A stretch of 64,000 nt of DNA. Origin: Cyclobacteriaceae bacterium (GTDB taxonomy: Bacteria; Bacteroidota; Bacteroidia; Cytophagales; Cyclobacteriaceae). Below are positions 1-64,000 of the stretch, in pieces. The stretch lies in assembly GCA_019638355.1 (NCBI GenBank), contig JAHBTY010000006.1:310001-374000 (forward strand), written 5' to 3'. The position numbers were made by a program, and so were the translations under genes. The notes below the pieces were generated by a model. The model was not told the DNA's origin. It made no database searches and worked only from the letters and a program-made list of their open reading frames with translations. How positions within the stretch are numbered: position 1 is the stretch's first letter; every line of letters starts with the position of its first letter.

Positions 1-1778
1 TCAATGTTTACATTAACACTGGTTGCACCACCGAAGAAATTTACACGGGCCTTAAGCCTATCAAACTCATCTTTAATCTGTTGCCGTGTAAGTTTGGTCG
101 TACCCTTATCCAACATGCGGGCTGTATATTGACCAATAGTTCCTTTGTTTATCAGATTCTTTTCATCTCCAAAGCGCAAAGTCAGTCGCGCCTGCACCGA
201 TTCGCCTCTTGTCTTTTTGTATAGGAATGCAGTTTTCATTCCGTTTGGTAAGGTATTGCGCACAGTACGGGCTTCAATATTTGCCGGCGATGGATCAAAT
301 GCTTCGCCCTCGGCCACAGCCGCTTTGCCTTTGTAATCTTTTACCAAAGCCTCCACATTGGGTTCGTCTGGAATCTCAGCCCGGTTCGGTTCGTTTACCG
401 GAATAAATTGACCTACCACCCGGTTATCCTCCTTGAAATAATTTTTAGCAACCTTCAATACATCTTCCGGAGTAACTTTTTCCAGTTGATCGCGATAAAG
501 AAAAAACAATCGCCAATCGCCCATCGAAATAAATTCACTCATTAGAATTCCTACACGATCAGGGTTATTGAAATTTAATTCGATCTGTTTTAACAATGCG
601 GTCTTAGCCCGATCCACTTCCTCTTTGGTTGGTGGATTGGTGGTAAGTTCTTGGAAGGTTTGCAGCATAGCCTTCTTTGCATCTTCAATCGAATTATCTT
701 TTGGTACTTGTGCAAATACAAGCGTGGCACCGGGCTCTTTCAATTGAAACGGAATTGAAAATATGGCTGTTGCTTTCTTAGTATCTACCAGGGCTTTATA
801 AATTCTGCCGGATGGTGCATTGGAAAGAATTTCCATGAGCACGCTGGTGGGTGCATAATCGGGGTGCGTACCGGATGAGATTTTATGTAATACCGAAATC
901 CATTGCACATCGCCCACACGCTTTACAGTAACAGAACGCTCTCCATCCTGAACGGGATCGCGCGTGTAGAACGAATCAATTTCACGAATAGGTTTGGGTA
1001 TTACGCCAAAGTGCTCGTTAATCATGCTAAGTGTTTTGGCTTCTTCAAACTTTCCGGCCACCACTAGCACAGCATTGTCAGGTTGATAATACTTTTTATA
1101 AAATGCCTGCAACTTTTCGATGGATACATTCTCAATATCCGCACGCGAACCGATGGTTGACTTACCATAGTTATGCCACTCAAACGCGGTAGCCATGGTA
1201 CGTTGCCACAATACGCGTATCGGGTTGTTTTCACCCGATTCAAATTCATTTCGTACCACCGTCATTTCACTTTCAAGGTCTTTTTTGGCGATGAATGAAT
1301 TTACCATGCGATCAGCCTCCATATCCAACGCCCACTTCAGGTTTTCATCTGTTGCTGATAGTACTTCGAAATAGTTAGTTCTATCAAACGAAGTAGTACC
1401 ATTAAAATTTCCACCCCGATCTTCCAATTCCTTCATGATATTCATGGGATACTTGGGCGTTCCTTTAAACACCAGGTGTTCCAGCAAGTGCGCCATTCCT
1501 GTTTCGCCATAATTTTCGTGCTTGGAACCAACCAGGTAGGTAACGTTAACAGTAAATGTTTGCTTGGATTGATCCGGAAACAACAATACCCGCAAACCAT
1601 TCGCTAACCGATATTCGGTAATGCCTTCAACGGAGGTTACCTTAACAGGTGGTGGTGGCGTCATTTTTACTTCCACCTTGGGTGTTTCCGGTTTCTGATT
1701 GGTAGTCTTCTTCTTCTGCGCGTAGCTACTGCTTATCAACAGCAAAAGAATCAACCCCGATAAAATAGATTGTTTCAT
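1..1778 (-). CDS. M16 family zinc metallopeptidase (insulinase/pitrilysin-like), C-terminus cut by window edge
   Basis: The start is ATG at 1778; the reading frame stays open to base 1, so the gene continues past the left edge (about 592 codons visible). The N-terminus has a signal peptide (residues 1-21, ending SSSYAQ), so the enzyme is probably periplasmic or envelope-associated. The inverted zinc motif HLLEH is at residues 97-101, and NEFESGENNP further on supplies the expected downstream acidic ligand region. After it come the usual M16 middle domain and the start of a second M16-like half (around residue 490, RTVRNTLPNGMKTAF). M16 peptidases degrade peptides and small unfolded proteins. 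Two-half proteins of 900 or more residues are common in Bacteroidota; whether the second half keeps a motif cannot be seen here. Confidence 0.9.
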   Translation of the reverse strand, partial: MKQSILSGLILLLLISSSYAQKKKTTNQKPETPKVEVKMTPPPPVKVTSVEGITEYRLANGLRVLLFPDQSKQTFTVNVTYLVGSKHENYGETGMAHLLEHLVFKGTPKYPMNIMKELEDRGGNFNGTTSFDRTNYFEVLSATDENLKWALDMEADRMVNSFIAKKDLESEMTVVRNEFESGENNPIRVLWQRTMATAFEWHNYGKSTIGSRADIENVSIEKLQAFYKKYYQPDNAVLVVAGKFEEAKTLSMINEHFGVIPKPIREIDSFYTRDPVQDGERSVTVKRVGDVQWISVLHKISSGTHPDYAPTSVLMEILSNAPSGRIYKALVDTKKATAIFSIPFQLKEPGATLVFAQVPKDNSIEDAKKAMLQTFQELTTNPPTKEEVDRAKTALLKQIELNFNNPDRVGILMSEFISMGDWRLFFLYRDQLEKVTPEDVLKVAKNYFKEDNRVVGQFIPVNEPNRAEIPDEPNVEALVKDYKGKAAVAEGEAFDPSPANIEARTVRNTLPNGMKTAFLYKKTRGESVQARLTLRFGDEKNLINKGTIGQYTARMLDKGTTKLTRQQIKDEFDRLKARVNFFGGATSVNVNI

Positions 1779-1906
1779 ACTTTAGAAATTAGTTTATGAT
1801 GTTGCAAAAAATTAAAATAGGCGTATGCCGTTTAATTTGCAAGTCGGTTTTTGATAATGTGCGTTGGCTGCATGAATGAGGCGATTAGAAGTATGTTTTT
1901 CTGAAA

Positions 1907-1924
1907 GATTAAGATTTCTTAATC
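1907..1924 (-). terminator. Weak hairpin downstream of the JmjC gene
   Basis: GATTAAG at 1907-1913 and CTTAATC at 1918-1924 form a 7-bp AT-rich stem with a 4-nt loop in the 211-nt gap between the JmjC gene and the M16 gene. On the minus strand it is followed only by TTTCAG, so termination would be weak. Nothing else is evident in this gap. Confidence 0.3.
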
Positions 1925-1989
1925 AAAAGTGGCGATACAATGGTTCGTGAAGACACGACCCCAAAGGGAGACCAATGAACCAAAACTCA

Positions 1990-2595
1990 TTACTTCGCGT
2001 ACCCACTCACACCAAAACTATGTGCATACGTCCACACACGGTGTGGTGTTAATGGTGGGAAGTAGAGAAAGTCTCCGGGATTGATAGTTGCTTCATACAT
2101 ATAATCTGCATCCAGGTCAAGTGGTGGATCCGGATAGTTACCTGCTTTATCAGGCTTCAACGGATTGTTGTACACATCAATCAGTTGCCACTTTTTAATT
2201 CCCTGTTGCAGATACATCCAGCCACCTCCATGATTGGGATCAACATGTAGGGGTGTGTACGATCCATTCCGCGTAAGCGTTAAACAGATTTTCTTACGCG
2301 ATTTTTTTACAGCCTTCCATAAATCATCGGGCAACTCGGTATCCAACAACACCGGGAATGGTGCATCCACTATATTCATGCTGAGTGTTTCTGATTTGAA
2401 CTGTTGAAATGCATCACTCGCCCATATCCACAATTCCGTTCCGCCTTTACCATAACCAAACAGTTCCATGTCTTTTTGCATGGCGCGTTGCACACATGTG
2501 TTCAGATTACAAGGCAAGTTTAATCCTCGTATGATAAAAGGTGTGCCCCACTCAAAACCTTCCGGAAGGGTGCGGGCTTCGGGAATTTTCTTCAT
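1990..2595 (-). CDS. JmjC/cupin-8 family Fe(II)/2-oxoglutarate-type oxygenase-like protein
   Basis: This is a 201-residue single-domain protein. From the ATG at 2595, residues H117-V-D119 (TPLHVDPNH) and H185 (LTPHRVW) match the HxD...H facial triad of JmjC/cupin-8 hydroxylases. GGGWMYLQQGIKKW and NPGDFLYFPPLTPH are the family's typical strand motifs. Relatives hydroxylate protein or RNA substrates; the substrate here is unknown. An in-frame TTG at 2619 would add eight residues, but ATG is preferred because the extra sequence is outside the domain. It is the last gene of a same-strand cluster with the XRE regulator, the hydrolase and the DUF998 protein. Confidence 0.8.
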   Translation of the reverse strand: MKKIPEARTLPEGFEWGTPFIIRGLNLPCNLNTCVQRAMQKDMELFGYGKGGTELWIWASDAFQQFKSETLSMNIVDAPFPVLLDTELPDDLWKAVKKSRKKICLTLTRNGSYTPLHVDPNHGGGWMYLQQGIKKWQLIDVYNNPLKPDKAGNYPDPPLDLDADYMYEATINPGDFLYFPPLTPHRVWTYAHSFGVSGYAK

Positions 2596-2640
2596 GAACT
2601 CTAATATAATAGAAACCAAAATTCAGCTCAACTCTGAAAT

Positions 2641-3243
2641 TTATTTAGATGGCTGCCGGTAGAGTTTTATTGCTGTATAGAATATCCAAACAAAATAAAA
2701 TAAGAAAATAAAACGCTGCCCCACAGCGGGCATGGAAGGAAACAAAAATGGCCAGGCTCCAAACAGAATGGTAAGCCATGTAAATAGTAAGGTCGATCCT
2801 GATGCTTGTTTCCAATAAGCACTTGCATTCATGTGTTTTGGATATGTGAATGCCGCCAGCAGAAAAAACAAATAGCTACCAAAACTACCAATGGTATGAA
2901 GCAGCATGGTTGTAGTTTGTTTATTATCAAAATCACCTGGAAAAATTCCTGCAAGCGACATGAATAGTCCACTTAACACCAAGCCAATCAACGGAAATTT
3001 ACTTGCCGCATTACCCGCCACCGACCTGAATAAGCCATACGCATAAACTGAAATGAATAAACCAGTAATTCCATAACCCAAACTATTCCAAACCCATTTA
3101 TTGGGGGCATCCACCGATCCAAGTTCGCTGATCGCTTTTGTGTAGAAACTATATTCTGGCCTTAACCCTGCCATTATAAAATAGGTACTCCAAAAAAGAA
3201 TGGGTGCAGCCATTCCAATAAGTGCATAATGCCGATGTGTCAT
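2641..3243 (-). CDS. DUF998-family integral membrane protein
   Basis: The ATG at 3243 lies one base after the stop codon of the upstream hydrolase (TAG-T-ATG), which suggests translational coupling. The 200-residue product has about six hydrophobic segments. It carries the family hallmarks YTKAISELGSVDAPN after the first membrane segment and GIFPGDF in the middle. A TTG 18 bases upstream, overlapping the hydrolase gene, is a less likely start. DUF998 proteins have no established function. The place in an operon with a membrane-anchored XRE regulator suggests an envelope or stress role, but that is inference. Confidence 0.8.
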   Translation of the reverse strand: MTHRHYALIGMAAPILFWSTYFIMAGLRPEYSFYTKAISELGSVDAPNKWVWNSLGYGITGLFISVYAYGLFRSVAGNAASKFPLIGLVLSGLFMSLAGIFPGDFDNKQTTTMLLHTIGSFGSYLFFLLAAFTYPKHMNASAYWKQASGSTLLFTWLTILFGAWPFLFPSMPAVGQRFIFLFYFVWIFYTAIKLYRQPSK

Positions 3244-3244
3244 A

Positions 3245-4093
3245 CTACTTTTGTTGATCAAGAAAAGATACTACTTTATCAAAGTGGTTTAAAGGCTCAA
3301 TGTGGTTACCCGATACAATAAGATGTTGATGCAGATGTGGAAAATTGTTGGAGGCTAATCGCGCCATCAATCGTTCCGACATTTTAGTTGCCGGCCATTG
3401 TTCATCTTCATCTGCTGATACAATTAAAACCGGGCCGTTGATGCGTTCAACCGGGATTTCGGCTTGCCCCACAGCTATTGAATCTTCCAACATCATTGAA
3501 AAAGCGGTGTGCAGATCACCTTTGATAGCGGGTAAAATTATTTTAAACGGAGCCGGCACATACGCCACTTCTTCGTTATTAAATAACCACGATGAAGTAT
3601 TGGCAGAAATAGTAAGTGCCGAAAAACTAACATGCGATGTGGAAAGCGCAACTACACCTCTAAAACAAGCATATCGGCTGGCGAGATTCAATACCAATTC
3701 ACCTCCTTTGGAAGCACCCATCAAAATAATTCGTGTGGTATCAATTTGTGGTGTACGCTTGGCGATGTTTAAAATCGTATCGGCAATGGCATTAAGTGAA
3801 ATACGATCCAATGCATCGGGTGAATTTTCAGTTTTGAAATAACCAATAGCTAATACAGCAAAGCCATGCGCCAACAACGTATCGCGCTTATCTTTCAAAT
3901 ACCTGCGCTCCCAATCATTACCTCCCGATCCGCCACCAAATGCAACCACTAAGGGTTGTTTGGAATTTTCATTCAAATAAAGATGTGTATCCAGGCCACC
4001 ATGTTTTGATGAAATGGATGGCGTAGCCAATACAAGGTAAGCCAGAAGGCTTACTACCAGTAAGCACCCCAGCACAATAATTCTTTTCCGCAT
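3245..4093 (-). CDS. Alpha/beta hydrolase, BAAT/acyl-CoA thioesterase C-terminal-like
   Basis: The 282-residue protein has an N-terminal hydrophobic anchor or signal (residues 5-23) followed by an alpha/beta hydrolase domain. FGGGSGGNDWE at 52-62 is an oxyanion-loop-like segment. The nucleophile elbow is GASKGGE with Ser128. A probable acid lies in SADEDEQWPA (228-230), and the His is in SGNHIEPLN (His264). The S-K-G-G-E elbow is characteristic of the bile acid-CoA:amino acid N-acyltransferase/acyl-CoA thioester hydrolase C-terminal family, so an ester or thioester substrate is likely but unproven. It lies 6 nt after the XRE gene and one base before the DUF998 start. Confidence 0.75.
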   Translation of the reverse strand: MRKRIIVLGCLLVVSLLAYLVLATPSISSKHGGLDTHLYLNENSKQPLVVAFGGGSGGNDWERRYLKDKRDTLLAHGFAVLAIGYFKTENSPDALDRISLNAIADTILNIAKRTPQIDTTRIILMGASKGGELVLNLASRYACFRGVVALSTSHVSFSALTISANTSSWLFNNEEVAYVPAPFKIILPAIKGDLHTAFSMMLEDSIAVGQAEIPVERINGPVLIVSADEDEQWPATKMSERLMARLASNNFPHLHQHLIVSGNHIEPLNHFDKVVSFLDQQK

Positions 4094-4099
4094 AGTATA

Positions 4100-4918
4100 T
4101 TAACCTGCTACTACCCCACCCGATTTGGATAAATACTCATACCCACGATACAATACCAGTATCTCTACAATTACAGCTGGCACCATTACTACATAACCAA
4201 TGAAAAATAAAATTACGGTTATAAATGCTGCACCGGTTATAATCTCCAGTACTCCGGCTGCACGCGAAAGTTCGCCCATGCCATCCTGTAACCGAATTAA
4301 CGCAATTCCAAAAATCAGCGTAAGCGCTCCTATTCCCACACTGGCAGCTGTGTAGGGTATCCATAAAGTATCGGCATCGCCAGCCCACAAGGTGGAGACA
4401 TCCAGAATACCGATTGCTATCACCGCACCGATCATCAGGTAGCTTCCTATTTTAAGTAATCCGTTTTCAAAAATTTTACTGAGTATGATAAAGCCGCGAA
4501 TAAAAAACGTGTAGGCGGTAATCATGGTGGCGGTAAGCCCGATGTAAATAAAGTTAATCCATTGCGACCAGTCGTTTTCTTTGGTGAGCCAGGCGAGATC
4601 CATGGCATTTAGAATTATTTCAACGGCCAGGTAAATAGCACCGGCAAAAACAGAAGTAAGTAAAGCACTTTTACTAAAGATGGCTTGTTTGGATGGGGTT
4701 TCCATAGGTGTTGAATTTTGTTTGATGAACGATTCGAAATCCTGCCCGAGGGCAGTAACCAATATTTTTATGGTTGAAAGTCGGGGCAGCACTTCGCCTG
4801 CTTCAATGCGCTGAATGGTGCGCACGCTTACGTGACTTATTTCTACCAGTTCTTCCTGCGTTAGATTTTTTTCTTTGCGCAGGGCGGTAAGGCGTTTGCC
4901 AAGTTCGGGTTGTTGCAT
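4100..4918 (-). CDS. XRE-family HTH regulator with C-terminal transmembrane domain
   Basis: Residues 5-62 form a classic lambda-repressor-like HTH (LGKRLTALRKEKNLTQEELVEISHV, then RTIQRIEAGEVLPRLSTIKI). From about residue 83 to the end there are roughly six hydrophobic helices, ending in a short polar tail. The protein is therefore probably a membrane-tethered DNA-binding regulator that senses something in or at the inner membrane. It is first in a tight operon with the hydrolase, DUF998 and JmjC genes, which are plausible targets or partners. The start is ATG at 4918, followed upstream by a 168-nt gap with no clear promoter match. Confidence 0.85.
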   Translation of the reverse strand: MQQPELGKRLTALRKEKNLTQEELVEISHVSVRTIQRIEAGEVLPRLSTIKILVTALGQDFESFIKQNSTPMETPSKQAIFSKSALLTSVFAGAIYLAVEIILNAMDLAWLTKENDWSQWINFIYIGLTATMITAYTFFIRGFIILSKIFENGLLKIGSYLMIGAVIAIGILDVSTLWAGDADTLWIPYTAASVGIGALTLIFGIALIRLQDGMGELSRAAGVLEIITGAAFITVILFFIGYVVMVPAVIVEILVLYRGYEYLSKSGGVVAG

Positions 4919-5086
4919 GGGTGATTAAATTATGTTGCAAGTTTACGGCACAGAACGGGCCGGGGCCACGAATTTGGCCTGCATTTTACCCGTCAGTTAC
5001 CCGCCAATTGAGAAAATAGGAGATTTTACTGGAAGCACGTTACCTGTCTGGAAATAGAAAGGCTGATTAAGTGATTCTTGAACGGA

Positions 5087-6319
5087 TTAAACCATTCGCT
5101 TCTTTAACGTTAACCTGATGAACACAAAACTGATTAGCGTAAGCACTGCGCCCAACATCATGGCTGAACCCGGAAAGTAAACGGGTGCCTCAGGGGAAAT
5201 AAAGTAAGAGAACACATAACTCATCAGCAACGGGCCAATGATGGCCGTAATGCTCATCAAACTGGTAAAACCACCCTGCAACTCACCTTGCTCGTTGGGT
5301 GGCACAATACCCGACATAATTCCTTGCAGCCCAGTCATGGCAATGCTGCCCAAACAATAAACAACAATGATTGAATACATCATCCAACCTTGCGTGGCGA
5401 AAGCGTACAGTATAAAACTTATGAAGTACAAAGTCATACCCACGTTTACACTTCTTCTTTGGCCGAGCTTTGGAATAATTACCCGAATAAGCGCCCCCTG
5501 AATAATGGCAAACGCTATTCCCACAACGGCTAACGAAATTCCTACCTCCTTCAAATCCCAACCAAATTTCTCTTTGGTATAGAATGTCCAGTTGCTTTGT
5601 ACTGCATGCGAAGCGATGTATAAAAAAGTAAGTGAACCCATCAGTCCAAAAATAAGGGGATAGCGCTTCAACGAAATCAAGGTTCCGATTGGGTTGGCAC
5701 GCTTCCAATCAAATGCTCTTCTGTTTTGGGGTTTAAGCGATTCAGGAAGTATGAAAAATCCAAAAAGAAAATTCACAAAAGTTAATCCCGCAGAAAACAT
5801 AAATGGAACGCGAAGCCCGGCACTACCTAAAAATCCACCCAACACCGGACCGATGATAAAACCCAATCCAAAAGCTGCACCAATCAAACCAAAGTTTTTG
5901 GCACGCTCTTCCGGGGCGCTGATGTCGGCAATGTAGGCACCACCCGTTGTAAAGCTTGCGCCCATTATGCCAGCTACTATCCGGCCTACAAAAAGCCAGG
6001 CAATGGTTGGTGCGAATGATAAAAAGAGATAATCAATAGTAAACCCAATAAGAGAACCTAACAAAACTGGTCTTCGGCCATACCGATCGCTCAATGCGCC
6101 TATAACCGGTGCCAGTAAAAATTGAATAAACGCGTACGCAAAAAGCAACCACGCACCCATCTTACTGGCATATCCCATCGATTCACTCGCCTTCGGATCA
6201 AGACCAGCCAGTTCCATAATCAGATCGGGCATAATGGGAATTATAACGCCAAGACCGATTACATCGATTAATAATGTAATGAAAATGAATGTAAGGGCGG
6301 GGGTGCGAGAGGGAGTCAT
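5087..6319 (-). CDS. MFS transporter of the TCR/Tet (DHA1) type
   Basis: This is a 410-residue, 12-helix major facilitator. The first helix has [17 protein letters not shown], and the loop between helices 2 and 3 has the motif-A sequence [15 protein letters not shown]. Motif C-like [13 protein letters not shown] lies in helix 5. This pattern fits the drug:H+ antiporter subfamily related to TetA/TCR1 homologues. The substrate cannot be deduced, and annotation as a tetracycline pump would be overreach. ATG at 6319 is preferred over an in-frame GTG at 6340 because the family's conserved sequence begins just after it. The gene is single, with gaps on both sides. Confidence 0.85.
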
Positions 6320-6529
6320 TTTTGGAATAGATTCTACCACGCAAAATAGTAGAATTTCAATCCTGCCTATACTACCCTGTAATTAAAAAAATAAACTGAC
6401 TCTATAACGTTAAGCTTTGCGTAGAACTTTGCGCTCTTCGCTTGAAACTATTTCACGCTAAAAGCGCTAAGGTTTTTGCAAAGGTCGCTGAACTATAGCC
6501 CTCAATCCTGTGAAGGATTCTTCAAAAAA

Positions 6530-8947
6530 TCACTCATACTTTAACGACTCTACCGGATTCGTGTGTGCTGTTTTTAACGAATGAAATGCAACTGTTAAAA
6601 ATGCAAATAATAAAGCCAGCAGCGTAACCACGCCAAACGTAACAAAGTTCATGTTGGTTTGATACGCAAAGTTGCCCATCCAATTCTCAATCATGTAATA
6701 AGCGGCCGGTATAATCAGCACACCGGCAATTAACACCAGGTACATCACATCTTTAAACAACAGGTAAATAATATGAGGCACACTGGCACCATGCACTTTG
6801 CGAATACCAATCTCCTTAGTACGTTGTGCAGCCGTAAATGCTGAAAGCCCTAACAACCCAAGCAACGAAATAAAAATACAGATATAGGAAAGCCCCGATA
6901 ATAACTTAAACTGAATTTCATCGGCCCGATATTGTTCGTTAAACCTGGCATCCAAAAAGAAATATTCATACGGATGATTAGGGTCGTAACCTGTCCATTT
7001 GGCTTTAATATAATCAAGTGTGGCGGGTAGTTCACCACCGGCTACACGCAAATGTAAAAACCCGCCTTCTTCACGGCTCTTGATAATCAGCAATGGCTCT
7101 ACCACATTGTGTAACGATTGATAGTTAAAATCTTCTACCATACCAATCACTTGTCCATCTTGATCGCCATGAAACCAACGCACTTTTTTACCAACGGGAT
7201 CATCGCCCCAGCCCATTAATTTAGCCGCAGCACGGTTACAGATAAACACATTGTCAACATCTACATTGGGGCCAGGTTGAAACTTACGCCCGGCAAGTAG
7301 TTTAATACCCATGGTTTTAAAATAATCATCATCCGCTTCAATCAGATTAAACTGCTGTTGCTTCATTCCCTCTTCCGTTTCGGCCATCATTACCGGGCCA
7401 CCGATACCCATACCCAACACCTGATACGAAGTTGCGGCTGCTGAAATTTTTGGATGTTGCAAAAATTCGTTTTTGATCGACTTCACCTGTTTTTGTACCA
7501 ACGTATCCTGAATAGGAAGAATCAATACATTATCCTGATTAAAACCTAAATCGCGGTTGCGCATAAAACTGATCTGATCGCGCATAAAAAAAGTACATAC
7601 TACTACAAAAATAGAAATGGCAAATTGTACGGTAGTTAAAACCTTACGCAAATGGTGGCTCGATTTTCTGTTCTTGAACGAACCCTTTAGCGCACTAATG
7701 GTTGGAATAGCAGGCAAATAAAAAGCGGGATACAACCCTGAAATAATTCCAATTGCCAAGGCAATACCAAAGGAACCGAATAATAAGACCGGGTTATTGA
7801 AAAAATCCGGAACCAAATCTTTCTCTACCAAACTATTGAATGATGAAAAGTTCAACACGATTTGTACCAACGCTATGGCTACTACTAGCGAAATAAAGGA
7901 AAGAAATATCGACTCGCCTAAAAATGAAAACACCAACGACTTCTTACTGCCACCCAGTGTTTTTTTCATGGCTATTTCCGCAGCACGCTTTACCGACTTA
8001 GCGGTGGATAAGTTCATGTAGTTGATACAAGCCAATAAAATGATAAACACGCCAATACCGGTAAAGGCATACAAATACGCTTTGTTGCCGGTGGGTTCAT
8101 CCGAACGTAAATCGTTTTCAAAATGTACCGCAGCTAGTGGTTGCAAAATTGCATCGTACTGCCCACCTACCTGGTCGCCAAACGATTTGAAATATTTGGT
8201 ATAGATGCTTGGAAATTTATCATAAAAGTTTTGTGGATTGTAGTTCTCCGTCATTAACAAATATGTATAAACATCGGGGTTCCAGAAGGCTTCGGATTTT
8301 ACCTGGCCTTGGTCAATTACCCATTGCCTACTTTTGCTTAAACCCGATAATAGAAAATCAAACTTGAGGTGTGTGTTGCCGGGCAGATCTTCAATTACTG
8401 CTGTTACTTTCCAATTTTCACCATCTATGTTCAGCGTTTTATCCAGCGGATTTTCAGAACCAAAATACCGTGCAGCAGTTGATTCAGTTAGCACAACGGC
8501 ATGCAGATCGTTTAAACACGTTGCAGGATTACCGGCAATAAATGTATGATTGAATACATGCAAGTAGGTTGAATCGGTACGCACCACATCTTCCTCGTAG
8601 TTTGTTACTTCGGTGCCATTGTGTTCGTATCGAACCAACGTATGATCCCAACTGTTGGCACGCGTTACAGCCTGTACTTCCGGAAATTCTTCTTTCAGAA
8701 TAGGACCAAGTTCGCGGGCTGCGCGCGCCACCCGCACATCAATACCCGTTGCTTTTAAGTGGCCTCCCAGGCGGTAGATGCGCTCGTGGTTGGCAAAGTG
8801 TTTATCGTAAGTAAGATCATGCTGCAGTATAAGCAGCAGGATAATGCTTACTGCAATGCCCAAAGCGAGGCCCGCGATATTGAGTATTGAAAAAAATTTA
8901 TCTTTTAAAAATACCCGAACGAAAAATTTAAGGTGCGTTTTGAACAT
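6530..8947 (-). CDS. ABC transporter permease with two FtsX domains and MacB-like periplasmic domains
   Basis: The 805-residue protein opens with the recurrent Bacteroidota permease start (FKTHLKFFVRVFLKDKFFSILNIAGLALGIA), giving helix 1 at about 18-42. A long MacB_PCD-like periplasmic domain follows, then an FtsX block of three helices (about 290-420, with KRAAEIAMKKTLGGSKKSLV). A linker helix, a second MacB_PCD domain and a second FtsX block (RTKEIGIRKVHGASVPHI) complete it. Such permeases work with a separate ABC ATPase and move envelope substrates or act as mechanotransmission pumps. No ATPase gene is next to it here, so it must use one encoded elsewhere. A small AATCC/GGATT hairpin lies just downstream. 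Confidence 0.9.
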   Translation of the reverse strand: MFKTHLKFFVRVFLKDKFFSILNIAGLALGIAVSIILLLILQHDLTYDKHFANHERIYRLGGHLKATGIDVRVARAARELGPILKEEFPEVQAVTRANSWDHTLVRYEHNGTEVTNYEEDVVRTDSTYLHVFNHTFIAGNPATCLNDLHAVVLTESTAARYFGSENPLDKTLNIDGENWKVTAVIEDLPGNTHLKFDFLLSGLSKSRQWVIDQGQVKSEAFWNPDVYTYLLMTENYNPQNFYDKFPSIYTKYFKSFGDQVGGQYDAILQPLAAVHFENDLRSDEPTGNKAYLYAFTGIGVFIILLACINYMNLSTAKSVKRAAEIAMKKTLGGSKKSLVFSFLGESIFLSFISLVVAIALVQIVLNFSSFNSLVEKDLVPDFFNNPVLLFGSFGIALAIGIISGLYPAFYLPAIPTISALKGSFKNRKSSHHLRKVLTTVQFAISIFVVVCTFFMRDQISFMRNRDLGFNQDNVLILPIQDTLVQKQVKSIKNEFLQHPKISAAATSYQVLGMGIGGPVMMAETEEGMKQQQFNLIEADDDYFKTMGIKLLAGRKFQPGPNVDVDNVFICNRAAAKLMGWGDDPVGKKVRWFHGDQDGQVIGMVEDFNYQSLHNVVEPLLIIKSREEGGFLHLRVAGGELPATLDYIKAKWTGYDPNHPYEYFFLDARFNEQYRADEIQFKLLSGLSYICIFISLLGLLGLSAFTAAQRTKEIGIRKVHGASVPHIIYLLFKDVMYLVLIAGVLIIPAAYYMIENWMGNFAYQTNMNFVTFGVVTLLALLFAFLTVAFHSLKTAHTNPVESLKYE

Positions 8948-9166
8948 AGCAGTTAATTAAATGCAGTAAGATATGCCCTGATTGCAAGAACAATACCAGC
9001 CACCCGCTTCTGGCTATTTTGATTGAATTTTGTACCATATGGCTTTACTGATTGCCCGCAACCGAACAGTGGTGTTATGATAACGGGCATGCGCTGTTTT
9101 AAACCCGTAAAATGATCCACACAAAAAATGACCTGTTTCAAAAAATGCGTGTTCAGCCTTCTGGAA

Positions 9167-10171
9167 CTAAGGCAAATAAAAATCAAACACGATGTCGTTC
9201 ATGCATTTAAAATGGCCTTTGGGGCAAGCTGCATATCCAATTTTAGAGCATGGGCGACAGGTTGCTTTTTTGTTTTCGAACACTGTAAATTTGGTGCGGT
9301 ACGGATACATGCCAAACTCAGGCATGGTATTACCCCAAATTGAAAACACTTCTTTCTTTAATGCAGCGGCTATGTGCATGAGGCCCGTATCGTGTGCAAA
9401 TACATAACGTGCCTGCTTAACCAAACTGGCAGATTGATTGATATTAAACTTGCCACATGCATTAAATACGATCGTTTTCTTACCCAATTCGGTTAAGCCG
9501 GTTTCGTATTCACTGTGAGTGGTTTTTTTGAAAAAACTACATATTGCTTCGGCTGTTTCAAAATCTTCTTTTCCACCCAATAGTACAATGGGTTTATTTA
9601 TTTTATCGCACAACTCGATCATCCGCTTAAGCGGAAGTTTTTTAGTATTGTGTTGTGCACCCATGGCATAGGCCACGTAGCCCTTGTGAAAATCGGTTGG
9701 TAACCAATGCAGAGGTACTTCATCTTTTTCAGGAATAAAGTAATCAAGCCCTAAAGCATCGGGTTTTAATCCCAGTGGCTTTAACGTATCTAAATACCGA
9801 TCTACAATGTGTACGTTGGGCAATCTGTTTATCTTCAGATTTACCCACAACCATTTTTCTAAATTGAGTTTGTTAAAACTAAAAGCCTTTGCACTCAAAG
9901 CCGTTTTTATAATTCGTGTGCGCAGGTTGTTGTGCAGGTCTATCACATAATCGTACTGTTCGGCCTTAAGTTGTTGAATAAACACAGGTAAGCTCTTTTC
10001 AAGAATCTGCAATTTATCGACATACGGATTGGATCGCAGCAACACGGCAAATTTGTCTTTTGTTGCATAATGTACCTCTGCATTAGTAAGCTGGGTTTTA
10101 AGAACCCGCACCACCGGGGTGGTAAGTACAATATCGCCAATAGAAGAAAACCGGATTACCAAAACCTTCAT
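9167..10171 (-). CDS. Glycosyltransferase family 9 (heptosyltransferase-like)
   Basis: The 334-residue protein starts with [24 protein letters not shown], the GT9 N-terminal signature, and has the C-terminal motif AHDTGLMHIAAAL that lines the sugar-nucleotide site. The family includes ADP-heptose:LPS heptosyltransferases acting at the cytoplasmic face of the inner membrane. In Bacteroidota the actual sugar is often unknown, so only transfer to LPS core or another glycan is inferred. The ATG at 10171 is divergent from the EVE-domain gene, with 95 nt between the two starts. The 219 nt between this gene and the FtsX-type permease contains no convincing gene. Confidence 0.85.
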   Translation of the reverse strand: MKVLVIRFSSIGDIVLTTPVVRVLKTQLTNAEVHYATKDKFAVLLRSNPYVDKLQILEKSLPVFIQQLKAEQYDYVIDLHNNLRTRIIKTALSAKAFSFNKLNLEKWLWVNLKINRLPNVHIVDRYLDTLKPLGLKPDALGLDYFIPEKDEVPLHWLPTDFHKGYVAYAMGAQHNTKKLPLKRMIELCDKINKPIVLLGGKEDFETAEAICSFFKKTTHSEYETGLTELGKKTIVFNACGKFNINQSASLVKQARYVFAHDTGLMHIAAALKKEVFSIWGNTMPEFGMYPYRTKFTVFENKKATCRPCSKIGYAACPKGHFKCMNDIVFDFYLP

Positions 10172-10266
10172 TCACTGAGTAGTTATGCCACCGGGGGAAA
10201 ATTACGAATTCAATTTGCTATTTTAGATACTTTAATGAACTTAACCTTTGCAAAAATTTAATGCTT

Positions 10267-10671
10267 ATGAATTACTGGCTACTGAAAACTGAACCTGATA
10301 CTTTTTCGTGGGATGATCTGGCACGCGATAAAAAAGCAGTTTGGGATGGTGTGCGCAACTTTAAAGCAAGAAGTAATATGAAAGCTATGAAAAAAGGCGA
10401 TTGGGCATTTGTATATCATACAGGTGATGAAAAATCGGTGGTAGGAATAGCAGAGGTAGTGCGGGAAGCATATCCTGAACCAAACGATACTGATTGGGTA
10501 GCAGTAGATTTAAAACCTGTTCGCAAGCTTACGTTTCCGGTTGCATTATCGGTTGTAAAAGCTGACAAAACGCTTGGTGAAATGGTGTTGGTAAAAGTAG
10601 CCCGTCTTTCAGTACAGCCCGTAAAAAAAGAAGAGTTTGATAGAATAATTGACCTGAGCGAAAAACAATGA
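10267..10671 (+). CDS. EVE domain-containing protein
   Basis: The product of about 134 residues is a whole EVE domain: MNYWLLKTEPDTFSWDDL, then the conserved WDGVRNFKARSNMKAMKKGDWAFVYHTG and VVGIAEVVREAYPEP. EVE domains belong to the PUA/YTH-like fold and bind modified bases in DNA or RNA. In bacteria they occur alone or with modification-dependent restriction systems; none is seen nearby. The ATG at 10267 begins exactly at the family start; an in-frame ATG at 10261 is possible. The stop overlaps the start of the next gene by 4 nt (ATGA), so the two are co-translated. Confidence 0.9.
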   Translation: MNYWLLKTEPDTFSWDDLARDKKAVWDGVRNFKARSNMKAMKKGDWAFVYHTGDEKSVVGIAEVVREAYPEPNDTDWVAVDLKPVRKLTFPVALSVVKADKTLGEMVLVKVARLSVQPVKKEEFDRIIDLSEKQ

Positions 10672-12227
10672 TGCTAAAGCGATTGTTTTTATTGATAAGT
10701 ATTTGGTTTTGTTCGGTGAAACTTTTTTCGCAGGTACAAACAGCCCGGTTTGAACGCGAACACAAAAATAGCGACAATGATTATGTTGTTATCTCCCTGC
10801 AGCAAGAAGGCCTGGCACTCATTCGCGATAAAGACAAATTTAAAGAAGGCAAAAAATTGTGGGAAGTTATTCGCATTGATACCACCCTGCACGAAGTTTG
10901 GATGCAGGAAATGGAAATTGAAAACCGGCTGCGCCTGGTAGGCTACGATTATCGCGATAACCAGATTTATTTACTATTTCGAGAAGGCGACCATGAAGCC
11001 AGTAACCTTACGCTGTTCACCATCCATACACAAACGCAGGTAGTTGGCCGCTACTCCATTAAGCAGGAGATAACATTTAAAATTACACACTTCAGTGCAT
11101 TGGATAAGGTAGCCGTACTGGGCGGATACGTCTCGAACGAGCCAGCCATTTTACTGCACGATCTTCACGCAGAAAAAACCAAGTTAGTACCGGGGTTCTT
11201 TGTCAGCAATGCCGAATTGCTGGACTTGCGGGTAAACACCAATAATACCTTTAATGCCCTTATCATGGATAGGAGCAACAAGCAACAAAAAAAATTAATA
11301 CTTAAAACATTTGATGCCACCGGTGCACTCTTGTTGGAAGATGAAATGGAGATTGAAAACGATTATACCATCTTATCCGGTATTACCAGCACACTAATTA
11401 ATGACGAACTGCTGGTTGCCGGCACCTGGACGGTTGGTAACTCCAAACAGGCCAGCGGCATTTTTACAACCCTTATTGATCCATTTTCGCAACAAGCTTT
11501 AAATTTCATCGACTTTGGTAGGTTAAACCATTTTTTGGATTACTTAAGCCCTAAACGAGCCAGTAAGATCAAATCCCGTTCGGTTGAAGCTGCACGTACC
11601 GGTACAAAACCCGACTTTAAAACGTATGCGGTGCCTATGCGCCTGGAAGAACAGGCCGGAGGTTTTTGCCTACTGGTTGAAGTTTATCAGCCGGCTACTA
11701 ATTTTAGCCCCTATCCCTACTATGGTAATTTTGGACCACCCATGTATGCTTATTCGCCATATGGGTATAATCCTTTCATGAATCGCTACTATAATTCTCC
11801 CTATCAATACAATCAACCTGTACCAGCCGATTCAAAAATGCTTCATACCTCCTTAACCATTTTAGATGCAGGTGGTAAGCCCAGGCGCGATTTTGGTTTA
11901 AAACTTGGCGAATTAAAAACCAGCTCGCTGGAACAAACATCTGATTTTATTTTCTACAAGAACGAGGTAGCGCTGGCATTTAAAAAAGAAAAAGAAATCC
12001 GATTACTTAAAAGTTTAGGCGATGAAGTTGAATTAGATACTGTTGCGACACAACTCAATAACCCTACTGAAACCATACGCCACGAATCAACTACCGCCAG
12101 CTACATTCGCAATTGGTATAAAAATGTATTTTATGTGTCGGGTTATCAAACCCTGCGCGATACTACGAAAGGCGCGCTGGAAGCAGGGCGGCAAGTTTTT
12201 TACATTCATAAAGTTGAGATTCGGTAA
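10668..12227 (+). CDS. Secreted protein of unknown function, paralogue A of a tandem pair
   Basis: The 519-residue protein has a signal peptide (about residues 1-22, ending KLFSQ). I do not recognise a named domain. Its central part (AILLHDLHAEKTKLVPGFF; then SGIFTTLIDPFSQQALNFIDFG) aligns by eye with the next gene, in the same order and at the same spacing. A Tyr/Pro/Asn-rich, low-complexity segment lies near residues 345-385 (YPYYGNFGPPMYAYSPYGYNP). The many beta-strand-like stretches suggest a beta-propeller-like or surface protein, but this is inference. It starts in ATGA overlap with the EVE gene; an ATG three bases later is equivalent. Confidence 0.75.
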   Translation: MMLKRLFLLISIWFCSVKLFSQVQTARFEREHKNSDNDYVVISLQQEGLALIRDKDKFKEGKKLWEVIRIDTTLHEVWMQEMEIENRLRLVGYDYRDNQIYLLFREGDHEASNLTLFTIHTQTQVVGRYSIKQEITFKITHFSALDKVAVLGGYVSNEPAILLHDLHAEKTKLVPGFFVSNAELLDLRVNTNNTFNALIMDRSNKQQKKLILKTFDATGALLLEDEMEIENDYTILSGITSTLINDELLVAGTWTVGNSKQASGIFTTLIDPFSQQALNFIDFGRLNHFLDYLSPKRASKIKSRSVEAARTGTKPDFKTYAVPMRLEEQAGGFCLLVEVYQPATNFSPYPYYGNFGPPMYAYSPYGYNPFMNRYYNSPYQYNQPVPADSKMLHTSLTILDAGGKPRRDFGLKLGELKTSSLEQTSDFIFYKNEVALAFKKEKEIRLLKSLGDEVELDTVATQLNNPTETIRHESTTASYIRNWYKNVFYVSGYQTLRDTTKGALEAGRQVFYIHKVEIR

Positions 12228-13710
12228 AACCATAGTATTGATACTGATAAGTTTATCAGCTATTGCCCAGGTAGAGCAGTTAAGCCGGTTTGAGTTGGTT
12301 TTAAGCCAGGCCGATGATAACGAAAACTTTCAGGTTGCTTCGCTGGAAGAAGACGGATTGCTCATTTACAGAAAAGTAGAAATTAACAATGAAGACCAAT
12401 TACACTTAATTAAGGTAGATACTTCGTTGCAACAGTCGTGGCAAGGTTACATTGGTCTTGCTAAAAACCTGACCATAGCACACATCCGCCTGCACGACCA
12501 GGTCGTGTACACATTGTTCAAATCATCCGGCTTTATTAGTGGTAATTTTCAATTATTAGCAACCAGTGTAAGCAATGGCAATTACCATATTTATACCATA
12601 CAAAATTTAATTCCGTTTAATCCAACCGAGTTAGTAATAACCGATAAAGGGGCCTTGTTGGGTGGTTACTTTAATTACCGGCCGCTCGTTTTATTCTTCG
12701 ATTTTACAACTACCCGCGCACGCGTGTTGCCCAGATTTTTTAATGAACCCGGAGAGCTAAATCAAATTAAGAAAAATACAGATGGTACAATAGACGTAGT
12801 GGTTTGCTCAAAAAACTATGAGCGTAAAAAAAGTTTATGGATTCGTAATTACAGTGCGGGTGGCGATTTAATTAAAACTACTGTGTTAGAACCCGAAGAT
12901 AATAAACATCTAATCTTTGGCCGATCGGCAAAAATGCCGAACAACGAGCAAGTAGTTGCCGGGGTATATGGCAGCCGCGATTCAGAATACTCACGTGGAA
13001 TTTTTGTAGCCGAAGTTAACCCGGCCGGAGAATACAAAATCACCTATTACAACTTTGGCGATTTACAGAATTTTTTCAGTTACATGAAAGCTAACCGCGA
13101 GCGCAGAACAAAAGAACGAATTGAACGCAGAAAAATTAAAGGAAAAAAAATCAGGTTCAGCTATCGATTTATGGTGCACGAAGTTGTGCCCTACGGCAAT
13201 CAGTACCTCATGTTAGGCGAAGCATTCTATCCCCGCTATACCTATATGAGCCGCGATGGCAGTTTTGGCTATTACGGTAACCCGATGTTTCGAAGCGACC
13301 GGATTTTTGATGGCTACCAATACACCCATGCTGTTATAATTGGGTTTGACGAATCGGGAAAATTAATTTGGGATAACAGTTTTGAGATAAACGATGTAAA
13401 AACCTTCGAATTACAACAATTTGTAAAGATTGCACCCGATCAGGATCGTATTACCTTGCTTTACCTGCACAACAACCTGATCCGATCTAAAACAATACAA
13501 GGAAATCAGGTATTAGAAGGCAAATCAACCGACCCTATGAAAGCCCGGTTTGACTTTGATGTGGTAAAAGAACGCGATACCGAAAAAAGTAAGTTAGATT
13601 ATTGGTATCCCAACCATTTTTTTGCATCCGGCATTCAAGTGGTACGAAACCAAAACCGCGAATCGGCCTTTCGTAAAGTGTTTTTTATCAACAAACTAAA
13701 ATATCAATAG
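12214..13710 (+). CDS. Secreted protein of unknown function, paralogue B of a tandem pair
   Basis: The likely start is TTG at 12214, which gives a clean signal peptide (RFGKTIVLILISLSAIAQ) and a 14-nt overlap with the end of paralogue A. The longer open frame back to 12043 lies inside the upstream gene and encodes no secretion signal at its end. Shared landmarks with paralogue A are VLFFDFTTTRARVLPRFF, SRGIFVAEVNP followed by YYNFGDLQNFFSY, and a C-terminal WYPNHFFASGIQVVRN...FRKVFFINK. A basic run RERRTKERIERRKIKGKK replaces the equivalent of ASKIKSR in A. The function is unknown. The pair probably arose by tandem duplication. Confidence 0.75.
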   Translation: MRFGKTIVLILISLSAIAQVEQLSRFELVLSQADDNENFQVASLEEDGLLIYRKVEINNEDQLHLIKVDTSLQQSWQGYIGLAKNLTIAHIRLHDQVVYTLFKSSGFISGNFQLLATSVSNGNYHIYTIQNLIPFNPTELVITDKGALLGGYFNYRPLVLFFDFTTTRARVLPRFFNEPGELNQIKKNTDGTIDVVVCSKNYERKKSLWIRNYSAGGDLIKTTVLEPEDNKHLIFGRSAKMPNNEQVVAGVYGSRDSEYSRGIFVAEVNPAGEYKITYYNFGDLQNFFSYMKANRERRTKERIERRKIKGKKIRFSYRFMVHEVVPYGNQYLMLGEAFYPRYTYMSRDGSFGYYGNPMFRSDRIFDGYQYTHAVIIGFDESGKLIWDNSFEINDVKTFELQQFVKIAPDQDRITLLYLHNNLIRSKTIQGNQVLEGKSTDPMKARFDFDVVKERDTEKSKLDYWYPNHFFASGIQVVRNQNRESAFRKVFFINKLKYQ

Positions 13711-13737
13711 CCGTAGTTTTTGTATTTTCGCGCAGGC

Positions 13738-14283
13738 ATGCAGAAAAAACTCATCCTCGATTCAGACCTGCTCGATATTACCCTAAGCCGTTTGTGCGAG
13801 CAATTAATCGAAAATCATGGCAGTTTTGAAGAAAGTGTAATTCTGGGCTTGCAGCCGCGCGGCATTTTTCTGGCCGAACTTATTCAACAAAAAATCAGAA
13901 CCCTTGCTAAAAAAGAAGTACCGCTGGGCTACCTCGATGCTACATTTTACCGTGATGACTTTCGCAGGCGCGATACACCCGCCAAAGCCAGCGAAACCCG
14001 CGTATCCTTTGTAATTGAAGGCAAACGTGTAATCCTGGTGGACGATGTATTGTTTACGGGCCGCACGGTGCGGGCTGCCTTAGATGCTATGATTGCCTTC
14101 GGCCGCCCGGAAAAAGTAGAACTGCTGGTATTAGTTGACAGAACCCACACACGCGATATTCCCATTGCTGCCGACTATGTGGGCAAATACGTAAACACCC
14201 TTGAATCGCAGCGGGTGTTAGTGGAGTTGGTAGCACAAGGTTATAAACAAAACAGAATTTGGTTAATCAACAATAAGGTATAA
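13738..14283 (+). CDS. pyrR: PyrR-like bifunctional pyrimidine regulator / uracil phosphoribosyltransferase
   Basis: The protein is 181 residues from the ATG at 13738; the in-frame TTG at 13720 would add six residues with no counterpart in the family. The PRPP-binding motif of type I phosphoribosyltransferases is VILVDDVLFTGRTVRAA. The GLQPRGIFLAE loop and YLDATFYRDDFRRRD are typical of PyrR. In Bacillus PyrR binds pyr mRNA and also has UPRTase activity. No PyrR-type anti-antiterminator RNA is apparent here, so its regulatory role in this organism is uncertain. A TATTTTCG box at 13723-13730 resembles a -7 element but has no -33 partner. It lies 3 nt before pyrB. Confidence 0.9.
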   Translation: MQKKLILDSDLLDITLSRLCEQLIENHGSFEESVILGLQPRGIFLAELIQQKIRTLAKKEVPLGYLDATFYRDDFRRRDTPAKASETRVSFVIEGKRVILVDDVLFTGRTVRAALDAMIAFGRPEKVELLVLVDRTHTRDIPIAADYVGKYVNTLESQRVLVELVAQGYKQNRIWLINNKV

Positions 14284-14286
14284 ACA

Positions 14287-15213
14287 ATGTCCTCACTCAG
14301 TCAACGCCACCTGCTTGGAATAAAGAACATCACCGCCAAGGACATTGAACTGATTTTTGAAACTGCCGATACTTTTAAACAAGTAATTAACCGCCCCATT
14401 AAGAAAGTACCCTCCTTGCGGGATGTTACCATCGCCAACATCTTTTTCGAGAATTCCACCCGCACCCGGCTTTCGTTTGAGTTAGCCGAAAAGCGCCTTT
14501 CGGCTGATGTAGTAAATTTCTCGGCATCAAACAGCTCCGTTAAGAAAGGTGAAACGTTGTTGGATACCGTACACAACATTCTAGCCATGAAGGTGGACAT
14601 GGTAGTAATGCGCCATGCCAGTGTTGGGGCTCCGCATTTTCTATCGCGCCACATCAAAGCCAATATTGTAAATGCCGGAGATGGAACACACGAACACCCC
14701 ACACAAGCATTGCTCGATACCTTCTCTATTCGTGAAAAACTGGGCGATGTACAAGGAAAGAAAGTGGCCATTATTGGTGATATCCTCCACTCGCGCGTAG
14801 CCCTATCCAACATTTTTGCGCTTCAAAAATTAGGAGCGAAAGTAATGGTGTGTGGCCCGCCTACCTTGCTACCGAAGTTTATTGGCTCGCTGGGTGTACA
14901 GGTTGAGTTAGACGTAAAAAAAGCATTGGAATGGTGCGATGTAGCCAATGTGTTGCGCATTCAATTAGAGCGGCAACAAATCAAATACTTTCCTTCCTTA
15001 CGGGAATATTCCTTGTATTACGGTATCACCAAAAAAATGCTTGATAATCTGAAAAAGCAAATAGTAATTATGCATCCGGGCCCCATAAATCGCGGGGTTG
15101 AACTAAGCAGCGATGCCGCTGACTCCGCACATTCAATTATTTTAGATCAAGTAGAAAACGGAGTGGCCGTGCGAATGGCCGTGCTTTATCTACTTGCCGG
15201 TGCTACCGCTTGA
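14287..15213 (+). CDS. pyrB: Aspartate carbamoyltransferase catalytic subunit
   Basis: This 308-residue enzyme condenses carbamoyl phosphate and aspartate in the cytoplasm, the committed step of pyrimidine synthesis. Visible signatures are the carbamoyl-phosphate site FENSTRTRLSFE, the 80s-loop equivalent SSVKKGETLLDT, HPTQALLDTF, and the C-terminal HPGPINRGVEL. The length is normal. No regulatory-subunit gene (pyrI) is adjacent, so a class without PyrI is likely. It is co-transcribed with pyrR (3-nt gap) and is followed by a perfect 20-bp palindrome. Confidence 0.97.
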   Translation: MSSLSQRHLLGIKNITAKDIELIFETADTFKQVINRPIKKVPSLRDVTIANIFFENSTRTRLSFELAEKRLSADVVNFSASNSSVKKGETLLDTVHNILAMKVDMVVMRHASVGAPHFLSRHIKANIVNAGDGTHEHPTQALLDTFSIREKLGDVQGKKVAIIGDILHSRVALSNIFALQKLGAKVMVCGPPTLLPKFIGSLGVQVELDVKKALEWCDVANVLRIQLERQQIKYFPSLREYSLYYGITKKMLDNLKKQIVIMHPGPINRGVELSSDAADSAHSIILDQVENGVAVRMAVLYLLAGATA

Positions 15214-15217
15214 TTTT

Positions 15218-15267
15218 ATAGACCTTCCAGGTTTTTATTCCTTGTATTAAAAACCTGGAAGGTCTAT
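15218..15267. repeat. Perfect 20-bp inverted repeat after pyrB
   Basis: The left arm 15218-15237 (ATAGACCTTCCAGGTTTTTA) and right arm 15248-15267 are exact reverse complements around a 10-nt loop. The stem begins 4 nt after the pyrB stop, so the RNA would fold into a very stable hairpin. There is no U-run after the right arm, so it is not a textbook intrinsic terminator, although T and A runs lie inside the arms. Palindromes with a GACCTTCCAGGTTT core may be a dispersed family; that needs a genome-wide search. Confidence 0.7.
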
Positions 15268-15320
15268 TGTCAAGTTCACCATTTTAACAAGATGCTAACT
15301 CCTGTTAGCCTGTTAATTTG

Positions 15321-15328
15321 TACTTTTG
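15321..15328 (+). promoter_or_regulatory. Putative -7 box of the cystathionine-beta-synthase-like gene
   Basis: TACTTTTG matches the Bacteroidota -7 consensus TAnnTTTG exactly and sits 23 nt before the ATG at 15351. No good TTTG is found 19-21 nt upstream, so confidence is limited. Confidence 0.35.
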
Positions 15329-15350
15329 CCGCTGCATCAATACAACTTTT

Positions 15351-16721
15351 ATGATTTACAATTCAATTATTGAAACCATTGGTAACACACCCATGGTACG
15401 CCTGAACAAAGTAGTAAAAGGAATTGCCGGCACCGTGTTGGCCAAAGTGGAATATTTCAATCCGGGAAATTCTACCAAAGACCGGATGGCGCTTAAAATG
15501 ATTGAAGATGCAGAGAAAGCAGGCCTGCTAAAACCTGGTGGAACAATTATAGAAGGCACCAGCGGTAACACCGGTATGGGGCTTGCACTTACTGCCGTAG
15601 CAAAAGGTTATAAATGCATATTCACCATGGCAGATAAACAATCGCAGGAAAAAATTAACATTCTGCGGGCAGTAGGTGCCGAAGTAATTGTTTGTCCTAC
15701 CAATGTAGAACCGGAAGATCCGCGCTCTTATTATTCAGTAGCCCGTAAACTCAACAAAGAAATTCCCAACTCTATTTATCCCAATCAATACGATAATCCG
15801 TCTAACGCGAAAGCACACTTTGAAACCACTGGCCCCGAAATCTGGACACAAACAGCAGGGAAGATTACACACTATGTAGCAACAGTAGGAACCGGTGGCT
15901 CTATGTGCGGCACGGCCCGCTATCTCAAACAACAAAATCCGAAACTGATTGCAGTTGGTATTGATACGTATGGATCGGTATTTAAAAAATACAAGGAGAC
16001 GGGCATTTTCGATAAAAATGAAATTTATCCGTACCTCACCGAAGGTTTTGGTGAAGACATTTTACCCAAAAACGTGGACTTCGATGCAATTGATTTGTTT
16101 ATAAAAGTTACCGATAAAGATGGCGCCATTGCTGCCCGCAGGTTAGCCCGCGAAGAAGGTTTGTTCGTTGGGTGGAGCAGCGGCTCGGCTCTGCACGGTG
16201 CCCTGGAATATGCCAAGGACAATCTGAAGAAAGATGATGTAATGGTAATTCTGTTGCCCGATCATGGCACGCGCTACCTCAATAAAGTTTATAACGACAT
16301 GTGGATGAAAGACCATGGCTTCCTGGAAGAACGGGCCTATGGAACTGCCCGCGAAATTATTCGCAGGCGTAATGGAAAAGATACCTTGCTTACAGTAAGT
16401 ATTAAATCAAGCATTGGCGAAGCCATCCGCATTATGAATACCGAAGGTGTGGATCAGATGCCCGTACTGGAGGGCGATGAATTTGTAGGAAGTGTTACTA
16501 CGGCCTCATTAATAGAGAAGATCATTCAAGATCCCACTATTAAAGATAAAGCTGTGGGGGAAATTATGGATAAGCCCATGCAGGTAGTGGCATTGGACAG
16601 CACCCTGGATGTACTCACTTCTATGCTGAACAAAAACAACAAAGCATTGTTGGTGCGCGATGAGCAGGAGAAAGCACACATTATTACTCAGCATGACATT
16701 TTAAAAGCAATGACGATGTAG
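15351..16721 (+). CDS. Pyridoxal-phosphate cystathionine beta-synthase / cysteine synthase with C-terminal CBS pair
   Basis: The 456-residue protein has a fold-type II PLP domain at about 1-320. The Schiff-base lysine is Lys43 in NPGNSTKDRMA, the substrate-carboxylate loop is EGTSGNTGMG, and the phosphate loop is VGTGGSM. Residues of about 335-456 carry two CBS motifs (IGEAIRIMNTEGVDQMPVL and DVLTSMLNKNNKALLVRD) that may bind an adenosyl ligand. This architecture fits cystathionine beta-synthase, which joins serine and homocysteine. O-acetylserine sulfhydrylase activity cannot be excluded from sequence. ATG at 15351 is chosen over a TTG at 15318. A strong hairpin terminator follows directly. 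Confidence 0.9.
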   Translation: MIYNSIIETIGNTPMVRLNKVVKGIAGTVLAKVEYFNPGNSTKDRMALKMIEDAEKAGLLKPGGTIIEGTSGNTGMGLALTAVAKGYKCIFTMADKQSQEKINILRAVGAEVIVCPTNVEPEDPRSYYSVARKLNKEIPNSIYPNQYDNPSNAKAHFETTGPEIWTQTAGKITHYVATVGTGGSMCGTARYLKQQNPKLIAVGIDTYGSVFKKYKETGIFDKNEIYPYLTEGFGEDILPKNVDFDAIDLFIKVTDKDGAIAARRLAREEGLFVGWSSGSALHGALEYAKDNLKKDDVMVILLPDHGTRYLNKVYNDMWMKDHGFLEERAYGTAREIIRRRNGKDTLLTVSIKSSIGEAIRIMNTEGVDQMPVLEGDEFVGSVTTASLIEKIIQDPTIKDKAVGEIMDKPMQVVALDSTLDVLTSMLNKNNKALLVRDEQEKAHIITQHDILKAMTM

Positions 16722-16725
16722 TATA

Positions 16726-16760
16726 AAAAGAAAGCCTCAATTTACTTGAGGCTTTCTTTT
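16726..16760. terminator. Bidirectional intrinsic terminator between convergent genes
   Basis: AAAAGAAAGCCTCAA (16726-16740) and its exact complement (16746-16760) form a 15-bp stem with loop TTTAC. It has an A-rich left flank and a T-rich right flank, so it can end transcription of the plus-strand PLP gene and of the minus-strand OmpA-family gene at 16777. Confidence 0.9.
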
Positions 16761-16776
16761 TTACTGTAATATACCT

Positions 16777-17958
16777 TTACCGTTTGGTTATCTCTATCTC
16801 AATCCGGTCGTTGTACTGGCCTAATGTTCCGCCTTCCGGGTATAATGGAATTTTTCCACCCTCACCTTTAATATCAATGCGCGATGCTGCAATGCCCTGG
16901 CTTACCAGGTAAGCCTTAACAGTTGCGGCACGTTCGGTAGTAAGTTCCTTTGCTGAGAATTTACCAATCTTGTTTTTACCCGGTTCAAGAGCAAAAAAGT
17001 TGGTGCTGGACCCCAATATGGAACCCTCTTTATCCTGGTTGCCATTGCAATGGCCATGAATACGAATTTTATAACCGGTGGACTCTTTCATTAAATCAAC
17101 CAAACCATCCAACTCGTTTTGGGCGGCTGGCTCCAGAATGGCAGAGTTACGGAAAAAACGCACGTTGGTAAAATCAATGTAATCGCCACGTTTCACTTTA
17201 CTTACTTCAATGGGAATAATAGCTTCACCATCTGCTCCTGTTTCCGGGCTCGGCTCACGATAACTCAAAATTAAACTTACGGGTTGGTAACCGGGTGCTT
17301 GTGTAACCACTACATAATTGCCACGTGCATTCTTGGGTGCTTCTATATACACTAATTCATTTCCTTTAAACACCTGGTACCGGCTTGCATTCGTTGATTC
17401 CTGAATGTGTACCTCACCATTAACCAGTGTACCATCTGCTGTTTGCATTTTAAAAACAAATGGCTTGCCGGCAGGTTTCTTCACTTCCGGTTTTTGTTCA
17501 ACTGGCTTTTCTTCAATGGGCCTTTCAACAACCGGATCTACCTTTACAGGTTCCTCAATGGGCTTTTGTTCAATGGGTTTTATTTCTATTGGCTTGTCTT
17601 CAATTGGTTTTTGTTCTATGGGCTTTTGTTCAATTGCTTGCCCATCGCCTAATTGCCCTGTAAAAACCCAGGCATCCTTGTATTCCGATTCGGCCCGAAG
17701 TCGAATCAAAAACGCATACGCCTTACGCTTGTCAGTTGATTGAAGAAGATAGACGTAATTCCACTTCTTTACCGGATTAATTGCATACTGCGCATTAAAT
17801 CCCCTTTGATTAGCTTGGTTAGTGTACCGAACGGCATTATCAAGTTTGGCAAACACACCAATTACTACATAATAATTAGGTTCGGCTTGTGCGCTGGCCG
17901 AACTTGCGGCTCCGGTTACAACCATTATAAGTATGAGCCCACGTAAAGATTTAAGCAT
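16777..17958 (-). CDS. OmpA-family outer-membrane protein with SPOR-like N-terminus and Pro-Ile-Glu repeat linker
   Basis: The 393-residue protein has a signal peptide (1-24, ending SASAQ). A SPOR-like module (about 27-100: NYYVVIGVFAKLDNAVRYTNQAN, then WNYVYLLQS) follows. Then comes a linker of KPIE-type repeats (about 109-158), a small beta domain (about 165-245), and a C-terminal OmpA/MotB domain (FTNVRFFRNSAILEPAAQNELDGL, RIHGHCNGN, TTERAATVKAYLVSQGI, DRIEIEI). OmpA domains bind peptidoglycan, so the protein probably links the outer membrane and cell wall. The next gene encodes a paralogue with the same order of modules. Confidence 0.88.
   Translation of the reverse strand: MLKSLRGLILIMVVTGAASSASAQAEPNYYVVIGVFAKLDNAVRYTNQANQRGFNAQYAINPVKKWNYVYLLQSTDKRKAYAFLIRLRAESEYKDAWVFTGQLGDGQAIEQKPIEQKPIEDKPIEIKPIEQKPIEEPVKVDPVVERPIEEKPVEQKPEVKKPAGKPFVFKMQTADGTLVNGEVHIQESTNASRYQVFKGNELVYIEAPKNARGNYVVVTQAPGYQPVSLILSYREPSPETGADGEAIIPIEVSKVKRGDYIDFTNVRFFRNSAILEPAAQNELDGLVDLMKESTGYKIRIHGHCNGNQDKEGSILGSSTNFFALEPGKNKIGKFSAKELTTERAATVKAYLVSQGIAASRIDIKGEGGKIPLYPEGGTLGQYNDRIEIEITKR
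17485..17634 (-). repeat. In-frame tandem repeat encoding Pro-Ile-Glu-x-Lys units
   Basis: Within the OmpA-family gene, codons 109-158 encode near-periodic 5-residue units (IEQKP, IEDKP, IEIKP, IEEKP). The period is 15 nt, and the units diverge towards the 3' end. The repeat also creates Ser/Phe/Gly-rich phantom frames on the other strand. Such repeats can change length by slippage. Confidence 0.8.
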
Positions 17959-18046
17959 ACGTACTGAAGGTTTGGAATAGTTTCCAAGTTAATAATTTAT
18001 GCAACTAAACCGCAAATTTTGACATTTTGTGGAGCCTAAACAGGCC

Positions 18047-19255
18047 TTAGTCTTCCAAAATTTCAATTTCAACCCGTACGTTAGCGTGGGCCGATGGATG
18101 ATCTACATCATAAATGGGTTGATTACCACCCCAGGCTTTTACCTGAATACGATCTGCACTAACCTTATTCGCAACTAAAAATTGTTTTAGCAAAAGCGCT
18201 CTTTCCTCCGATAGTTTCTTTGCGGAACCACGACCTTCCTTATTATCAGTATTTAACTGAAAAAAGTTTTTACTGTTTCCCATGGAGATAATTTTTCCTG
18301 ATGCATTTCCATTGGTATGGCCATGAATCATGATTTTGTAATCAGGGTTTTCATTCATCATTTCCAACAGGCTGTTTACTTCATAGCGTGACTCCGGCCG
18401 CATTACGGCTGCATCCTTATAGAAATAAACATTAAACATAATGGCCTTATCTCCTTTCTGCAATCGCGGTAACTCAAATGGAACAGTTATAACATTATTA
18501 TCAATAGTAACTCCATCGGTACTTTCAGGATTGTTAAAGTTAAGGGGCAATTCCAACTTGCGGTATCCAAACACTTCGCAATGCAACCACATGTTTCCCG
18601 ATTTATTGATCGATTTTACTTTCACAGCATCATTACCCCGGTAGGTTGCCATTTTACGTTTATTACTCGAGTCCGGATCGTAAATGTCAACATCCCCGGC
18701 CAGTGTATCCTTATCGGCCAGGGCTGTAATCCGAAATAAGAACGTTCGGCTATCGGCAGCAGCCAAAGGTGCAGCAACCTTAGCATCATTTTTTTCTTCT
18801 GGCCTGGGTTCAACCGCAGGTTGTATGGTTGTAGTTAAAGTTCTTTTAGCTGTATCAACCGGATTAATTTTTTTTTCTTCAACCAAAACTTCAATAACAG
18901 CTTTGCGCTCACTTTCGCTGATTCTCACAACCTGTGGGTTATCGCCTAACAATCCTTTATAAACCCATGTATCCGGGTAGGGCGAGTTTTTCTGCAGTTT
19001 CACCGCCTCTGTAATGGCAGCCGCTCGATCTTCCGTGTGCAATACATACACATAAAAAAGTTTTCGTTTTGGGTTCAACTCAAACTTTGCCGGATAGCCT
19101 TGTTTCTTGGCATTTTCCGTAAACTCAATTGCATTTCGTGGAATACCAAACGCTCCAATTACAACATACATCGACTCATCGGTGTGGGGTTGATCCTGGG
19201 CTATTGCAAGAAATGGGCAAGCCATAATTACTACCAGTTTAAAAAATAGGCGCAT
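18047..19255 (-). CDS. OmpA-family outer-membrane protein, paralogue of the neighbouring gene
   Basis: The 402-residue protein has a signal peptide (1-19, ending FLAIAQ) and a SPOR-like module (MYVVIGAFGIPRNAIEFTENAKKQGY, LFYVYVLHTEDR). A Glu/Lys/Pro-rich but non-repetitive linker and a small beta domain follow. The C-terminal OmpA domain is FNVYFYKDAAVMRPESRYEVNSLLEMM, MIHGHTNGNASG, KLSEERALLLKQFLVANKVSADRIQVKAWG. Module order matches the protein encoded at 16777-17958, indicating tandem duplication. ATG is at 19255. The two genes are 88 nt apart and may be independently transcribed. Confidence 0.88.
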   Translation of the reverse strand: MRLFFKLVVIMACPFLAIAQDQPHTDESMYVVIGAFGIPRNAIEFTENAKKQGYPAKFELNPKRKLFYVYVLHTEDRAAAITEAVKLQKNSPYPDTWVYKGLLGDNPQVVRISESERKAVIEVLVEEKKINPVDTAKRTLTTTIQPAVEPRPEEKNDAKVAAPLAAADSRTFLFRITALADKDTLAGDVDIYDPDSSNKRKMATYRGNDAVKVKSINKSGNMWLHCEVFGYRKLELPLNFNNPESTDGVTIDNNVITVPFELPRLQKGDKAIMFNVYFYKDAAVMRPESRYEVNSLLEMMNENPDYKIMIHGHTNGNASGKIISMGNSKNFFQLNTDNKEGRGSAKKLSEERALLLKQFLVANKVSADRIQVKAWGGNQPIYDVDHPSAHANVRVEIEILED

Positions 19256-19342
19256 ATCACGAAGGGTTAGTTGTTCAAGTTTAAAAAATAAGTATCTCTA
19301 CCCACGCACACTGCAGTTCAATCAATCATAAGCTACTATTTT

Positions 19343-19350
19343 CAAAGATA
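19343..19350 (-). promoter_or_regulatory. Putative -7 box of the second OmpA-family gene
   Basis: On the minus strand this reads TATCTTTG, a full match to TAnnTTTG, 88 nt before the ATG at 19255 and just after the pbpC stop. No TTTG lies at the expected upstream distance, so support is partial. Confidence 0.3.
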
Positions 19351-19351
19351 C

Positions 19352-21709
19352 TTAGTTCTCTGAAATAACACTAAATACCTGCTCTGCAATATTGCCGGCA
19401 TCATCTACCAATGTAAGTTGATGTTTGCCTGCAGTGGGTGCAACTGCTATCCGGTGGGTACCGCGCGTGGACGCCTGGAAACTTCCATCCAGATGCCAGT
19501 AGATTACAGCCCCTGGTTGGCGATGTGCTGCTTCAAGCAAAGCGTTTCCCGGTTTACCATCTAACTGCCGTGGAATAAATATCCGTGCATTTGCCCGCGG
19601 ATAGATTACATCCATTGTTATAACCGTTGCCGGATTAACACAATCGCTGCGCAGCGGAGGTAAACTTTTGTAACTGATGTTTTTGGTTTTATAATAATAC
19701 TCCTGCACAGGTGGTAGTATAAACCAGGGTTCGGTAATAAAGCGGGTTATCGATTCGCAATCGGAATGCACTCTAAACTTTTTGTCGGCTGAAAGATGTA
19801 TGCGCTGATGGTACCGGCATGTTCCGCTTTGTAAGCCATTGATTGTTACAAGTTGCTTTACCTTTGTCGCACATAAATCAGTGGCGCGCATACCGCTATT
19901 TATACAAACTTCAATTTCGTGCAGTTCGTATTGTGGAGCAGAGAACCAGCGGCTTCCGGAAAGTTGACCGAAAATATCAAACATAATGGGCGATGCTGAT
20001 TCAGTACCCGTAAGCCCGGGGCGACCTTCACCATCGGCATTACCAACCCAAACCCCAACCGCATACTCACCATTCACACCTATTGCCCACGCATCGCGCA
20101 AACCGTGGCTGGTTCCGGTTTTCCACGCAATTTTTTTTGAGTTGGTGAACATGCGCCAACCGGTTTGCTCGCCCGGTCGGTAAACTTCTTGTAGTGCATC
20201 AAATGTTAAGTAAATGGCCGAAGCAGATAGCCAGGAAGAAGCCTCCAGGTTTCGCTGCTTTAATGAATCGCTTTGCAGATATGTGGGTGCATGAAAATCA
20301 TTTTTGCTATACCGATTACTACCCGGCACTTCAAAAAAATTGTTAAGTGTGCGAGCCATGGAAGCATACATTCCGGTTATCTCCCAAAGTGAACCCTCAG
20401 CTCCACCCAATATCATGGATAAACCATAATGGTCGGCTGGTTGATTGAGTGAACTAATACCGGTATTCTTCAACAACTCATAAAATTTCTCATAGCGGTA
20501 ATCGCGAAGTTGATGCACGGCCGGAACATTAAGCGAACGAATGAGTGCCTGATTGGCCGGAACTGCTCCATCGTACTCTTTCGTAAAGTTCTGAGGTGAG
20601 AATCCATTTATCAAGGTAGGTACATCGGGTTGGAGCGTGGCAGGCAACATTTTACCTTCATCCAACAGGGCAGCATAAAGTATAGGCTTCAAAATACTAC
20701 CGGTACTTCTGCGCGCCATTACAATATCAACCGCATCGCCATGTGCTGAACCAGCAGCCGTGTTGCCAACATAAGCCAATGCTCTACCAGTTTTCACATC
20801 AACCACCAAAGCTGCTGCATTGAATACCCGATTACCTTTTAACTTTTCATGATGATAGTGAACAAGTTCATTGAGTCGCTCCTGTAAGGATTTATCAATG
20901 GTAGTAACTACTCGCTTACCATTATAGCCTTCTTTCATAACCCGACCCAAAAGATGAGGTGCAAAACGTGGCAGGGCTACCGGATTTTCAGGAATAGATT
21001 CCGCGATGGCAAGCTCGTAGGTAAGTGAATCGAACATGCCGGCTGTCATTAATCTTTCCAATAACCGATCGCGTTTCACTTTAAGTTGATGCCGGTTTTT
21101 TCCCGGATGAATGAGTGCTGGATTGTTGGGTAACACAGCCAGTAATGCGGCTTCAGCCCAACTTAACTCAGTTGCATCGCGACCAAAGTATCGCCAGCAG
21201 GCAGCTTCAATGCCCACCACATTACCGCCAAACGGAGCATGTGCTGCATACAACTGTAGTATTTCTTCTTTTGAATAGCGAAACTCCAATCGCGTTGCCA
21301 ACACCATTTCAATAACCTTCTCTAAAAAAGTACGCGCCTTATTTTTTCGCGATAAGCGAATGACTTGCATGGATAATGTACTTCCACCACTGATAACTCT
21401 ACCCGATGCTAAATTCTGATGCGTGGCCCGAGCAAGCGCACGCACATCAACTCCAGGGTGATGATAAAATCGTTTGTCTTCGAACAGAATAATTGCGGTT
21501 TTAAATTTTTCTGGCACCATGTTGCCTTCCGGAAAACGCCATTGACCATCGGGCGCAATAGTAGCACCCAATAACTTATGGTTGCGATCTTCAATAATGG
21601 TGGAATAAGAATTTTGAAATAATGTGTCGGGCAACGAAAAATAATACCCGAATAGAAGTAAACCGAAAGCCAACCACACATACCGGTATTTTCGGATGAA
21701 GGCTTTCAC
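19352..21709 (-). CDS. pbpC: Penicillin-binding protein 1C (bifunctional transglycosylase/transpeptidase)
   Basis: The 785-residue protein has an N-terminal membrane anchor (about 9-27). A GT51 glycosyltransferase domain carries FEDKRFYHHPGVD with catalytic Glu77 and GGSTLSMQVIRL. The transpeptidase domain has the SxxK motif at Ser338-Lys341 (STGSILKP) and the KTG triad in WKTGTSHGLRDAW. The C-terminal biPBP_C domain, starting near residue 690, is typical of PBP1C. It polymerises and crosslinks peptidoglycan in the periplasm. The start is GTG at 21709, 8 nt before the upstream coding end. It closes an operon that begins with alpha-2-macroglobulin, a pairing also known in Escherichia coli (yfhM-pbpC). 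Confidence 0.95.
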   Translation of the reverse strand: MKAFIRKYRYVWLAFGLLLFGYYFSLPDTLFQNSYSTIIEDRNHKLLGATIAPDGQWRFPEGNMVPEKFKTAIILFEDKRFYHHPGVDVRALARATHQNLASGRVISGGSTLSMQVIRLSRKNKARTFLEKVIEMVLATRLEFRYSKEEILQLYAAHAPFGGNVVGIEAACWRYFGRDATELSWAEAALLAVLPNNPALIHPGKNRHQLKVKRDRLLERLMTAGMFDSLTYELAIAESIPENPVALPRFAPHLLGRVMKEGYNGKRVVTTIDKSLQERLNELVHYHHEKLKGNRVFNAAALVVDVKTGRALAYVGNTAAGSAHGDAVDIVMARRSTGSILKPILYAALLDEGKMLPATLQPDVPTLINGFSPQNFTKEYDGAVPANQALIRSLNVPAVHQLRDYRYEKFYELLKNTGISSLNQPADHYGLSMILGGAEGSLWEITGMYASMARTLNNFFEVPGSNRYSKNDFHAPTYLQSDSLKQRNLEASSWLSASAIYLTFDALQEVYRPGEQTGWRMFTNSKKIAWKTGTSHGLRDAWAIGVNGEYAVGVWVGNADGEGRPGLTGTESASPIMFDIFGQLSGSRWFSAPQYELHEIEVCINSGMRATDLCATKVKQLVTINGLQSGTCRYHQRIHLSADKKFRVHSDCESITRFITEPWFILPPVQEYYYKTKNISYKSLPPLRSDCVNPATVITMDVIYPRANARIFIPRQLDGKPGNALLEAAHRQPGAVIYWHLDGSFQASTRGTHRIAVAPTAGKHQLTLVDDAGNIAEQVFSVISEN

Positions 21710-21716
21710 AATAAAG

Positions 21717-22337
21717 TTACTTTGACTTTACATTTTTAGAAAACCAATCGGCTTCGGAAGTAGCCGGTTGCTCATGGCGCACCATGCTGGCCACCTTTTC
21801 GCGCGCGCGTTGCATCGAACTGCTTACCAACCGATGCTCAATGGCCTCATCTTCCTTCATGCCCAAGCTATCGAGCAAAGCCGTAATACGTTCACCTCCA
21901 AAAAGTTTAAACGCTGGCTCATCTAACGATGAATAAAATATAATCGAAGTTGAAGGAAATACCGCTCGCAATTTTTGCAATAGCTCATTTTCACGGGTTG
22001 GTATGGGGTAATGGCCAAAGAATAGAATGTTAACTGGTTCTTTAGCCAGTGTTGAGAGAAACTCAGGCGCTGTACTTGCCGAAGCATACCACACTACCCC
22101 TGATTGTTTCTCGGTATGGTATAATTTTAATGGAATTGCAGGAACACTTTTATCTATCAGGAATTTCGTAATCTGTTCAAACTCATCTTCAAAGAAACAA
22201 AGTACAATGGGAACCTGCTTGCGCGTAATAGCCATCATGGCATCGGTAATCATACCCAACAACGCTTTATCAGCTGTGCGCCATACGCGATCGGTGTAAG
22301 CTGGTTTAGAAGATTTGAGGAAAGAGAATAAGCCCAT
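21717..22337 (-). CDS. Conserved-looking protein of unknown function
   Basis: The 206-residue protein has no signal peptide or membrane segment. It begins MGLFSFLKSSKPAYTDRVWRTADKALLGM and has alternating strands and helices (VPIVLCFFEDEFEQITKFL; VNILFFGHYPIPTRENELL; TSIIFYSSLDEPAFKLFGG), resembling an alpha/beta Rossmann-like fold. I do not recognise the family. It starts one base after the ArsC-like stop and ends 7 nt before pbpC, so it is translationally coupled inside the envelope operon. Confidence 0.7.
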   Translation of the reverse strand: MGLFSFLKSSKPAYTDRVWRTADKALLGMITDAMMAITRKQVPIVLCFFEDEFEQITKFLIDKSVPAIPLKLYHTEKQSGVVWYASASTAPEFLSTLAKEPVNILFFGHYPIPTRENELLQKLRAVFPSTSIIFYSSLDEPAFKLFGGERITALLDSLGMKEDEAIEHRLVSSSMQRAREKVASMVRHEQPATSEADWFSKNVKSK

Positions 22338-22338
22338 G

Positions 22339-22686
22339 TTAATTTAATTTCTTTTTGTAGTCGGTCTCATCAAATCCCAACACGACTATTTTATTATTCA
22401 CTTCAATGAGTGGTCGTTTGATTACACTATTCTTTTCAAGCATTAATGCGATGGCTGCCTTCTCGTTAGTAACTTTCGCCTGTACCGTTTCATCCAACTG
22501 GCGCCAGGTGGTGCCACGTTTGTTAACTAAGCTCTCCCAACCTACTTGCTTACTCCACTCAATAAGTTTAGCCGCTGTTATCCCTGATTTTTTATAGTCG
22601 TGAAATTCAAATTCAATATTATGCTGCTTCAACCAGTTTAGCGCTGATTTTACTGTGTTGCAATTTTTTATTCCGTAAACGATCAT
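22339..22686 (-). CDS. ArsC/Spx/MgsR-family thioredoxin-fold protein
   Basis: The 115-residue protein has the YffB-like form of the ArsC family: MIVYGIKNCNTVKSALNWLKQHNIEFEFHDYKK at the N-terminus, with Cys9 the only active-site cysteine. WESLVNKRGTTWRQL and the C-terminal IKRPLIEVNNKIVVLGF strand complete the fold. True arsenate reductases need an Arg in the active-site loop; YffB-type members are poorly understood and may be thiol oxidoreductases. The ATG is 26 nt after the metallo-beta-lactamase stop. A role in arsenate resistance is not supported by context. Confidence 0.85.
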   Translation of the reverse strand: MIVYGIKNCNTVKSALNWLKQHNIEFEFHDYKKSGITAAKLIEWSKQVGWESLVNKRGTTWRQLDETVQAKVTNEKAAIALMLEKNSVIKRPLIEVNNKIVVLGFDETDYKKKLN

Positions 22687-22712
22687 AGCGTTGAATAATT
22701 TAAAAATCCAGA

Positions 22713-23468
22713 TTAATTCCGTATTGAAAAAAGTTTTTCAGTATAATCCAATAATTCTGCACCACCGGGATTTCCGTGGCCGGGAATTACTACTTTCAGG
22801 TGTGGATATTTTGCCTTTAGTTTTGCGATGGTGCCTGACCACATTAAAGTATCAGCATCGCCCAGGTAGCCTTTGCTTGCTCCCACTTCTTTTACCAAAC
22901 ATCCTCCAAACAAAGCCTGTTGTTCCGGAAAATAAGCCACAACGTTATCGCGCGTGTGTCCGTTGCCAATAAATGTAGTAATAACCGGCTGCTGCCCTAC
23001 CTCCAGTTCTAATTCCTGATCAAACCCATTTTGCGGAATATTACCTTCGGCTTTTTCTTTTATGAGTTGAATCGTGAGACTATTCGCATAAGATGGAATG
23101 CCGCGCGCATGAAATTCCTGAAGACCGCCCACACAATCATTATGGAAATGTGTAGCTACCACTGCCTTCACTGCTTTGTTTTGGGTAGCGAGGTAATTGA
23201 GTAATGCGGTTGTACCCGCGTCATCGGTTGGGGTATCGAATACAATGGCTTCGTTTCCATTGATCACAATCATGCCATTACATTCCACACGACCAAAACT
23301 TTCGGTATTTAAGAAACTTATGTGTTGATATACCTTATCGGATAATTTTTTAATAACCAATGTATCCGTTTTATAAACGATATCGTCAGGCACAGCAGTT
23401 AACGTTGATTTATTTTTCGTGCTGCACGCTGCAACCAGTAGTAATATGCCAAATAATAATTGTTTCAT
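22713..23468 (-). CDS. Subclass B1-like metallo-beta-lactamase, predicted lipoprotein
   Basis: The 251-residue protein has a lipobox LLVAAC with Cys15, so it should be lipid-anchored. All B1 zinc ligands are visible: His107, His109 and Asp111 in THFHND; His171 in GNGHTRDN; Cys190 in GGCLVKE; and His231 in PGHG. Lys193, three residues after the Cys, matches the B1 substrate-carboxylate Lys, and YLGDADTLMW matches the B1 loop region. This favours a true beta-lactamase over a glyoxalase II-like hydrolase. The start overlaps the nitrilase stop by 4 nt (ATGA). Its place in the operon with pbpC supports a cell-wall or beta-lactam role. Activity is untested. Confidence 0.88.
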   Translation of the reverse strand: MKQLLFGILLLVAACSTKNKSTLTAVPDDIVYKTDTLVIKKLSDKVYQHISFLNTESFGRVECNGMIVINGNEAIVFDTPTDDAGTTALLNYLATQNKAVKAVVATHFHNDCVGGLQEFHARGIPSYANSLTIQLIKEKAEGNIPQNGFDQELELEVGQQPVITTFIGNGHTRDNVVAYFPEQQALFGGCLVKEVGASKGYLGDADTLMWSGTIAKLKAKYPHLKVVIPGHGNPGGAELLDYTEKLFSIRN

Positions 23469-24181
23469 TTTGTAATTAATTCGGTAACGGTATCAAAAAT
23501 TAAAAGTCCTCCATGAACATCATCTAATTTTGCGAGCAACTCACCCTTTCTATTCCACACAGCCGAGCCACCTGCACACAAACCATTGTCAGCCTTACCA
23601 ACTGCGTTTACAAATAACGCATAAAGTCCAGTACTTGCGATGGCTGCCAATCTTTTATACGATGGCTCAATTCCTTTGCTGAACTTAGCTACACTGGCTA
23701 TGTAAACATCTGGTTTTGCAGGCATCATAGTATTAAAATGTTCTTCCACTGCAAGCTCATAACAAATAGCTAACCCCACGCGACAATCGTTAATTGAAAT
23801 TGGTGCAAGATTATTTCCCGGAACAAACCACGGCTCTTCATCGGGATGAAGGTATTGCTTGCCATAAACAAGCATTGGTTGACCCGGTTGAAAAATCAGT
23901 AATGAGATTATTATGCCAGCTTGTGTTTTTAATGGAGCACCCACTGCAATGTTAATTGTGTGCTGGTTGCTCAACTCCTGGAATAATTTTAATCGTGCAT
24001 CTGTTGGCGCTATTGCCAATACTTCCACCAAGGCAGGTTCGTATCCGGTTAAGGAAAGTTCAGAAAAGAAAATAGCATCAGCGCCATCCGCAACCGCGTT
24101 TAATATAAATTGTTCATGCGCTATTATATTAGCACTGATATTGCCTGTTACGGGTTTGGTTTGCGCAAGGGCGAGTTTCAT
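23465..24181 (-). CDS. Carbon-nitrogen hydrolase (nitrilase superfamily)
   Basis: The 238-residue protein has the nitrilase catalytic triad: Glu41 in FFSELSLTGYEP, Lys107 in VYGKQYLHPDEE and Cys139 in GLAICYEL. No signal peptide is present, so it is cytoplasmic. Family members hydrolyse amides or nitriles; the short form here resembles predicted amidohydrolases rather than NAD synthetase or apolipoprotein N-acyltransferase. It overlaps both neighbours by 4 nt (ATGA at each end), so it is translationally coupled with the small membrane protein upstream and the metallo-beta-lactamase downstream. The substrate is unknown. Confidence 0.88.
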   Translation of the reverse strand: MKLALAQTKPVTGNISANIIAHEQFILNAVADGADAIFFSELSLTGYEPALVEVLAIAPTDARLKLFQELSNQHTINIAVGAPLKTQAGIIISLLIFQPGQPMLVYGKQYLHPDEEPWFVPGNNLAPISINDCRVGLAICYELAVEEHFNTMMPAKPDVYIASVAKFSKGIEPSYKRLAAIASTGLYALFVNAVGKADNGLCAGGSAVWNRKGELLAKLDDVHGGLLIFDTVTELITK

Positions 24182-24492
24182 TGGTTTACTAGGAGAATAA
24201 TCTTATAAATCTTCCCAAAAGTAAGTGCAATTGTTATTAAACCACTACCCAAAAAAATTATAGTTAATTTATGATTGAACCTTGTAATTATTCCCCGTAC
24301 TATAAAACTTAAAAATATAACAAAACCTATCGGGACGAGCACAAATTCAAATGGATTAAATACAATATATGTATCATGAAACTGAATGTCTTGCAGCCCA
24401 TTGTAATAGTCAATACCAAATATGAACATTGGTATAATGCTGCCGACCATTAAACAAGTAACAAGTAGAACAATATCCTTATTCAGAGACAT
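24178..24492 (-). CDS. Small integral membrane protein of unknown function
   Basis: The 104-residue protein has three hydrophobic segments (about 8-26, 46-64 and 74-99) separated by short loops. The segment DIQFHDTYIVFNPFEFVLVP is reminiscent of a fragment of cytochrome oxidase subunit I, but the resemblance is short and no haem ligands can be assigned. It lies 16 nt after the alpha-2-macroglobulin stop and overlaps the nitrilase start by 4 nt. The sequence is more AT-rich than its neighbours. Confidence 0.65.
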   Translation of the reverse strand: MSLNKDIVLLVTCLMVGSIIPMFIFGIDYYNGLQDIQFHDTYIVFNPFEFVLVPIGFVIFLSFIVRGIITRFNHKLTIIFLGSGLITIALTFGKIYKIILLVNQ

Positions 24493-24508
24493 CGATTCAA
24501 ATGTTAAA

Positions 24509-27500
24509 CTATTGCACCACTCGCTTCACAACCTCCACCACTTTCCCCTTCTTACGTGCATAGATGTTGTTATCGTACATGGCTTCGCAACTTACTGCCG
24601 GTAAGTAATACGAACCCGCATAGCTCGCGGTAAGCATCACCTTAAACGTTTTGGATTGCCGTGCGCCCAGATCAAAATACGTATAAACCCGATCATCGCG
24701 GATGTCTTGGTAGGTAGGTACATCACCGGTAATCTTTGCCGCATCATCGCCTGTTAAGCGTAAGTTGTTTATCTCCCAACCTGATGGAAAAATCTGGTTG
24801 AGTGCGAGGTTTTTATATAAGCCCCGCATACCCGGATTGAATACCGTAACTGTGGCTACAAACTCAGTCCCTTGCTCCAATGTGGCTGGATCTAATGGAG
24901 TGCCATCGGTTTTGGTGTAACTAACGCCTAGTGTCAAATTCTTCTCACTATCTTCCTCTGTGCCGCGTGCGGGTACTCCTTCTTGTATTACCCGTGCAAA
25001 CAAAACAGCTTTGCTGGCACTTACTACTTTCAGATCGGCCGCTTTATTTCCTGCTGGTAAAACAATAGACGCGACCGGTAAGTCGGTGCCCGTTGTTACC
25101 TCTTTGCCATTATACGTGTATGAAAATTTCAGATCACCTTTTTCACCACTCGCAAATGAACCAACCGATTTTAAACTCCAGGCTAATGTTTGCGTGTTCA
25201 TCCAATAATTGAAATCGCTTAAGGCAACCGAAAGTTCTTTCACAATTTCAAACGCACGGGTTCTGTCATTCAACAGGATTAATGTCTCCAGAATAATTGC
25301 CTTATCACGCAAATCTGAACCATAAGAATAGGCCAGTTCCTGATACGGTTTAACTTGTGTCGGTAATTTTTCAATCAACTTTTTAGCTGCTTCAGGCTGA
25401 CCTGCTTTTACATATGCTGCAGCCAACATCCACGCTGCCGTAGAGGGAAGATTACCTTGCTCGCGCAGGCGGTTCATCGCACCTAACTCTGCATCACCTG
25501 CAAGGGCCAATGTATACAACCGATAGGCTTGTATCAATTCGCTGCTACCATACTCTTGTGCTTTGCGCCAGCTTTGGGCTTTGTTCTTCTGATATTTTTT
25601 CCAACGCCTGATCATATCGTTGGGCACATAATAACCCTTCGCTTCAGCTTCAATTAAGAAATGTCCGGCATAAGTACTCCCCCAACTATCCGAATCGCCA
25701 CTGCCGGGCCAGTAAGCAAAGCCACCATCACTATGCACAAAAGTTTTTAATCGTTCTACACCCGCGGTAACATTGCGTTGAATGGTGGTTTTCTCTGCAT
25801 CAGTTAATGCTTTTACTTTATCGAGATACAATTGTGGAAAGACTGATGAAGTAGTTTGTTCTATACAACCATACGGATATTGCAAGAGGTAACGCATGCG
25901 CTGGCCAAGGTTAACGGGTGGCAAACTTGAAATTTCAAGTGTTGCCAGGTTTGTTCCGGCAACACCAAACGGAGTTACAGTTGTGTTCCAGGTTTTACCG
26001 GCATCCAACACCACATCGGCAACTTGTGTAACCGGTGGATTCGGATTGCGAACTTCAATTTCAATTTCATCGGTTGCAGAATAACTTCCCGATGTAGCGG
26101 TAACCGTTACTTTTGCAAATCCCGTTTCGCTCTTCACATTCAATGCAAAGTCGAGTGTAAGATCGCTTTCATTCATGGCTACCGTGCGCGAAGATTCATC
26201 TACTATACCAACCGGGCCACCAACTTTAATATCCACCTTCACATTTTTAATGTTATTCTCACTCTTAAATAATGTGATTGGAAGTTTAACTTGTTCTTCC
26301 GGACCGAGCACACGCGGCAACGTGGCCAGCACCATCAATGGCTTGCGCACCGGTGTTGCTTTTTCGGTTTTACCATAGGCACCTTCATACCCGGCCACCA
26401 ACATCGTTTTAACCGAGCCGATGTATTGTGGCATAATAAATTTATGCTCATTACTTCCACCCGAAAGGGTAATCGGCCCAAAGAATTTTACTACAGGTTT
26501 AAAGCGATTTGACTTTGCATCGTCTTCTTTTGCCGCTAACTCAGCATCGCCACCCAGTGCCAGCAACCGTTCTACTCGGCCACCCAGTGAACCCATTACC
26601 TGATCGTATAAATCCCATGTAACAACACCCAACGCTTCACGCGCATAAAATTTATTCCAGGCATCGGGAGTGGTGAAGCGCGTGAGATCCAATAAACCTT
26701 CATCGACAATAGCAAGCGTGTACGTCATCTTGCGTTTTGATTTTTCGCTTACTTTAATCACCACTTCTTTACCGGGCTCCAACACATCGGGCATGGCAAT
26801 AACTGGTTCAAGATGAGTGTTGGGGTCTTCTACCTGAATCGGAATTACTCCATACAATCGTATCGGTAAATCGTTGGTGGTTTGTGCGTGTGGTTGCAAT
26901 AAGGTAATGTTCACAAAAACATTGGGTGTCATTTCTTTGGTAACATCGAATGTAAATTGATTATCACCTTTCTGGGTTTCGAGCCAATACGTTTGCAATA
27001 CTTTACTTCCGTTTTCGATGCTGATAAGGGCACGCCCTTTTTCGCTACCTGGAATAACCAACATGGCTTTCTCACCTACATTGTAAACTTGCTTGTCGGA
27101 TGAAAATGAAAGCATGGTTGCACCTTCGCCTTCGTTGCGCGCACGACCAGCCCAACCCGGCCAATCGATGTACACCACTTTACCCGTGCTGTGTCCGCTT
27201 TGTGGGTCGTAGGCTTTCACAAAGAAGCGACCCCACTCCGGATACTTAACTTCAAAGTTCCACGAGCCTTTTCCATTTACCGTGCTTACTCGCCCTGTAG
27301 CAATGGGTTGCGAATAATTACCCGACATAAAGTTTACAGAACCTTCCGAGCCGTCCCACCACCAGCGCCAATTGATTTTATAAAGCGATAACTCCACTGT
27401 TCGGGATAGTGGTTTACCATCAGCATCTACTGTAACAATATCTACTCGTTGCGTGGTATCTGTGCGCAACATGCCGCGGGCTTTATCTCCTTTTGGTAGT

Positions 27501-30055
27501 TTAATTCCCGTTAGTGTTTTGTATGGATAGAATGGAATACTAAACCGATCGATGCTGAAGTTACCACTCTCTTCAAACACCTTACCCCTGAACACCGCAT
27601 TGAGTGTACCGGGAGCTTCGCCATTCACTTCCAGATTTGCATTAACCTGTGCATTTCCATTGGCATCGGTGTTTCCTTCAAAAATGGTTTGAGCTTCACT
27701 ATAAAAATCAATGGAGGGATCATCGAATACATACTCTTTATATTGATCGAACTTGGTTGTGCCTTTGGTGAGTAGCACATCAAATTGCGCACGCAGGTTT
27801 TTACCAGGTGCACCATGGAGCCAATTTACTTTCAGATTGCCCAATACATTATTGTTACCGGCTGTAAGTTTATCTACACCAAAGTCAAGATTGATCTTTA
27901 ACCGGTTTGGTTTAACAGTTTCAATTTTTAAATACTGTTGAAATTCGGTACTACCAACTTTTACGCGACCCAGCCAATTGCCGGTTGGTGCATCGGCTGC
28001 GGTTGCGGTGGCGAATTTATAAAAACCATTTTCGGATGACGAACGCACCAAACGGGTAGTAACCTGGCCTTGTGGATTCTGCAATTCAAATACTACCGGA
28101 TGCGAAGCCGGTAACAACTTGTTTTTATCTTCCAGAATAAAACTGAGGTAAAGCGAATCGCCCGGTCGCCATACACCCCGTTCGCCATATAAAAATCCTT
28201 TCAGTCCGTTCTGCACATACTCGCCACTCACATTAAAATTACTCAGCGAAAGCGATTCACCACCTTGTACTTTCAGGAAGCCACGCTGAACTCCGTTTTT
28301 AGCTACTAATGCAAATGGCTTTTTGCTGGAATTCAACGTAACTTTTCCATCGCGATCGGTTTTTCCAGTGGCAATTACCTGTAGTTGATAGTCGTACAAC
28401 TCAACTTCAACCCAGGAAAGGGGTAAGGTCGTTTTAACATCATTCACGATCACCAGTGTGTTATCATCGCCACCGCGTTTAGCCAGCAAGCCAAGGTCGG
28501 ATGCCAGTACATTGCGTTTAATGTTGCGGTTACCCGTGTAGTAGGAAGAATGGCAGGGATTATCGCGTTGCGTCCAATCATAATCTTCGTAATAGTAGTA
28601 ATCATCGTACGAATCCCAATAGCTCTCTTCGCCCGCATCATCACCATCCCATTTTTCAAAAGCTTGTTCACGCAATGTTGTTTCTTCACCGCCCTCGCAC
28701 ACGTAGGCTAAATATGTTTTCTTAAAACTAAGGCGTACCTGGTAAATGGCTCCGGGTTCGGCTTGCATGAAAGTGGTAAGGTCAAGTGTAAAGCGATTCC
28801 ACTTTCCTAAATCGGATACACCTGCATTTTCAAGTGAGATGGTTTTGCTTAATACAGGGCGCCCCACGCGCCTTAGTTCCTGATTACCGTCTAAACTATT
28901 TACCTGTAAAAATTGTAACACATTATCTTCAAAAATTCGAATCACCTTTACGTCAACCGATTTAAGGTTAACTGCTTCAAAAGGCATAACCAAGCCATCG
29001 GTAGAAGGCAGAATATTCCCCTTACCGACAAAGCGCACAGCAGGTAATGTTTGCTCAAAGGCTACATCGAACGTAGCTGCTTCTTTCATTTTATAATTGA
29101 GGATATTTTTTATTCCGGCTTCGATGGTAATGGAGCGAGAACCGGTTTGCCGTACCGGAGGAAATACTTTTACTTCATTATCTTTTACCTCAAAATCAAG
29201 ACTTGCTAATTCTGAAATACGAATAAGTCCTTCCAGGTTCTGGGTTTCGTTGAGCGGATCGGAGAATTGAACTACCACCTGCTGGCTGGTGCCTTGTTCA
29301 ACCCGTACATTCACTACTTTAAAGTCACCCAGGGCAGGAATTTCCACATCACGTTCTTCCTTATGTTCAACTTGCAATGGAGTACCCACAAACGCGAGCG
29401 TTACTTTGCTGGCCGCATCTTTACGAGCTACATCTTCTACAATAAACGCATGGGTTTTTCCTTCGCCTGTGTGCACCCAGTTTATTTTTAAAGAGGAGCC
29501 ATCCTGTGTAGCAGCAAGCATTTTTTCTACAGCCTCAGTTTCTGCGTAGTCGGCTGTGTAAACCGTTCCCTCAATTTTTTGTCGCTTCAAATCTGTTTTA
29601 ACATAGGGTTTTACGTTTTCCACTGCTACCTCAAAGTTTTGGGGTATTACCTGCAATGAGTATTCAAAGGTTTTAAGCTCAGCTGGCACTTCCATTAACC
29701 GGTGTAGGTTAAAGTTGATTTTATAGATTTGACCCGAAACCAACCGGGCCCCAGGTTTAAACTCCAGGGTACGCTTGTCCACCCAAATAGTGGTACCCTT
29801 TACAGAGGGGCTTAGATCAAATAATTTAAGAGTTGTTTCAGTGCCTACGGCAGTTTCTTCGGCCACATCGTGCGAAAGCACTACCCGTATGGGCGAGCCC
29901 GACCCGATAACACCGGCAGTATAAGAAGTAATGTACTGACCAAAGGCAGGATTAATGGTTGAGTTAACGGGTTGTTCCGTTTTACGGAAAGCGAAGTAGT
30001 AAATACCTGCGGCTGCTGCGCCAACTACCAACAGACCAATAAGAGCTTTTTTCAT
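24509..30055 (-). CDS. Bacterial alpha-2-macroglobulin with thioester motif
   Basis: The 1848-residue protein has an N-terminal membrane anchor (KKALIGLLVVGAAAAGIYYFA) without a lipobox, unlike the enterobacterial lipoprotein YfhM. A chain of macroglobulin-like beta domains follows, with an acidic Tyr-rich insertion (about 470-510). LYGERGVWRPGDSLYLSF and the bait-like region precede the alpha-2-macroglobulin core (VTWDLYDQVMGSLGGR). The thioester motif is YGCIEQTTS with Cys1397 and Gln1400, inside an alpha/alpha-toroid TED domain. Such proteins trap attacking proteases in the periplasm. Linkage with pbpC fits the known idea of guarding repair of damaged cell wall. It is first in the operon. 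Confidence 0.95.
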   Translation of the reverse strand: MKKALIGLLVVGAAAAGIYYFAFRKTEQPVNSTINPAFGQYITSYTAGVIGSGSPIRVVLSHDVAEETAVGTETTLKLFDLSPSVKGTTIWVDKRTLEFKPGARLVSGQIYKINFNLHRLMEVPAELKTFEYSLQVIPQNFEVAVENVKPYVKTDLKRQKIEGTVYTADYAETEAVEKMLAATQDGSSLKINWVHTGEGKTHAFIVEDVARKDAASKVTLAFVGTPLQVEHKEERDVEIPALGDFKVVNVRVEQGTSQQVVVQFSDPLNETQNLEGLIRISELASLDFEVKDNEVKVFPPVRQTGSRSITIEAGIKNILNYKMKEAATFDVAFEQTLPAVRFVGKGNILPSTDGLVMPFEAVNLKSVDVKVIRIFEDNVLQFLQVNSLDGNQELRRVGRPVLSKTISLENAGVSDLGKWNRFTLDLTTFMQAEPGAIYQVRLSFKKTYLAYVCEGGEETTLREQAFEKWDGDDAGEESYWDSYDDYYYYEDYDWTQRDNPCHSSYYTGNRNIKRNVLASDLGLLAKRGGDDNTLVIVNDVKTTLPLSWVEVELYDYQLQVIATGKTDRDGKVTLNSSKKPFALVAKNGVQRGFLKVQGGESLSLSNFNVSGEYVQNGLKGFLYGERGVWRPGDSLYLSFILEDKNKLLPASHPVVFELQNPQGQVTTRLVRSSSENGFYKFATATAADAPTGNWLGRVKVGSTEFQQYLKIETVKPNRLKINLDFGVDKLTAGNNNVLGNLKVNWLHGAPGKNLRAQFDVLLTKGTTKFDQYKEYVFDDPSIDFYSEAQTIFEGNTDANGNAQVNANLEVNGEAPGTLNAVFRGKVFEESGNFSIDRFSIPFYPYKTLTGIKLPKGDKARGMLRTDTTQRVDIVTVDADGKPLSRTVELSLYKINWRWWWDGSEGSVNFMSGNYSQPIATGRVSTVNGKGSWNFEVKYPEWGRFFVKAYDPQSGHSTGKVVYIDWPGWAGRARNEGEGATMLSFSSDKQVYNVGEKAMLVIPGSEKGRALISIENGSKVLQTYWLETQKGDNQFTFDVTKEMTPNVFVNITLLQPHAQTTNDLPIRLYGVIPIQVEDPNTHLEPVIAMPDVLEPGKEVVIKVSEKSKRKMTYTLAIVDEGLLDLTRFTTPDAWNKFYAREALGVVTWDLYDQVMGSLGGRVERLLALGGDAELAAKEDDAKSNRFKPVVKFFGPITLSGGSNEHKFIMPQYIGSVKTMLVAGYEGAYGKTEKATPVRKPLMVLATLPRVLGPEEQVKLPITLFKSENNIKNVKVDIKVGGPVGIVDESSRTVAMNESDLTLDFALNVKSETGFAKVTVTATSGSYSATDEIEIEVRNPNPPVTQVADVVLDAGKTWNTTVTPFGVAGTNLATLEISSLPPVNLGQRMRYLLQYPYGCIEQTTSSVFPQLYLDKVKALTDAEKTTIQRNVTAGVERLKTFVHSDGGFAYWPGSGDSDSWGSTYAGHFLIEAEAKGYYVPNDMIRRWKKYQKNKAQSWRKAQEYGSSELIQAYRLYTLALAGDAELGAMNRLREQGNLPSTAAWMLAAAYVKAGQPEAAKKLIEKLPTQVKPYQELAYSYGSDLRDKAIILETLILLNDRTRAFEIVKELSVALSDFNYWMNTQTLAWSLKSVGSFASGEKGDLKFSYTYNGKEVTTGTDLPVASIVLPAGNKAADLKVVSASKAVLFARVIQEGVPARGTEEDSEKNLTLGVSYTKTDGTPLDPATLEQGTEFVATVTVFNPGMRGLYKNLALNQIFPSGWEINNLRLTGDDAAKITGDVPTYQDIRDDRVYTYFDLGARQSKTFKVMLTASYAGSYYLPAVSCEAMYDNNIYARKKGKVVEVVKRVVQ

Positions 30056-30190
30056 ACCAGAGGGATTGAGGTTTAGCGAGAATCTAAATATCGCTAAAGT
30101 GATAGAGATATTGCGATCTATTCAGAAAATTTCTGGAAAGAATAAAAAATGGTCTTACAATTTGAGGTCAGACCTGAGGCTGTAATGCGT

Positions 30191-30907
30191 TTACTTCTTA
30201 CACGCTACTCCCTCAACATAATTCTTGATTACACCCATTGATTTAGCAACCGTACTGCCTTCGAATCCGGTAATGTCATTGTAGTTGACTTGCTTTTGGT
30301 ATTGCTCTAAAAATTCGCCCGATAAGGGCAGGTAACTCCAATGCCAGCGCTCTTCTTCGTAGCCGGTGCGACCCGAATCTTTAGCGGTATAAGGCTGGCA
30401 GAAACCATATTCAGCAGCATGGGCTTTAAGCCAGGTATAAATTTTTAAGCCTTCGCCTGAATCAAAGAAACTATTGTTGAGCACATTCAAATCCATATCC
30501 GTTCCCCAATGGTGGCGCGAGGTGGACGGCATGGAGCTGTATAATAAGATGAGTCGTGCACGCTCTTTCAGGTCGTTAACGGTAGTCAGGTCTTTTCCTT
30601 CTACCTGCACTTTTCCATTCCACTTGTTTTCCCAGATACGTTTTTGTGAATCAAAATTACGCGTGGCTGATATTATTGTTAGTTCAACGCCTTCCTTGCG
30701 GGCAGCATCGCTCATCTTTATAAAAGCTTCGTAGGTTTCTTTTCTAAGATAAGCCCCACGGCCACTTCCGCGTGTATGTTCATCGGCCAGCTTTACAAAC
30801 TGAGGATGTGTTGCCGGATCAAACTTTCCCAGTAGATAATTTTTATCAACCGGTTGGGCTTGAAGAACAATCGAACTGGCAATAATAAGAAGCGTAATCA
30901 ATCTCAT
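30191..30907 (-). CDS. M15B-family D,D-carboxypeptidase (VanY/LdcB-like)
   Basis: The 238-residue protein has a signal peptide (1-18, ending VLQAQ). The zinc site is visible in SRHHWGTDMDLNVLN (His and Asp ligands) and the downstream ERWHWSY (His ligand), the SxHxxGxAxD and ExWH motifs of the VanY/DacB group. Such enzymes trim D-Ala or L,D-linked residues from peptidoglycan stem peptides in the periplasm. It lies 135 nt upstream of the alpha-2-macroglobulin operon on the same strand, consistent with cell-wall remodelling. The gap contains only a short odd palindrome (AGGTCAGACCT). Confidence 0.88.
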   Translation of the reverse strand: MRLITLLIIASSIVLQAQPVDKNYLLGKFDPATHPQFVKLADEHTRGSGRGAYLRKETYEAFIKMSDAARKEGVELTIISATRNFDSQKRIWENKWNGKVQVEGKDLTTVNDLKERARLILLYSSMPSTSRHHWGTDMDLNVLNNSFFDSGEGLKIYTWLKAHAAEYGFCQPYTAKDSGRTGYEEERWHWSYLPLSGEFLEQYQKQVNYNDITGFEGSTVAKSMGVIKNYVEGVACKK

Positions 30908-30926
30908 TCAAGTTTCAATATTAATC

Positions 30927-30989
30927 CCTCACCCGCCACCCCTCTCCCTTGGGAGAAGGGGTGTCCGAGGAACGAGGCCGGAGGTGAGG
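30927..30989. repeat. GC-rich REP-like palindrome between the M15 and DAHP synthase genes
   Basis: CCTCACC (30927-30933) is complementary to GGTGAGG (30983-30989), enclosing an inner imperfect stem CACCCCTCTCCC / GGGAGAAGGGGTG (30937-30963). It abuts the last codons of the DAHP synthase gene. Elements of this form (CCTCACCC...CCCTCTCCCTTGGGAG) occur dispersed in many bacteria. It may work as a terminator or a REP/BIME-like repeat. Confidence 0.6.
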
Positions 30990-32093
30990 TCACACCCGCT
31001 CCGTCACCTGATTCATCACTTTAGTTTGTACCTGTATCGACTCATGGTGAATCAACTTCAGTAAATCATTCGTAAACTCTTCGTTCAATCCCATTGCCTT
31101 ACATAAAGCAATCCGGGTTTGTACAATTTCTTCCCAGCGATTTACCTGCAGGATGGTTACATTATTTTCTTTCTTGTACTGGCCTATCTTCTCTGATATC
31201 TTCATGCGTTGCGATAACCGTTGCATGATCTCATCATCTAACTGGTCAATCTGCTCACGCAGAATACTGAGTGTGTCTTTAAAAGTTTTGTTCTCAACAG
31301 ACGCAGTTCGAACTACTAACTCACTAATTATCTTGCCCAACACAGCCGGAGTAACTTGTTGCTTGGCATCGCTCCACGCGGCATCGGGGTTAATATGACT
31401 TTCAATCATCAAACCTGCCATATCCAAATCAAGTGCCTTCTGCGAAATGAAGGCAATCAAATCGCGATTACCAGCAATGTGACTTGGATCGCAAAACATA
31501 TCTAACTCCGGTACACGGGTTTTCAATTCAATAGCCAGATCCCACATGGGTGCATTGCGGAAAGGTCCCTTTTCAAATGAAGAGAACCCGCGGTGAATGG
31601 CAGCCAACTTGGTAATACCTGCTTTGTTCAAACGTTCGAACGCACCTAACCACAACTCCACATCCGGGTTAATCGGATTTTTTACCAACACCGGTATATC
31701 AACACCTTTTAATGCATCGGCAACTTCCTGAACCGAAAATGGATTTACCGTGGTGCGCGCACCGACCCAAAGAAAATTTACTCCAGCTTTTAAGGCAGCT
31801 TCTACGTGGGCCGCATTGGCTACTTCAGTGGTTACCGGCAAACCTGTTTCTTTACCCGCTTGCACCAGCCATGTTAAACCTACATCACCGGCACCTTCGT
31901 ATTGGCCAGGCCTTGTGCGCGGCTTCCAGATACCGGCACGCAATGCATGCACTTTGCCGGTTGCTGCAACTTGTTTAGCTGTTGCGATAGTTTGTTCTTC
32001 TGTCTCTGCACTGCACGGACCGCTAATGATAACGGGTCTGCTGGTCTTCATCCAGGATGAGATGGGTTCGAGTTGTAATCCTTTCTTTGTCAT
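30990..32093 (-). CDS. Bifunctional DAHP synthase / chorismate mutase
   Basis: The 367-residue protein has a type I-beta DAHP synthase domain at about 1-265. Markers are ISGPCSAE with metal-binding Cys27, AGIWKPRTRPGQYEG, VLVKNPINPD, CDPSHIAG and MIESHINPDAAWSDAKQQ. It is joined to a C-terminal AroQ-type chorismate mutase (about 275-360: LREQIDQLDDEIMQRLSQRMKISEKIG). The enzyme makes DAHP from PEP and erythrose-4-phosphate and also converts chorismate to prephenate. The fused mutase can give prephenate-sensitive feedback. It is the last gene of the Phe/Tyr operon behind the leader at 35126-35203. Confidence 0.95.
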   Translation of the reverse strand: MTKKGLQLEPISSWMKTSRPVIISGPCSAETEEQTIATAKQVAATGKVHALRAGIWKPRTRPGQYEGAGDVGLTWLVQAGKETGLPVTTEVANAAHVEAALKAGVNFLWVGARTTVNPFSVQEVADALKGVDIPVLVKNPINPDVELWLGAFERLNKAGITKLAAIHRGFSSFEKGPFRNAPMWDLAIELKTRVPELDMFCDPSHIAGNRDLIAFISQKALDLDMAGLMIESHINPDAAWSDAKQQVTPAVLGKIISELVVRTASVENKTFKDTLSILREQIDQLDDEIMQRLSQRMKISEKIGQYKKENNVTILQVNRWEEIVQTRIALCKAMGLNEEFTNDLLKLIHHESIQVQTKVMNQVTERV

Positions 32094-32153
32094 AACGCAA
32101 TAAAATTAAACAGATTTCGATTCTATATTTTAGGTATTAATAAAACAATGAAT

Positions 32154-33017
32154 TTAAGTTTTGGGTTTATCGCTCTGATCCAACACCCTGCGAATCTCAT
32201 TCGCCTTGGACATAATGCGATGCAACTCTTTTGTGTCGCGCTTCATTAAGTGGTAATGAAATTTTTGCAGGTGCATAATGTATTCCAGCAATGCCTGGCT
32301 CAGATACTCTACATTTTGTTCAAAGATGGGGGCCCACATGTCGGGTGAACTTTTGGCTAACCGTACCGTAGAGGCAAAACCACTACCGGCCAGATCAAAG
32401 ATATTCTTTTCGTCTTTCTCAATATCCAACACAGTTTGACCCAGCAAAAAGGAACTCACGTGCGAGAGATGCGATACATACGCTACATGCCGATCGTGCT
32501 CATCGGCTTCCATAAAAATGGTTTTCATTTCCAATGCATCAAAAACTTTCATGGCTGTATTCAGTGCCTCTACTGAAGATTTACCGGCTTCGCAAATAAT
32601 GTTGGTCTTACCTTTAAACAGGCCATCAAATGCCGCGGTTGGACCTGAGTTTTCAGTACCGGCAATAGGATGAGCCGCCACAAACTGATTTCGTTTTGGG
32701 TGATTGGCCACCGATTTACAAATAGATGTTTTAGTTGATCCACCATCAATAACCACAGCTCCCTTCTTCACAATATCCAACACCGCTGGTAAAAATGCAT
32801 TCAGGGCATTTACCGGAATAGCCAACACAATTAAATCAGCTGTTGAAAGTGCTTTGTCTTCGGTTAAGATTTTATCTACCAAACCAATCTCCACTGCTTT
32901 TAATCCGTTGGCAGCATTTGCATCTACTCCTATCAGTTCGGTGGCAATTCCTGCTCTGCGCAAACCCAATGCAATGGAACCCCCAATCAAACCCAATCCA
33001 ACAATTGTAGTTTTCAT
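32154..33017 (-). CDS. tyrA: Prephenate dehydrogenase
   Basis: The 287-residue protein has an N-terminal NAD(P)-binding fold (MKTTIVGLGLIGGSIALGLRRAG) and the prephenate dehydrogenase helical domain. The substrate-site sequence is HPIAGTENSGPTAAFDGLFKGK, with catalytic-His-region HDRHVAYVSHLSHVSSF. It oxidises prephenate to 4-hydroxyphenylpyruvate for tyrosine synthesis. No ACT domain follows, so feedback control by Tyr through ACT is absent. The ATG is 5 nt after the aminotransferase stop; the DAHP synthase gene begins 60 nt downstream. Confidence 0.95.
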   Translation of the reverse strand: MKTTIVGLGLIGGSIALGLRRAGIATELIGVDANAANGLKAVEIGLVDKILTEDKALSTADLIVLAIPVNALNAFLPAVLDIVKKGAVVIDGGSTKTSICKSVANHPKRNQFVAAHPIAGTENSGPTAAFDGLFKGKTNIICEAGKSSVEALNTAMKVFDALEMKTIFMEADEHDRHVAYVSHLSHVSSFLLGQTVLDIEKDEKNIFDLAGSGFASTVRLAKSSPDMWAPIFEQNVEYLSQALLEYIMHLQKFHYHLMKRDTKELHRIMSKANEIRRVLDQSDKPKT

Positions 33018-33022
33018 TTTAT

Positions 33023-34219
33023 TCAGACTTGAGAGGTTAGATTGGAAACACTTGATTTTTCCTTATCGAATTTTTGAATCCTGGCAAGGGCTTCATTTAG
33101 TTTTTCTTCTGTAGCACAAAGCGAGATGCGTATAAAACGTGATCCACATTTGCCAAAAATAAAACCAGGCGTTATAAACACATGCGTGGCATAAAGTACT
33201 TCATCAATCCACTTCTCCACATCGGCCACATGTGCAGGAGCCTTGGCCCAAACAAACAAGCCCGATTGCTTTTCGGAATAAGTACAACCTAAAACATCTA
33301 AAATCTTTCGCGCAGCCGTTCTCCTTTTTTTATAAACTGCATTTAACTCGGTAAACCATTCCGCTTCACATTTCAAGGCTTCAGCGGCAGCTTGCTGTAA
33401 ACCTAAGAACATGCCACTATCCATATTGCTCTTTACGCGTAGCACGGCATCAATTAAATCTTTGTTACCCGCTACCCATCCAATGCGCCAGCCAGCCATG
33501 TTGTGCGATTTACTCAGCGAATTCAATTCCAGCGCTACATCGGCAGCTCCTTCAATGGCTAGAATACTTTGCGGATTATCGTTTAAGATTAACGAATACG
33601 GATTATCATTTACAATCAGAAAATTGTTTTCGCGGGCAAGATCAACCAACGCTTTTAATTCTTGTTGCGATGCGGTTCTGCCAGTAGGCATGTGTGGAAA
33701 GTTAACCCACATGATTTTTACCTTCGATAAATCAGATTGCCTTAGCGCCTCTGCATCAATTCCCCAGTTGAGCGATTCCTGAAGTTGATAGGTTCGTACT
33801 TTTGCTCCAACCAATTTAGCTACCGATGAGTACGTGGGGTAACCCGGATCGGGAATCAAAACCTCTTCACCTTCATTTACAAAAGCCATAGCAATATGCA
33901 TGATGCCTTCCTTCGAACCCATGAGCGGAAGGATTTCATTCTCAGCATTCAGGTTAACGCCATATGTACGTTTGTAAAATGCTTTTATACCCTCCCGCAA
34001 TGCGGGAATGCCTTTATAATTCTGATAGCCATGACTGTTTGCTTTTTGTGCGGTTACATTCAATACTTCAATAACCGATGCAGCAGGGGCCAAATCGGGG
34101 CTACCAATACCCAGGTTAATTACCGGATGTGCGGGCGTATCCAACTCGCGCACTTCTGCTAACTTCCTGCTGAAGTAATACTCTTCTACATTGGCAATCC
34201 GGTTTGCAGTTTTAATCAT
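33023..34219 (-). CDS. Class I/II pyridoxal-phosphate aminotransferase, probably aromatic
   Basis: The 398-residue protein is counted from the ATG at 34219, which is one base after the pheA stop (TAA-C-ATG). The TTG 15 nt upstream lies inside pheA and is less likely. The fold-type I motifs are NLGIGSPDLAPA, MGSKEGIMHIA, NDNPYSLI and the PLP lysine in SLSKSHNMAGWRIGW. Its position between pheA and tyrA suggests that it transaminates phenylpyruvate and 4-hydroxyphenylpyruvate to Phe and Tyr. Specificity is inferred from context only. Confidence 0.9.
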   Translation of the reverse strand: MIKTANRIANVEEYYFSRKLAEVRELDTPAHPVINLGIGSPDLAPAASVIEVLNVTAQKANSHGYQNYKGIPALREGIKAFYKRTYGVNLNAENEILPLMGSKEGIMHIAMAFVNEGEEVLIPDPGYPTYSSVAKLVGAKVRTYQLQESLNWGIDAEALRQSDLSKVKIMWVNFPHMPTGRTASQQELKALVDLARENNFLIVNDNPYSLILNDNPQSILAIEGAADVALELNSLSKSHNMAGWRIGWVAGNKDLIDAVLRVKSNMDSGMFLGLQQAAAEALKCEAEWFTELNAVYKKRRTAARKILDVLGCTYSEKQSGLFVWAKAPAHVADVEKWIDEVLYATHVFITPGFIFGKCGSRFIRISLCATEEKLNEALARIQKFDKEKSSVSNLTSQV

Positions 34220-34220
34220 G

Positions 34221-35063
34221 TTACTTGTATTCAATTTTTGCTTTTTTGTATTCCCCTAAAATATTCAGGTTCTTCACTTGCCGCAGCACCTCACCAATTG
34301 CCGCATCGTAGCTTCTACGTTTCTTCCACTCCACATCTATGTGAATGGAATATTCACTGGGTTTACCAATAATAGGTATCGATTGAATTTTTGATAGGTT
34401 GATGCTATTGTTCTTAAACGTCATTAGCGCTTCGGCCAGGCTACCCACTTCATTGGCAACTTCAAAATACAACGAGGCCTTGTTGCTATCGGGTGTAGTT
34501 TTGATTTTGCGGGTAAGGATAAGAAAGCGGGTAAAGTTTTTCTTATGCGTTTCGATGCGCTTCTCTAAAATATTCAAACCAAATTTTTTAGCCGCATATT
34601 CATTGGCAATGGCTGCCGTGGTTTTTAGTTTTTGCTCTTTTACTTTGCGTGCCGAAAGTGCCGTGTCTTCACTCTCCAAAATTTGCACACCATTTAACTT
34701 GTAAAGAAAATCCGTACACTGCCGAATGGCCATGGGGTGCGATTCGATACTGGTAAGATCATTCAGCTTAACACCGGGCAATGCCAGCAGGTGCATGTGT
34801 ATCGGCAGGTAAACTTCACCGATAATCGAGAAGTGATATTCCTGCAGTAAAAAGTAGTTGGGCAAAATGCTTCCCGCGATCGAGTTTTCTATGGCCATTA
34901 CCGCATAGTCGGATTCGCCTTTCTTCAACGATTCGCATAAGGCATGAAAACTCAGGCATTCTACGGTTTGAATCGGTTCGTGAAAGTACGTTAAGGCCGC
35001 TACCTCGTGGAAGCTGGTGGCGATGCCTTGAATGGCGATCTTCAGTTTTTTCTTTTTGCTCAT
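34221..35063 (-). CDS. pheA: Prephenate dehydratase
   Basis: The 280-residue protein has a prephenate dehydratase domain (about 8-190) with AIENSIAGSI and the catalytic Thr in KKNFTRFLIL. A C-terminal ACT domain (about 200-275) follows. The phenylalanine-binding ESRP motif of many homologues is replaced by KIQSIPIIGKPSEYSIHIDVE. It makes phenylpyruvate from prephenate. No chorismate mutase domain is present; that activity is in the fused DAHP synthase three genes on. The ATG at 35063 lies 10 nt after a hairpin-plus-U-run attenuator, and the gene is preceded by a Phe/Tyr-rich leader ORF. Confidence 0.95.
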   Translation of the reverse strand: MSKKKKLKIAIQGIATSFHEVAALTYFHEPIQTVECLSFHALCESLKKGESDYAVMAIENSIAGSILPNYFLLQEYHFSIIGEVYLPIHMHLLALPGVKLNDLTSIESHPMAIRQCTDFLYKLNGVQILESEDTALSARKVKEQKLKTTAAIANEYAAKKFGLNILEKRIETHKKNFTRFLILTRKIKTTPDSNKASLYFEVANEVGSLAEALMTFKNNSINLSKIQSIPIIGKPSEYSIHIDVEWKKRRSYDAAIGEVLRQVKNLNILGEYKKAKIEYK

Positions 35064-35068
35064 ACATC

Positions 35069-35101
35069 AAAAAGAAAGTCCCTCTTTCGGAGGGACTTTC
35101 T
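35069..35101 (-). terminator. Attenuator terminator of the Phe/Tyr operon
   Basis: On the minus strand AGAAAGTCCCTC (35101-35090), loop CGAAA, and GAGGGACTTTCT (35084-35073) form a perfect 12-bp stem. TTTT (35072-35069) follows directly. It lies between the leader ORF stop (35126) and the pheA ATG (35063), so it would stop transcription before pheA. It also covers the region where a ribosome would load for pheA. Confidence 0.9.
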
Positions 35102-35153
35102 GAGTTTCTTTCGTTTTATTATTTCTTAACAAACCGATTCTCTTTCAAGTCCC
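35092..35153 (-). promoter_or_regulatory. Putative antiterminator pairing in the phe leader
   Basis: GGGACTT at 35153-35147, inside leader codons 17-19, is perfectly complementary (7 bp) to AAGTCCC at 35098-35092 in the terminator's 5' arm, and it duplicates the terminator's 3' arm sequence. A ribosome stalled at the Phe/Tyr codons (35188-35159) would leave this segment free to pair and prevent the terminator. An upstream TCCC can close GGGA into a small protector stem (TCCC-TGC-GGGA). The pairing was found by eye. Confidence 0.65.
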
Positions 35154-35203
35154 GCAGGGAATTGATAAAAAAAGTAAAAGAAGTAAAATCGGTTGGTGAT
35201 CAT
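35126..35203 (-). CDS. Phe/Tyr-rich leader peptide of the aromatic amino acid operon
   Basis: This 25-codon ORF runs from ATG 35203-35201 to TAA 35128-35126. The peptide begins MITNRFYFFYFFYQF: residues 6-15 contain six Phe and three Tyr, so nine of ten codons call for tRNA-Phe or tRNA-Tyr. The rest is PAGLERESVC. Directly downstream come a 24-nt purine-rich spacer, the 12-bp terminator hairpin with its U-run, and pheA. This is the layout of leader peptides such as PheL and TrpL, in which ribosome stalling controls transcription. I infer control by both Phe and Tyr, matching an operon that makes both. The upstream 160 nt hold a weak CAGTTTTG -7-like box only. Confidence 0.88.
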   Translation of the reverse strand: MITNRFYFFYFFYQFPAGLERESVC

Positions 35204-35285
35204 TTGTTTCAATTCTGGTTCTAAGAAAGATGAAAAAATCTGTTTGTGCAAAACTGGCTCAAAAAATCTTTAAAATTTTAATTTT

Positions 35286-35330
35286 AACTAACCCTTGTTA
35301 GTCGTACGAACGTGTTAGTTCTGTGTTAGA
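35286..35330. promoter_or_regulatory. Clustered GTTAG repeats and palindrome between divergent transcripts
   Basis: AACTAAC (35286-35292) is complementary to GTTAGTT (35314-35320), with an 8-bp palindrome TCGTACGA (35302-35309) between. Extra GTTAG copies lie near 35297 and 35325. The cluster sits between the phe leader (minus) and the lipoprotein gene (plus), just before a TACCTTTA box at 35336-35343 that resembles a -7 element. It could be an operator; no regulator is known. Confidence 0.35.
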
Positions 35331-35364
35331 TACCTTACCTTTACTAATCCAAAATTCATGATTT

Positions 35365-35802
35365 ATGAAAACCGTTCTATCCCTTGTTGTGATAACACTA
35401 CTTTTAACTGGTTGCGAAAAGCACCAATCCGCAACATCCGAAACCGATAAAAGCGAAAACCCCAACCAGGTACTATACGATCAGGTGATGGATGTTCACG
35501 ATGAAGTAATGCCGAAGATGGACGAGATAATGAAACTGAAGCGCAGCTTACAGGAGCAAATTGCCAATACACCCGATATGGTAATTGAACGCAAACGCCA
35601 ATTGGAAAAAATGATCAGCAACCTGGACTCAGCCAGCACCGCCATGATGGACTGGATGCACAAGTTTAATCCGCTGCCTGACTCTGTTGACCAAGAGTTG
35701 GCCCGCGAATACCTGGAAGGCGAAATGGAAAAAATCAGAAATGTAAAAACGTTGATGCTGGAGAGTATCGACAAAGCCAAACAGGAAAGCAGCAAAAAAT
35801 AA
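35365..35802 (+). CDS. Small helical lipoprotein of unknown function
   Basis: The 145-residue protein has a lipobox LLLTGC with Cys16, so it is probably lipid-anchored in the envelope. The mature part is highly charged and predicted alpha-helical, with coiled-coil-like stretches (VMDVHDEVMPKMDEIMKLKRSLQEQI; ERKRQLEKMISNLDSAS; MEKIRNVKTLMLESIDKAKQ). Similar Bacteroidota proteins are often labelled viral A-type inclusion protein from coiled-coil similarity, which says nothing about function. It is divergent from the phe leader and 13 nt upstream of a SET-domain gene, with which it may be co-transcribed. Confidence 0.8.
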   Translation: MKTVLSLVVITLLLTGCEKHQSATSETDKSENPNQVLYDQVMDVHDEVMPKMDEIMKLKRSLQEQIANTPDMVIERKRQLEKMISNLDSASTAMMDWMHKFNPLPDSVDQELAREYLEGEMEKIRNVKTLMLESIDKAKQESSKK

Positions 35803-35815
35803 CGGCCAGTACTAT

Positions 35816-36232
35816 ATGGATAAAAATCGCTTGCTGGCCGAACTCAGGCAATCAACGTATGTAATGCTAAAACCTTCGGCCGTTTCAGGTGTGGGCGTGT
35901 TTGCTGTTGTGGACATACCCAAAGGCTGCCGCGATATGTTTAGTGCACCTGATCCGGAAGAAAAATGGATTACGCTATCAAAGCAAGAGGTTGAATCGCT
36001 GCCAGCGCATGCACAATTTCTGATTGGTAACTATTGCCTGTTCGATGAAGAGCTGAACTACTTTGTTCCAGAGAAGGGTTTTAAGAAAATGGATGTGTCA
36101 CTTTTCATTAATCATGGCGATCAGCCCAACATCAAATCGATTAACGATGGCGATTACTTTGAAACCTTACGGGATATAGCAGCCGGTGAAGAATTATTTT
36201 TGGATTATGGTGAGATTGTTCCCGATGAATAA
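35816..36232 (+). CDS. SET domain-containing protein
   Basis: The 138-residue protein is a compact SET domain: SAVSGVGVFAVVDIPKG at the start, SLFINHGDQPNIKSIND (the NHS-like pseudoknot strand) and DIAAGEELFLDYGEIV at the end. SET domains are S-adenosylmethionine-dependent lysine methyltransferases, first known in eukaryotes but also found in bacteria. The substrate is unknown. No pre- or post-SET zinc cysteines are present. It follows the lipoprotein gene and faces a second SET-domain gene on the other strand, 51 nt away. Confidence 0.85.
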   Translation: MDKNRLLAELRQSTYVMLKPSAVSGVGVFAVVDIPKGCRDMFSAPDPEEKWITLSKQEVESLPAHAQFLIGNYCLFDEELNYFVPEKGFKKMDVSLFINHGDQPNIKSINDGDYFETLRDIAAGEELFLDYGEIVPDE

Positions 36233-36283
36233 TCAATTGACGATTGGCAACGAGCAATTGACAATCAGCATGCGACAATTACT

Positions 36284-36787
36284 TTACTTCTTACTACTCC
36301 GCTTAGTGGCAATGTGATGCGGTAACTCTACCTTCTTACTAATTTTCTTTCCTTCCTTCTCTTTGTTACGTTGCTCTAACCTAATGTTGTACCGGATAGC
36401 CTGCCAGTATTCGCCACCATATCCTACTAAAACTTCAGAGCCCGCGGGAATGTCGCGCATTGCTTCGATGTAACACCGCTTCTTTTCAGTTACATACTCC
36501 GAATTATTTTTTACACCCTTTACACGCACCAGGCCTTTTGCATCATTGGCATAATGTGCAATTCCTTTTTTGGTTTTCCAGGCATCAATACAATATTGAT
36601 TGTTGAAGAAGAATACATACCCATTCCGGTCATCGGCCATCTTCTCTACTTCTTTCCAGGTAACAATCTCGCCTTTGTATTCTACAATACGGGTACCTTT
36701 TGGTATAAACACTTTTGTAAAAAGGCCTTTTCCTGCTCCCGGCAAGGTGGACTTCTTAATTATCATTTTCTTTTCAAGTAATGCCAT
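36284..36787 (-). CDS. SET domain-containing protein with basic C-terminal tail
   Basis: The protein is 167 residues from the ATG at 36787 (MALLEKK); an in-frame ATG at 36814 would add nine residues. The SET motifs are STLPGAGKGLFTKVFIPKGTRI, VEYKGEIVTWKEV, IAHYANDAKGLVRVKGVKNNSEYV and RDIPAGSEVLVGYGGEYW. The last 35 residues are Lys/Arg-rich (EQRNKEKEGKKISKKVELPH), which could bind nucleic acid or be a substrate for methylation. The asparagine-histidine pair of canonical SET domains reads HYAND here, so activity needs checking. Confidence 0.85.
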   Translation of the reverse strand: MALLEKKMIIKKSTLPGAGKGLFTKVFIPKGTRIVEYKGEIVTWKEVEKMADDRNGYVFFFNNQYCIDAWKTKKGIAHYANDAKGLVRVKGVKNNSEYVTEKKRCYIEAMRDIPAGSEVLVGYGGEYWQAIRYNIRLEQRNKEKEGKKISKKVELPHHIATKRSSKK

Positions 36788-36832
36788 AGGGCCGCGAAGA
36801 TAATTGAAAATCATTCAGCCGAAAGGCATAAA

Positions 36833-37768
36833 TCAAATAGCGGTTATAGATTTGATCAGCAATCGGATGCTAACGATGATAACCACAATACCAACCAGAA
36901 TCATCATACGCTTTACCGGTAGTTTGCGTGTAATGTGTGCGGCAATAGGTGCAGCTACTATACCACCCAGAATAAGTCCACTTATAATCTGAATGTGGCT
37001 TAACCCGATGGTAGCAAAAAATGTTAAAGAACTTGCCAACGAAACAAAAAACTCCGCCAGGTTAACCGAGCCAATGGTATAACGCGGGTGTCGGCCTCGG
37101 GCAATTAAAGTAGTAGATACGATTGGGCCCCAGCCACCACCACCAATCGAATCCATAAAACCTCCAAAGGCCGCAAGAGCCGGAACATTTTTAGTTTTTC
37201 TGCGCTTGCGTATTTGCATCAGCACAGCTTTACGAATAATGGCAAGCCCCAGAATAAGCGTGTAAACTGCCACTAATGGACGAATGATGTAATTGTAATC
37301 TTCCAGTGAAAAGAGAATATATGCACCACCAACTGCACCCAACATACCCGGAATAAGTAAACTGCGGAACAACTTCTTGTTCACATTTTGAAATCGAAGG
37401 TGTGTTAACCCCGACACACCACTGGTAAAAATTTCTGCGGTGTGCACGCTGGCGCTGGATGCTGCCGGTGAAATTCCAAATGATAATAAAAAGGTTGTAG
37501 CACTAACACCATACGCCATGCCTAACGAACCATCTATCATTTGGGCTATAAATCCGCCCAGCACAAACAAGAGAAACTCCGGCCCAATAATAGATCGCCA
37601 GTTAAATTGTTTAAGTGTTTCGGAGCCAAAGAAAATAACCAGTATCAAAAAAATAGAAGTGAGAACCCCTAACAATACCCAGATGTGTCGCGGTTTACTA
37701 CGGGGCTCCGGCTGTTCGGGCTTCTCATCGTAAATGAGCTTATCATCTTCTATGTTTTCGGGGCGCAT
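36833..37768 (-). CDS. TauE/SafE-family sulfite/organosulfur exporter-like permease
   Basis: The 311-residue protein has a polar N-terminus (about 1-28), one extra helix (31-49) and then the usual eight-helix TauE/SafE region. The family repeats are GGFIAQMIDGSLGMAYGVSATTFLLSFGISPAAASASVH-like (here with SSAS) and GGFMDSIGGGGWGPIVSTTLI. The family moves sulfite, sulfoacetate or related anions; the substrate is unassigned. Its start overlaps the DUF2490 stop by one base (TAATG), so the two are co-translated, and they share the promoter at 38572-38602. Confidence 0.88.
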   Translation of the reverse strand: MRPENIEDDKLIYDEKPEQPEPRSKPRHIWVLLGVLTSIFLILVIFFGSETLKQFNWRSIIGPEFLLFVLGGFIAQMIDGSLGMAYGVSATTFLLSFGISPAASSASVHTAEIFTSGVSGLTHLRFQNVNKKLFRSLLIPGMLGAVGGAYILFSLEDYNYIIRPLVAVYTLILGLAIIRKAVLMQIRKRRKTKNVPALAAFGGFMDSIGGGGWGPIVSTTLIARGRHPRYTIGSVNLAEFFVSLASSLTFFATIGLSHIQIISGLILGGIVAAPIAAHITRKLPVKRMMILVGIVVIIVSIRLLIKSITAI

Positions 37769-38505
37769 TACTCTTTGTTTCTGAAGTCAAGGTTATGGAA
37801 AACAAAAAGACGAATGGCATCGGTATGCACAAACGTGTTAGATGGTGCTAATTGTTGAAACACGTACAGGTATCCGATCTGGACATTTAGTTGTGCTGTA
37901 AACTGGTAGCCCACTCCACCAAATAACCGGTTCTGATCTAAATAATTATTACCCACATTTTTACCAGCACTCACGTGTAATTCATCATTCAAAAAAAGGA
38001 AAGGTGTTTTAGGTTCTACAGTTTTTCGGGTAAGTGGAATGGTGATTGCAAAGTTGTATCGAAAACGCCAACTAAATGTATAATCCTCGCTCACCTCGCC
38101 TCCGGCCAACGTTCTGCGAAAGCGTTCCTCCACCCTAAAATACTGTGCCGTTGTAAACCTCTTTTTCTTCTCAAACCATTGTATTTGTTGCCAGAGGCGA
38201 TGTTCCGGTAAATCAGGAACAGGGTCAACATTATAAGCAGTGATGTACGCATACCCAGCGGCAATCCGGGTTTGATCACTTACATAATACATGGGTGCAA
38301 CCCGGAATATGCTCAATCCTAATCGTTCACCAAAGTTGTCGGTAAACCGCAAGTGAATATCGGTCCACAGGCCCCACTTATCCGACAATCGGGTTTGATT
38401 GAAGTAGGCTGTCCAGGTTTGCTGCCGGAATTCTTTATTCTTTTCCTGGGCTATTCCACTTAAGGATAAACACATCAGTAATACAACCAATCCAATTCTT
38501 TTCAT
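37768..38505 (-). CDS. DUF2490 outer-membrane beta-barrel-like protein
   Basis: The 245-residue protein has a signal peptide (1-19, ending LSGIAQ) and the DUF2490 pattern: EFRQQTWTAYFNQTRLSDKWGLWTDIHLR, then RIAAGYAYITAY, EHRLWQQIQW, FRVEERFRR and a final aromatic strand RLFVFHNLDF. The alternation of hydrophobic residues fits an outer-membrane barrel. The function is unknown. It is first in a two-gene operon with the TauE/SafE permease. Confidence 0.85.
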   Translation of the reverse strand: MKRIGLVVLLMCLSLSGIAQEKNKEFRQQTWTAYFNQTRLSDKWGLWTDIHLRFTDNFGERLGLSIFRVAPMYYVSDQTRIAAGYAYITAYNVDPVPDLPEHRLWQQIQWFEKKKRFTTAQYFRVEERFRRTLAGGEVSEDYTFSWRFRYNFAITIPLTRKTVEPKTPFLFLNDELHVSAGKNVGNNYLDQNRLFGGVGYQFTAQLNVQIGYLYVFQQLAPSNTFVHTDAIRLFVFHNLDFRNKE

Positions 38506-38571
38506 CTGTTATTGTTTAGTAGCTACCGATCAGTTTCAGGCTTTATTCTCTACTTATCCGATAGACTGATA

Positions 38572-38602
38572 CAAAAGTATTCTTACCCTGTTGATTTACA
38601 AG
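38572..38602 (-). promoter_or_regulatory. Promoter of the DUF2490-TauE/SafE operon
   Basis: On the minus strand CTTG (38602-38599), a 19-nt spacer, then TACTTTTG (38579-38572) match the Bacteroidota promoter TTTG-N19-TAnnTTTG with one mismatch. The DUF2490 ATG is 67 nt downstream. It lies just beyond the rpsJ terminator. Confidence 0.65.
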
Positions 38603-38605
38603 GGT

Positions 38606-38637
38606 CAAAAAAACAAAAAGCGCCAAAAGGCGCCTTT
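38606..38637 (-). terminator. Intrinsic terminator after rpsJ
   Basis: On the minus strand a GGCGCC...GGCGC hairpin with a TTTT(G) loop (38636-38619, one bulged base) is followed by TTTTTGTTTTTTT. It begins 25 nt after the rpsJ stop and ends the str operon here. Confidence 0.85.
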
Positions 38638-38661
38638 CATGTTCTCCAATACAATTAAGTA

Positions 38662-38967
38662 CTACACTTTTATCTCTACATCCACTCCACTTGGTAACTC
38701 CAGCTTCATCAATGCATCAACTGTTTTGGCACTGTTGCTGTAAATATCAACCAAGCGTTTATAGGTACACAGTTGAAACTGCTCGCGCGATTTCTTGTTT
38801 ACGTGTGGTGAACGCAACACCGTAAACTTTTCTTTTTCAGTTGGCAACGGAATGGGCCCGCTAACCACAGCGCCAGTAGCTTTTACGGCACGCACAATTT
38901 TTTCAGATGACTTATCAACCAGATTATGGTCGTAAGACTTAAGTTTAATTCTGATTTTCTGATTCAT
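38662..38967 (-). CDS. rpsJ: 30S ribosomal protein S10
   Basis: The 101-residue protein has the S10 signature ([38 protein letters not shown], with [10 protein letters not shown] and the [13 protein letters not shown] end). In many bacteria rpsJ opens the S10 operon, but here a terminator follows at once and the next genes are unrelated. It lies 21 nt after fusA, as last gene of the str operon. Confidence 0.98.
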
Positions 38968-38988
38968 GATCTAAACGTCTTTTAGATT

Positions 38989-41103
38989 TTATTTAGCGGC
39001 TACTGCGCCTTTTACTTCTTCAATTACTTTATCGGCCAGGTTCTTCGGTACAGGTGCATAGTGCGAGAATGTTAGTGTTGCCGATGCACGACCTGATGTA
39101 AGGGTTCTTAAATCAGTAATGTATCCGAATAATTCTGCTAATGGCACATCAGCTTTGATAACTTGTGCACCACCCCGGGTATCCATACCCTTCATGATAC
39201 CACGCCTTCTGTTTAAGTCGCCTGTTACAGAACCGGTATATTCATCGGGTAGAATTACCTCTACGCCCATAATAGGTTCCAGCAGTTGAGGTGCACATTT
39301 AGAGGCCGCTTCTTTAAAGCCAATACGCGCAGCCAATTCAAACGAAAGTGAGTCAGAGTCCACATCGTGATATGAACCATGGAACAATCTTACTTTCATT
39401 GAATCGATCGGATAACCAGCCAACGGTCCGTTAACCATTGCCTGATCAAAACCTTTCTGAACGGCAGGAATGAATTCACGTGGAATAACACCACCTACGA
39501 TGTCGTTCACAAACTCAAGCCCTGGCTTATCTTCTGGTCCAAGCTCGCGTGGCCCGATTTCGAATACGATATCGGCAAACTTACCACGACCACCCGTTTG
39601 CTTCTTGTAAACTTCTTTATGTTCAACCGATTTGGTAAGCGCTTCTTTGTACGCAACCTGAGGCGCGCCCTGGTTGATTTCAACTTTGAATTCGCGCTTC
39701 AAGCGATCGATGATAATCTCAAGGTGCAATTCACCCATACCCCGTAAAATAGTCTGACCAGTTTCCTGATCGGTATTAACACGCAGGGTAGGGTCTTCTT
39801 CTACCAGTTTGGCAATAGCCATACCTAACTTATCGGCATCAGCCTGCTTCTTCGGCTCAATGGCATATCCAATAACAGGCTCAGGGAAGATCATTGACTC
39901 CAATACTACCGGGCGTTTTTCATCGCACAGGGTATCGCCAGTTTTAATGTCTTTGAAACCTACAACTGCACCAATATCACCAGCCTGAAGTCTTTCTATC
40001 TGGTTTTGTTTGTTTGCGTGCATCTGGAACACCCGCGATATACGTTCCTTCTGTCCGGAGCGCGTATTCTTAATGTATGATCCTGAATCTAATACACCAG
40101 AATAAGCACGCACAAAGCAAAGGCGACCTACGAATGGATCGGTTGCAATTTTAAATGCAAGCCCTACAAATGGTTCGCTTTCAGTTGGACGAATTTCAAC
40201 TTCTTCTTCAGTGTCAGGGTTTGTACCCACAATCACATCCTTATCTAATGGTGAAGGAAGTAATTCCATCACATAGTCAAGCATGGTTTGTACTCCTTTA
40301 TTCTTGAAAGAAGATCCGCACACCATAGGTACAATCTTCATATCAATTACAGCTTTACGCAAAGCTGTTAGAATTTCCTTTTCAGTGATTGAGTTAGGAT
40401 CTTCAAAAAACTTCTCAATCAAGGTTTCGTCATACTCAGCAACCGCTTCGAGCAGTTTTTCACGATACTCGTGCGCTTCTGCCTTCATATCATCCGGAAT
40501 AGGAACTTCCTGAAAAGTCATTCCCTTGTCAGCCTCATTCCAGATAATACCACGGTTGTTGATCAAGTCAACAACACCTTTAAAGTTATCTTCGGCACCA
40601 ATCGGCAATTGAAGTGCAACTGCCTTGCTACCTAATTTTTCTTTTACTTGCTTACACACACCCAAAAAGTCAGCTCCGGAACGATCCATCTTATTAACGA
40701 ATCCGATGCGGGCAACTTTATAGTTGTCGGCCAAACGCCAGTTGGTTTCTGATTGCGGTTCAACACCATCTACCGAACTGAACAAAAACACCAGGCCATC
40801 CAATACACGAAGGGAACGGTTTACCTCAACGGTAAAGTCCACGTGCCCGGGGGTATCAATAATGTTTACATGATATTCCTGACCACGGTATTTCCAATGC
40901 ACTGTTGTAGCAGCTGAAGTAATAGTGATACCACGCTCCTGCTCTTGTGCCATCCAGTCCATCGTTGCGGCACCTTCGTGCACCTCTCCAATTTTGTGGT
41001 TTACACCTGCATAGTAGAGAATACGTTCGGTTGTGGTGGTTTTACCGGCATCAATGTGCGCTGCAATACCAATATTACGGGTGTATTTAAGGTCTCTTGC
41101 CAT
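38989..41103 (-). CDS. fusA: Elongation factor G
   Basis: The 704-residue translational GTPase drives ribosomal translocation. G1 is [16 protein letters not shown]2/G3 are [12 protein letters not shown] and [12 protein letters not shown], and [10 protein letters not shown] is G4. Domain IV ([38 protein letters not shown]) is complete, and the length is normal for canonical EF-G. The 74-nt gap to rpsG holds TTGAGTC/GACTCAA repeats. Confidence 0.98.
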
Positions 41104-41120
41104 TTTTTTAGTCTTGAGCC

Positions 41121-41167
41121 TTGAGTCCTTAGTCTTGAGCGCTCAATACTCATGACTCACGACTCAA
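41121..41167. repeat. Nested TTGAGTC/GACTCAA inverted repeats between rpsG and fusA
   Basis: TTGAGTC (41121-41127) pairs with GACTCAA (41161-41167), enclosing a perfect 12-bp palindrome TTGAGCGCTCAA (41135-41146). Further CTTGAG copies lie around 41114. A related element occurs between rpoB and rpoC (46955-46986). Confidence 0.7.
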
Positions 41168-41177
41168 TGCTATTTTA

Positions 41178-41648
41178 TTATAATCTGAAATGTGAAAACG
41201 CTTTGTTCGCCTCTGCCATCCGGTGCGTATCATCTTTCTTTTTGATAGCCGCTCCTTCACCTTTGGATGCTGCGATGATTTCTGCCGCCAATTTATCCAT
41301 CATGGTTTTTTCACCACGGGCGCGGGCATAGTCAATTAACCACTTAATACTTAAATTGATTTTACGCTCAGGTCTGATTTCTACAGGCACTTGAAAAGTT
41401 GCTCCGCCAACTCTGCGGCTCTTCACTTCTACAGAAGGCATCACATTATTCATAGCGCGCTTCCAAACTTCAAGCCCGGGTTCGCCACCGGTTTTCTTCT
41501 CTACCTGCGCAATAGCATCGTAGAAAATATTGTATGCAACACTTTTCTTGCCTTGCTCCATCATGTAGTTAACAAATTTGGTAACCAGTGTGTCACCAAA
41601 CTTAGGGTCGGGCAGCAGGTATCTTTTCTTGGGTTTAGCCTTTCTCAT
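41178..41648 (-). CDS. rpsG: 30S ribosomal protein S7
   Basis: The 156-residue protein is full length: [39 protein letters not shown] at the start, [29 protein letters not shown] in the middle and [20 protein letters not shown] at the end. It nucleates assembly of the 30S head. It lies 10 nt after rpsL. Confidence 0.98.
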
Positions 41649-41658
41649 AATCTAATTA

Positions 41659-42081
41659 CTATTTTTTGCCTTTTGCAGGAGCACCCTTAGCAGCAGCAGC
41701 TGCGGCACCAGCTTTAGGACGTTTTGCACCATACTTAGAACGGCTTTGCAGACGTCCGTTTACACCAGAGGTATCCAATGCACCCCGTACAATGTGGTAA
41801 CGAACACCCGGCAAATCTTTAACCCGGCCTCCGCGGATTAGCACGATTGAGTGTTCCTGAAGATTGTGCCCCTCGCCCGGAATGTAGGCGTTCACCTCCC
41901 TGTGGTTGGTTAGGCGTACACGGGCCACTTTACGCATGGCCGAGTTCGGTTTTTTAGGGGTGGTTGTGTACACACGGGTACAAACTCCCCTGCGCTGAGG
42001 GCAAGAATCAAGAGCAGGTGACTTCGATTTGAAAGTCAATTTCTTTCTGCCTTTTCTTACAAGTTGCTGAATGGTAGGCAT
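41659..42081 (-). CDS. rpsL: 30S ribosomal protein S12
   Basis: The 140-residue protein is longer than the usual 123-125 because of an Ala/Lys-rich tail ([18 protein letters not shown]). The decoding-centre loops [15 protein letters not shown] and [18 protein letters not shown] carry the wild-type lysines associated with streptomycin sensitivity. It is first in the str operon, behind the promoter at 42120-42150. Confidence 0.98.
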
Positions 42082-42119
42082 TTATATTTCGTTTTATAAC
42101 CCTTAAAAAATAAGGACTG

Positions 42120-42150
42120 CAAAGGTATTTAAAGAACGATAGGATGCAAA
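42120..42150 (-). promoter_or_regulatory. Promoter of the rpsL-rpsG-fusA-rpsJ operon
   Basis: On the minus strand TTTG (42150-42147), a 19-nt spacer and TACCTTTG (42127-42120) match the Bacteroidota consensus exactly. The rpsL ATG is 39 nt downstream. The -7 box and spacing are the same as in the tRNA-Trp/rpo promoter at 54120-54150. Confidence 0.85.
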
Positions 42151-42202
42151 ACCCTGACTTAAGATTTTTCCTATCGTTTTGGCTAAATCCATGATTTTAG
42201 GC

Positions 42203-42526
42203 CTAAGCCTCGCCCATCGTACCCCCGAAATTCATCGGAAATTGAGGTGCATCATTGGTTTGTTTGATCGGCCCGAAGGTAGCTTCGTACTTGCTAATAT
42301 TGTCTTTCAGAGCCGCCAGAAGCCTTTTAGCATGCTCGGGCGTAATAATAATTCTTGATTTTACCCGCGCCTTGGGCACACCAGGCATTAGCCGAATAAA
42401 GTCAATCACAAATTCGCTGTTGGAATGGGCTATCATGGCCAGGTTGGAATAAATGCCTTCTGCCACTTCTTCGGAAAGCTCAATGTTAATCTGGTTCTGG
42501 GCCGGGTTGTTTTTTTGCTCTGCCAT
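42203..42526 (-). CDS. DUF3467 domain-containing protein
   Basis: The protein is 107 residues from the ATG at 42526 (MAEQKNN); the longer frame to 42559 adds sequence without family match. The core INIELSEEVAEGIYSNLAMIAHSNSEFVIDFIRLMPGVPKARVKSRIIITPEHAKRLL matches DUF3467, a small family often found beside rpoC in Bacteroidota. The function is unknown. A hairpin lies between rpoC and this gene, so it may have separate transcription. Confidence 0.88.
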   Translation of the reverse strand: MAEQKNNPAQNQINIELSEEVAEGIYSNLAMIAHSNSEFVIDFIRLMPGVPKARVKSRIIITPEHAKRLLAALKDNISKYEATFGPIKQTNDAPQFPMNFGGTMGEA

Positions 42527-42556
42527 AAAATTTAATTTTCGGTTGGCCAATAAAAT

Positions 42557-42588
42557 CAATTAGCCAATGGGTATCCATCGGCTAATTG
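42557..42588 (-). terminator. Hairpin after rpoC, possible terminator
   Basis: CAATTAGCC (42557-42565) and GGCTAATTG (42580-42588) form a 9-bp stem with a second inner stem ATGG/CCAT. On the minus strand ATTTTATT follows. It lies 25 nt after the rpoC stop and could reduce read-through into the DUF3467 gene. Confidence 0.55.
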
Positions 42589-42612
42589 ATAAACAGGCAA
42601 TTGGTAATTCAA

Positions 42613-45600
42613 TTAGTCTTGCAATTCTCTCTCCTTCGATTTACGCTCAGGAGCACTCACCATACGCTGGTACTCTTCTTCCGAGTTTACAATCAGGTCG
42701 TTCAGGCGTCTCTGTCCGGTACCGGCAGGGATTAAGTGACCAACAATCACGTTCTCCTTCAAGCCCATTAATTGGTCGGCCTTACCGCGGATTGCAGCTT
42801 CGCTTAACACTTTGGTAGTTTCCTGGAACGATGCAGCTGACAACCAGCTTTCAGTCTTCAACGATGCCTGGGTAATACCCTGTAAGGTAGGTCGGGAAAC
42901 CGCTGATAATGCATCGCGCACTTCAACCAACTTCTGATCTTTGCGCTTCAAAGCAGAATTCTCATCGCGTAATTCGCGTGGGCTGATAATCTGGCCCACT
43001 TTGAATTTCTGAGAATCCCCGGCATCAGTTACAACTTTCTTATCCAACACGCGGTCGTTCTCTTCGCGGAATTCAAACTTATCTACATACTCACCAGGTA
43101 AGAAGGTAGTATCACCAGAGTCGATGATTTCCACTTTCTGCATCATCTGGCTAACAATACACTCGATATGCTTATCGTTGATCTTTACACCTTGCAGACG
43201 ATATACTTCCTGAATTTCATTCACTAAGTATTCCTGTACCGCAGTCGGGCCTTTGATCGATAAGATATCAGAAGGAGTAATGGCTCCGTCTGATAATGGT
43301 TGACCAGCTTTCACAAAGTCATTGTCCTGAACCAGGATGTGTTTTGACAACGGTACCAAATAACGCTTCTGCACACCATCTTTCGATTCGATGAAAATTT
43401 CGCGATTACCACGTTTGATACCGCCATATGTTACAACACCATCAATCTCACTTACCACAGCCGGGTTGGAAGGGTTGCGGGCTTCGAACAATTCAGTTAC
43501 ACGAGGCAAACCACCCGTAATATCGCGGCTCTTACCCATGGTGCGAGGAATCTTGGCAAGCACCTGACCTGCTTTGATTTTTTCACCTTCATCAACAGCT
43601 AAGTGTGCACCCACCGGAATGTTATAACCTTTTGTTTCAGTCTTACCATTTACGATGATAGCCGGGTTCTTAGTTTTATCGCGGGTGTCAGTAATCACTT
43701 TTTCACGGTGACCAGTTTGCTCATCCGACTCTTCTTTATAAGTAATACCTTCGATAATAGCTTCGTATCCAATCTCGCCATCAAACTCCGAAAGAATTAC
43801 TGCATTGTATGGATCCCAGTAACACAACTCCTCCCCTTTCTCAATCTTCTGTCCATCCTTCACTTTCAAGAAAGCACCGTACGGAACGTTATTGGTGATC
43901 AGCACTCGTTTCTCTTCATCCAGAATTCTGATTTCACCGGTACGACCCATTACTACTTTCACTTTATTTTCTTCGCGATCAGTCGTATCAACCGTACGAA
44001 CACCTTCAAACTCAATCGTTCCGGAGAACTTGGCTTTGATGTTGGCTTCTGTAGCTATGTTAGATGCTGTACCACCTACGTGGAAGGTACGAAGTGTAAG
44101 CTGAGTGCCCGGCTCACCAATGGATTGTGCTGCAATAACACCTACAGCTTCACCTGCCTGAACCATTTTACCGGTTGCCAGGTTGCGCCCGTAACATTTT
44201 GCACAGCCACCAATTTTGGTTTCGCATGTTAGGATTGAACGAATCTCAACTTCCTCAATGCTGCTCTCTTCTATCTTCTTCGCAATTTCGTCTGTAATCT
44301 CTTCGTTGGCTGCACAAATTAACTCCTCGGAAATCGGATCATAGATATCATGCACCGTTACGCGACCTAAGATTCTTTCAGACAATGGTTCCACAATATC
44401 TTCATTGTCTTTCAACGCTGTTACGTGTAAGCCCCGTAATGTACCGCAATCTTCTTCGGTGATAACAAGATCCTGAGCAACGTCAACCAACCTACGCGTT
44501 AAGTAACCGGCATCAGCAGTTTTCAAAGCCGTATCAGCAAGACCTTTACGCGCACCGTGTGTAGAAATGAAGTACTCCAATACATCCAATCCTTCGCGGA
44601 AGTTGGAAAGGATCGGGTTCTCAATAATAGAGCCCACCGAACCTGCCAGGTTTTTCTGCGGCTTGGCCATTAAACCACGCATACCACCCAACTGGCGAAT
44701 CTGCTCTCTGGAACCACGGGCACCAGAGTGCATCATCATATAGATCGAGTTGAACCCTTGCTGATCTTCTTCCAACTGCTTCATCAGCGTGTTGGTAAGC
44801 ATCGTGTTGGTACGAGTCCAGATATCAATTACCTGGTTGTAGCGTTCATTATCGGTAATAAGACCCATCATGTAGTTGTTCCATACAGAATCAACTTCTT
44901 TCTGAGCTTCTTCTACTAATTTTTTCTTTTCGGCAGGAACCTTCACATCGCCAAGACCCATTGACAAACCTCCTTTGTAGGCCATTTGGAATCCTAACTC
45001 TTTAATATCATCTAAGAACTTGGCTGTTTTAGCCTGACCTGCCAGACGGAATACATCTGCAATAATGGTTTGCAATTTCTTCTTGGTAAGAAGTTCATCT
45101 ACAAAACCAACTTCAGCAGGCACAACCTGATTGAAAATTACCCGACCAGCTACGGTTTCAATCATTTTAGTCTCCAACTCGCCAGTCTTCTTATCGCGAG
45201 TACTTACCCGTACTTTAATAAGTGCGTGCTTGGAGAGCTTACCTTCGTTGTATGCAATAATTACTTCTTCTGCAGAATAGAATTTCTTACCTTCACCCAA
45301 CTGTCCTTTGCGGCCTTTGGTTAAGTAGTACAAACCCAACACCATGTCCTGAGAAGGTACAGTGATAGGAGCTCCGTTAGCCGGATTCAGAATGTTATGT
45401 GATGACAGCATTAACAAGGATGCCTCCAGAATAGCTTCCTGGCCAAGTGGTACGTGAACGGCCATCTGGTCACCATCAAAGTCAGCGTTAAATGCAGTAC
45501 ACACGAGTGGGTGCAACTGAATCGCTTTTCCTTCAATCAGTTTTGGTTGGAAAGCCTGAATACCCAAACGGTGAAGGGTTGGGGCACGGTTCAAAAGAAC

Positions 45601-46902
45601 GGGATGTCCTTTCAAAACGTTTTCCAAAATATCCCACACCACAGGATCTTTACGATCTACTATTTTCTTGGCAGACTTAACGGTCTTTACAATTCCTCTT
45701 TCAATGAGTTTGCGGATAATAAATGGCTTGAACAATTCAGCTGCCATATCTTTTGGCAGACCGCACTCATGCAATTTCAATTCCGGACCAACCACAATTA
45801 CCGAACGACCGGAGTAGTCAACACGCTTACCCAGCAAGTTCTGACGGAAACGTCCTTGCTTACCTTTCAGCATATCCGATAATGATTTCAACGCGCGGTT
45901 TCCATCGGAACGAACTGCATTCACTTTACGTGAGTTGTCGAACAGAGAGTCAACCGCTTCCTGAAGCATACGCTTCTCATTACGAAGAATAACTTCAGGC
46001 GCCTTAATATCGATCAAACGCTTCAGACGGTTGTTACGGATAATAACACGTCTGTAAAGGTCATTCAAATCAGATGTAGCGAAACGACCGCCATCCAATG
46101 GAACTAATGGACGCAATTCGGGTGGAATCACAGGAACCATCTTGATGGTCATCCACTCCGGACGGTTTTCAATGCGTGTATTTGCATCGCGGAAAGCTTC
46201 TACCACTTTTAAACGCTTTAAGGCTTCAGCCTTACGTTGTTGAGAAGTATCGGTAGCAGCCTGATGACGTAGTTCGTAAGAAAGCTCATCCAGTTTTACG
46301 CGCGAAAGCAACATCTCCAACGCATCAGCGCCCATTTTGGCAATGAATTTCTTTGGATCGTTGTCATCCAACAATTGATTTTCGCGCGGAAGTTTGTCAA
46401 CAATGTCTAAGTATTCTTCTTCGGTTAAAAAATCCAGGCGGTTAACACCATCTTCCTCCTTCACACCGGGTTGAATTACCACATAGCGCTCGTAGTAAAT
46501 AATCTGATCTAACTTTTTGGTTGGAAGACCAAGAAGATAACCAATCTTATTTGGCAACGAACGGAAATACCAGATGTGTGCTACCGGTACCACTAATTCA
46601 ATGTGGCCCATGCGCTCACGCCTTACTTTCTTCTCAGTAACTTCTACCCCGCACCGATCGCAGATAATACCCTTGTAGCGAATACGCTTATACTTGCCGC
46701 AATGACATTCCCAATCCTTTACCGGACCAAAAATACGCTCGCAGAATAAACCACCCATCTCCGGCTTGTAGGTACGGTAGTTGATGGTTTCGGGCTGTGT
46801 TACTTCACCGTGCGAACTTTCCAGAATTGATTCCGGAGAAGCCAGGCTGATGGTGATCTTTGAGAAGTCGTTGTTGATCTTTTTATTTTTTCTGAAAGAC
46901 AT
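42613..46902 (-). CDS. rpoC: DNA-directed RNA polymerase subunit beta'
   Basis: The 1429-residue protein has the N-terminal zinc-binding cluster ([21 protein letters not shown]), the active-site [15 protein letters not shown] that binds catalytic Mg, the second zinc site ([17 protein letters not shown]), and the bridge-helix/trigger-loop region ([18 protein letters not shown]). The length is typical of Bacteroidota beta'. It lies 99 nt after rpoB, with an inverted repeat in the gap. Confidence 0.99.
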
Positions 46903-46954
46903 CTTATTAGTAGTTAGTCTTTAGTAATTAGTTATTCGTACCAGTTCTACATCT

Positions 46955-46986
46955 TGAGTCCTCAATAACTATTTACTGAGGACTCA
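46955..46986. repeat. 10-bp inverted repeat between rpoB and rpoC
   Basis: TGAGTCCTCA (46955-46964) and TGAGGACTCA (46977-46986) are exact reverse complements with a 12-nt loop. Both contain the GAGTC/GACTC core also seen between rpsG and fusA. There is no U-run, so termination is not expected. Confidence 0.75.
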
Positions 46987-47001
46987 GGACTATCAACTTT
47001 C

Positions 47002-50000
47002 TTAATCCATCGTAATCTCCAATGCAAGACCACGTAATTCGTGAACAAGCACGTTGAACGATTCGGGGATATTTGGCTTGCGCATGTTTTCCCCTTTCAC
47101 AATTGATTCGTATGCTTTCGCACGACCAATTACATCGTCAGACTTAATGGTCAGGATTTCCTGCAGGATGTGTGATGCGCCAAAGGCCTCAATCGCCCAA
47201 ACCTCCATTTCTCCAAAACGCTGTCCACCAAACTGTGCCTTACCACCCAACGGTTGTTGCGTAATAAGCGAGTATGGTCCGATAGAACGTGCGTGCATCT
47301 TATCGTCAACCAGGTGACCCAGTTTAAGCATGTAAGCCATACCAACTGTTACAGGCTGATCGAACTTTTCACCAGTTAAACCATCATACAAGTATGTGCG
47401 GCCAAATTCAGGTAAACCTGCTTCTGCCAACTCAGAAGATACTTGATCTATTGAAGCACCATCAAAAATTGGAGTAGCATACTTGCGGCCCAATTTCTTA
47501 CCAGCCCATGCCAATACGGTTTCGTAGATCTGACCGAGATTCATACGCGATGGTACACCCAGCGGGTTCAAGCAAATATCAACCGGGGTTCCGTCTTCCA
47601 GGAATGGCATATCTTCTTCGCGTACAATACGCGCAACCACACCTTTATTTCCGTGGCGACCGGCCATTTTATCACCTACTTTCAGTTTACGTTTTTTGGC
47701 TACATAAACTTTTGCCAACTGAACAATTCCGGCTGGTAGCTCATCGCCCACTTCCAATGTGAAACGCTCGCGTTTGAATTCGCCAGAAATAACGTTACGC
47801 TTATTGAGGTAGTTTTTAACCAGTTCGGCTACCAGTTCGTTTGTATGATCTTCTGTTGTCCAGCTTTCAAGGCTTACATCCGCAATCAGGTTCACTTCTT
47901 CCGGAACGTTATAGTTACTTTCATCGCGGTAAATATTCTTATCCGGGAAGAGGTTGCTTTCAAGCACCTTGGCTGAGAACTTAACGCCTTTGCTGATTAG
48001 TTCATCACCAAACTTGTGCTTCACACCCTGGCTGGTTTTACCCGTTAACAAACTTGTTAACTTCTTGATCATTTCAGCACGGAGTTCAGTAAGCTCTTTG
48101 CTGTAACGATTCTTCAAGGCATCCAGCTCTTTCTTAGACTTGTTGCGCACATCTTTATCGCGCTTAGGTCTTGAGAATAATTTGGTATCAATGACCACAC
48201 CTTTTAATGATGGAGGCGCTTTCATAGAAGCATCCTTCACATCACCGGCTTTATCGCCAAAGATGGCGCGCAGCAATTTTTCTTCTGGTGTAGGATCGGT
48301 TTCGCCTTTAGGAGTAATCTTACCAATCAGAATATCGCCTTCCTTCACTTCGGCACCTACGCGAATAATACCATTTTCATCTAAGTGCTTAACTGCTTCT
48401 TCACTTACATTGGGGATCTCCGAAGTTAATTCTTCTTCACCGCGCTTGGTATCACGCACTTCAAGTTCAAATTCCTCTACGTGAATAGAGGTGTAAACAT
48501 CATCGCGTACAACACGCTCTGATATTACGATCGCATCTTCAAAGTTATATCCTTGCCACGGCATGTATGCCACCAACAAGTTACGGCCTAAAGCTAATTC
48601 ACCATTGGCCGTTCCATAACCCTGGCACAGCGGTTGTCCCTTTGTAACCTTGTCGCCTTTCTTAACCAGTGGCGTAAGGTTGATACACGTATCCTGGTTA
48701 GTTCTTCTAAACTTGATCAGGCTATACGTTTTAATCTCATCATCAAAGCGAACCAACTGTTGCTCTTCCGATACTTCGTAGCGTACTACTATTTTCTTAG
48801 CATCCACAAATTCCACAGTACCGGCTCCTTCCGCAAGAATTAAAGTACGCGAGTCGATGGCTATCCTTCCTTCTAGTCCGGTACCTACAATTGGTGCTTC
48901 GGGGCGCATGAGTGGAACAGCCTGGCGTTGCATGTTAGAGCCCATCAATGCACGGTTTGCATCGTCATGTTCCAGGAATGGAATCATCGAAGCTGCAATC
49001 GATACGATCTGGTTCGGAGCAATGTCCATGTAGCGGATATCTTTCGGTTCCACTACCGGGAAATCGCCTTCGAAGCGAGCTTTGATGCGCTCATCTTCTA
49101 TTTCGCCATTGGTTTTTATTTTCACATTCGCTTGCGCGATGTTGTGTGTATCCTCTTCTTCGGCTGTCAGGAAGATTACTTCCTTACCTTTTACCTTGCC
49201 ATTCTCTACCTTGCGATAGGGTGTTTCGATAAAGCCCATCTTATTCACTTTTGCATGCACGCAAAGTGATGAGATCAAACCAATGTTTGGACCTTCCGGA
49301 GTTTCAATGGTACACAAGCGACCATAGTGGGTATAGTGTACATCTCGCACTTCAAATCCTGCACGTTCTCTCGAAAGACCACCTGGCCCAAGTGCCGACA
49401 TTCTGCGCTTGTGCGTGATTTCAGCCAACGGATTGGTTTGATCCATGAACTGAGACAATTGATTGGTTCCAAAGAAGGAGTTGATTACCGATGACAATGT
49501 TCTTGCATTGATCAGATCAACCGGTTTGAAATCTTCGTTATCGCGAACGTTCATTCTTTCTTTGATGGTTCTGGCCATACGGGCAAGCCCTACACCAAAC
49601 TGAGAATATAATTGTTCACCCACCGTTCTTACGCGCCTGTTGCTCAGGTGATCGATATCATCCACCACTGCTTTTGAGTTGATCAACCCTATGAGGTATT
49701 TTACAATCAGAATTATATCTTCTGTGGTTAATACGCGATGATCGAAACTTAAATCAAGTCCTAGCTTTTTGTTAATTCTGTAGCGACCAACTTCACCTAA
49801 ATCATATCGCTTTTCGCTGAAGAATAAACTCTGGATAATATCACGAGCCGTTTGCTCATCAGGCGCTTCGGTGTTTCTGAGTTGACGGTAGATTTGTTCA
49901 ACCGCTTCTTTTTCAGAGTTGGAATTATCTTTCGCAAGCGTGTTAAAAATGATGTGGTAATCGGCCACGTTTACATCTTCGCGATGCAAGATGATCGACT

Positions 50001-50874
50001 TTACACCGGACTCTATGATTACGTCAACATCTTCGGCACTCAATACATGGTCGCGTTCCAGCAACACTTCATTCCGGTCGATGGAAACTACTTCACCGGT
50101 ATCTTCATCCACAAAATCCTCCGTCCAGGTTTTTAATACCCGGGCAGCTAATTTGCGACCCACTGTTTTCTTAAGTGTGTTTTTGTTTGCTTCGATTTCT
50201 TCCGAAAGTCCGAAGAGATCCAAAATATCTTTATCGGTACCGTAACCAATGGCACGCAGCAATGTGGTTACAGGAAATTTCTTTTTACGGTCGATGTACG
50301 CATACATAACTGCATTTACATCGGTAGCAAATTCAATCCACGAGCCTTTGAACGGGATTATTCGGGCCGAATACAGCTTCGTTCCATTGGTGTGTTTACT
50401 CATGGCAAAAAAAACGCCTGGAGAACGGTGTAACTGTGATACGATTACACGTTCGGCTCCATTAATTACGAACGAACCTTTTTCGGTCATGTATGGGATG
50501 TTTCCCAAGAACACTTCCTGTTCAATGGTTTGAAAATCTTCGTTATCCTCGTCATTACATGTAAGACGAAGCTTTGCCTTTAACGGAACTGAAAAAGTTA
50601 ATCCGCGGTCAATGCACTCGTCCACACTATACTTGGGCGGATCGATTGTGTAATCAACAAACTCCAACACGAAGTTTTCGCGCGAGTCTGAGATTGGAAA
50701 GTTCTCTGCAAATACTTTAAAGAGGCCTTCGTTTTGTCTTTTTTCTGCAGGTGTTTCGATCTGCAAAAAATCTTTGAAGGATTGAAGTTGAATATCGAGA
50801 AAATCAGGATACTCAAGAACTTTCTCAATTGATGAGAAGTCAATCCTGTTATTTGCTGTTGTCTTCTTTGCCAA
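47002..50874 (-). CDS. rpoB: DNA-directed RNA polymerase subunit beta
   Basis: The 1290-residue protein is complete, ending [18 protein letters not shown]. The rifampicin region reads [32 protein letters not shown], with the key Asp, His and Ser residues as in sensitive strains. [11 protein letters not shown] and GRHGNKG are conserved polymerase motifs. The only plausible start is TTG at 50874, giving the family N-terminus [17 protein letters not shown]; no ATG lies in frame nearby. A hairpin precedes it in the 163-nt rplL-rpoB gap. Confidence 0.98.
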
Positions 50875-50960
50875 GGTACGTTTCGTTTAAATTCCCGGAC
50901 TAGACTAATCCATTACTATAAGTTGGGTACTGTAGCTTACACGCTATAAATAGGGAAAGA

Positions 50961-50988
50961 CCCCAGTTCCAACTTAATGGATCTGGGG
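50961..50988 (-). promoter_or_regulatory. Hairpin in the rplL-rpoB gap, possible attenuator or processing site
   Basis: CCCCAG (50961-50966) pairs with CTGGGG (50983-50988), with an inner TCCA/TGGA stem and loop ACTTAA. On the minus strand a pyrimidine-rich TCTTTCCCTATTT follows. The same gap carries partial termination and RNase III processing in enteric bacteria; a similar role here is inference. Confidence 0.5.
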
Positions 50989-51037
50989 CCTGAATTCCGC
51001 TCAGACGGTACCCTTCGTCCTCAAGAGTCGAATTGAA

Positions 51038-51415
51038 TTACTTCAATTCAACTTCAGCACCAGCCTCAACCAGTTGCTTCTTCAGGTTTTCAGCCTCGTC
51101 TTTAGGTAAACCTTCTTTGATAGTTTTAGGAGCTCCATCCACAACATCTTTAGCTTCTTTTAAGCCAAGACCTGTTAATTCTTTTACAAGCTTAACGATT
51201 TGAAGTTTGTTAGCACCTGCAGACTTCAATACTACATCGAAGTTGGTTTTTTCAGCAGCAGCAGCGCCACCACCAGTAGCAGGACCAGCAGCCACAGCCA
51301 CAGCAGCAGCAGCAGGTTCAATACCATAAGTTTCTTTCAGGTAAGAAGCTAATTCATTTACTTCTTTAACGGTAAGTTCTACCAGTTGATCGCCAAGTGA
51401 TTTTACGTCAGCCAT
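51038..51415 (-). CDS. rplL: 50S ribosomal protein L7/L12
   Basis: The 125-residue stalk protein has an N-terminal dimerisation domain ([24 protein letters not shown]), an Ala/Gly hinge ([16 protein letters not shown]) and the C-terminal factor-binding domain ([36 protein letters not shown]). It recruits EF-Tu, EF-G and IF2. It lies 28 nt after rplJ. Confidence 0.98.
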
Positions 51416-51443
51416 GATTTGTAAGTGTTTAAAGATTCTGTTT

Positions 51444-51974
51444 TTAATTTTGTTTTCTTTCTTCCAATGCTTTTACCAATCCTGCAACAGTTTGCTTGCC
51501 GCTTAATAAAGCAGACAACACATTTTTGGCAGGAGATTGCAGCAATGAAATAACTTCGCCAATGAGTTCGTTTTTAGATTTTAACTCAACCAGCGTTTTC
51601 AGGTTTTCCTCTCCGATGAAAAGAGTGGATTCAATGGAGGCGCTTTTAAAACCTGGTTTGCCATCCAATTTCTTTCTGTACTCTGAAATAACTTTTGCAG
51701 GAGCGTTGCCTACCTCTTTCGAGAAGATTACACCCGAAAAGCCTTTAAGTGTACCGAATAGCTCTGTGTAATTACCGGATTGCTTTTCTAATGCCTTGCG
51801 AATAAGCGTGTTTTTGTAAACACGGTATTCTACACCAGCATTAAAACACAGTCTGCGAAACGCGTTAATTTGCGCAACCGTCAGACCGGAGGCATCGGTA
51901 ATATAAAAGTGATTGTTCTGAGAAAATTTCTCAGCCAACTCTTCAATAATTTGCCCTTTTTCTTCCCTGGTCAT
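51444..51974 (-). CDS. rplJ: 50S ribosomal protein L10
   Basis: The 176-residue protein has the L10 N-terminal RNA-binding domain ([39 protein letters not shown], then [15 protein letters not shown]). A C-terminal helix anchors L7/L12 dimers ([21 protein letters not shown]). It forms the stalk base, and in other bacteria the L10-L12 complex represses its own operon. It lies 19 nt after rplA. Confidence 0.98.
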
Positions 51975-51993
51975 TGTTTTCGTATTTTAGACC

Positions 51994-52686
51994 TTATACA
52001 ACCGAATTCTTATCCACCATTATTCCAGGACTCATCGTGGAAGACAGGGAAATACTTTGTATGTATGTACCCTTCGATGAAGCTGGCTTTAACTTAACCA
52101 CTGTGTTTATAAGTTCAGCAGCATTCTCTTTAATCTTGTCTGCGCTGAAGGAAGCCTTACCAACACTGGCGTGAATAATTCCTTGTTTATCTACTTTGAA
52201 GTCAACTTTACCCGCCTTCACTTCTTTCACTGCTTTTCCAACTTCCAGGGTAACTGTTCCTGACTTCGGGTTAGGCATTAAACCTCTTGGGCCTAGCACC
52301 TTACCGAGTTTACCAACCTTGGCCATAACGGTAGGCATGGTAATAATTACATCTATATCTGTCCAGCCGGCCTCTACCTTCTGAATATAATCATCTAATC
52401 CCACGTGCTCAGCACCGGCATCTTTTGCCTCCTGGGCCTTATCGGGTGTACACAAAACCAACACACGAACTGTTTTTCCCAATCCATGAGGTAATGAAAC
52501 AACACCGCGCACCATTTGATCCGATTTCTTTGGGTCAACGCCCAAGCGGATGTCCACATCAACTGATGCATCAAATTTTGTGAATGTAATATCCTTCAGC
52601 ACCTTGGCCGCATCTTCCAAAGAATACTCTTTTTCGAGATTGTGCTTAGCGAGTACCGCTTTTCTGTTTTTTGTCAACTTTGCCAT
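51994..52686 (-). CDS. rplA: 50S ribosomal protein L1
   Basis: The 230-residue protein has the two-domain L1 pattern ([68 protein letters not shown]). It forms the mobile L1 stalk at the ribosomal E site and represses the L11-L1 mRNA in other bacteria. It lies 9 nt after rplK. Confidence 0.98.
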
Positions 52687-52695
52687 TGTAATATT

Positions 52696-53139
52696 TTATT
52701 TATCCCAAGGGGCGGTGCCACTTACTGTAACTCCCATACTGCGTGCTGTACCAGCAATCATTTTCATAGCTGAATCAACTTTAAATGCATTCAAATCTGG
52801 CATTTTCAACTCAGCTATTTTCTTAATCTGATCCCAGCTAATGGAACCAACCTTTGCACGGTTAGGTTCTTTCGAGCCTTTCTGCAATTTGATAGCCTCC
52901 ATAATCAGCACTGCTGCCGGAGGTGTTTTTATTACAAAGTCGAAAGACTTGTCGTTATAAATTGTAATGAGCACGGGCAATATCTGACCCTGCTTATCCT
53001 GCGAACGTGCATTAAACTGTTTGCAGAAGTCCATGATGTTCAAACCTTTTGAACCTAATGCCGGACCAATTGGCGGTGCTGGGTTTGCCTGCCCACCTTT
53101 TACCTGCAATTTCAAATAACCGGTTACTTCCTTAGCCAT
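52696..53139 (-). CDS. rplK: 50S ribosomal protein L11
   Basis: The 147-residue protein has the L11 N-terminal domain ([38 protein letters not shown]) with the proline-rich thiostrepton-region segment. The C-terminal rRNA-binding domain ([27 protein letters not shown]) is intact. It binds the GTPase-associated centre of 23S rRNA. It lies 7 nt after nusG. Confidence 0.98.
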
Positions 53140-53146
53140 TGTATTA

Positions 53147-53707
53147 CTAGTCTACTTTTTCTACTTGCATATAACTCAATTCAACCGGTGTATTTCTTCC
53201 AAAGATTTTCACCATTACGTTGAGTTTCTTCTTGTCTTCAAAAATTTCTTCTACTGAACCTGTAAAACCACTGAATGGACCATCCATTACTTTTACTGAT
53301 TCGCCTTTAATGAACGGTGTTTCCAGTTTTTCTTCAAACTGATCCACTTCATCTACCTTACCCAGAATGCGGTTAACTTCAGACTGCCGAAGTGCAACCG
53401 GTTCTTTTGATGTGGCACTGGAACCATTGGTTCCCAAAAAGCCAATCACACCGGGAATGTTGTTTACTGTGTGGTAGGCTTCGCCATTTGACAGATCGGC
53501 CGAAACCAAAACATAGCCAGGAAAGAAGTTTCTTTCGCGAACCCGCTTTTTGCCATTGCGCATTTCATACACCTTTTCGCTCGGTATCAGCACCTGTGGA
53601 ATGAACTCCACCAGCTTGGACCGTTCGATTTCAGTTTCCAGGTAGGACTTTACTTTCTTTTCCTGGCCGCTGATAACACGCAACACATACCACTTTAACT
53701 CTGCCAT
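53147..53707 (-). CDS. nusG: Transcription termination/antitermination factor NusG
   Basis: The protein is 186 residues from the ATG at 53707 ([19 protein letters not shown]); the longer frame to 53740 overlaps secE and has no homologous sequence. The NGN domain ends with [10 protein letters not shown] and is followed by a KOW domain ([24 protein letters not shown]). NusG couples RNA polymerase to the ribosome and to Rho. It is between secE and rplK as in most bacteria. Confidence 0.97.
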
Positions 53708-53718
53708 GGCTTCTCCGA

Positions 53719-53910
53719 TTAGAATTCGCGATAAAACCAAGACAAAGCATTATTGAACCCAAGGTCGATAACACCAATTATTACCGCAAAAATCAACGAG
53801 GCTACCAATACCAGAATGGCACTGCTTTGCAACTCGTTAAATTTTGGCCACGAAACCTTGTTACGGATTTCGTCAATGGACTCCAGAATATAGTTCTTAA
53901 CTTTTTCCAT
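53719..53910 (-). CDS. secE: Preprotein translocase subunit SecE
   Basis: The 63-residue protein has the single-helix SecE form: an amphipathic N-terminus (YILESIDEIRNKVSWPKFNELQSS, with the conserved VSWP) and one membrane segment (AILVLVASLIFAVIIGVIDLGF). It clamps SecY in the inner membrane. The tRNA-Trp gene lies 84 nt upstream and shares the promoter. Confidence 0.95.
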   Translation of the reverse strand: MEKVKNYILESIDEIRNKVSWPKFNELQSSAILVLVASLIFAVIIGVIDLGFNNALSWFYREF

Positions 53911-53994
53911 CCATTTTAAAGTTATTGCGGTTTATTTATTTCAGATTTTAAGACCGCAACTTAAAATCTGCATCTGCCACCTGCCTTTCTTTTG

Positions 53995-54065
53995 CACGGG
54001 TGGAGAGATTCGAACTCCCATCAACGGTTTTGGAGACCGCTATTCTACCCTTGAACTACACCCGT
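53995..54065 (-). tRNA. tRNA-Trp (anticodon CCA)
   Basis: The 71-nt cloverleaf on the minus strand has acceptor ACGGGTG/CACCCGT, discriminator G, an anticodon stem GCGGT/ACCGT with loop CTCCAAA, and T-loop TTCGAAT. The 3' CCA is not encoded. It lies between tuf and secE, 55 nt after its promoter. Confidence 0.97.
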
Positions 54066-54119
54066 TTGTCTTAGTCCTTGGAAATTGTTCGTTCCAAAAC
54101 CGCCAATTCAAAAGGACTG

Positions 54120-54150
54120 CAAAGGTAGAACAAGGAGTATATAAAACAAA
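54120..54150 (-). promoter_or_regulatory. Promoter of the tRNA-Trp-secE-nusG-rplKAJL-rpoBC operon
   Basis: On the minus strand TTTG (54150-54147), a 19-nt spacer and TACCTTTG (54127-54120) match the Bacteroidota consensus exactly. The -33 element touches the tuf terminator stem. Box sequence and spacing equal those of the str promoter at 42120-42150. Confidence 0.88.
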
Positions 54151-54181
54151 AGCGTTTCCAAGAAAAATCTCGGAAACGCTT
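54140..54181 (-). terminator. Intrinsic terminator of tuf
   Basis: On the minus strand AAGCGTTTCC (54181-54172), a 12-nt loop and GGAAACGCTT (54159-54150) form a perfect 10-bp stem followed by TTGTTTTAT. It lies 58 nt after the tuf stop and overlaps the next promoter. Confidence 0.88.
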
Positions 54182-54239
54182 GATGGTTGATTTTCAGATG
54201 ATTAGCTCTATTCAGATGAATAAAAAGCTAATTCTGATG

Positions 54240-55427
54240 TTAGTCCAAAATCTCAGTTACCTGACCTGAACCTACCGTACGGCCACCTTCGCGGATAGCG
54301 AAACGAAGACCTTTCTCCATTGCAATCTTGTTGATCAGTTCAACTTCGATGGTAACGTTATCGCCAGGCATAACCATTTCAATACCGGCAGGAAGTTTAC
54401 ACTCGCCCGTTACATCCGTAGTACGGAAGTAGAATTGCGGACGGTACTTGTTGAAGAATGGCGTGTGACGACCACCTTCTTCTTTAGAAAGCACGTACAC
54501 TTCAGCCTTAAACTTAGCGTGAGGTGTTACTGTACCTGGTTTGCAGATTACCATACCGCGTGCGATTTGGTCTTTTTCAATACCCCGTAACAACAAACCT
54601 ACGTTATCACCAGCTTCGCCTCTGTCAAGGATTTTACGGAACATTTCTACTCCGGTAATGGTAGAGGTTAGGTTTTCGGCACCCATACCCAAAATCTGTA
54701 CCGGGTCGCCAGTTTTGATGATACCGCGTTCAATACGACCGGTAGCTACAGTTCCACGACCTGTAATTGAGAATACATCTTCAACAGGCATCAGGAAGTC
54801 TTTATCGATCAAACGAACCGGAAGCGGAATGTATTCATCCACAGCCTTCATCAGTTCTTCAATTTTACCAACCCACTTGGCATCGCCATTCAAGCCACCT
54901 AAAGCAGAACCACGGATAATCGGAATTTCATCACCCGGGAAATCATAAGCAGAAAGCAACTCGCGAACTTCCATTTCAACAAGATCCAACAATTCCGGAT
55001 CGTCCACCAAGTCAACCTTATTCATAAACACTACCAGCCTTGGAACGCCTACCTGGCGCGACAAAAGGATATGCTCGCGGGTTTGAGGCATGGGACCATC
55101 GGTAGCAGCTACCACCAAAATTGCACCGTCCATTTGGGCAGCACCGGTAACCATGTTTTTTACATAGTCAGCGTGGCCAGGACAGTCAACGTGCGCGTAG
55201 TGGCGGTTTTCTGTTTGATACTCAACGTGTGATGTGTTGATGGTAATACCACGCTCTTTTTCTTCAGGAGCGTTGTCGATTGACGAGAAGTCGCGCTCAG
55301 CAGCGAGACCTTTAGTAGCCAATACTTTTGTAATAGCAGCCGTTAGTGTGGTTTTGCCGTGGTCAACGTGACCAATGGTACCAATGTTAACGTGCGGTTT
55401 CGAGCGGTCAAATGTTTCTTTTGCCAT
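54240..55427 (-). CDS. tuf: Elongation factor Tu
   Basis: The 395-residue GTPase delivers aminoacyl-tRNA to the ribosome. Motifs are [16 protein letters not shown] (G1), [13 protein letters not shown] (G2), [12 protein letters not shown] (G3) and NKVDLVDD (G4); the C-terminal beta domains end [19 protein letters not shown]. It follows tRNA-Thr by 263 nt. I see no gene and no consensus promoter in that gap, so it probably depends on the tRNA-Tyr promoter at 56172-56202. Confidence 0.99.
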
Positions 55428-55690
55428 GTTTGAAAATCCCAGTTAAAGTTTAAAGTGTATTAATAGTTAAAATAAAAGTTACTAAGCCTTTATTCTCCAT
55501 TTTGGAGACACCCTAAACATTGTAAGCCTTTCGGATAGGAATTTTGCCATTTTACATGGCTGCCTGAATCTGTCGTTACCTTTTTGATGTTCGCTACGCA
55601 TCAGTAATTTCAAATTCAAAATTCAGTTTCAATATTTCATTCCCGTTTCCGGGATTAGAAGTATGCCCACCTGGCAAACCTGTTGTGCAG

Positions 55691-55762
<72 letters not shown>

Positions 55763-55765
55763 CTG

Positions 55766-55804
55766 AACTCAAAATTTAAAATGTTGAATTTTAAATTTTG
55801 AGTT
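55766..55804. repeat. 17-bp AT-rich perfect inverted repeat between tRNA-Gly and tRNA-Thr
   Basis: AACTCAAAATTTAAAAT (55766-55782) and its exact complement (55788-55804) flank the loop GTTGA. The hairpin fills the spacer between two tRNA genes. It may guide processing of the polycistronic tRNA transcript; it has no U-run. Confidence 0.75.
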
Positions 55805-55811
55805 CTGGTTG

Positions 55812-55884
55812 AGCGGGAGACGAGGCTCGAACCCGCGACCTATAGCTTGGAAGGCTATCGCTCTACCAACTGAGCTACTCCCGC
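55812..55884 (-). tRNA. tRNA-Gly (anticodon TCC)
   Basis: The 73-nt cloverleaf on the minus strand has acceptor GCGGGAG/CTCCCGC, discriminator T, an anticodon stem ATAGC/GCTAT with loop CTTCCAA, and T-loop TTCGAGC. A broken copy of its 5' half lies 27 nt upstream. Confidence 0.96.
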
Positions 55885-55910
55885 TTATTTGCTCTTTATA
55901 ACCTTTTAAG

Positions 55911-55959
55911 AGGCTATCGCCCTACCTCGTGATAAGTTATTGGGATGAGCTACTCCCGC
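55911..55959 (-). pseudogene. Partial 5'-half copy of tRNA-Gly (pseudo-tRNA)
   Basis: On the plus strand AGGCTATCGCCCTACC (55911-55926) and TGAGCTACTCCCGC (55946-55959) match tRNA-Gly positions from the acceptor stem to the anticodon stem. One base differs (CGCCC against CGCTC), and about 16 nt of unrelated sequence replaces part of the D-loop. No 3' half is present, so it cannot fold as a tRNA. It lies between tRNA-Tyr and tRNA-Gly in the same transcript. Confidence 0.8.
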
Positions 55960-56002
55960 ATTCTTAAATTCGAATTCGAAATTTCAAATTCAAACTAATT
56001 GG

Positions 56003-56085
56003 TGGGGAGAACAGGATTCGAACCTGTGAAGACATAAGTCAACAGATTTACAGTCTGTCCTCGTTGGCCGCTTGAGTATCTCCCC
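56003..56085 (-). tRNA. tRNA-Tyr (anticodon GTA)
   Basis: The 83-nt class II tRNA on the minus strand has acceptor GGGGAGA/TCTCCCC, discriminator A, anticodon loop CTGTAAA (GTA), a long variable arm and T-arm ACAGG/CCTGT with loop TTCGAAT. CCA happens to follow in the genome (56002-56000). It is first in the tRNA-tuf operon. Confidence 0.97.
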
Positions 56086-56171
56086 GTTTGCGTTACTGTT
56101 AAAGAACATTCGGAGATCATCAAAATCAGCTCTCCCACCTAAATTTTAGCTAGTGCCAAAAATTAGGAGTG

Positions 56172-56202
56172 CAAAATTATACGGTTTTTCGGTTTGGCCA
56201 AA
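56172..56202 (-). promoter_or_regulatory. Promoter of the tRNA-Tyr-Gly-Thr-tuf operon
   Basis: On the minus strand TTTG (56202-56199), a 19-nt spacer and TAATTTTG (56179-56172) match the Bacteroidota consensus exactly. The mature tRNA-Tyr begins about 87 nt downstream. Confidence 0.85.
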
Positions 56203-56247
56203 CACCTGCTTTAAATATTGGAGTTTTGTTAAACGTAAAAACCCGTA

Positions 56248-56553
56248 CTACATCACTATTATATCCGTCAGTAAGTCGGGGCCAAATTCGGTCTTGAAAA
56301 TTTCCAGTATCCTGGTTTTATGCAGTACCAGGTCGTTTTTCAGCGAGGGGCTGTCTAACTGTACAAAAAGTACTTTATTTCTGATTTGAAGTTTTTTAGT
56401 GTGTTTGGCCAATACCTTACCCACCAATCGTTCCCAGGAAGCTATCAGGTTGGTTTCATCAAATTTTGATTTGATATGGTAACTCTTCAGCAGTTTCTGA
56501 ATTGCCTGCCCAATGTGTTGAAAGTTACCATCATTTTTTAAGTCCGCAGCCAT
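56248..56553 (-). CDS. DUF721 / DciA-like protein
   Basis: The 101-residue protein matches the DUF721 core: IGQAIQKLLKSYHIKSKFDETNLIASWERLVGKVLAKHTKKLQIRNKVLFVQLDSPSLKNDLVLHKTRIL. Some DUF721 proteins (DciA) load the replicative helicase. The start overlaps the recF end by 16 nt, so the pair is co-translated, fitting a DNA-replication or repair context. Confidence 0.88.
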   Translation of the reverse strand: MAADLKNDGNFQHIGQAIQKLLKSYHIKSKFDETNLIASWERLVGKVLAKHTKKLQIRNKVLFVQLDSPSLKNDLVLHKTRILEIFKTEFGPDLLTDIIVM

Positions 56554-57656
56554 GTACTGGTAAATGTACCATTTTCAATAGTAAAAATACGGGCTTGTAT
56601 TCCGGCCTCGGTTAAAATGGTTTGTGTTCTATCGGGGCGAGCGTCCGTTATGAATAGTTGTCCGAAAGTTCCGGCCGCTACAAGAGAGATAAGCCTATTG
56701 ATACGCCAGTCATCCAATTTGTCGAAAATATCATCCAGTAATAAAATGGGTTTAAGGTTCAGTTTGTTACTAATAACTTCAAATTCAGCCAGTTTCAAAG
56801 CTATCAGAAAAGATTTTTGTTGCCCTTGCGATCCTACTCTTCGTATTTCGTGGTCATTTAAAGTAAAGACAAAATCATCGCGGTGAACGCCTGTGGTTGT
56901 TCGTTGCAGCGCAACATCGCGCTGTACCGAGTTTTTGAGTAATTGTAAAAAGTTAGATTCGGCCAGATTTGATTTATAATGAATGTCGGCTTGTTCTTCG
57001 GTGGTTTGAGCCAGATGGCTATAATGTTGCTTAACCCGCGCTGCAAACTCATGGCAAAACTTTTGGCGCACACGAAAAATATAATCACCTGATTCTATCA
57101 ACCGTACATTATAGCTTTCCAGTAAGTTTAAATCTACCTGGCCACGATCGGAAAAATTTTTTAATAGACTATTTCGTTGTTTCAGTTGATGGGTATAGGT
57201 AATAAGATGTTCCAGGTAGCTGCGATCCATCTGACTGAGAATTGCGTCAATAAATTTGCGCCTCGGTTCGGCACCATCCCAAATCAACTCAATATCCTGC
57301 GGGGCAATTAAAACTACCGGGTACTTACCCAAATGTTCAGAAAATCGCGTGTAGTCCTGGCCGTCTTCGCGCAACACTTTTTTACCAACTGTTTGTACCA
57401 CACACTCAACCTGGGTTGATTTGTTGCCGATTATAAACCCACCTCTTAAAAAAAAGCCAGCCTCGTGGTGTTTAATGTTCTGGGTATCGGATGGATTAAA
57501 GGCACTTTTAGATAACGATAGGTAATGAATCGCATCCAGCACATTGGTTTTGCCAGAACCATTACGCCCCACCAAGCAGATAATGGGTGCATCGAAGGTC
57601 AGGTTAACCTCAGCATGGTTTTTAAAATTGAAAAGTCGGAGGGTATTGAGAAACAC
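56538..57656 (-). CDS. recF: DNA replication and repair protein RecF
   Basis: The protein is 372 residues from a GTG at 57656 (FLNTLRLFNFKNHAEVNLTF), the conserved family start; the longer frame to 57758 runs into the pdhA promoter region and gives an oversized protein. Walker A is GRNGSGKT (30-37), the signature-like GSQGQQKSFLIALKLAEFE follows, and Walker B is PILLLDDIFDKLDDWR. It is an SMC-like ATPase that helps load RecA at gaps. Confidence 0.93.
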   Translation of the reverse strand: MFLNTLRLFNFKNHAEVNLTFDAPIICLVGRNGSGKTNVLDAIHYLSLSKSAFNPSDTQNIKHHEAGFFLRGGFIIGNKSTQVECVVQTVGKKVLREDGQDYTRFSEHLGKYPVVLIAPQDIELIWDGAEPRRKFIDAILSQMDRSYLEHLITYTHQLKQRNSLLKNFSDRGQVDLNLLESYNVRLIESGDYIFRVRQKFCHEFAARVKQHYSHLAQTTEEQADIHYKSNLAESNFLQLLKNSVQRDVALQRTTTGVHRDDFVFTLNDHEIRRVGSQGQQKSFLIALKLAEFEVISNKLNLKPILLLDDIFDKLDDWRINRLISLVAAGTFGQLFITDARPDRTQTILTEAGIQARIFTIENGTFTSTWLRT

Positions 57657-57696
57657 GCGATCTGGAATAAAATTCAACTGTAAATGCGAACGGTCA

Positions 57697-57728
57697 TTTG
57701 GCGATTGTCGGCCGGAGGCGTATTTTCG
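57697..57728 (+). promoter_or_regulatory. Promoter of pdhA
   Basis: TTTG (57697-57700), a 20-nt spacer and TATTTTCG (57721-57728) match the Bacteroidota consensus with one mismatch. The ATG of pdhA is 32 nt downstream, and recF starts in the opposite direction 41 nt upstream. Confidence 0.75.
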
Positions 57729-57760
57729 CAACTCACATTTATGAATCAAAATTAGCAATT

Positions 57761-58789
57761 ATGGCAACAGCCCCGGCTAAAGGAAGTACGAAGAAAGACA
57801 AGAAGACATATTCTAAAGAAACTTACATGTTCTGGTTCGAGAGTATGTTGCTGATGCGCAAGTTCGAAGAGAAATCTGGCCAACTTTATGGCATGCAAAA
57901 AATACGTGGTTTTTGCCATTTATATATTGGGCAAGAGGCCTGTGCTGCAGGTTCTGTTTCTGCACTTCGCAAAGGCGATAAATATATTACTGCCTACCGC
58001 GACCATGCGCACCCGTTGGCATTAGGTACAAGTCCAAATGCAATTATGGCTGAATTATATGGCAAAGAAACCGGCATTACCAAAGGCAAGGGTGGTTCGA
58101 TGCACATTTTTGATAAGGAACATAATTTTATAGGTGGCCACGGTATTGTTGGGGCTCAGGTTCCGCTAGGCGCTGGTATTGCTTTCGCAGAAAAGTACAA
58201 TAAGACTGGTAACTTATGCATTTGTTATATGGGCGATGGCGCTGTGCGGCAAGGCGCCTTTCACGAAGCGTTAAACCTGGCCATGTTGTGGAAACTGCCT
58301 GTGATTTTTGTTATCGAAAATAATGGTTATGCCATGGGCACCTCGGTTGAGCGTACATCAAACGTGCACGAACTTTATACCTTAGGCGAAGCATATGATA
58401 TGCCTTCAGAGCCAGTTGATGGAATGAATGTAGAGGCTGTTCATGATGCCGTTGAACGAGCTGCTGAACGTGCCCGCGCTGGCGAAGGGCCTACCCTGTT
58501 GGAATTCCGAACATATCGTTACAAAGGCCACTCCATGAGCGACCCTCAAAAGTATCGTACCAAAGATGAAGTGGAGGAATATAAACAGCGCGACCCGGTA
58601 GAACAAGTTCGGGCTACCATTCTGAGTAAAAAAATAGCCACCGAAAAGGACTTGGAGGCCATTGAAGCCAAGGTAAATGCACAAGTTGAGGAAAGTGTAA
58701 AGTTTGCGGAAGAATCCAATTTCCCCGATCCTTCAGAAGCTCTTACTGATGTTTATTTTGAACCCAACTACCCTTTTATAATGGATTAA
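57761..58789 (+). CDS. pdhA: Pyruvate dehydrogenase E1 component subunit alpha
   Basis: The protein is 342 residues from the ATG at 57761. The thiamine-diphosphate motif is GDGAVRQGAFHEALNLAMLWKLPVIFVIENNGYAMGTSVERTS, and AYRDHAHPLALG and GKGGSMHIFD line the active site. RYKGHSMSDPQKYRTKDEV is the regulatory phosphorylation-loop region of E1-alpha. It decarboxylates pyruvate in the PDH complex with E1-beta, E2 and E3, none of which is in this window. A strong terminator follows, so it is monocistronic. Confidence 0.95.
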   Translation: MATAPAKGSTKKDKKTYSKETYMFWFESMLLMRKFEEKSGQLYGMQKIRGFCHLYIGQEACAAGSVSALRKGDKYITAYRDHAHPLALGTSPNAIMAELYGKETGITKGKGGSMHIFDKEHNFIGGHGIVGAQVPLGAGIAFAEKYNKTGNLCICYMGDGAVRQGAFHEALNLAMLWKLPVIFVIENNGYAMGTSVERTSNVHELYTLGEAYDMPSEPVDGMNVEAVHDAVERAAERARAGEGPTLLEFRTYRYKGHSMSDPQKYRTKDEVEEYKQRDPVEQVRATILSKKIATEKDLEAIEAKVNAQVEESVKFAEESNFPDPSEALTDVYFEPNYPFIMD

Positions 58790-58828
58790 TCAGCCTTTTG
58801 TTAAATAGGGCTTAATGCTTAGTTTTGC

Positions 58829-58858
58829 GTCCCGCTGTAAAGCGGGACTTTTATTTTT
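58829..58858 (+). terminator. Intrinsic terminator of pdhA
   Basis: GTCCCGCT (58829-58836), loop GTAA and AGCGGGAC (58841-58848) form an 8-bp GC-rich stem followed by TTTTATTTTT. It ends 8 nt before the next ATG. Confidence 0.93.
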
Positions 58859-58866
58859 AATATATC

Positions 58867-59553
58867 ATGGCAAAGAAGGAAGAAAAAAAGGATGTACTCG
58901 AAAACGCTGAGGTACTTCAGGAAAAACTGGTTGGTATTGAAGGCTGGTTTGAGAATAACCCTAAAATAGCTATTGGAATTGTAGCTGCAATAATATTGGT
59001 GGTAGGTGGCTATTTTGGATACCGCTATTATAGTAATAGCCAGGATAATCTTGCTCAAGGCGAAATGTTTCAGGCTATTCGTTACTTCGAAGCCGACAGT
59101 TTAGCCCAGGCATTAAATGGCGATGGCAACAACCTGGGTTTCTTGCAAATAATTGAAGATTACAGCGGTACAAAAGCAGGTAACCTTGCCAACTACTATG
59201 CCGGGGCTATTTACCTGAAGCAAGGAAAATTCCCGCTGGCTATCTTTCATCTGCAGGATTTCAGTTCTAATGATTTGTTGGTTCAGGCAAGGGCCTATAG
59301 CCTGATTGGCGATGCCTATATGGAGCAAGATAATTTTACCGAAGCAGCCCGTTATTACGCCAAAGCCGCTGCTTACAAACCAAATAAAGAATTTACCCCA
59401 ACTTACCTGATGAAGGCCGCATTGGCTTATGAAAAATTAAATCAGGCCGATAAAGCCAAGGCTGCCTATCAAACCATCATTGACGAATTCTGGGAATCAA
59501 GCGAGTACCAGAACGCCAGAAAGTTTAAAGCGAGATTGGAGACGAACTCTTAA
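58867..59553 (+). CDS. Tetratricopeptide-repeat membrane-anchored protein (YfgM-like)
   Basis: The 228-residue protein has a charged N-terminus, one membrane helix (about 33-54: IAIGIVAAIILVVGGYFGYRYY) and TPR-like helices (AGNLANYYAGAIYLKQGKFPLAIFHLQ; ARAYSLIGDAYMEQDNFTEAARYYAKAA; LMKAALAYEKLNQADKAKAAYQTIIDEF). The topology resembles YfgM, an envelope chaperone-associated protein. The function here is inferred only as protein interaction. It has terminators on both sides. Confidence 0.85.
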   Translation: MAKKEEKKDVLENAEVLQEKLVGIEGWFENNPKIAIGIVAAIILVVGGYFGYRYYSNSQDNLAQGEMFQAIRYFEADSLAQALNGDGNNLGFLQIIEDYSGTKAGNLANYYAGAIYLKQGKFPLAIFHLQDFSSNDLLVQARAYSLIGDAYMEQDNFTEAARYYAKAAAYKPNKEFTPTYLMKAALAYEKLNQADKAKAAYQTIIDEFWESSEYQNARKFKARLETNS

Positions 59554-59572
59554 GTTTTTAAGATAATCACGG

Positions 59573-59605
59573 AAAGGATCGCCAAAAGCGATCCTTTTTT
59601 ATTTT
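59573..59605 (+). terminator. Intrinsic terminator after the TPR gene
   Basis: AAAGGATCGC (59573-59582), loop CAAAA and GCGATCCTTT (59588-59597) form a perfect 10-bp stem followed by TTTATTTT. It separates the TPR gene from the toxin-antitoxin pair. Confidence 0.93.
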
Positions 59606-59632
59606 GTTACTTTTACTAAAATTTTCATCCTC

Positions 59633-59857
59633 ATGGAAACACTAGAAATAAGGAAACACCTACACGCATACATTGATATTGCTGATGAAAGACTTTTGAA
59701 ACTTATGTATGGAATGATTGTGGCTGATAAGCAAGAGTATGAAATGCCTGAATGGCATAAAGAGCTTATTCAAGAAAGATTAGAAAACTATGAAAAGAAC
59801 CCATCTGGTGGGATTTTACTTGAAGAGTTTAAATCAAGAATAGAAAAGATGCGATGA
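59633..59857 (+). CDS. Antitoxin-like addiction module protein
   Basis: The 74-residue acidic, helical protein has the small Bacteroidota antitoxin pattern: LEIRKHLHAYIDIADERLLKLMYGMI, then WHKELIQERLENYEKNPSGGILLEEFKSRIEKM, where the NPSGGILLEEFKSRI tail resembles the toxin-wrapping segment of such antitoxins. It overlaps the downstream toxin start by 4 nt (ATGA), typical for type II pairs. The codon use is more AT-rich than neighbouring genes, suggesting transfer. Confidence 0.8.
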   Translation: METLEIRKHLHAYIDIADERLLKLMYGMIVADKQEYEMPEWHKELIQERLENYEKNPSGGILLEEFKSRIEKMR

Positions 59858-60156
59858 GCTTCAAGCTTATCATATCACAGGAAGCACAACAAGACATCGA
59901 AGAATCAATTCAGTTCTACAACCTCCAAAAGGAGAATTTGGGTTTCGAGTTCTATGACTGCATACTTGAAAAATTCTATAAAATAAATTCCGCACCTTCT
60001 CACTATGCAGTTCGTTTCAAAAATGTAAGGGCTTCACATGCAAACCGATTCCCATACCTAATCTATTTCAAGGTTGATAAAATAAAATCCACGATAATAA
60101 TTCTAGGTGTATTACACACCAGTAGAAATCCGAAGATAATTAAAGAAAGAAAATAA
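59854..60156 (+). CDS. RelE/ParE-family toxin
   Basis: The 100-residue basic protein has the RelE/ParE fold pattern: [28 protein letters not shown], a central [23 protein letters not shown], and the strand end [29 protein letters not shown]. RelE members cleave mRNA on the ribosome and ParE members poison gyrase; ParE-like sequence features (HTSRNP, FPY) are somewhat favoured. It is paired with the antitoxin upstream, and the ribH ATG follows after 2 nt. Confidence 0.87.
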
Positions 60157-60158
60157 CT

Positions 60159-60626
60159 ATGGCAGGCATACTCAAATCAGTTTCAGGGAAGAGCAAAATA
60201 GATTTAGCTAAAAAGAGATTTGCTATTGTAGTGGCCGAATGGAACGATGATATAACCGAACCACTTTATGAGGGAGCCTATAACGCCTTACGAAAGCTGG
60301 GAGTAAAAAAATCGGGGATAATCAGAAAAAATGTACCGGGCACATTTGAGCTAACGCTGGGTGCGCTTTGGATGGCCGAACAAAAAAATATTGACGCAGT
60401 AATCTGTATCGGCTGTGTTATTCAGGGTGATACACCACACTTCGATTACATCTGCCAAAGCGTGGCGTATGGGATAACAGAAGTAAATATTAAAACCCGT
60501 AAGCCTGTAATTTTTGGAGTGCTTACCACACTTAATAAAGAACAAGCTTTGGAACGTGCCGGTGGCAAACTAGGCAACAAAGGTGAAGAGGCAGCTGTTA
60601 CTGCGGTTAAGATGTTGGAGTTTTAA
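60159..60626 (+). CDS. ribH: 6,7-dimethyl-8-ribityllumazine synthase
   Basis: The 155-residue protein forms the penultimate step of riboflavin synthesis. Motifs are [36 protein letters not shown] and [21 protein letters not shown] with the catalytic His in PHFDY. The N-terminus is slightly longer than minimal. It follows the toxin gene by 2 nt and may ride on the toxin-antitoxin transcript. Confidence 0.97.
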
Positions 60627-60635
60627 GCTTGTTAC

Positions 60636-63047
60636 ATGAATTGGGCAGGCAAGATTTTTCTATTGCTTTCAATTGGCCTTTACGGAATAACGATTACTTG
60701 CTTTTCTCAAACTGTACAAGGTAAAGTGGTAGATGAGCGTTCCGGTGAACCCCTCCCCTTTGTAAACATTTCGCTGGTTGGTACCACAGAAGGAACCGTA
60801 ACAGATATAAACGGTAGATATGTGCTATCCATTCAACCTGCTAATTCTATCAGAATAAGTTATGTAGGATACACCACTACTGTTCTTTCGGCAGAAGAAT
60901 TTCTAAAAACTTACCAACTCATCAAACTGAAAGAGGCTCCCCTTCAGTTAGAAAGTGTTGTCATTCTGGCCGGAGAAAATCCAGCTCACAAAATAATAAG
61001 AAAGGTAACCGCTAATCGAAAAATTAACGATCCGGAAAACCTGGTATCATTTCAGTACAAAGCCTATCATAAATTTTATGCAACGCTGGCTGGCGAGAAT
61101 CAAAACGATACTTCTCAACTTGTTACCTTTTTAAAAAACAGTCACTTTTTTGTAAGCGAAACGGTTACTGAACGAAAATATGTGAAGCCAAACCTTAACA
61201 AAGAAACCATTACTGGTAATCGCATGTCGGGCGTTAAAGACCCTTTTTTCGCTGTGCTGGCAAGCGACTTTCAACCGTTTACTTTTTACAAAGACCACAT
61301 TACACTTTTAGAAAAAGATTTTCTTAACCCGATTAGTCCGGGTAGCATAGGCAGATACGATTATCAACTGGCGGATACCTTGCTACGAGGAGCCGACACT
61401 ACATTTGTAATTTCTTTTGAATCGCTGCCAGGAAGATCGTTTGAAAGTCTGAAAGGTCAGCTTTACATTAACACCAATGGATATGCTATCGAAAATGTAC
61501 TGGCACAACCTGCCGATGACCATGCCTTAATTAATATTCAGATTGAGCAACAGTATGCTTTTGTTCATGGCCATTGGTTTCCACGCCAGCTCAATACTGA
61601 GTTTTTTTTAACCGAATACAAAATAAAGAACCGCAACGTAAAGTATGCGCACAGCAGTTATATTACCGATATTACCATAGGTGCTGAAATTTCCAAAAAT
61701 AATTTTGGGTTGCTAACTACCGATTTCGCTCCCGGAGCCAATAAGCAGCATGAACCCTTCTGGCAACAGCAGCGCCAGGATACATTAGAAAGAAAAGAGC
61801 AAAACACTTACAAATTCTACGATTCGCTTGGAAACAAACTGCGTTTTATGAACAGTACCATGAGTTTAATGGAAGGGCTTGCTACGGGAAAATTAAAGTG
61901 GGGACGATTCTATTTACCAGTGGAGCACTTGTTGCGGGTAAACAAATATGAAGGGTTGCGTGTGGGCTTTGGGTTACAAACTGGTGAAACCATTTCCCGA
62001 ATTTTTCAATGGGATGGTTACGTGGCCTATGGTTTTAATGACCAGGCATTGAAGTACGGTGGTGGTATGCAGATAAATCTGTCAAAGAAAAAAGATTTGT
62101 TCCTGAGCGCATCTTATCAGCGCGATGTGCGCGAACCTGGCAATACAAATTTCATCAAACCTCCACCTGTTACAATCGGAAATCAGAGCTACCGAAACTA
62201 TTTAACAACCAGAATGGACAGTCTTGAACAATATAAAATCTATTTCCATGCACGGCCGCTCCGGTTTATTCAGGTTGCTTTGTTTGCCCAACAACAAAAT
62301 ATAAAGCCTGCGTACGCTTATGCGTTTTCAACTATAGGTGAACAGCCCACTGATTTTACAAACTTCGAAACCGGCTTTCAGTTGCGGTATGCTTTCCGCG
62401 AAGGCTATGTACAGGTTGGCCAATCGGCTGTGGTAACAACCGTTGCTTATCCACAGGTTAATTTTTCTATTTCAAAATCATTTAGCGAAACCTTAAATGG
62501 CGCATTTGATTTTATTAAGTCGGAACTGGCCATCGATCACCAATTCAGAACAAAAGGTTTTGGGCAAACTACCTGGAAACTCTCCACTGGTTTACTGCAC
62601 GGGGATGCCCCCTATTCACTCTTGTTTAATGGAAGAGGCTCCAATACAGACTCATTCCTAGATAACCTGATTGTACCAAACTATTTTCAAACCATGGGCC
62701 TTTATGAATTTGTTTCAGATCGGTACATGTATCTTTTTCTTTCGCACAACTTTGGCCGGCTAACCGGAACACGCAGTAAAAATTTTCGCCCGGAGCTTTC
62801 TATTCTTCATAATATGGGTGTTGGTAGTTTATCTACACCATCAAGCCATCAGGAAATTATTTTCAACACCATGGAGAAAGGTTATATCGAAAGTGGAGCA
62901 GCACTTAACAACATTTTCCGATTTAAATATGTGAACCTATTTTATTGGGGATTCGGTGCAGGCGCTTTTTACCGATACGGGCCATACAGCTTTTCAGAAA
63001 CCCGAAAAAATTTCGCGGTCAAACTTTCGGTTACGTTCTCGCTTTAA
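60636..63047 (+). CDS. DUF5686 protein with carboxypeptidase-regulatory-like N-terminal domain
   Basis: The 803-residue protein has a signal peptide (1-24, ending CFSQ). An N-terminal beta-sandwich of the CarboxypepD_reg type (about 26-105: VQGKVVDERSGEPLPFVNISLVGTTEGTVTDINGRY) leads into the long DUF5686 region, with alternating aromatic residues of an outer-membrane barrel and a terminal AVKLSVTFSL. Such proteins are frequent in Bacteroidota and resemble a TonB-receptor barrel without a plug; the function is unknown. It lies 9 nt after ribH and has no terminator. Confidence 0.88.
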   Translation: MNWAGKIFLLLSIGLYGITITCFSQTVQGKVVDERSGEPLPFVNISLVGTTEGTVTDINGRYVLSIQPANSIRISYVGYTTTVLSAEEFLKTYQLIKLKEAPLQLESVVILAGENPAHKIIRKVTANRKINDPENLVSFQYKAYHKFYATLAGENQNDTSQLVTFLKNSHFFVSETVTERKYVKPNLNKETITGNRMSGVKDPFFAVLASDFQPFTFYKDHITLLEKDFLNPISPGSIGRYDYQLADTLLRGADTTFVISFESLPGRSFESLKGQLYINTNGYAIENVLAQPADDHALINIQIEQQYAFVHGHWFPRQLNTEFFLTEYKIKNRNVKYAHSSYITDITIGAEISKNNFGLLTTDFAPGANKQHEPFWQQQRQDTLERKEQNTYKFYDSLGNKLRFMNSTMSLMEGLATGKLKWGRFYLPVEHLLRVNKYEGLRVGFGLQTGETISRIFQWDGYVAYGFNDQALKYGGGMQINLSKKKDLFLSASYQRDVREPGNTNFIKPPPVTIGNQSYRNYLTTRMDSLEQYKIYFHARPLRFIQVALFAQQQNIKPAYAYAFSTIGEQPTDFTNFETGFQLRYAFREGYVQVGQSAVVTTVAYPQVNFSISKSFSETLNGAFDFIKSELAIDHQFRTKGFGQTTWKLSTGLLHGDAPYSLLFNGRGSNTDSFLDNLIVPNYFQTMGLYEFVSDRYMYLFLSHNFGRLTGTRSKNFRPELSILHNMGVGSLSTPSSHQEIIFNTMEKGYIESGAALNNIFRFKYVNLFYWGFGAGAFYRYGPYSFSETRKNFAVKLSVTFSL

Positions 63048-63206
63048 AAAAACAATCTCTAAACAAGAACATTCCCTAATTCAGAACACTGTCAGTACTG
63101 CAGCCTCAAAATCCTAACGTAGGAACCACCTTGCTTAACTCTCAAAAATTTTGGCAAGAACTGATTTCATCAAAAAATGGCTAAAATGAACAAAAAAGAA
63201 ACAAAT

Positions 63207-63239
63207 TTTGGACAAAAATTCAGTTAAAATCTATTTTTG
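63207..63239 (+). promoter_or_regulatory. Promoter of the DUF4143-type ATPase gene
   Basis: TTTG (63207-63210), a 21-nt spacer and TATTTTTG (63232-63239) match the Bacteroidota consensus exactly. The ATG at 63253 is 14 nt downstream, so the leader would be very short. The remaining 150 nt of this gap show nothing else. Confidence 0.8.
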
Positions 63240-63252
63240 TCTATATTGATTT

Positions 63253-64000
63253 ATGATAACACGTCATCTTTCTGATAAAATTATTGCGCTGAGGAAGCAA
63301 TTTCCTGTATTGTCACTTACCGGCCCAAGGCAGACTGGTAAAACCACTCTCCTCAAATCGATCTACAAAGATTTGCCCTATATAACCCTTGAAGACATTG
63401 ATAATCGCACCAATGCAATGCAAGATCCACGTGGGTTTCTTAGCAACTTTCCAAATGGGGTTGTATTGGATGAGGTACAAAATACACCTGAATTGTTTTC
63501 TTACATACAAGGTATAGTAGATGATAAGGACATTCATATCGTGCTATCTGGGTCTCAGAATTTTTTACTTTCAGAAAAAATAAACCAGAGTCTTGCTGGG
63601 CGCACGGCTATTCTAAAACTTCTCCCGTTTTCGTTTGATGAATTAAGCGGAACAAAGCATGAACCCAAAACCTGGGAAGCTTTCGTGTTTAACGGAGGGT
63701 ATCCTCGTTTATACGATAAACAAATAATGCCTGCGGATTTTTATCCGGCATACATCAATACTTATATCGAAAAGGATGTTCGGCAAATAAAGAATATCGA
63801 GAACCTGAACAGTTTTTCAATGTTTCTTAAACTTTGTGCCGGCAGAATTGGGCAGGTATTGAACATCCAGTCAATAGCAAGTGATGCCGGCATAAGTCCT
63901 AATACTGCCAAAGCCTGGCTTTCTGTATTGGAGGCGAGTTACATTATTCATTTTTTACAACCTCATCATAAAAATTATAATAAACGACTTATAAAATCAC
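63253..64000 (+). CDS. ATP-binding protein, AAA/DUF4143 type, truncated by window edge
   Basis: The open frame runs from the ATG at 63253 past the right edge (249 codons visible). Walker A is GPRQTGKTTL at 24-33, and Walker B-like GVVLDEVQNTPELF and the sensor strand IVLSGSQNFLL follow. The AAA domain then shows LLPFSFDELSG, FNGGYPRLY and YIEKDVRQIKNI, the usual markers of the DUF4143 ATPases, and a winged-helix-like segment (IASDAGISPNTAKAWLSVLEASYIIHFLQPHH). The family occurs in many copies in Bacteroidota and its role is unknown. It has its own promoter. Confidence 0.9.
   Translation, partial: MITRHLSDKIIALRKQFPVLSLTGPRQTGKTTLLKSIYKDLPYITLEDIDNRTNAMQDPRGFLSNFPNGVVLDEVQNTPELFSYIQGIVDDKDIHIVLSGSQNFLLSEKINQSLAGRTAILKLLPFSFDELSGTKHEPKTWEAFVFNGGYPRLYDKQIMPADFYPAYINTYIEKDVRQIKNIENLNSFSMFLKLCAGRIGQVLNIQSIASDAGISPNTAKAWLSVLEASYIIHFLQPHHKNYNKRLIKS

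Follow-up and report, generated by a model that had tools for sequence, protein, structure and literature searches.

The window, by which we mean the whole stretch of 64,000 nucleotides analysed here, carries on its minus strand an operon for aromatic amino acids whose first gene, pheA, is preceded by a short reading frame crowded with phenylalanine and tyrosine codons and then by a hairpin with a run of U. The arrangement raises the question of whether translation of the short frame decides if transcription proceeds into the operon. A sequence-only reading had proposed that it does, through a leader peptide and an attenuator that may integrate two tRNA pools. We regard ribosome-mediated transcription attenuation, with charged tRNA-Phe and tRNA-Tyr as the sensed molecules, as very probably right, since the codon run and the terminator are conserved and the antiterminator pairing shows compensatory change.

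Anatomy of the leader before pheA

The features of the locus, all on the minus strand, are the following.

30990..32093 (-): DAHP synthase-chorismate mutase fusion (PF00793 and PF01817)
32154..33017 (-): tyrA, prephenate dehydrogenase (NF006307, 348.3 bits, cut-off 295)
33023..34234 (-): class I/II aminotransferase (PF00155)
34221..35063 (-): pheA, prephenate dehydratase (PF00800, 187.3 bits)
35069..35072 (-): U run of the terminator
35073..35084 (-): strand 4, the 3′ arm of the terminator; 8 of the 12 pairs have changes on both sides
35090..35101 (-): strand 3, the 5′ arm of the terminator; AAGTCCC at 35098-35092 pairs with strand 2
35126..35203 (-): leader ORF MITNRFYFFYFFYQFPAGLERESVC, 25 codons and TAA; 66 of the 79 related loci that could be tested have a counterpart
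35132..35139 (-): strand 0′, AATCGGTT, from the fold and the cognate-energy test
35147..35153 (-): strand 2, GGGACTT, the 5′ side of the antiterminator, within the leader ORF
35157..35160 (-): possible strand 1, TCCC, which may form a small hairpin with GGGA of strand 2; the pyrimidine block recurs
35165..35188 (-): regulatory codons FYFFYFFY, residues 6-13, followed by Gln14 and then Phe15
35187..35194 (-): strand 0, AACCGATT, partner of strand 0′, from the fold and the cognate-energy test
35221..35228 (-): TTTCTTAG, a variant of the Bacteroidota -7 box TAnnTTTG
35249..35251 (-): TTG, putative -33 element of a promoter; 20 nt separate it from the -7-like box

The leader ORF starts with the ATG at 35203-35201 and stops with the TAA at 35128-35126, and its residues 6-15 read F Y F F Y F F Y Q F, nine of the ten being Phe or Tyr. 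The hairpin, AGAAAGTCCCTC-CGAAA-GAGGGACTTTCT at 35101-35073, has 12 pairs and a loop of 5, the UUUU behind it reaches 35069, and the pheA ATG lies at 35063. Coordinates and translation agree with the sequence-only reading, which had described a 25-codon frame with nine Phe/Tyr codons, a 12-bp hairpin with a U run ahead of the pheA ATG, and a segment at 35153-35147 that is complementary to AAGTCCC and duplicates the terminator's 3′ arm. It had also ascribed the synthesis of both Phe and Tyr to the operon, in which we identified a prephenate dehydratase, an aminotransferase, a prephenate dehydrogenase and a DAHP synthase-chorismate mutase.

Three elements had been missed. One is the possible small strand 1 listed above. 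Another is an outer helix, 0:0′, in which codons ahead of the aromatic run pair with bases beyond strand 2; a nested fold cannot hold 0:0′ and 2:3 at once. The fold of the 145-nt leader RNA gave a z of -4.18. The third is a promoter-like pair that sits 18-48 nt upstream of the leader ATG. The available text of PMC9723704 gives TAnnTTTG as the Bacteroidota -7 consensus; the box of the window has 4 of its 6 defined letters and, taken alone, is not above chance. Exact TAnnTTTG was present in 14 of 67 leaders (the window and the 66 relatives described below) versus 3.4% of shuffles, and the pattern TTG-(20/21 nt)-TWnnTTWR, a relaxed one composed after inspection of the upstream sequences, was found upstream of 34 of the 67, the window among them, versus 1.7% of shuffles. 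A search for sigma-70-type promoters between 30900 and 35600 returned seven, all on the plus strand and none on the minus strand. A promoter would thus be a candidate shortly before the leader, with transcription putatively starting there.

The nearest upstream ORF (35365-35802, without a Pfam match) is divergent, and the hairpin is therefore not its terminator. Side by side in this neighbourhood are two SET-domain proteins, at 35816-36232 on the plus strand and 36284-36814 on the minus strand (PF00856, 42.3 and 50.5 bits), a domain better known from eukaryotes. Downstream of the aromatic operon, both on the minus strand, lie a VanY-type carboxypeptidase (30191-30907) and a bacterial alpha-2-macroglobulin (24509-30055).

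Conservation and compensatory change in related leaders

A PheA scan with one genome per species yielded 148 matching loci, of which 80 were kept; one of these, L095, starts too near a contig end, which left 79 testable pheA loci. A short aromatic ORF preceded pheA in 66 of them, namely the closest (L031-L097 minus L095), which are mostly titled Cytophagales, Cyclobacteriaceae or Flammeovirgaceae and include two Solitalea; Chryseolinea serpens (L049) and Ohtaekwangia koreensis (L057) are cultured members of this group. No comparable leader was present in the 13 more distant loci (L098-L110, titled Flavobacteriales, Prolixibacteraceae, Draconibacterium and similar), where L108 offers a weak candidate with 5/10. 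In all 66 relatives, as in the window, the aromatic ORF was followed by a hairpin terminator. Run and terminator, on whose conservation in close relatives the sequence-only reading had staked its case, are kept in the 66 close loci and in the window. Three of these loci carry a one-base gap, which may reflect decay or a homopolymer sequencing error: inside the aromatic run in L036 (2357-2492), and near the end of the run in L047 and L051 (2354-2496 in each), where the shifted frame stops in strand 2.

In the alignment of the close set, the terminator pairing 3:4 held in 98.0% of cells, with both sides changed in 8 of 12 pairs. The antiterminator 2:3 was paired in 89.5% of cells and the outer helix 0:0′, on fixed alignment columns, in 73.7%; strand 2 is misplaced in L094 and L096 and a few other rows are shifted, which affects the column figures for 2:3, 1:2 and 0:0′. 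Two-sided changes occurred in only 2 of 8 pairs of 2:3 within the close set, and two of five measures were not above shuffles. Pairing energies were then compared between cognate and noncognate strands. For 2:3, the values were -14.1 versus -12.85 kcal/mol in 28 dereplicated close leaders (1/2000 permutations) and -14.59 versus -10.57 kcal/mol in 36 dereplicated leaders of the broader set described below (0/5000 permutations); this fixed-window test avoids selection of the best duplex, and, the sequences still being related, its counts are not a strict probability. The compensatory change expected between strand 2 and the terminator is thus weak within the close set and clear in the broader 36. 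Co-changing pairs of strands 2 and 3 include GGGACT/AGTCCC, GGGGCT/AGCCCC, GGGGGATT/AATCCCCC and GAATCGG/CCGATTC, and strands 2, 3 and 4 change together in L043, L047, L051 and L056 (GGGGCTT with AGCCCC) as well as in L089 and L097 (GGGGGATT with AATCCCCC).

Comparison likewise showed compensatory pairing in the outer helix, for which cognate strands reached -12.07 versus -8.89 kcal/mol for noncognate ones in the 28 dereplicated leaders (0/2000 permutations); individual cognate values ranged from -21.2 down to only -0.3 kcal/mol in L083, and another subgroup forms the helix from AACAACACA and TGTGTTGTT. The small CCC/GGG hairpin 1:2 recurs by eye, and we rejected it as a strictly conserved element: cognate strands paired no better than others (699/2000 permutations), and neither the alignment nor the 28 dereplicated leaders gave it covariation support.

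A covariance model, R1, built from the 67 leaders had matches in 70 of the 148 genomes from the same family (E<=0.01), in 31 of 291 from the order (E<=0.001) and in 68 of 395 from the phylum (E<=0.01). An aromatic leader was seen in all 30 same-family loci examined (L111-L140, L137 included) and in 17 of 21 new loci of the order (L141-L161; none in L151, L154, L155 and L160). The 23 new loci of the phylum (L166-L188) gave 19 aromatic leaders before pheA or DAHP synthase, two of them, L179 and L181, in genomes outside the class; the other four (L170, L178, L184 and L186) are plain terminators, and the assignment of a DAHP synthase in L179 comes from visual inspection, without a family search. 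A PheA search at class level matched 42 of 149 genomes and added 26 loci, a few of them in genomes also matched by R1, with a leader in 15 (L209 included) and none seen in 11, two of which (L199 and L204) had the wrong ORF taken as pheA. The run of L137 (1498-1566), MINKLRYYYYYCNLSPRPDLMR, consists of Tyr only and stands before an aminotransferase gene, which suggests that the sensed amino acid may shift between lineages.

Altogether, the broader set held 56 distinct ORFs with at least 7/10 aromatic residues, two of which, on the plus strand of L150 and in L170, were judged spurious. A terminator accompanied 50 of the 56, and in 42 of these 50 the 2:3 duplex beat 95% of shuffles, whereas in 8 it did not. 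By pattern, the next gene was pheA in 37 cases, DAHP synthase-chorismate mutase in 11 and an aminotransferase in 2, the genes that the aromatic leader precedes in other genomes; 6 were unmatched, three being pheA-like, one DAHP synthase-like and two lying at the spurious ORFs. Dereplication reduced the set to 36 leaders, one of which, L141, has a peptide already present in the first set.

These data bear on the possibility that leader translation acts mainly on pheA translation or on Rho-dependent termination rather than by switching an intrinsic terminator. Four class-level leaders (L201, L209, L210 and L212) have no terminator by the rule used, and initiation in Bacteroidota differs from the Shine-Dalgarno type, as the available text of PMC9723704 describes, so that other couplings are conceivable. 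Against this, the hairpin and U run are in place in the window and its 66 close relatives, and the 5′ arm of the terminator co-varies with strand 4 as well as with strand 2. We give such a mechanism only a slim chance.

The codon run and the modelled position of the ribosome

In the 64-kb window, the leader is the sole ORF of 8-60 codons with at least 8/10 Phe/Tyr/Trp. First-order Markov sequence, 640 kb in length, contained no such ORF. The 66 related loci, with 374,577 bases in total, gave 103 ORF calls that reached 8/10 (nested starts counted), every one of them the leader itself. The observation of the leader is correct and far above chance. Among single-base differences between runs compared in pairs, 1109 of 1136 stay aromatic against 21% expected, a count restricted to pairs with equal run limits, without L036, in which the pairs are non-independent. 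This pattern points to coding-type selection on the run, and the leader is putatively translated. Phe and Tyr are mixed in all 67 runs, as had been noticed for the window, and Trp is also present in 23.

An ordinary intrinsic or bidirectional terminator preceded by a chance reading of a T-rich stretch would account for two features, since the hairpin is terminator-like on both strands and T-rich DNA favours TTT and TAT codons. It is at odds, however, with the divergent orientation of the next ORF, which leaves no same-strand gene upstream to terminate, with the retention of both parts in the window and 66 close relatives, with run changes that keep aromatic codons in frame, with the co-variation of strands 2 and 3 and with the empty Markov sequence, and we consider it extremely improbable.

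We then modelled the attenuator by folding the transcript to the end of strand 3 while a ribosome masked the first A-site base together with 16 nt upstream and 11 nt downstream of it, a footprint assumed on general grounds. Across the 67 leaders, the mean probability of 2:3 pairing, P(2:3), was 0.88-0.95 from ten codons before the end of the run to the last aromatic codon and fell to 0.54, 0.04 and 0.00 at one, two and three to five codons past it. The second set (n=36) gave 0.85, 0.51, 0.12 and 0.02 at 0, +1, +2 and +3 codons, and 0.67 without a ribosome. In the window, P(2:3) was 0.11 without a ribosome. With one, it rose from 0.34-0.41 (codons 2-4) through 0.74-0.82 (codons 5-7) to 0.98-0.99 (codons 8-13), then fell to 0.85 (codon 14) and 0.0 (codons 15-24), and it was 0.74 at codon 25 and 0.58 at the stop. 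In the model, therefore, a ribosome on the aromatic codons frees strand 2 and one two codons further covers it. The drop from 0.85 at codon 14 to 0.0 at codon 15 makes Phe15 probably not a regulatory codon; the aromatic content that had been noted for residues 6-15 stands, and the regulatory part of the run would end before the modelled switch at codons 14-15.

The geometry of the leaders agrees with this picture. Counted from the first base of the last aromatic codon, the GGG of strand 2 lies at a distance of 12-17 nt in 64 of the 67 close leaders, the exceptions being the window (8, with Phe15 counted), L071 (6) and L078 (-4). In the broader set, strand 2 starts 10-16 nt after that base in 34 of 36 leaders against 7.0 expected from uniform placement, strand 2 being chosen here as the best duplex in a zone, a choice that by itself favours pairing. 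That what is conserved is codons and a ribosome-length spacing to strand 2, which falls within the ORF or at its end, makes it scarcely credible that a tRNA- or metabolite-binding leader (a T-box or an aromatic riboswitch) controls the terminator beside an incidental ORF: such leaders use terminator/antiterminator switches too, but no T-box or riboswitch family reached its gathering score in the window, where four tRNAs were the only matches. A match to IRE_II in L054 was taken as spurious.

The leader-peptide attenuator that we favour would work as follows. Transcription would start shortly before the leader ATG, and a ribosome would trail RNA polymerase through the leader. When Phe-tRNA or Tyr-tRNA is short, the ribosome would halt on one of the eight aromatic codons and break 0:0′, leaving strand 2 free to pair with strand 3 before strand 4 exists; with this antiterminator formed, polymerase would read into pheA and the operon. 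When both tRNAs are charged, the ribosome would advance and cover strand 2, 3:4 would pair and transcription would end at the U run. Without a ribosome, or after its release, 0:0′ and the small 1:2 hairpin may hold strand 2 and so favour the terminator.

Three features of the model depart from a perfect switch. Ribosomes placed before the run also free strand 2. The mean P(2:3) without a ribosome is 0.74 over the 67 leaders (0.11 in the window), and an untranslated leader is therefore not predicted to terminate in most relatives, termination without a ribosome being predicted for the window. Finally, strand 2 becomes accessible again once the ribosome has reached a distant stop, where P(2:3) averages 0.44; the window has its 0.58 there because 25 nt separate the start of its strand 2 from the stop.

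Possible coupling, breadth and known systems

Three further leaders were seen in the same genome, with gene names taken from the families searched and from reading of the ORFs: a His run, MKNTQNIHGHHHHVTNMGGNALF, with a terminator before hisG (L162, 1207-1336, plus strand), an Ile/Leu/Val run, MNQINRTLAVISVLVLNVIILRKPGL, with a terminator before an ilvE-ilvD-ilvB-like cluster (L163, about 3705-3575, minus strand) and Trp-Trp-Trp, MKFVHTAWWWHKSKIDW, with a terminator before a trpE-like gene (L165, about 2109-1995, minus strand). The scan showed no clear leader at a second ilvD-type locus, L164. In the ribosome model, with strands chosen by eye, P(2:3) of the His, Ile/Leu/Val and Trp leaders dropped once the A site had passed the regulatory codons, the trp case being weak (mostly 0.5-0.6).

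Leader attenuation requires a ribosome closely behind RNA polymerase. Four leaders in one genome, together with aromatic ones in many related families, therefore argue for transcription-translation coupling in a phylum whose initiation is unlike Shine-Dalgarno. We lean towards the view, without holding it firmly, that aromatic leader attenuators extend across Bacteroidota, pooling Phe and Tyr (and Trp in some lineages) in one run before the first aromatic gene with a fixed spacing of 10-16 nt, outside Rfam except at the edge of Phe_leader; if so, the his, ilv and trp leaders of the same genome would make tight ribosome-polymerase coupling without Shine-Dalgarno a basic trait of the phylum. The sequences also suggest that, at a branch point, signals from two amino acids or from three may be integrated by one leader, and they yield a model of aromatic amino acid control in Bacteroidota that is precise and can be tested.

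Surveys by Vitreschak, Lyubetsky and colleagues (FEMS 2004; Mol Biol 2010) reportedly predicted some leader attenuators in Bacteroidetes/Chlorobi. No worked-out Phe/Tyr leader in Bacteroidota was apparent among the matches listed from the open-licence PMC literature. In the texts as available, PMC1183508 gives a general account of leader attenuation, the authors of PMC2965389 (2010) knew of demonstrated leader-peptide systems in Proteobacteria and Actinobacteria only, PMC7366714 mentions small Bacteroides ORFs that resemble leader peptides, and PMC4833913 concerns reinitiation. The word 'leader' is absent from the main text of PMC8305728, on his genes in the phylum. Closest to our case, PMC9723704 (2021) reports, in its available text, 'strong clues' for leader-peptide attenuation before amino acid operons of Flavobacterium psychrophilum and a conserved structured element, without Rfam hits, upstream of pheA. 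That element shares gene and phylum with ours, but neither a peptide nor a codon run nor a switch is described for it there. The statement in the sequence-only reading that no worked-out Phe/Tyr case in Bacteroidota was known to it holds, as far as this text goes, for the anatomy; it does not hold for clues to attenuation or for an element before pheA, both of which PMC9723704 contains.

The Rfam model RF01859 (Phe_leader) can be aligned to the window over its whole length, but the 38.4 bits obtained fall short of the gathering score, which is 55; among 20 other sources only L038 reaches that score (55.2). By analogy, the leader of the window would function like the enterobacterial Phe attenuator, and by the curated threshold it falls outside RF01859. 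The enterobacterial pheA/pheL attenuator has a short Phe-rich ORF, a terminator before pheA and a stall-dependent antiterminator. A short aromatic ORF, a terminator before pheA and, by prediction, an antiterminator that depends on stalling are common to both; here, in contrast, Phe and Tyr are mixed in every one of the 67 runs, with Trp in 23, and the operon also makes Tyr and carries out the first shikimate step. The trp, his and ilv attenuators of E. coli combine regulatory codons with 2:3 and 3:4 pairings that exclude each other and a strand 2 placed just past the stalled ribosome. Regulatory codons, exclusive pairings and, in the model, this placement of strand 2 are shared with the leaders described here, whereas these belong to another phylum, with initiation not of the Shine-Dalgarno type, and enclose the codon run in the outer helix 0:0′. 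The mechanism is thus classical; what is new is the anatomy, the outer helix, the proposed mixed Phe/Tyr(/Trp) sensing and the breadth, and the value of the case lies in that breadth, in the mixed codon run and in what it implies for coupling in the phylum rather than in a new principle.
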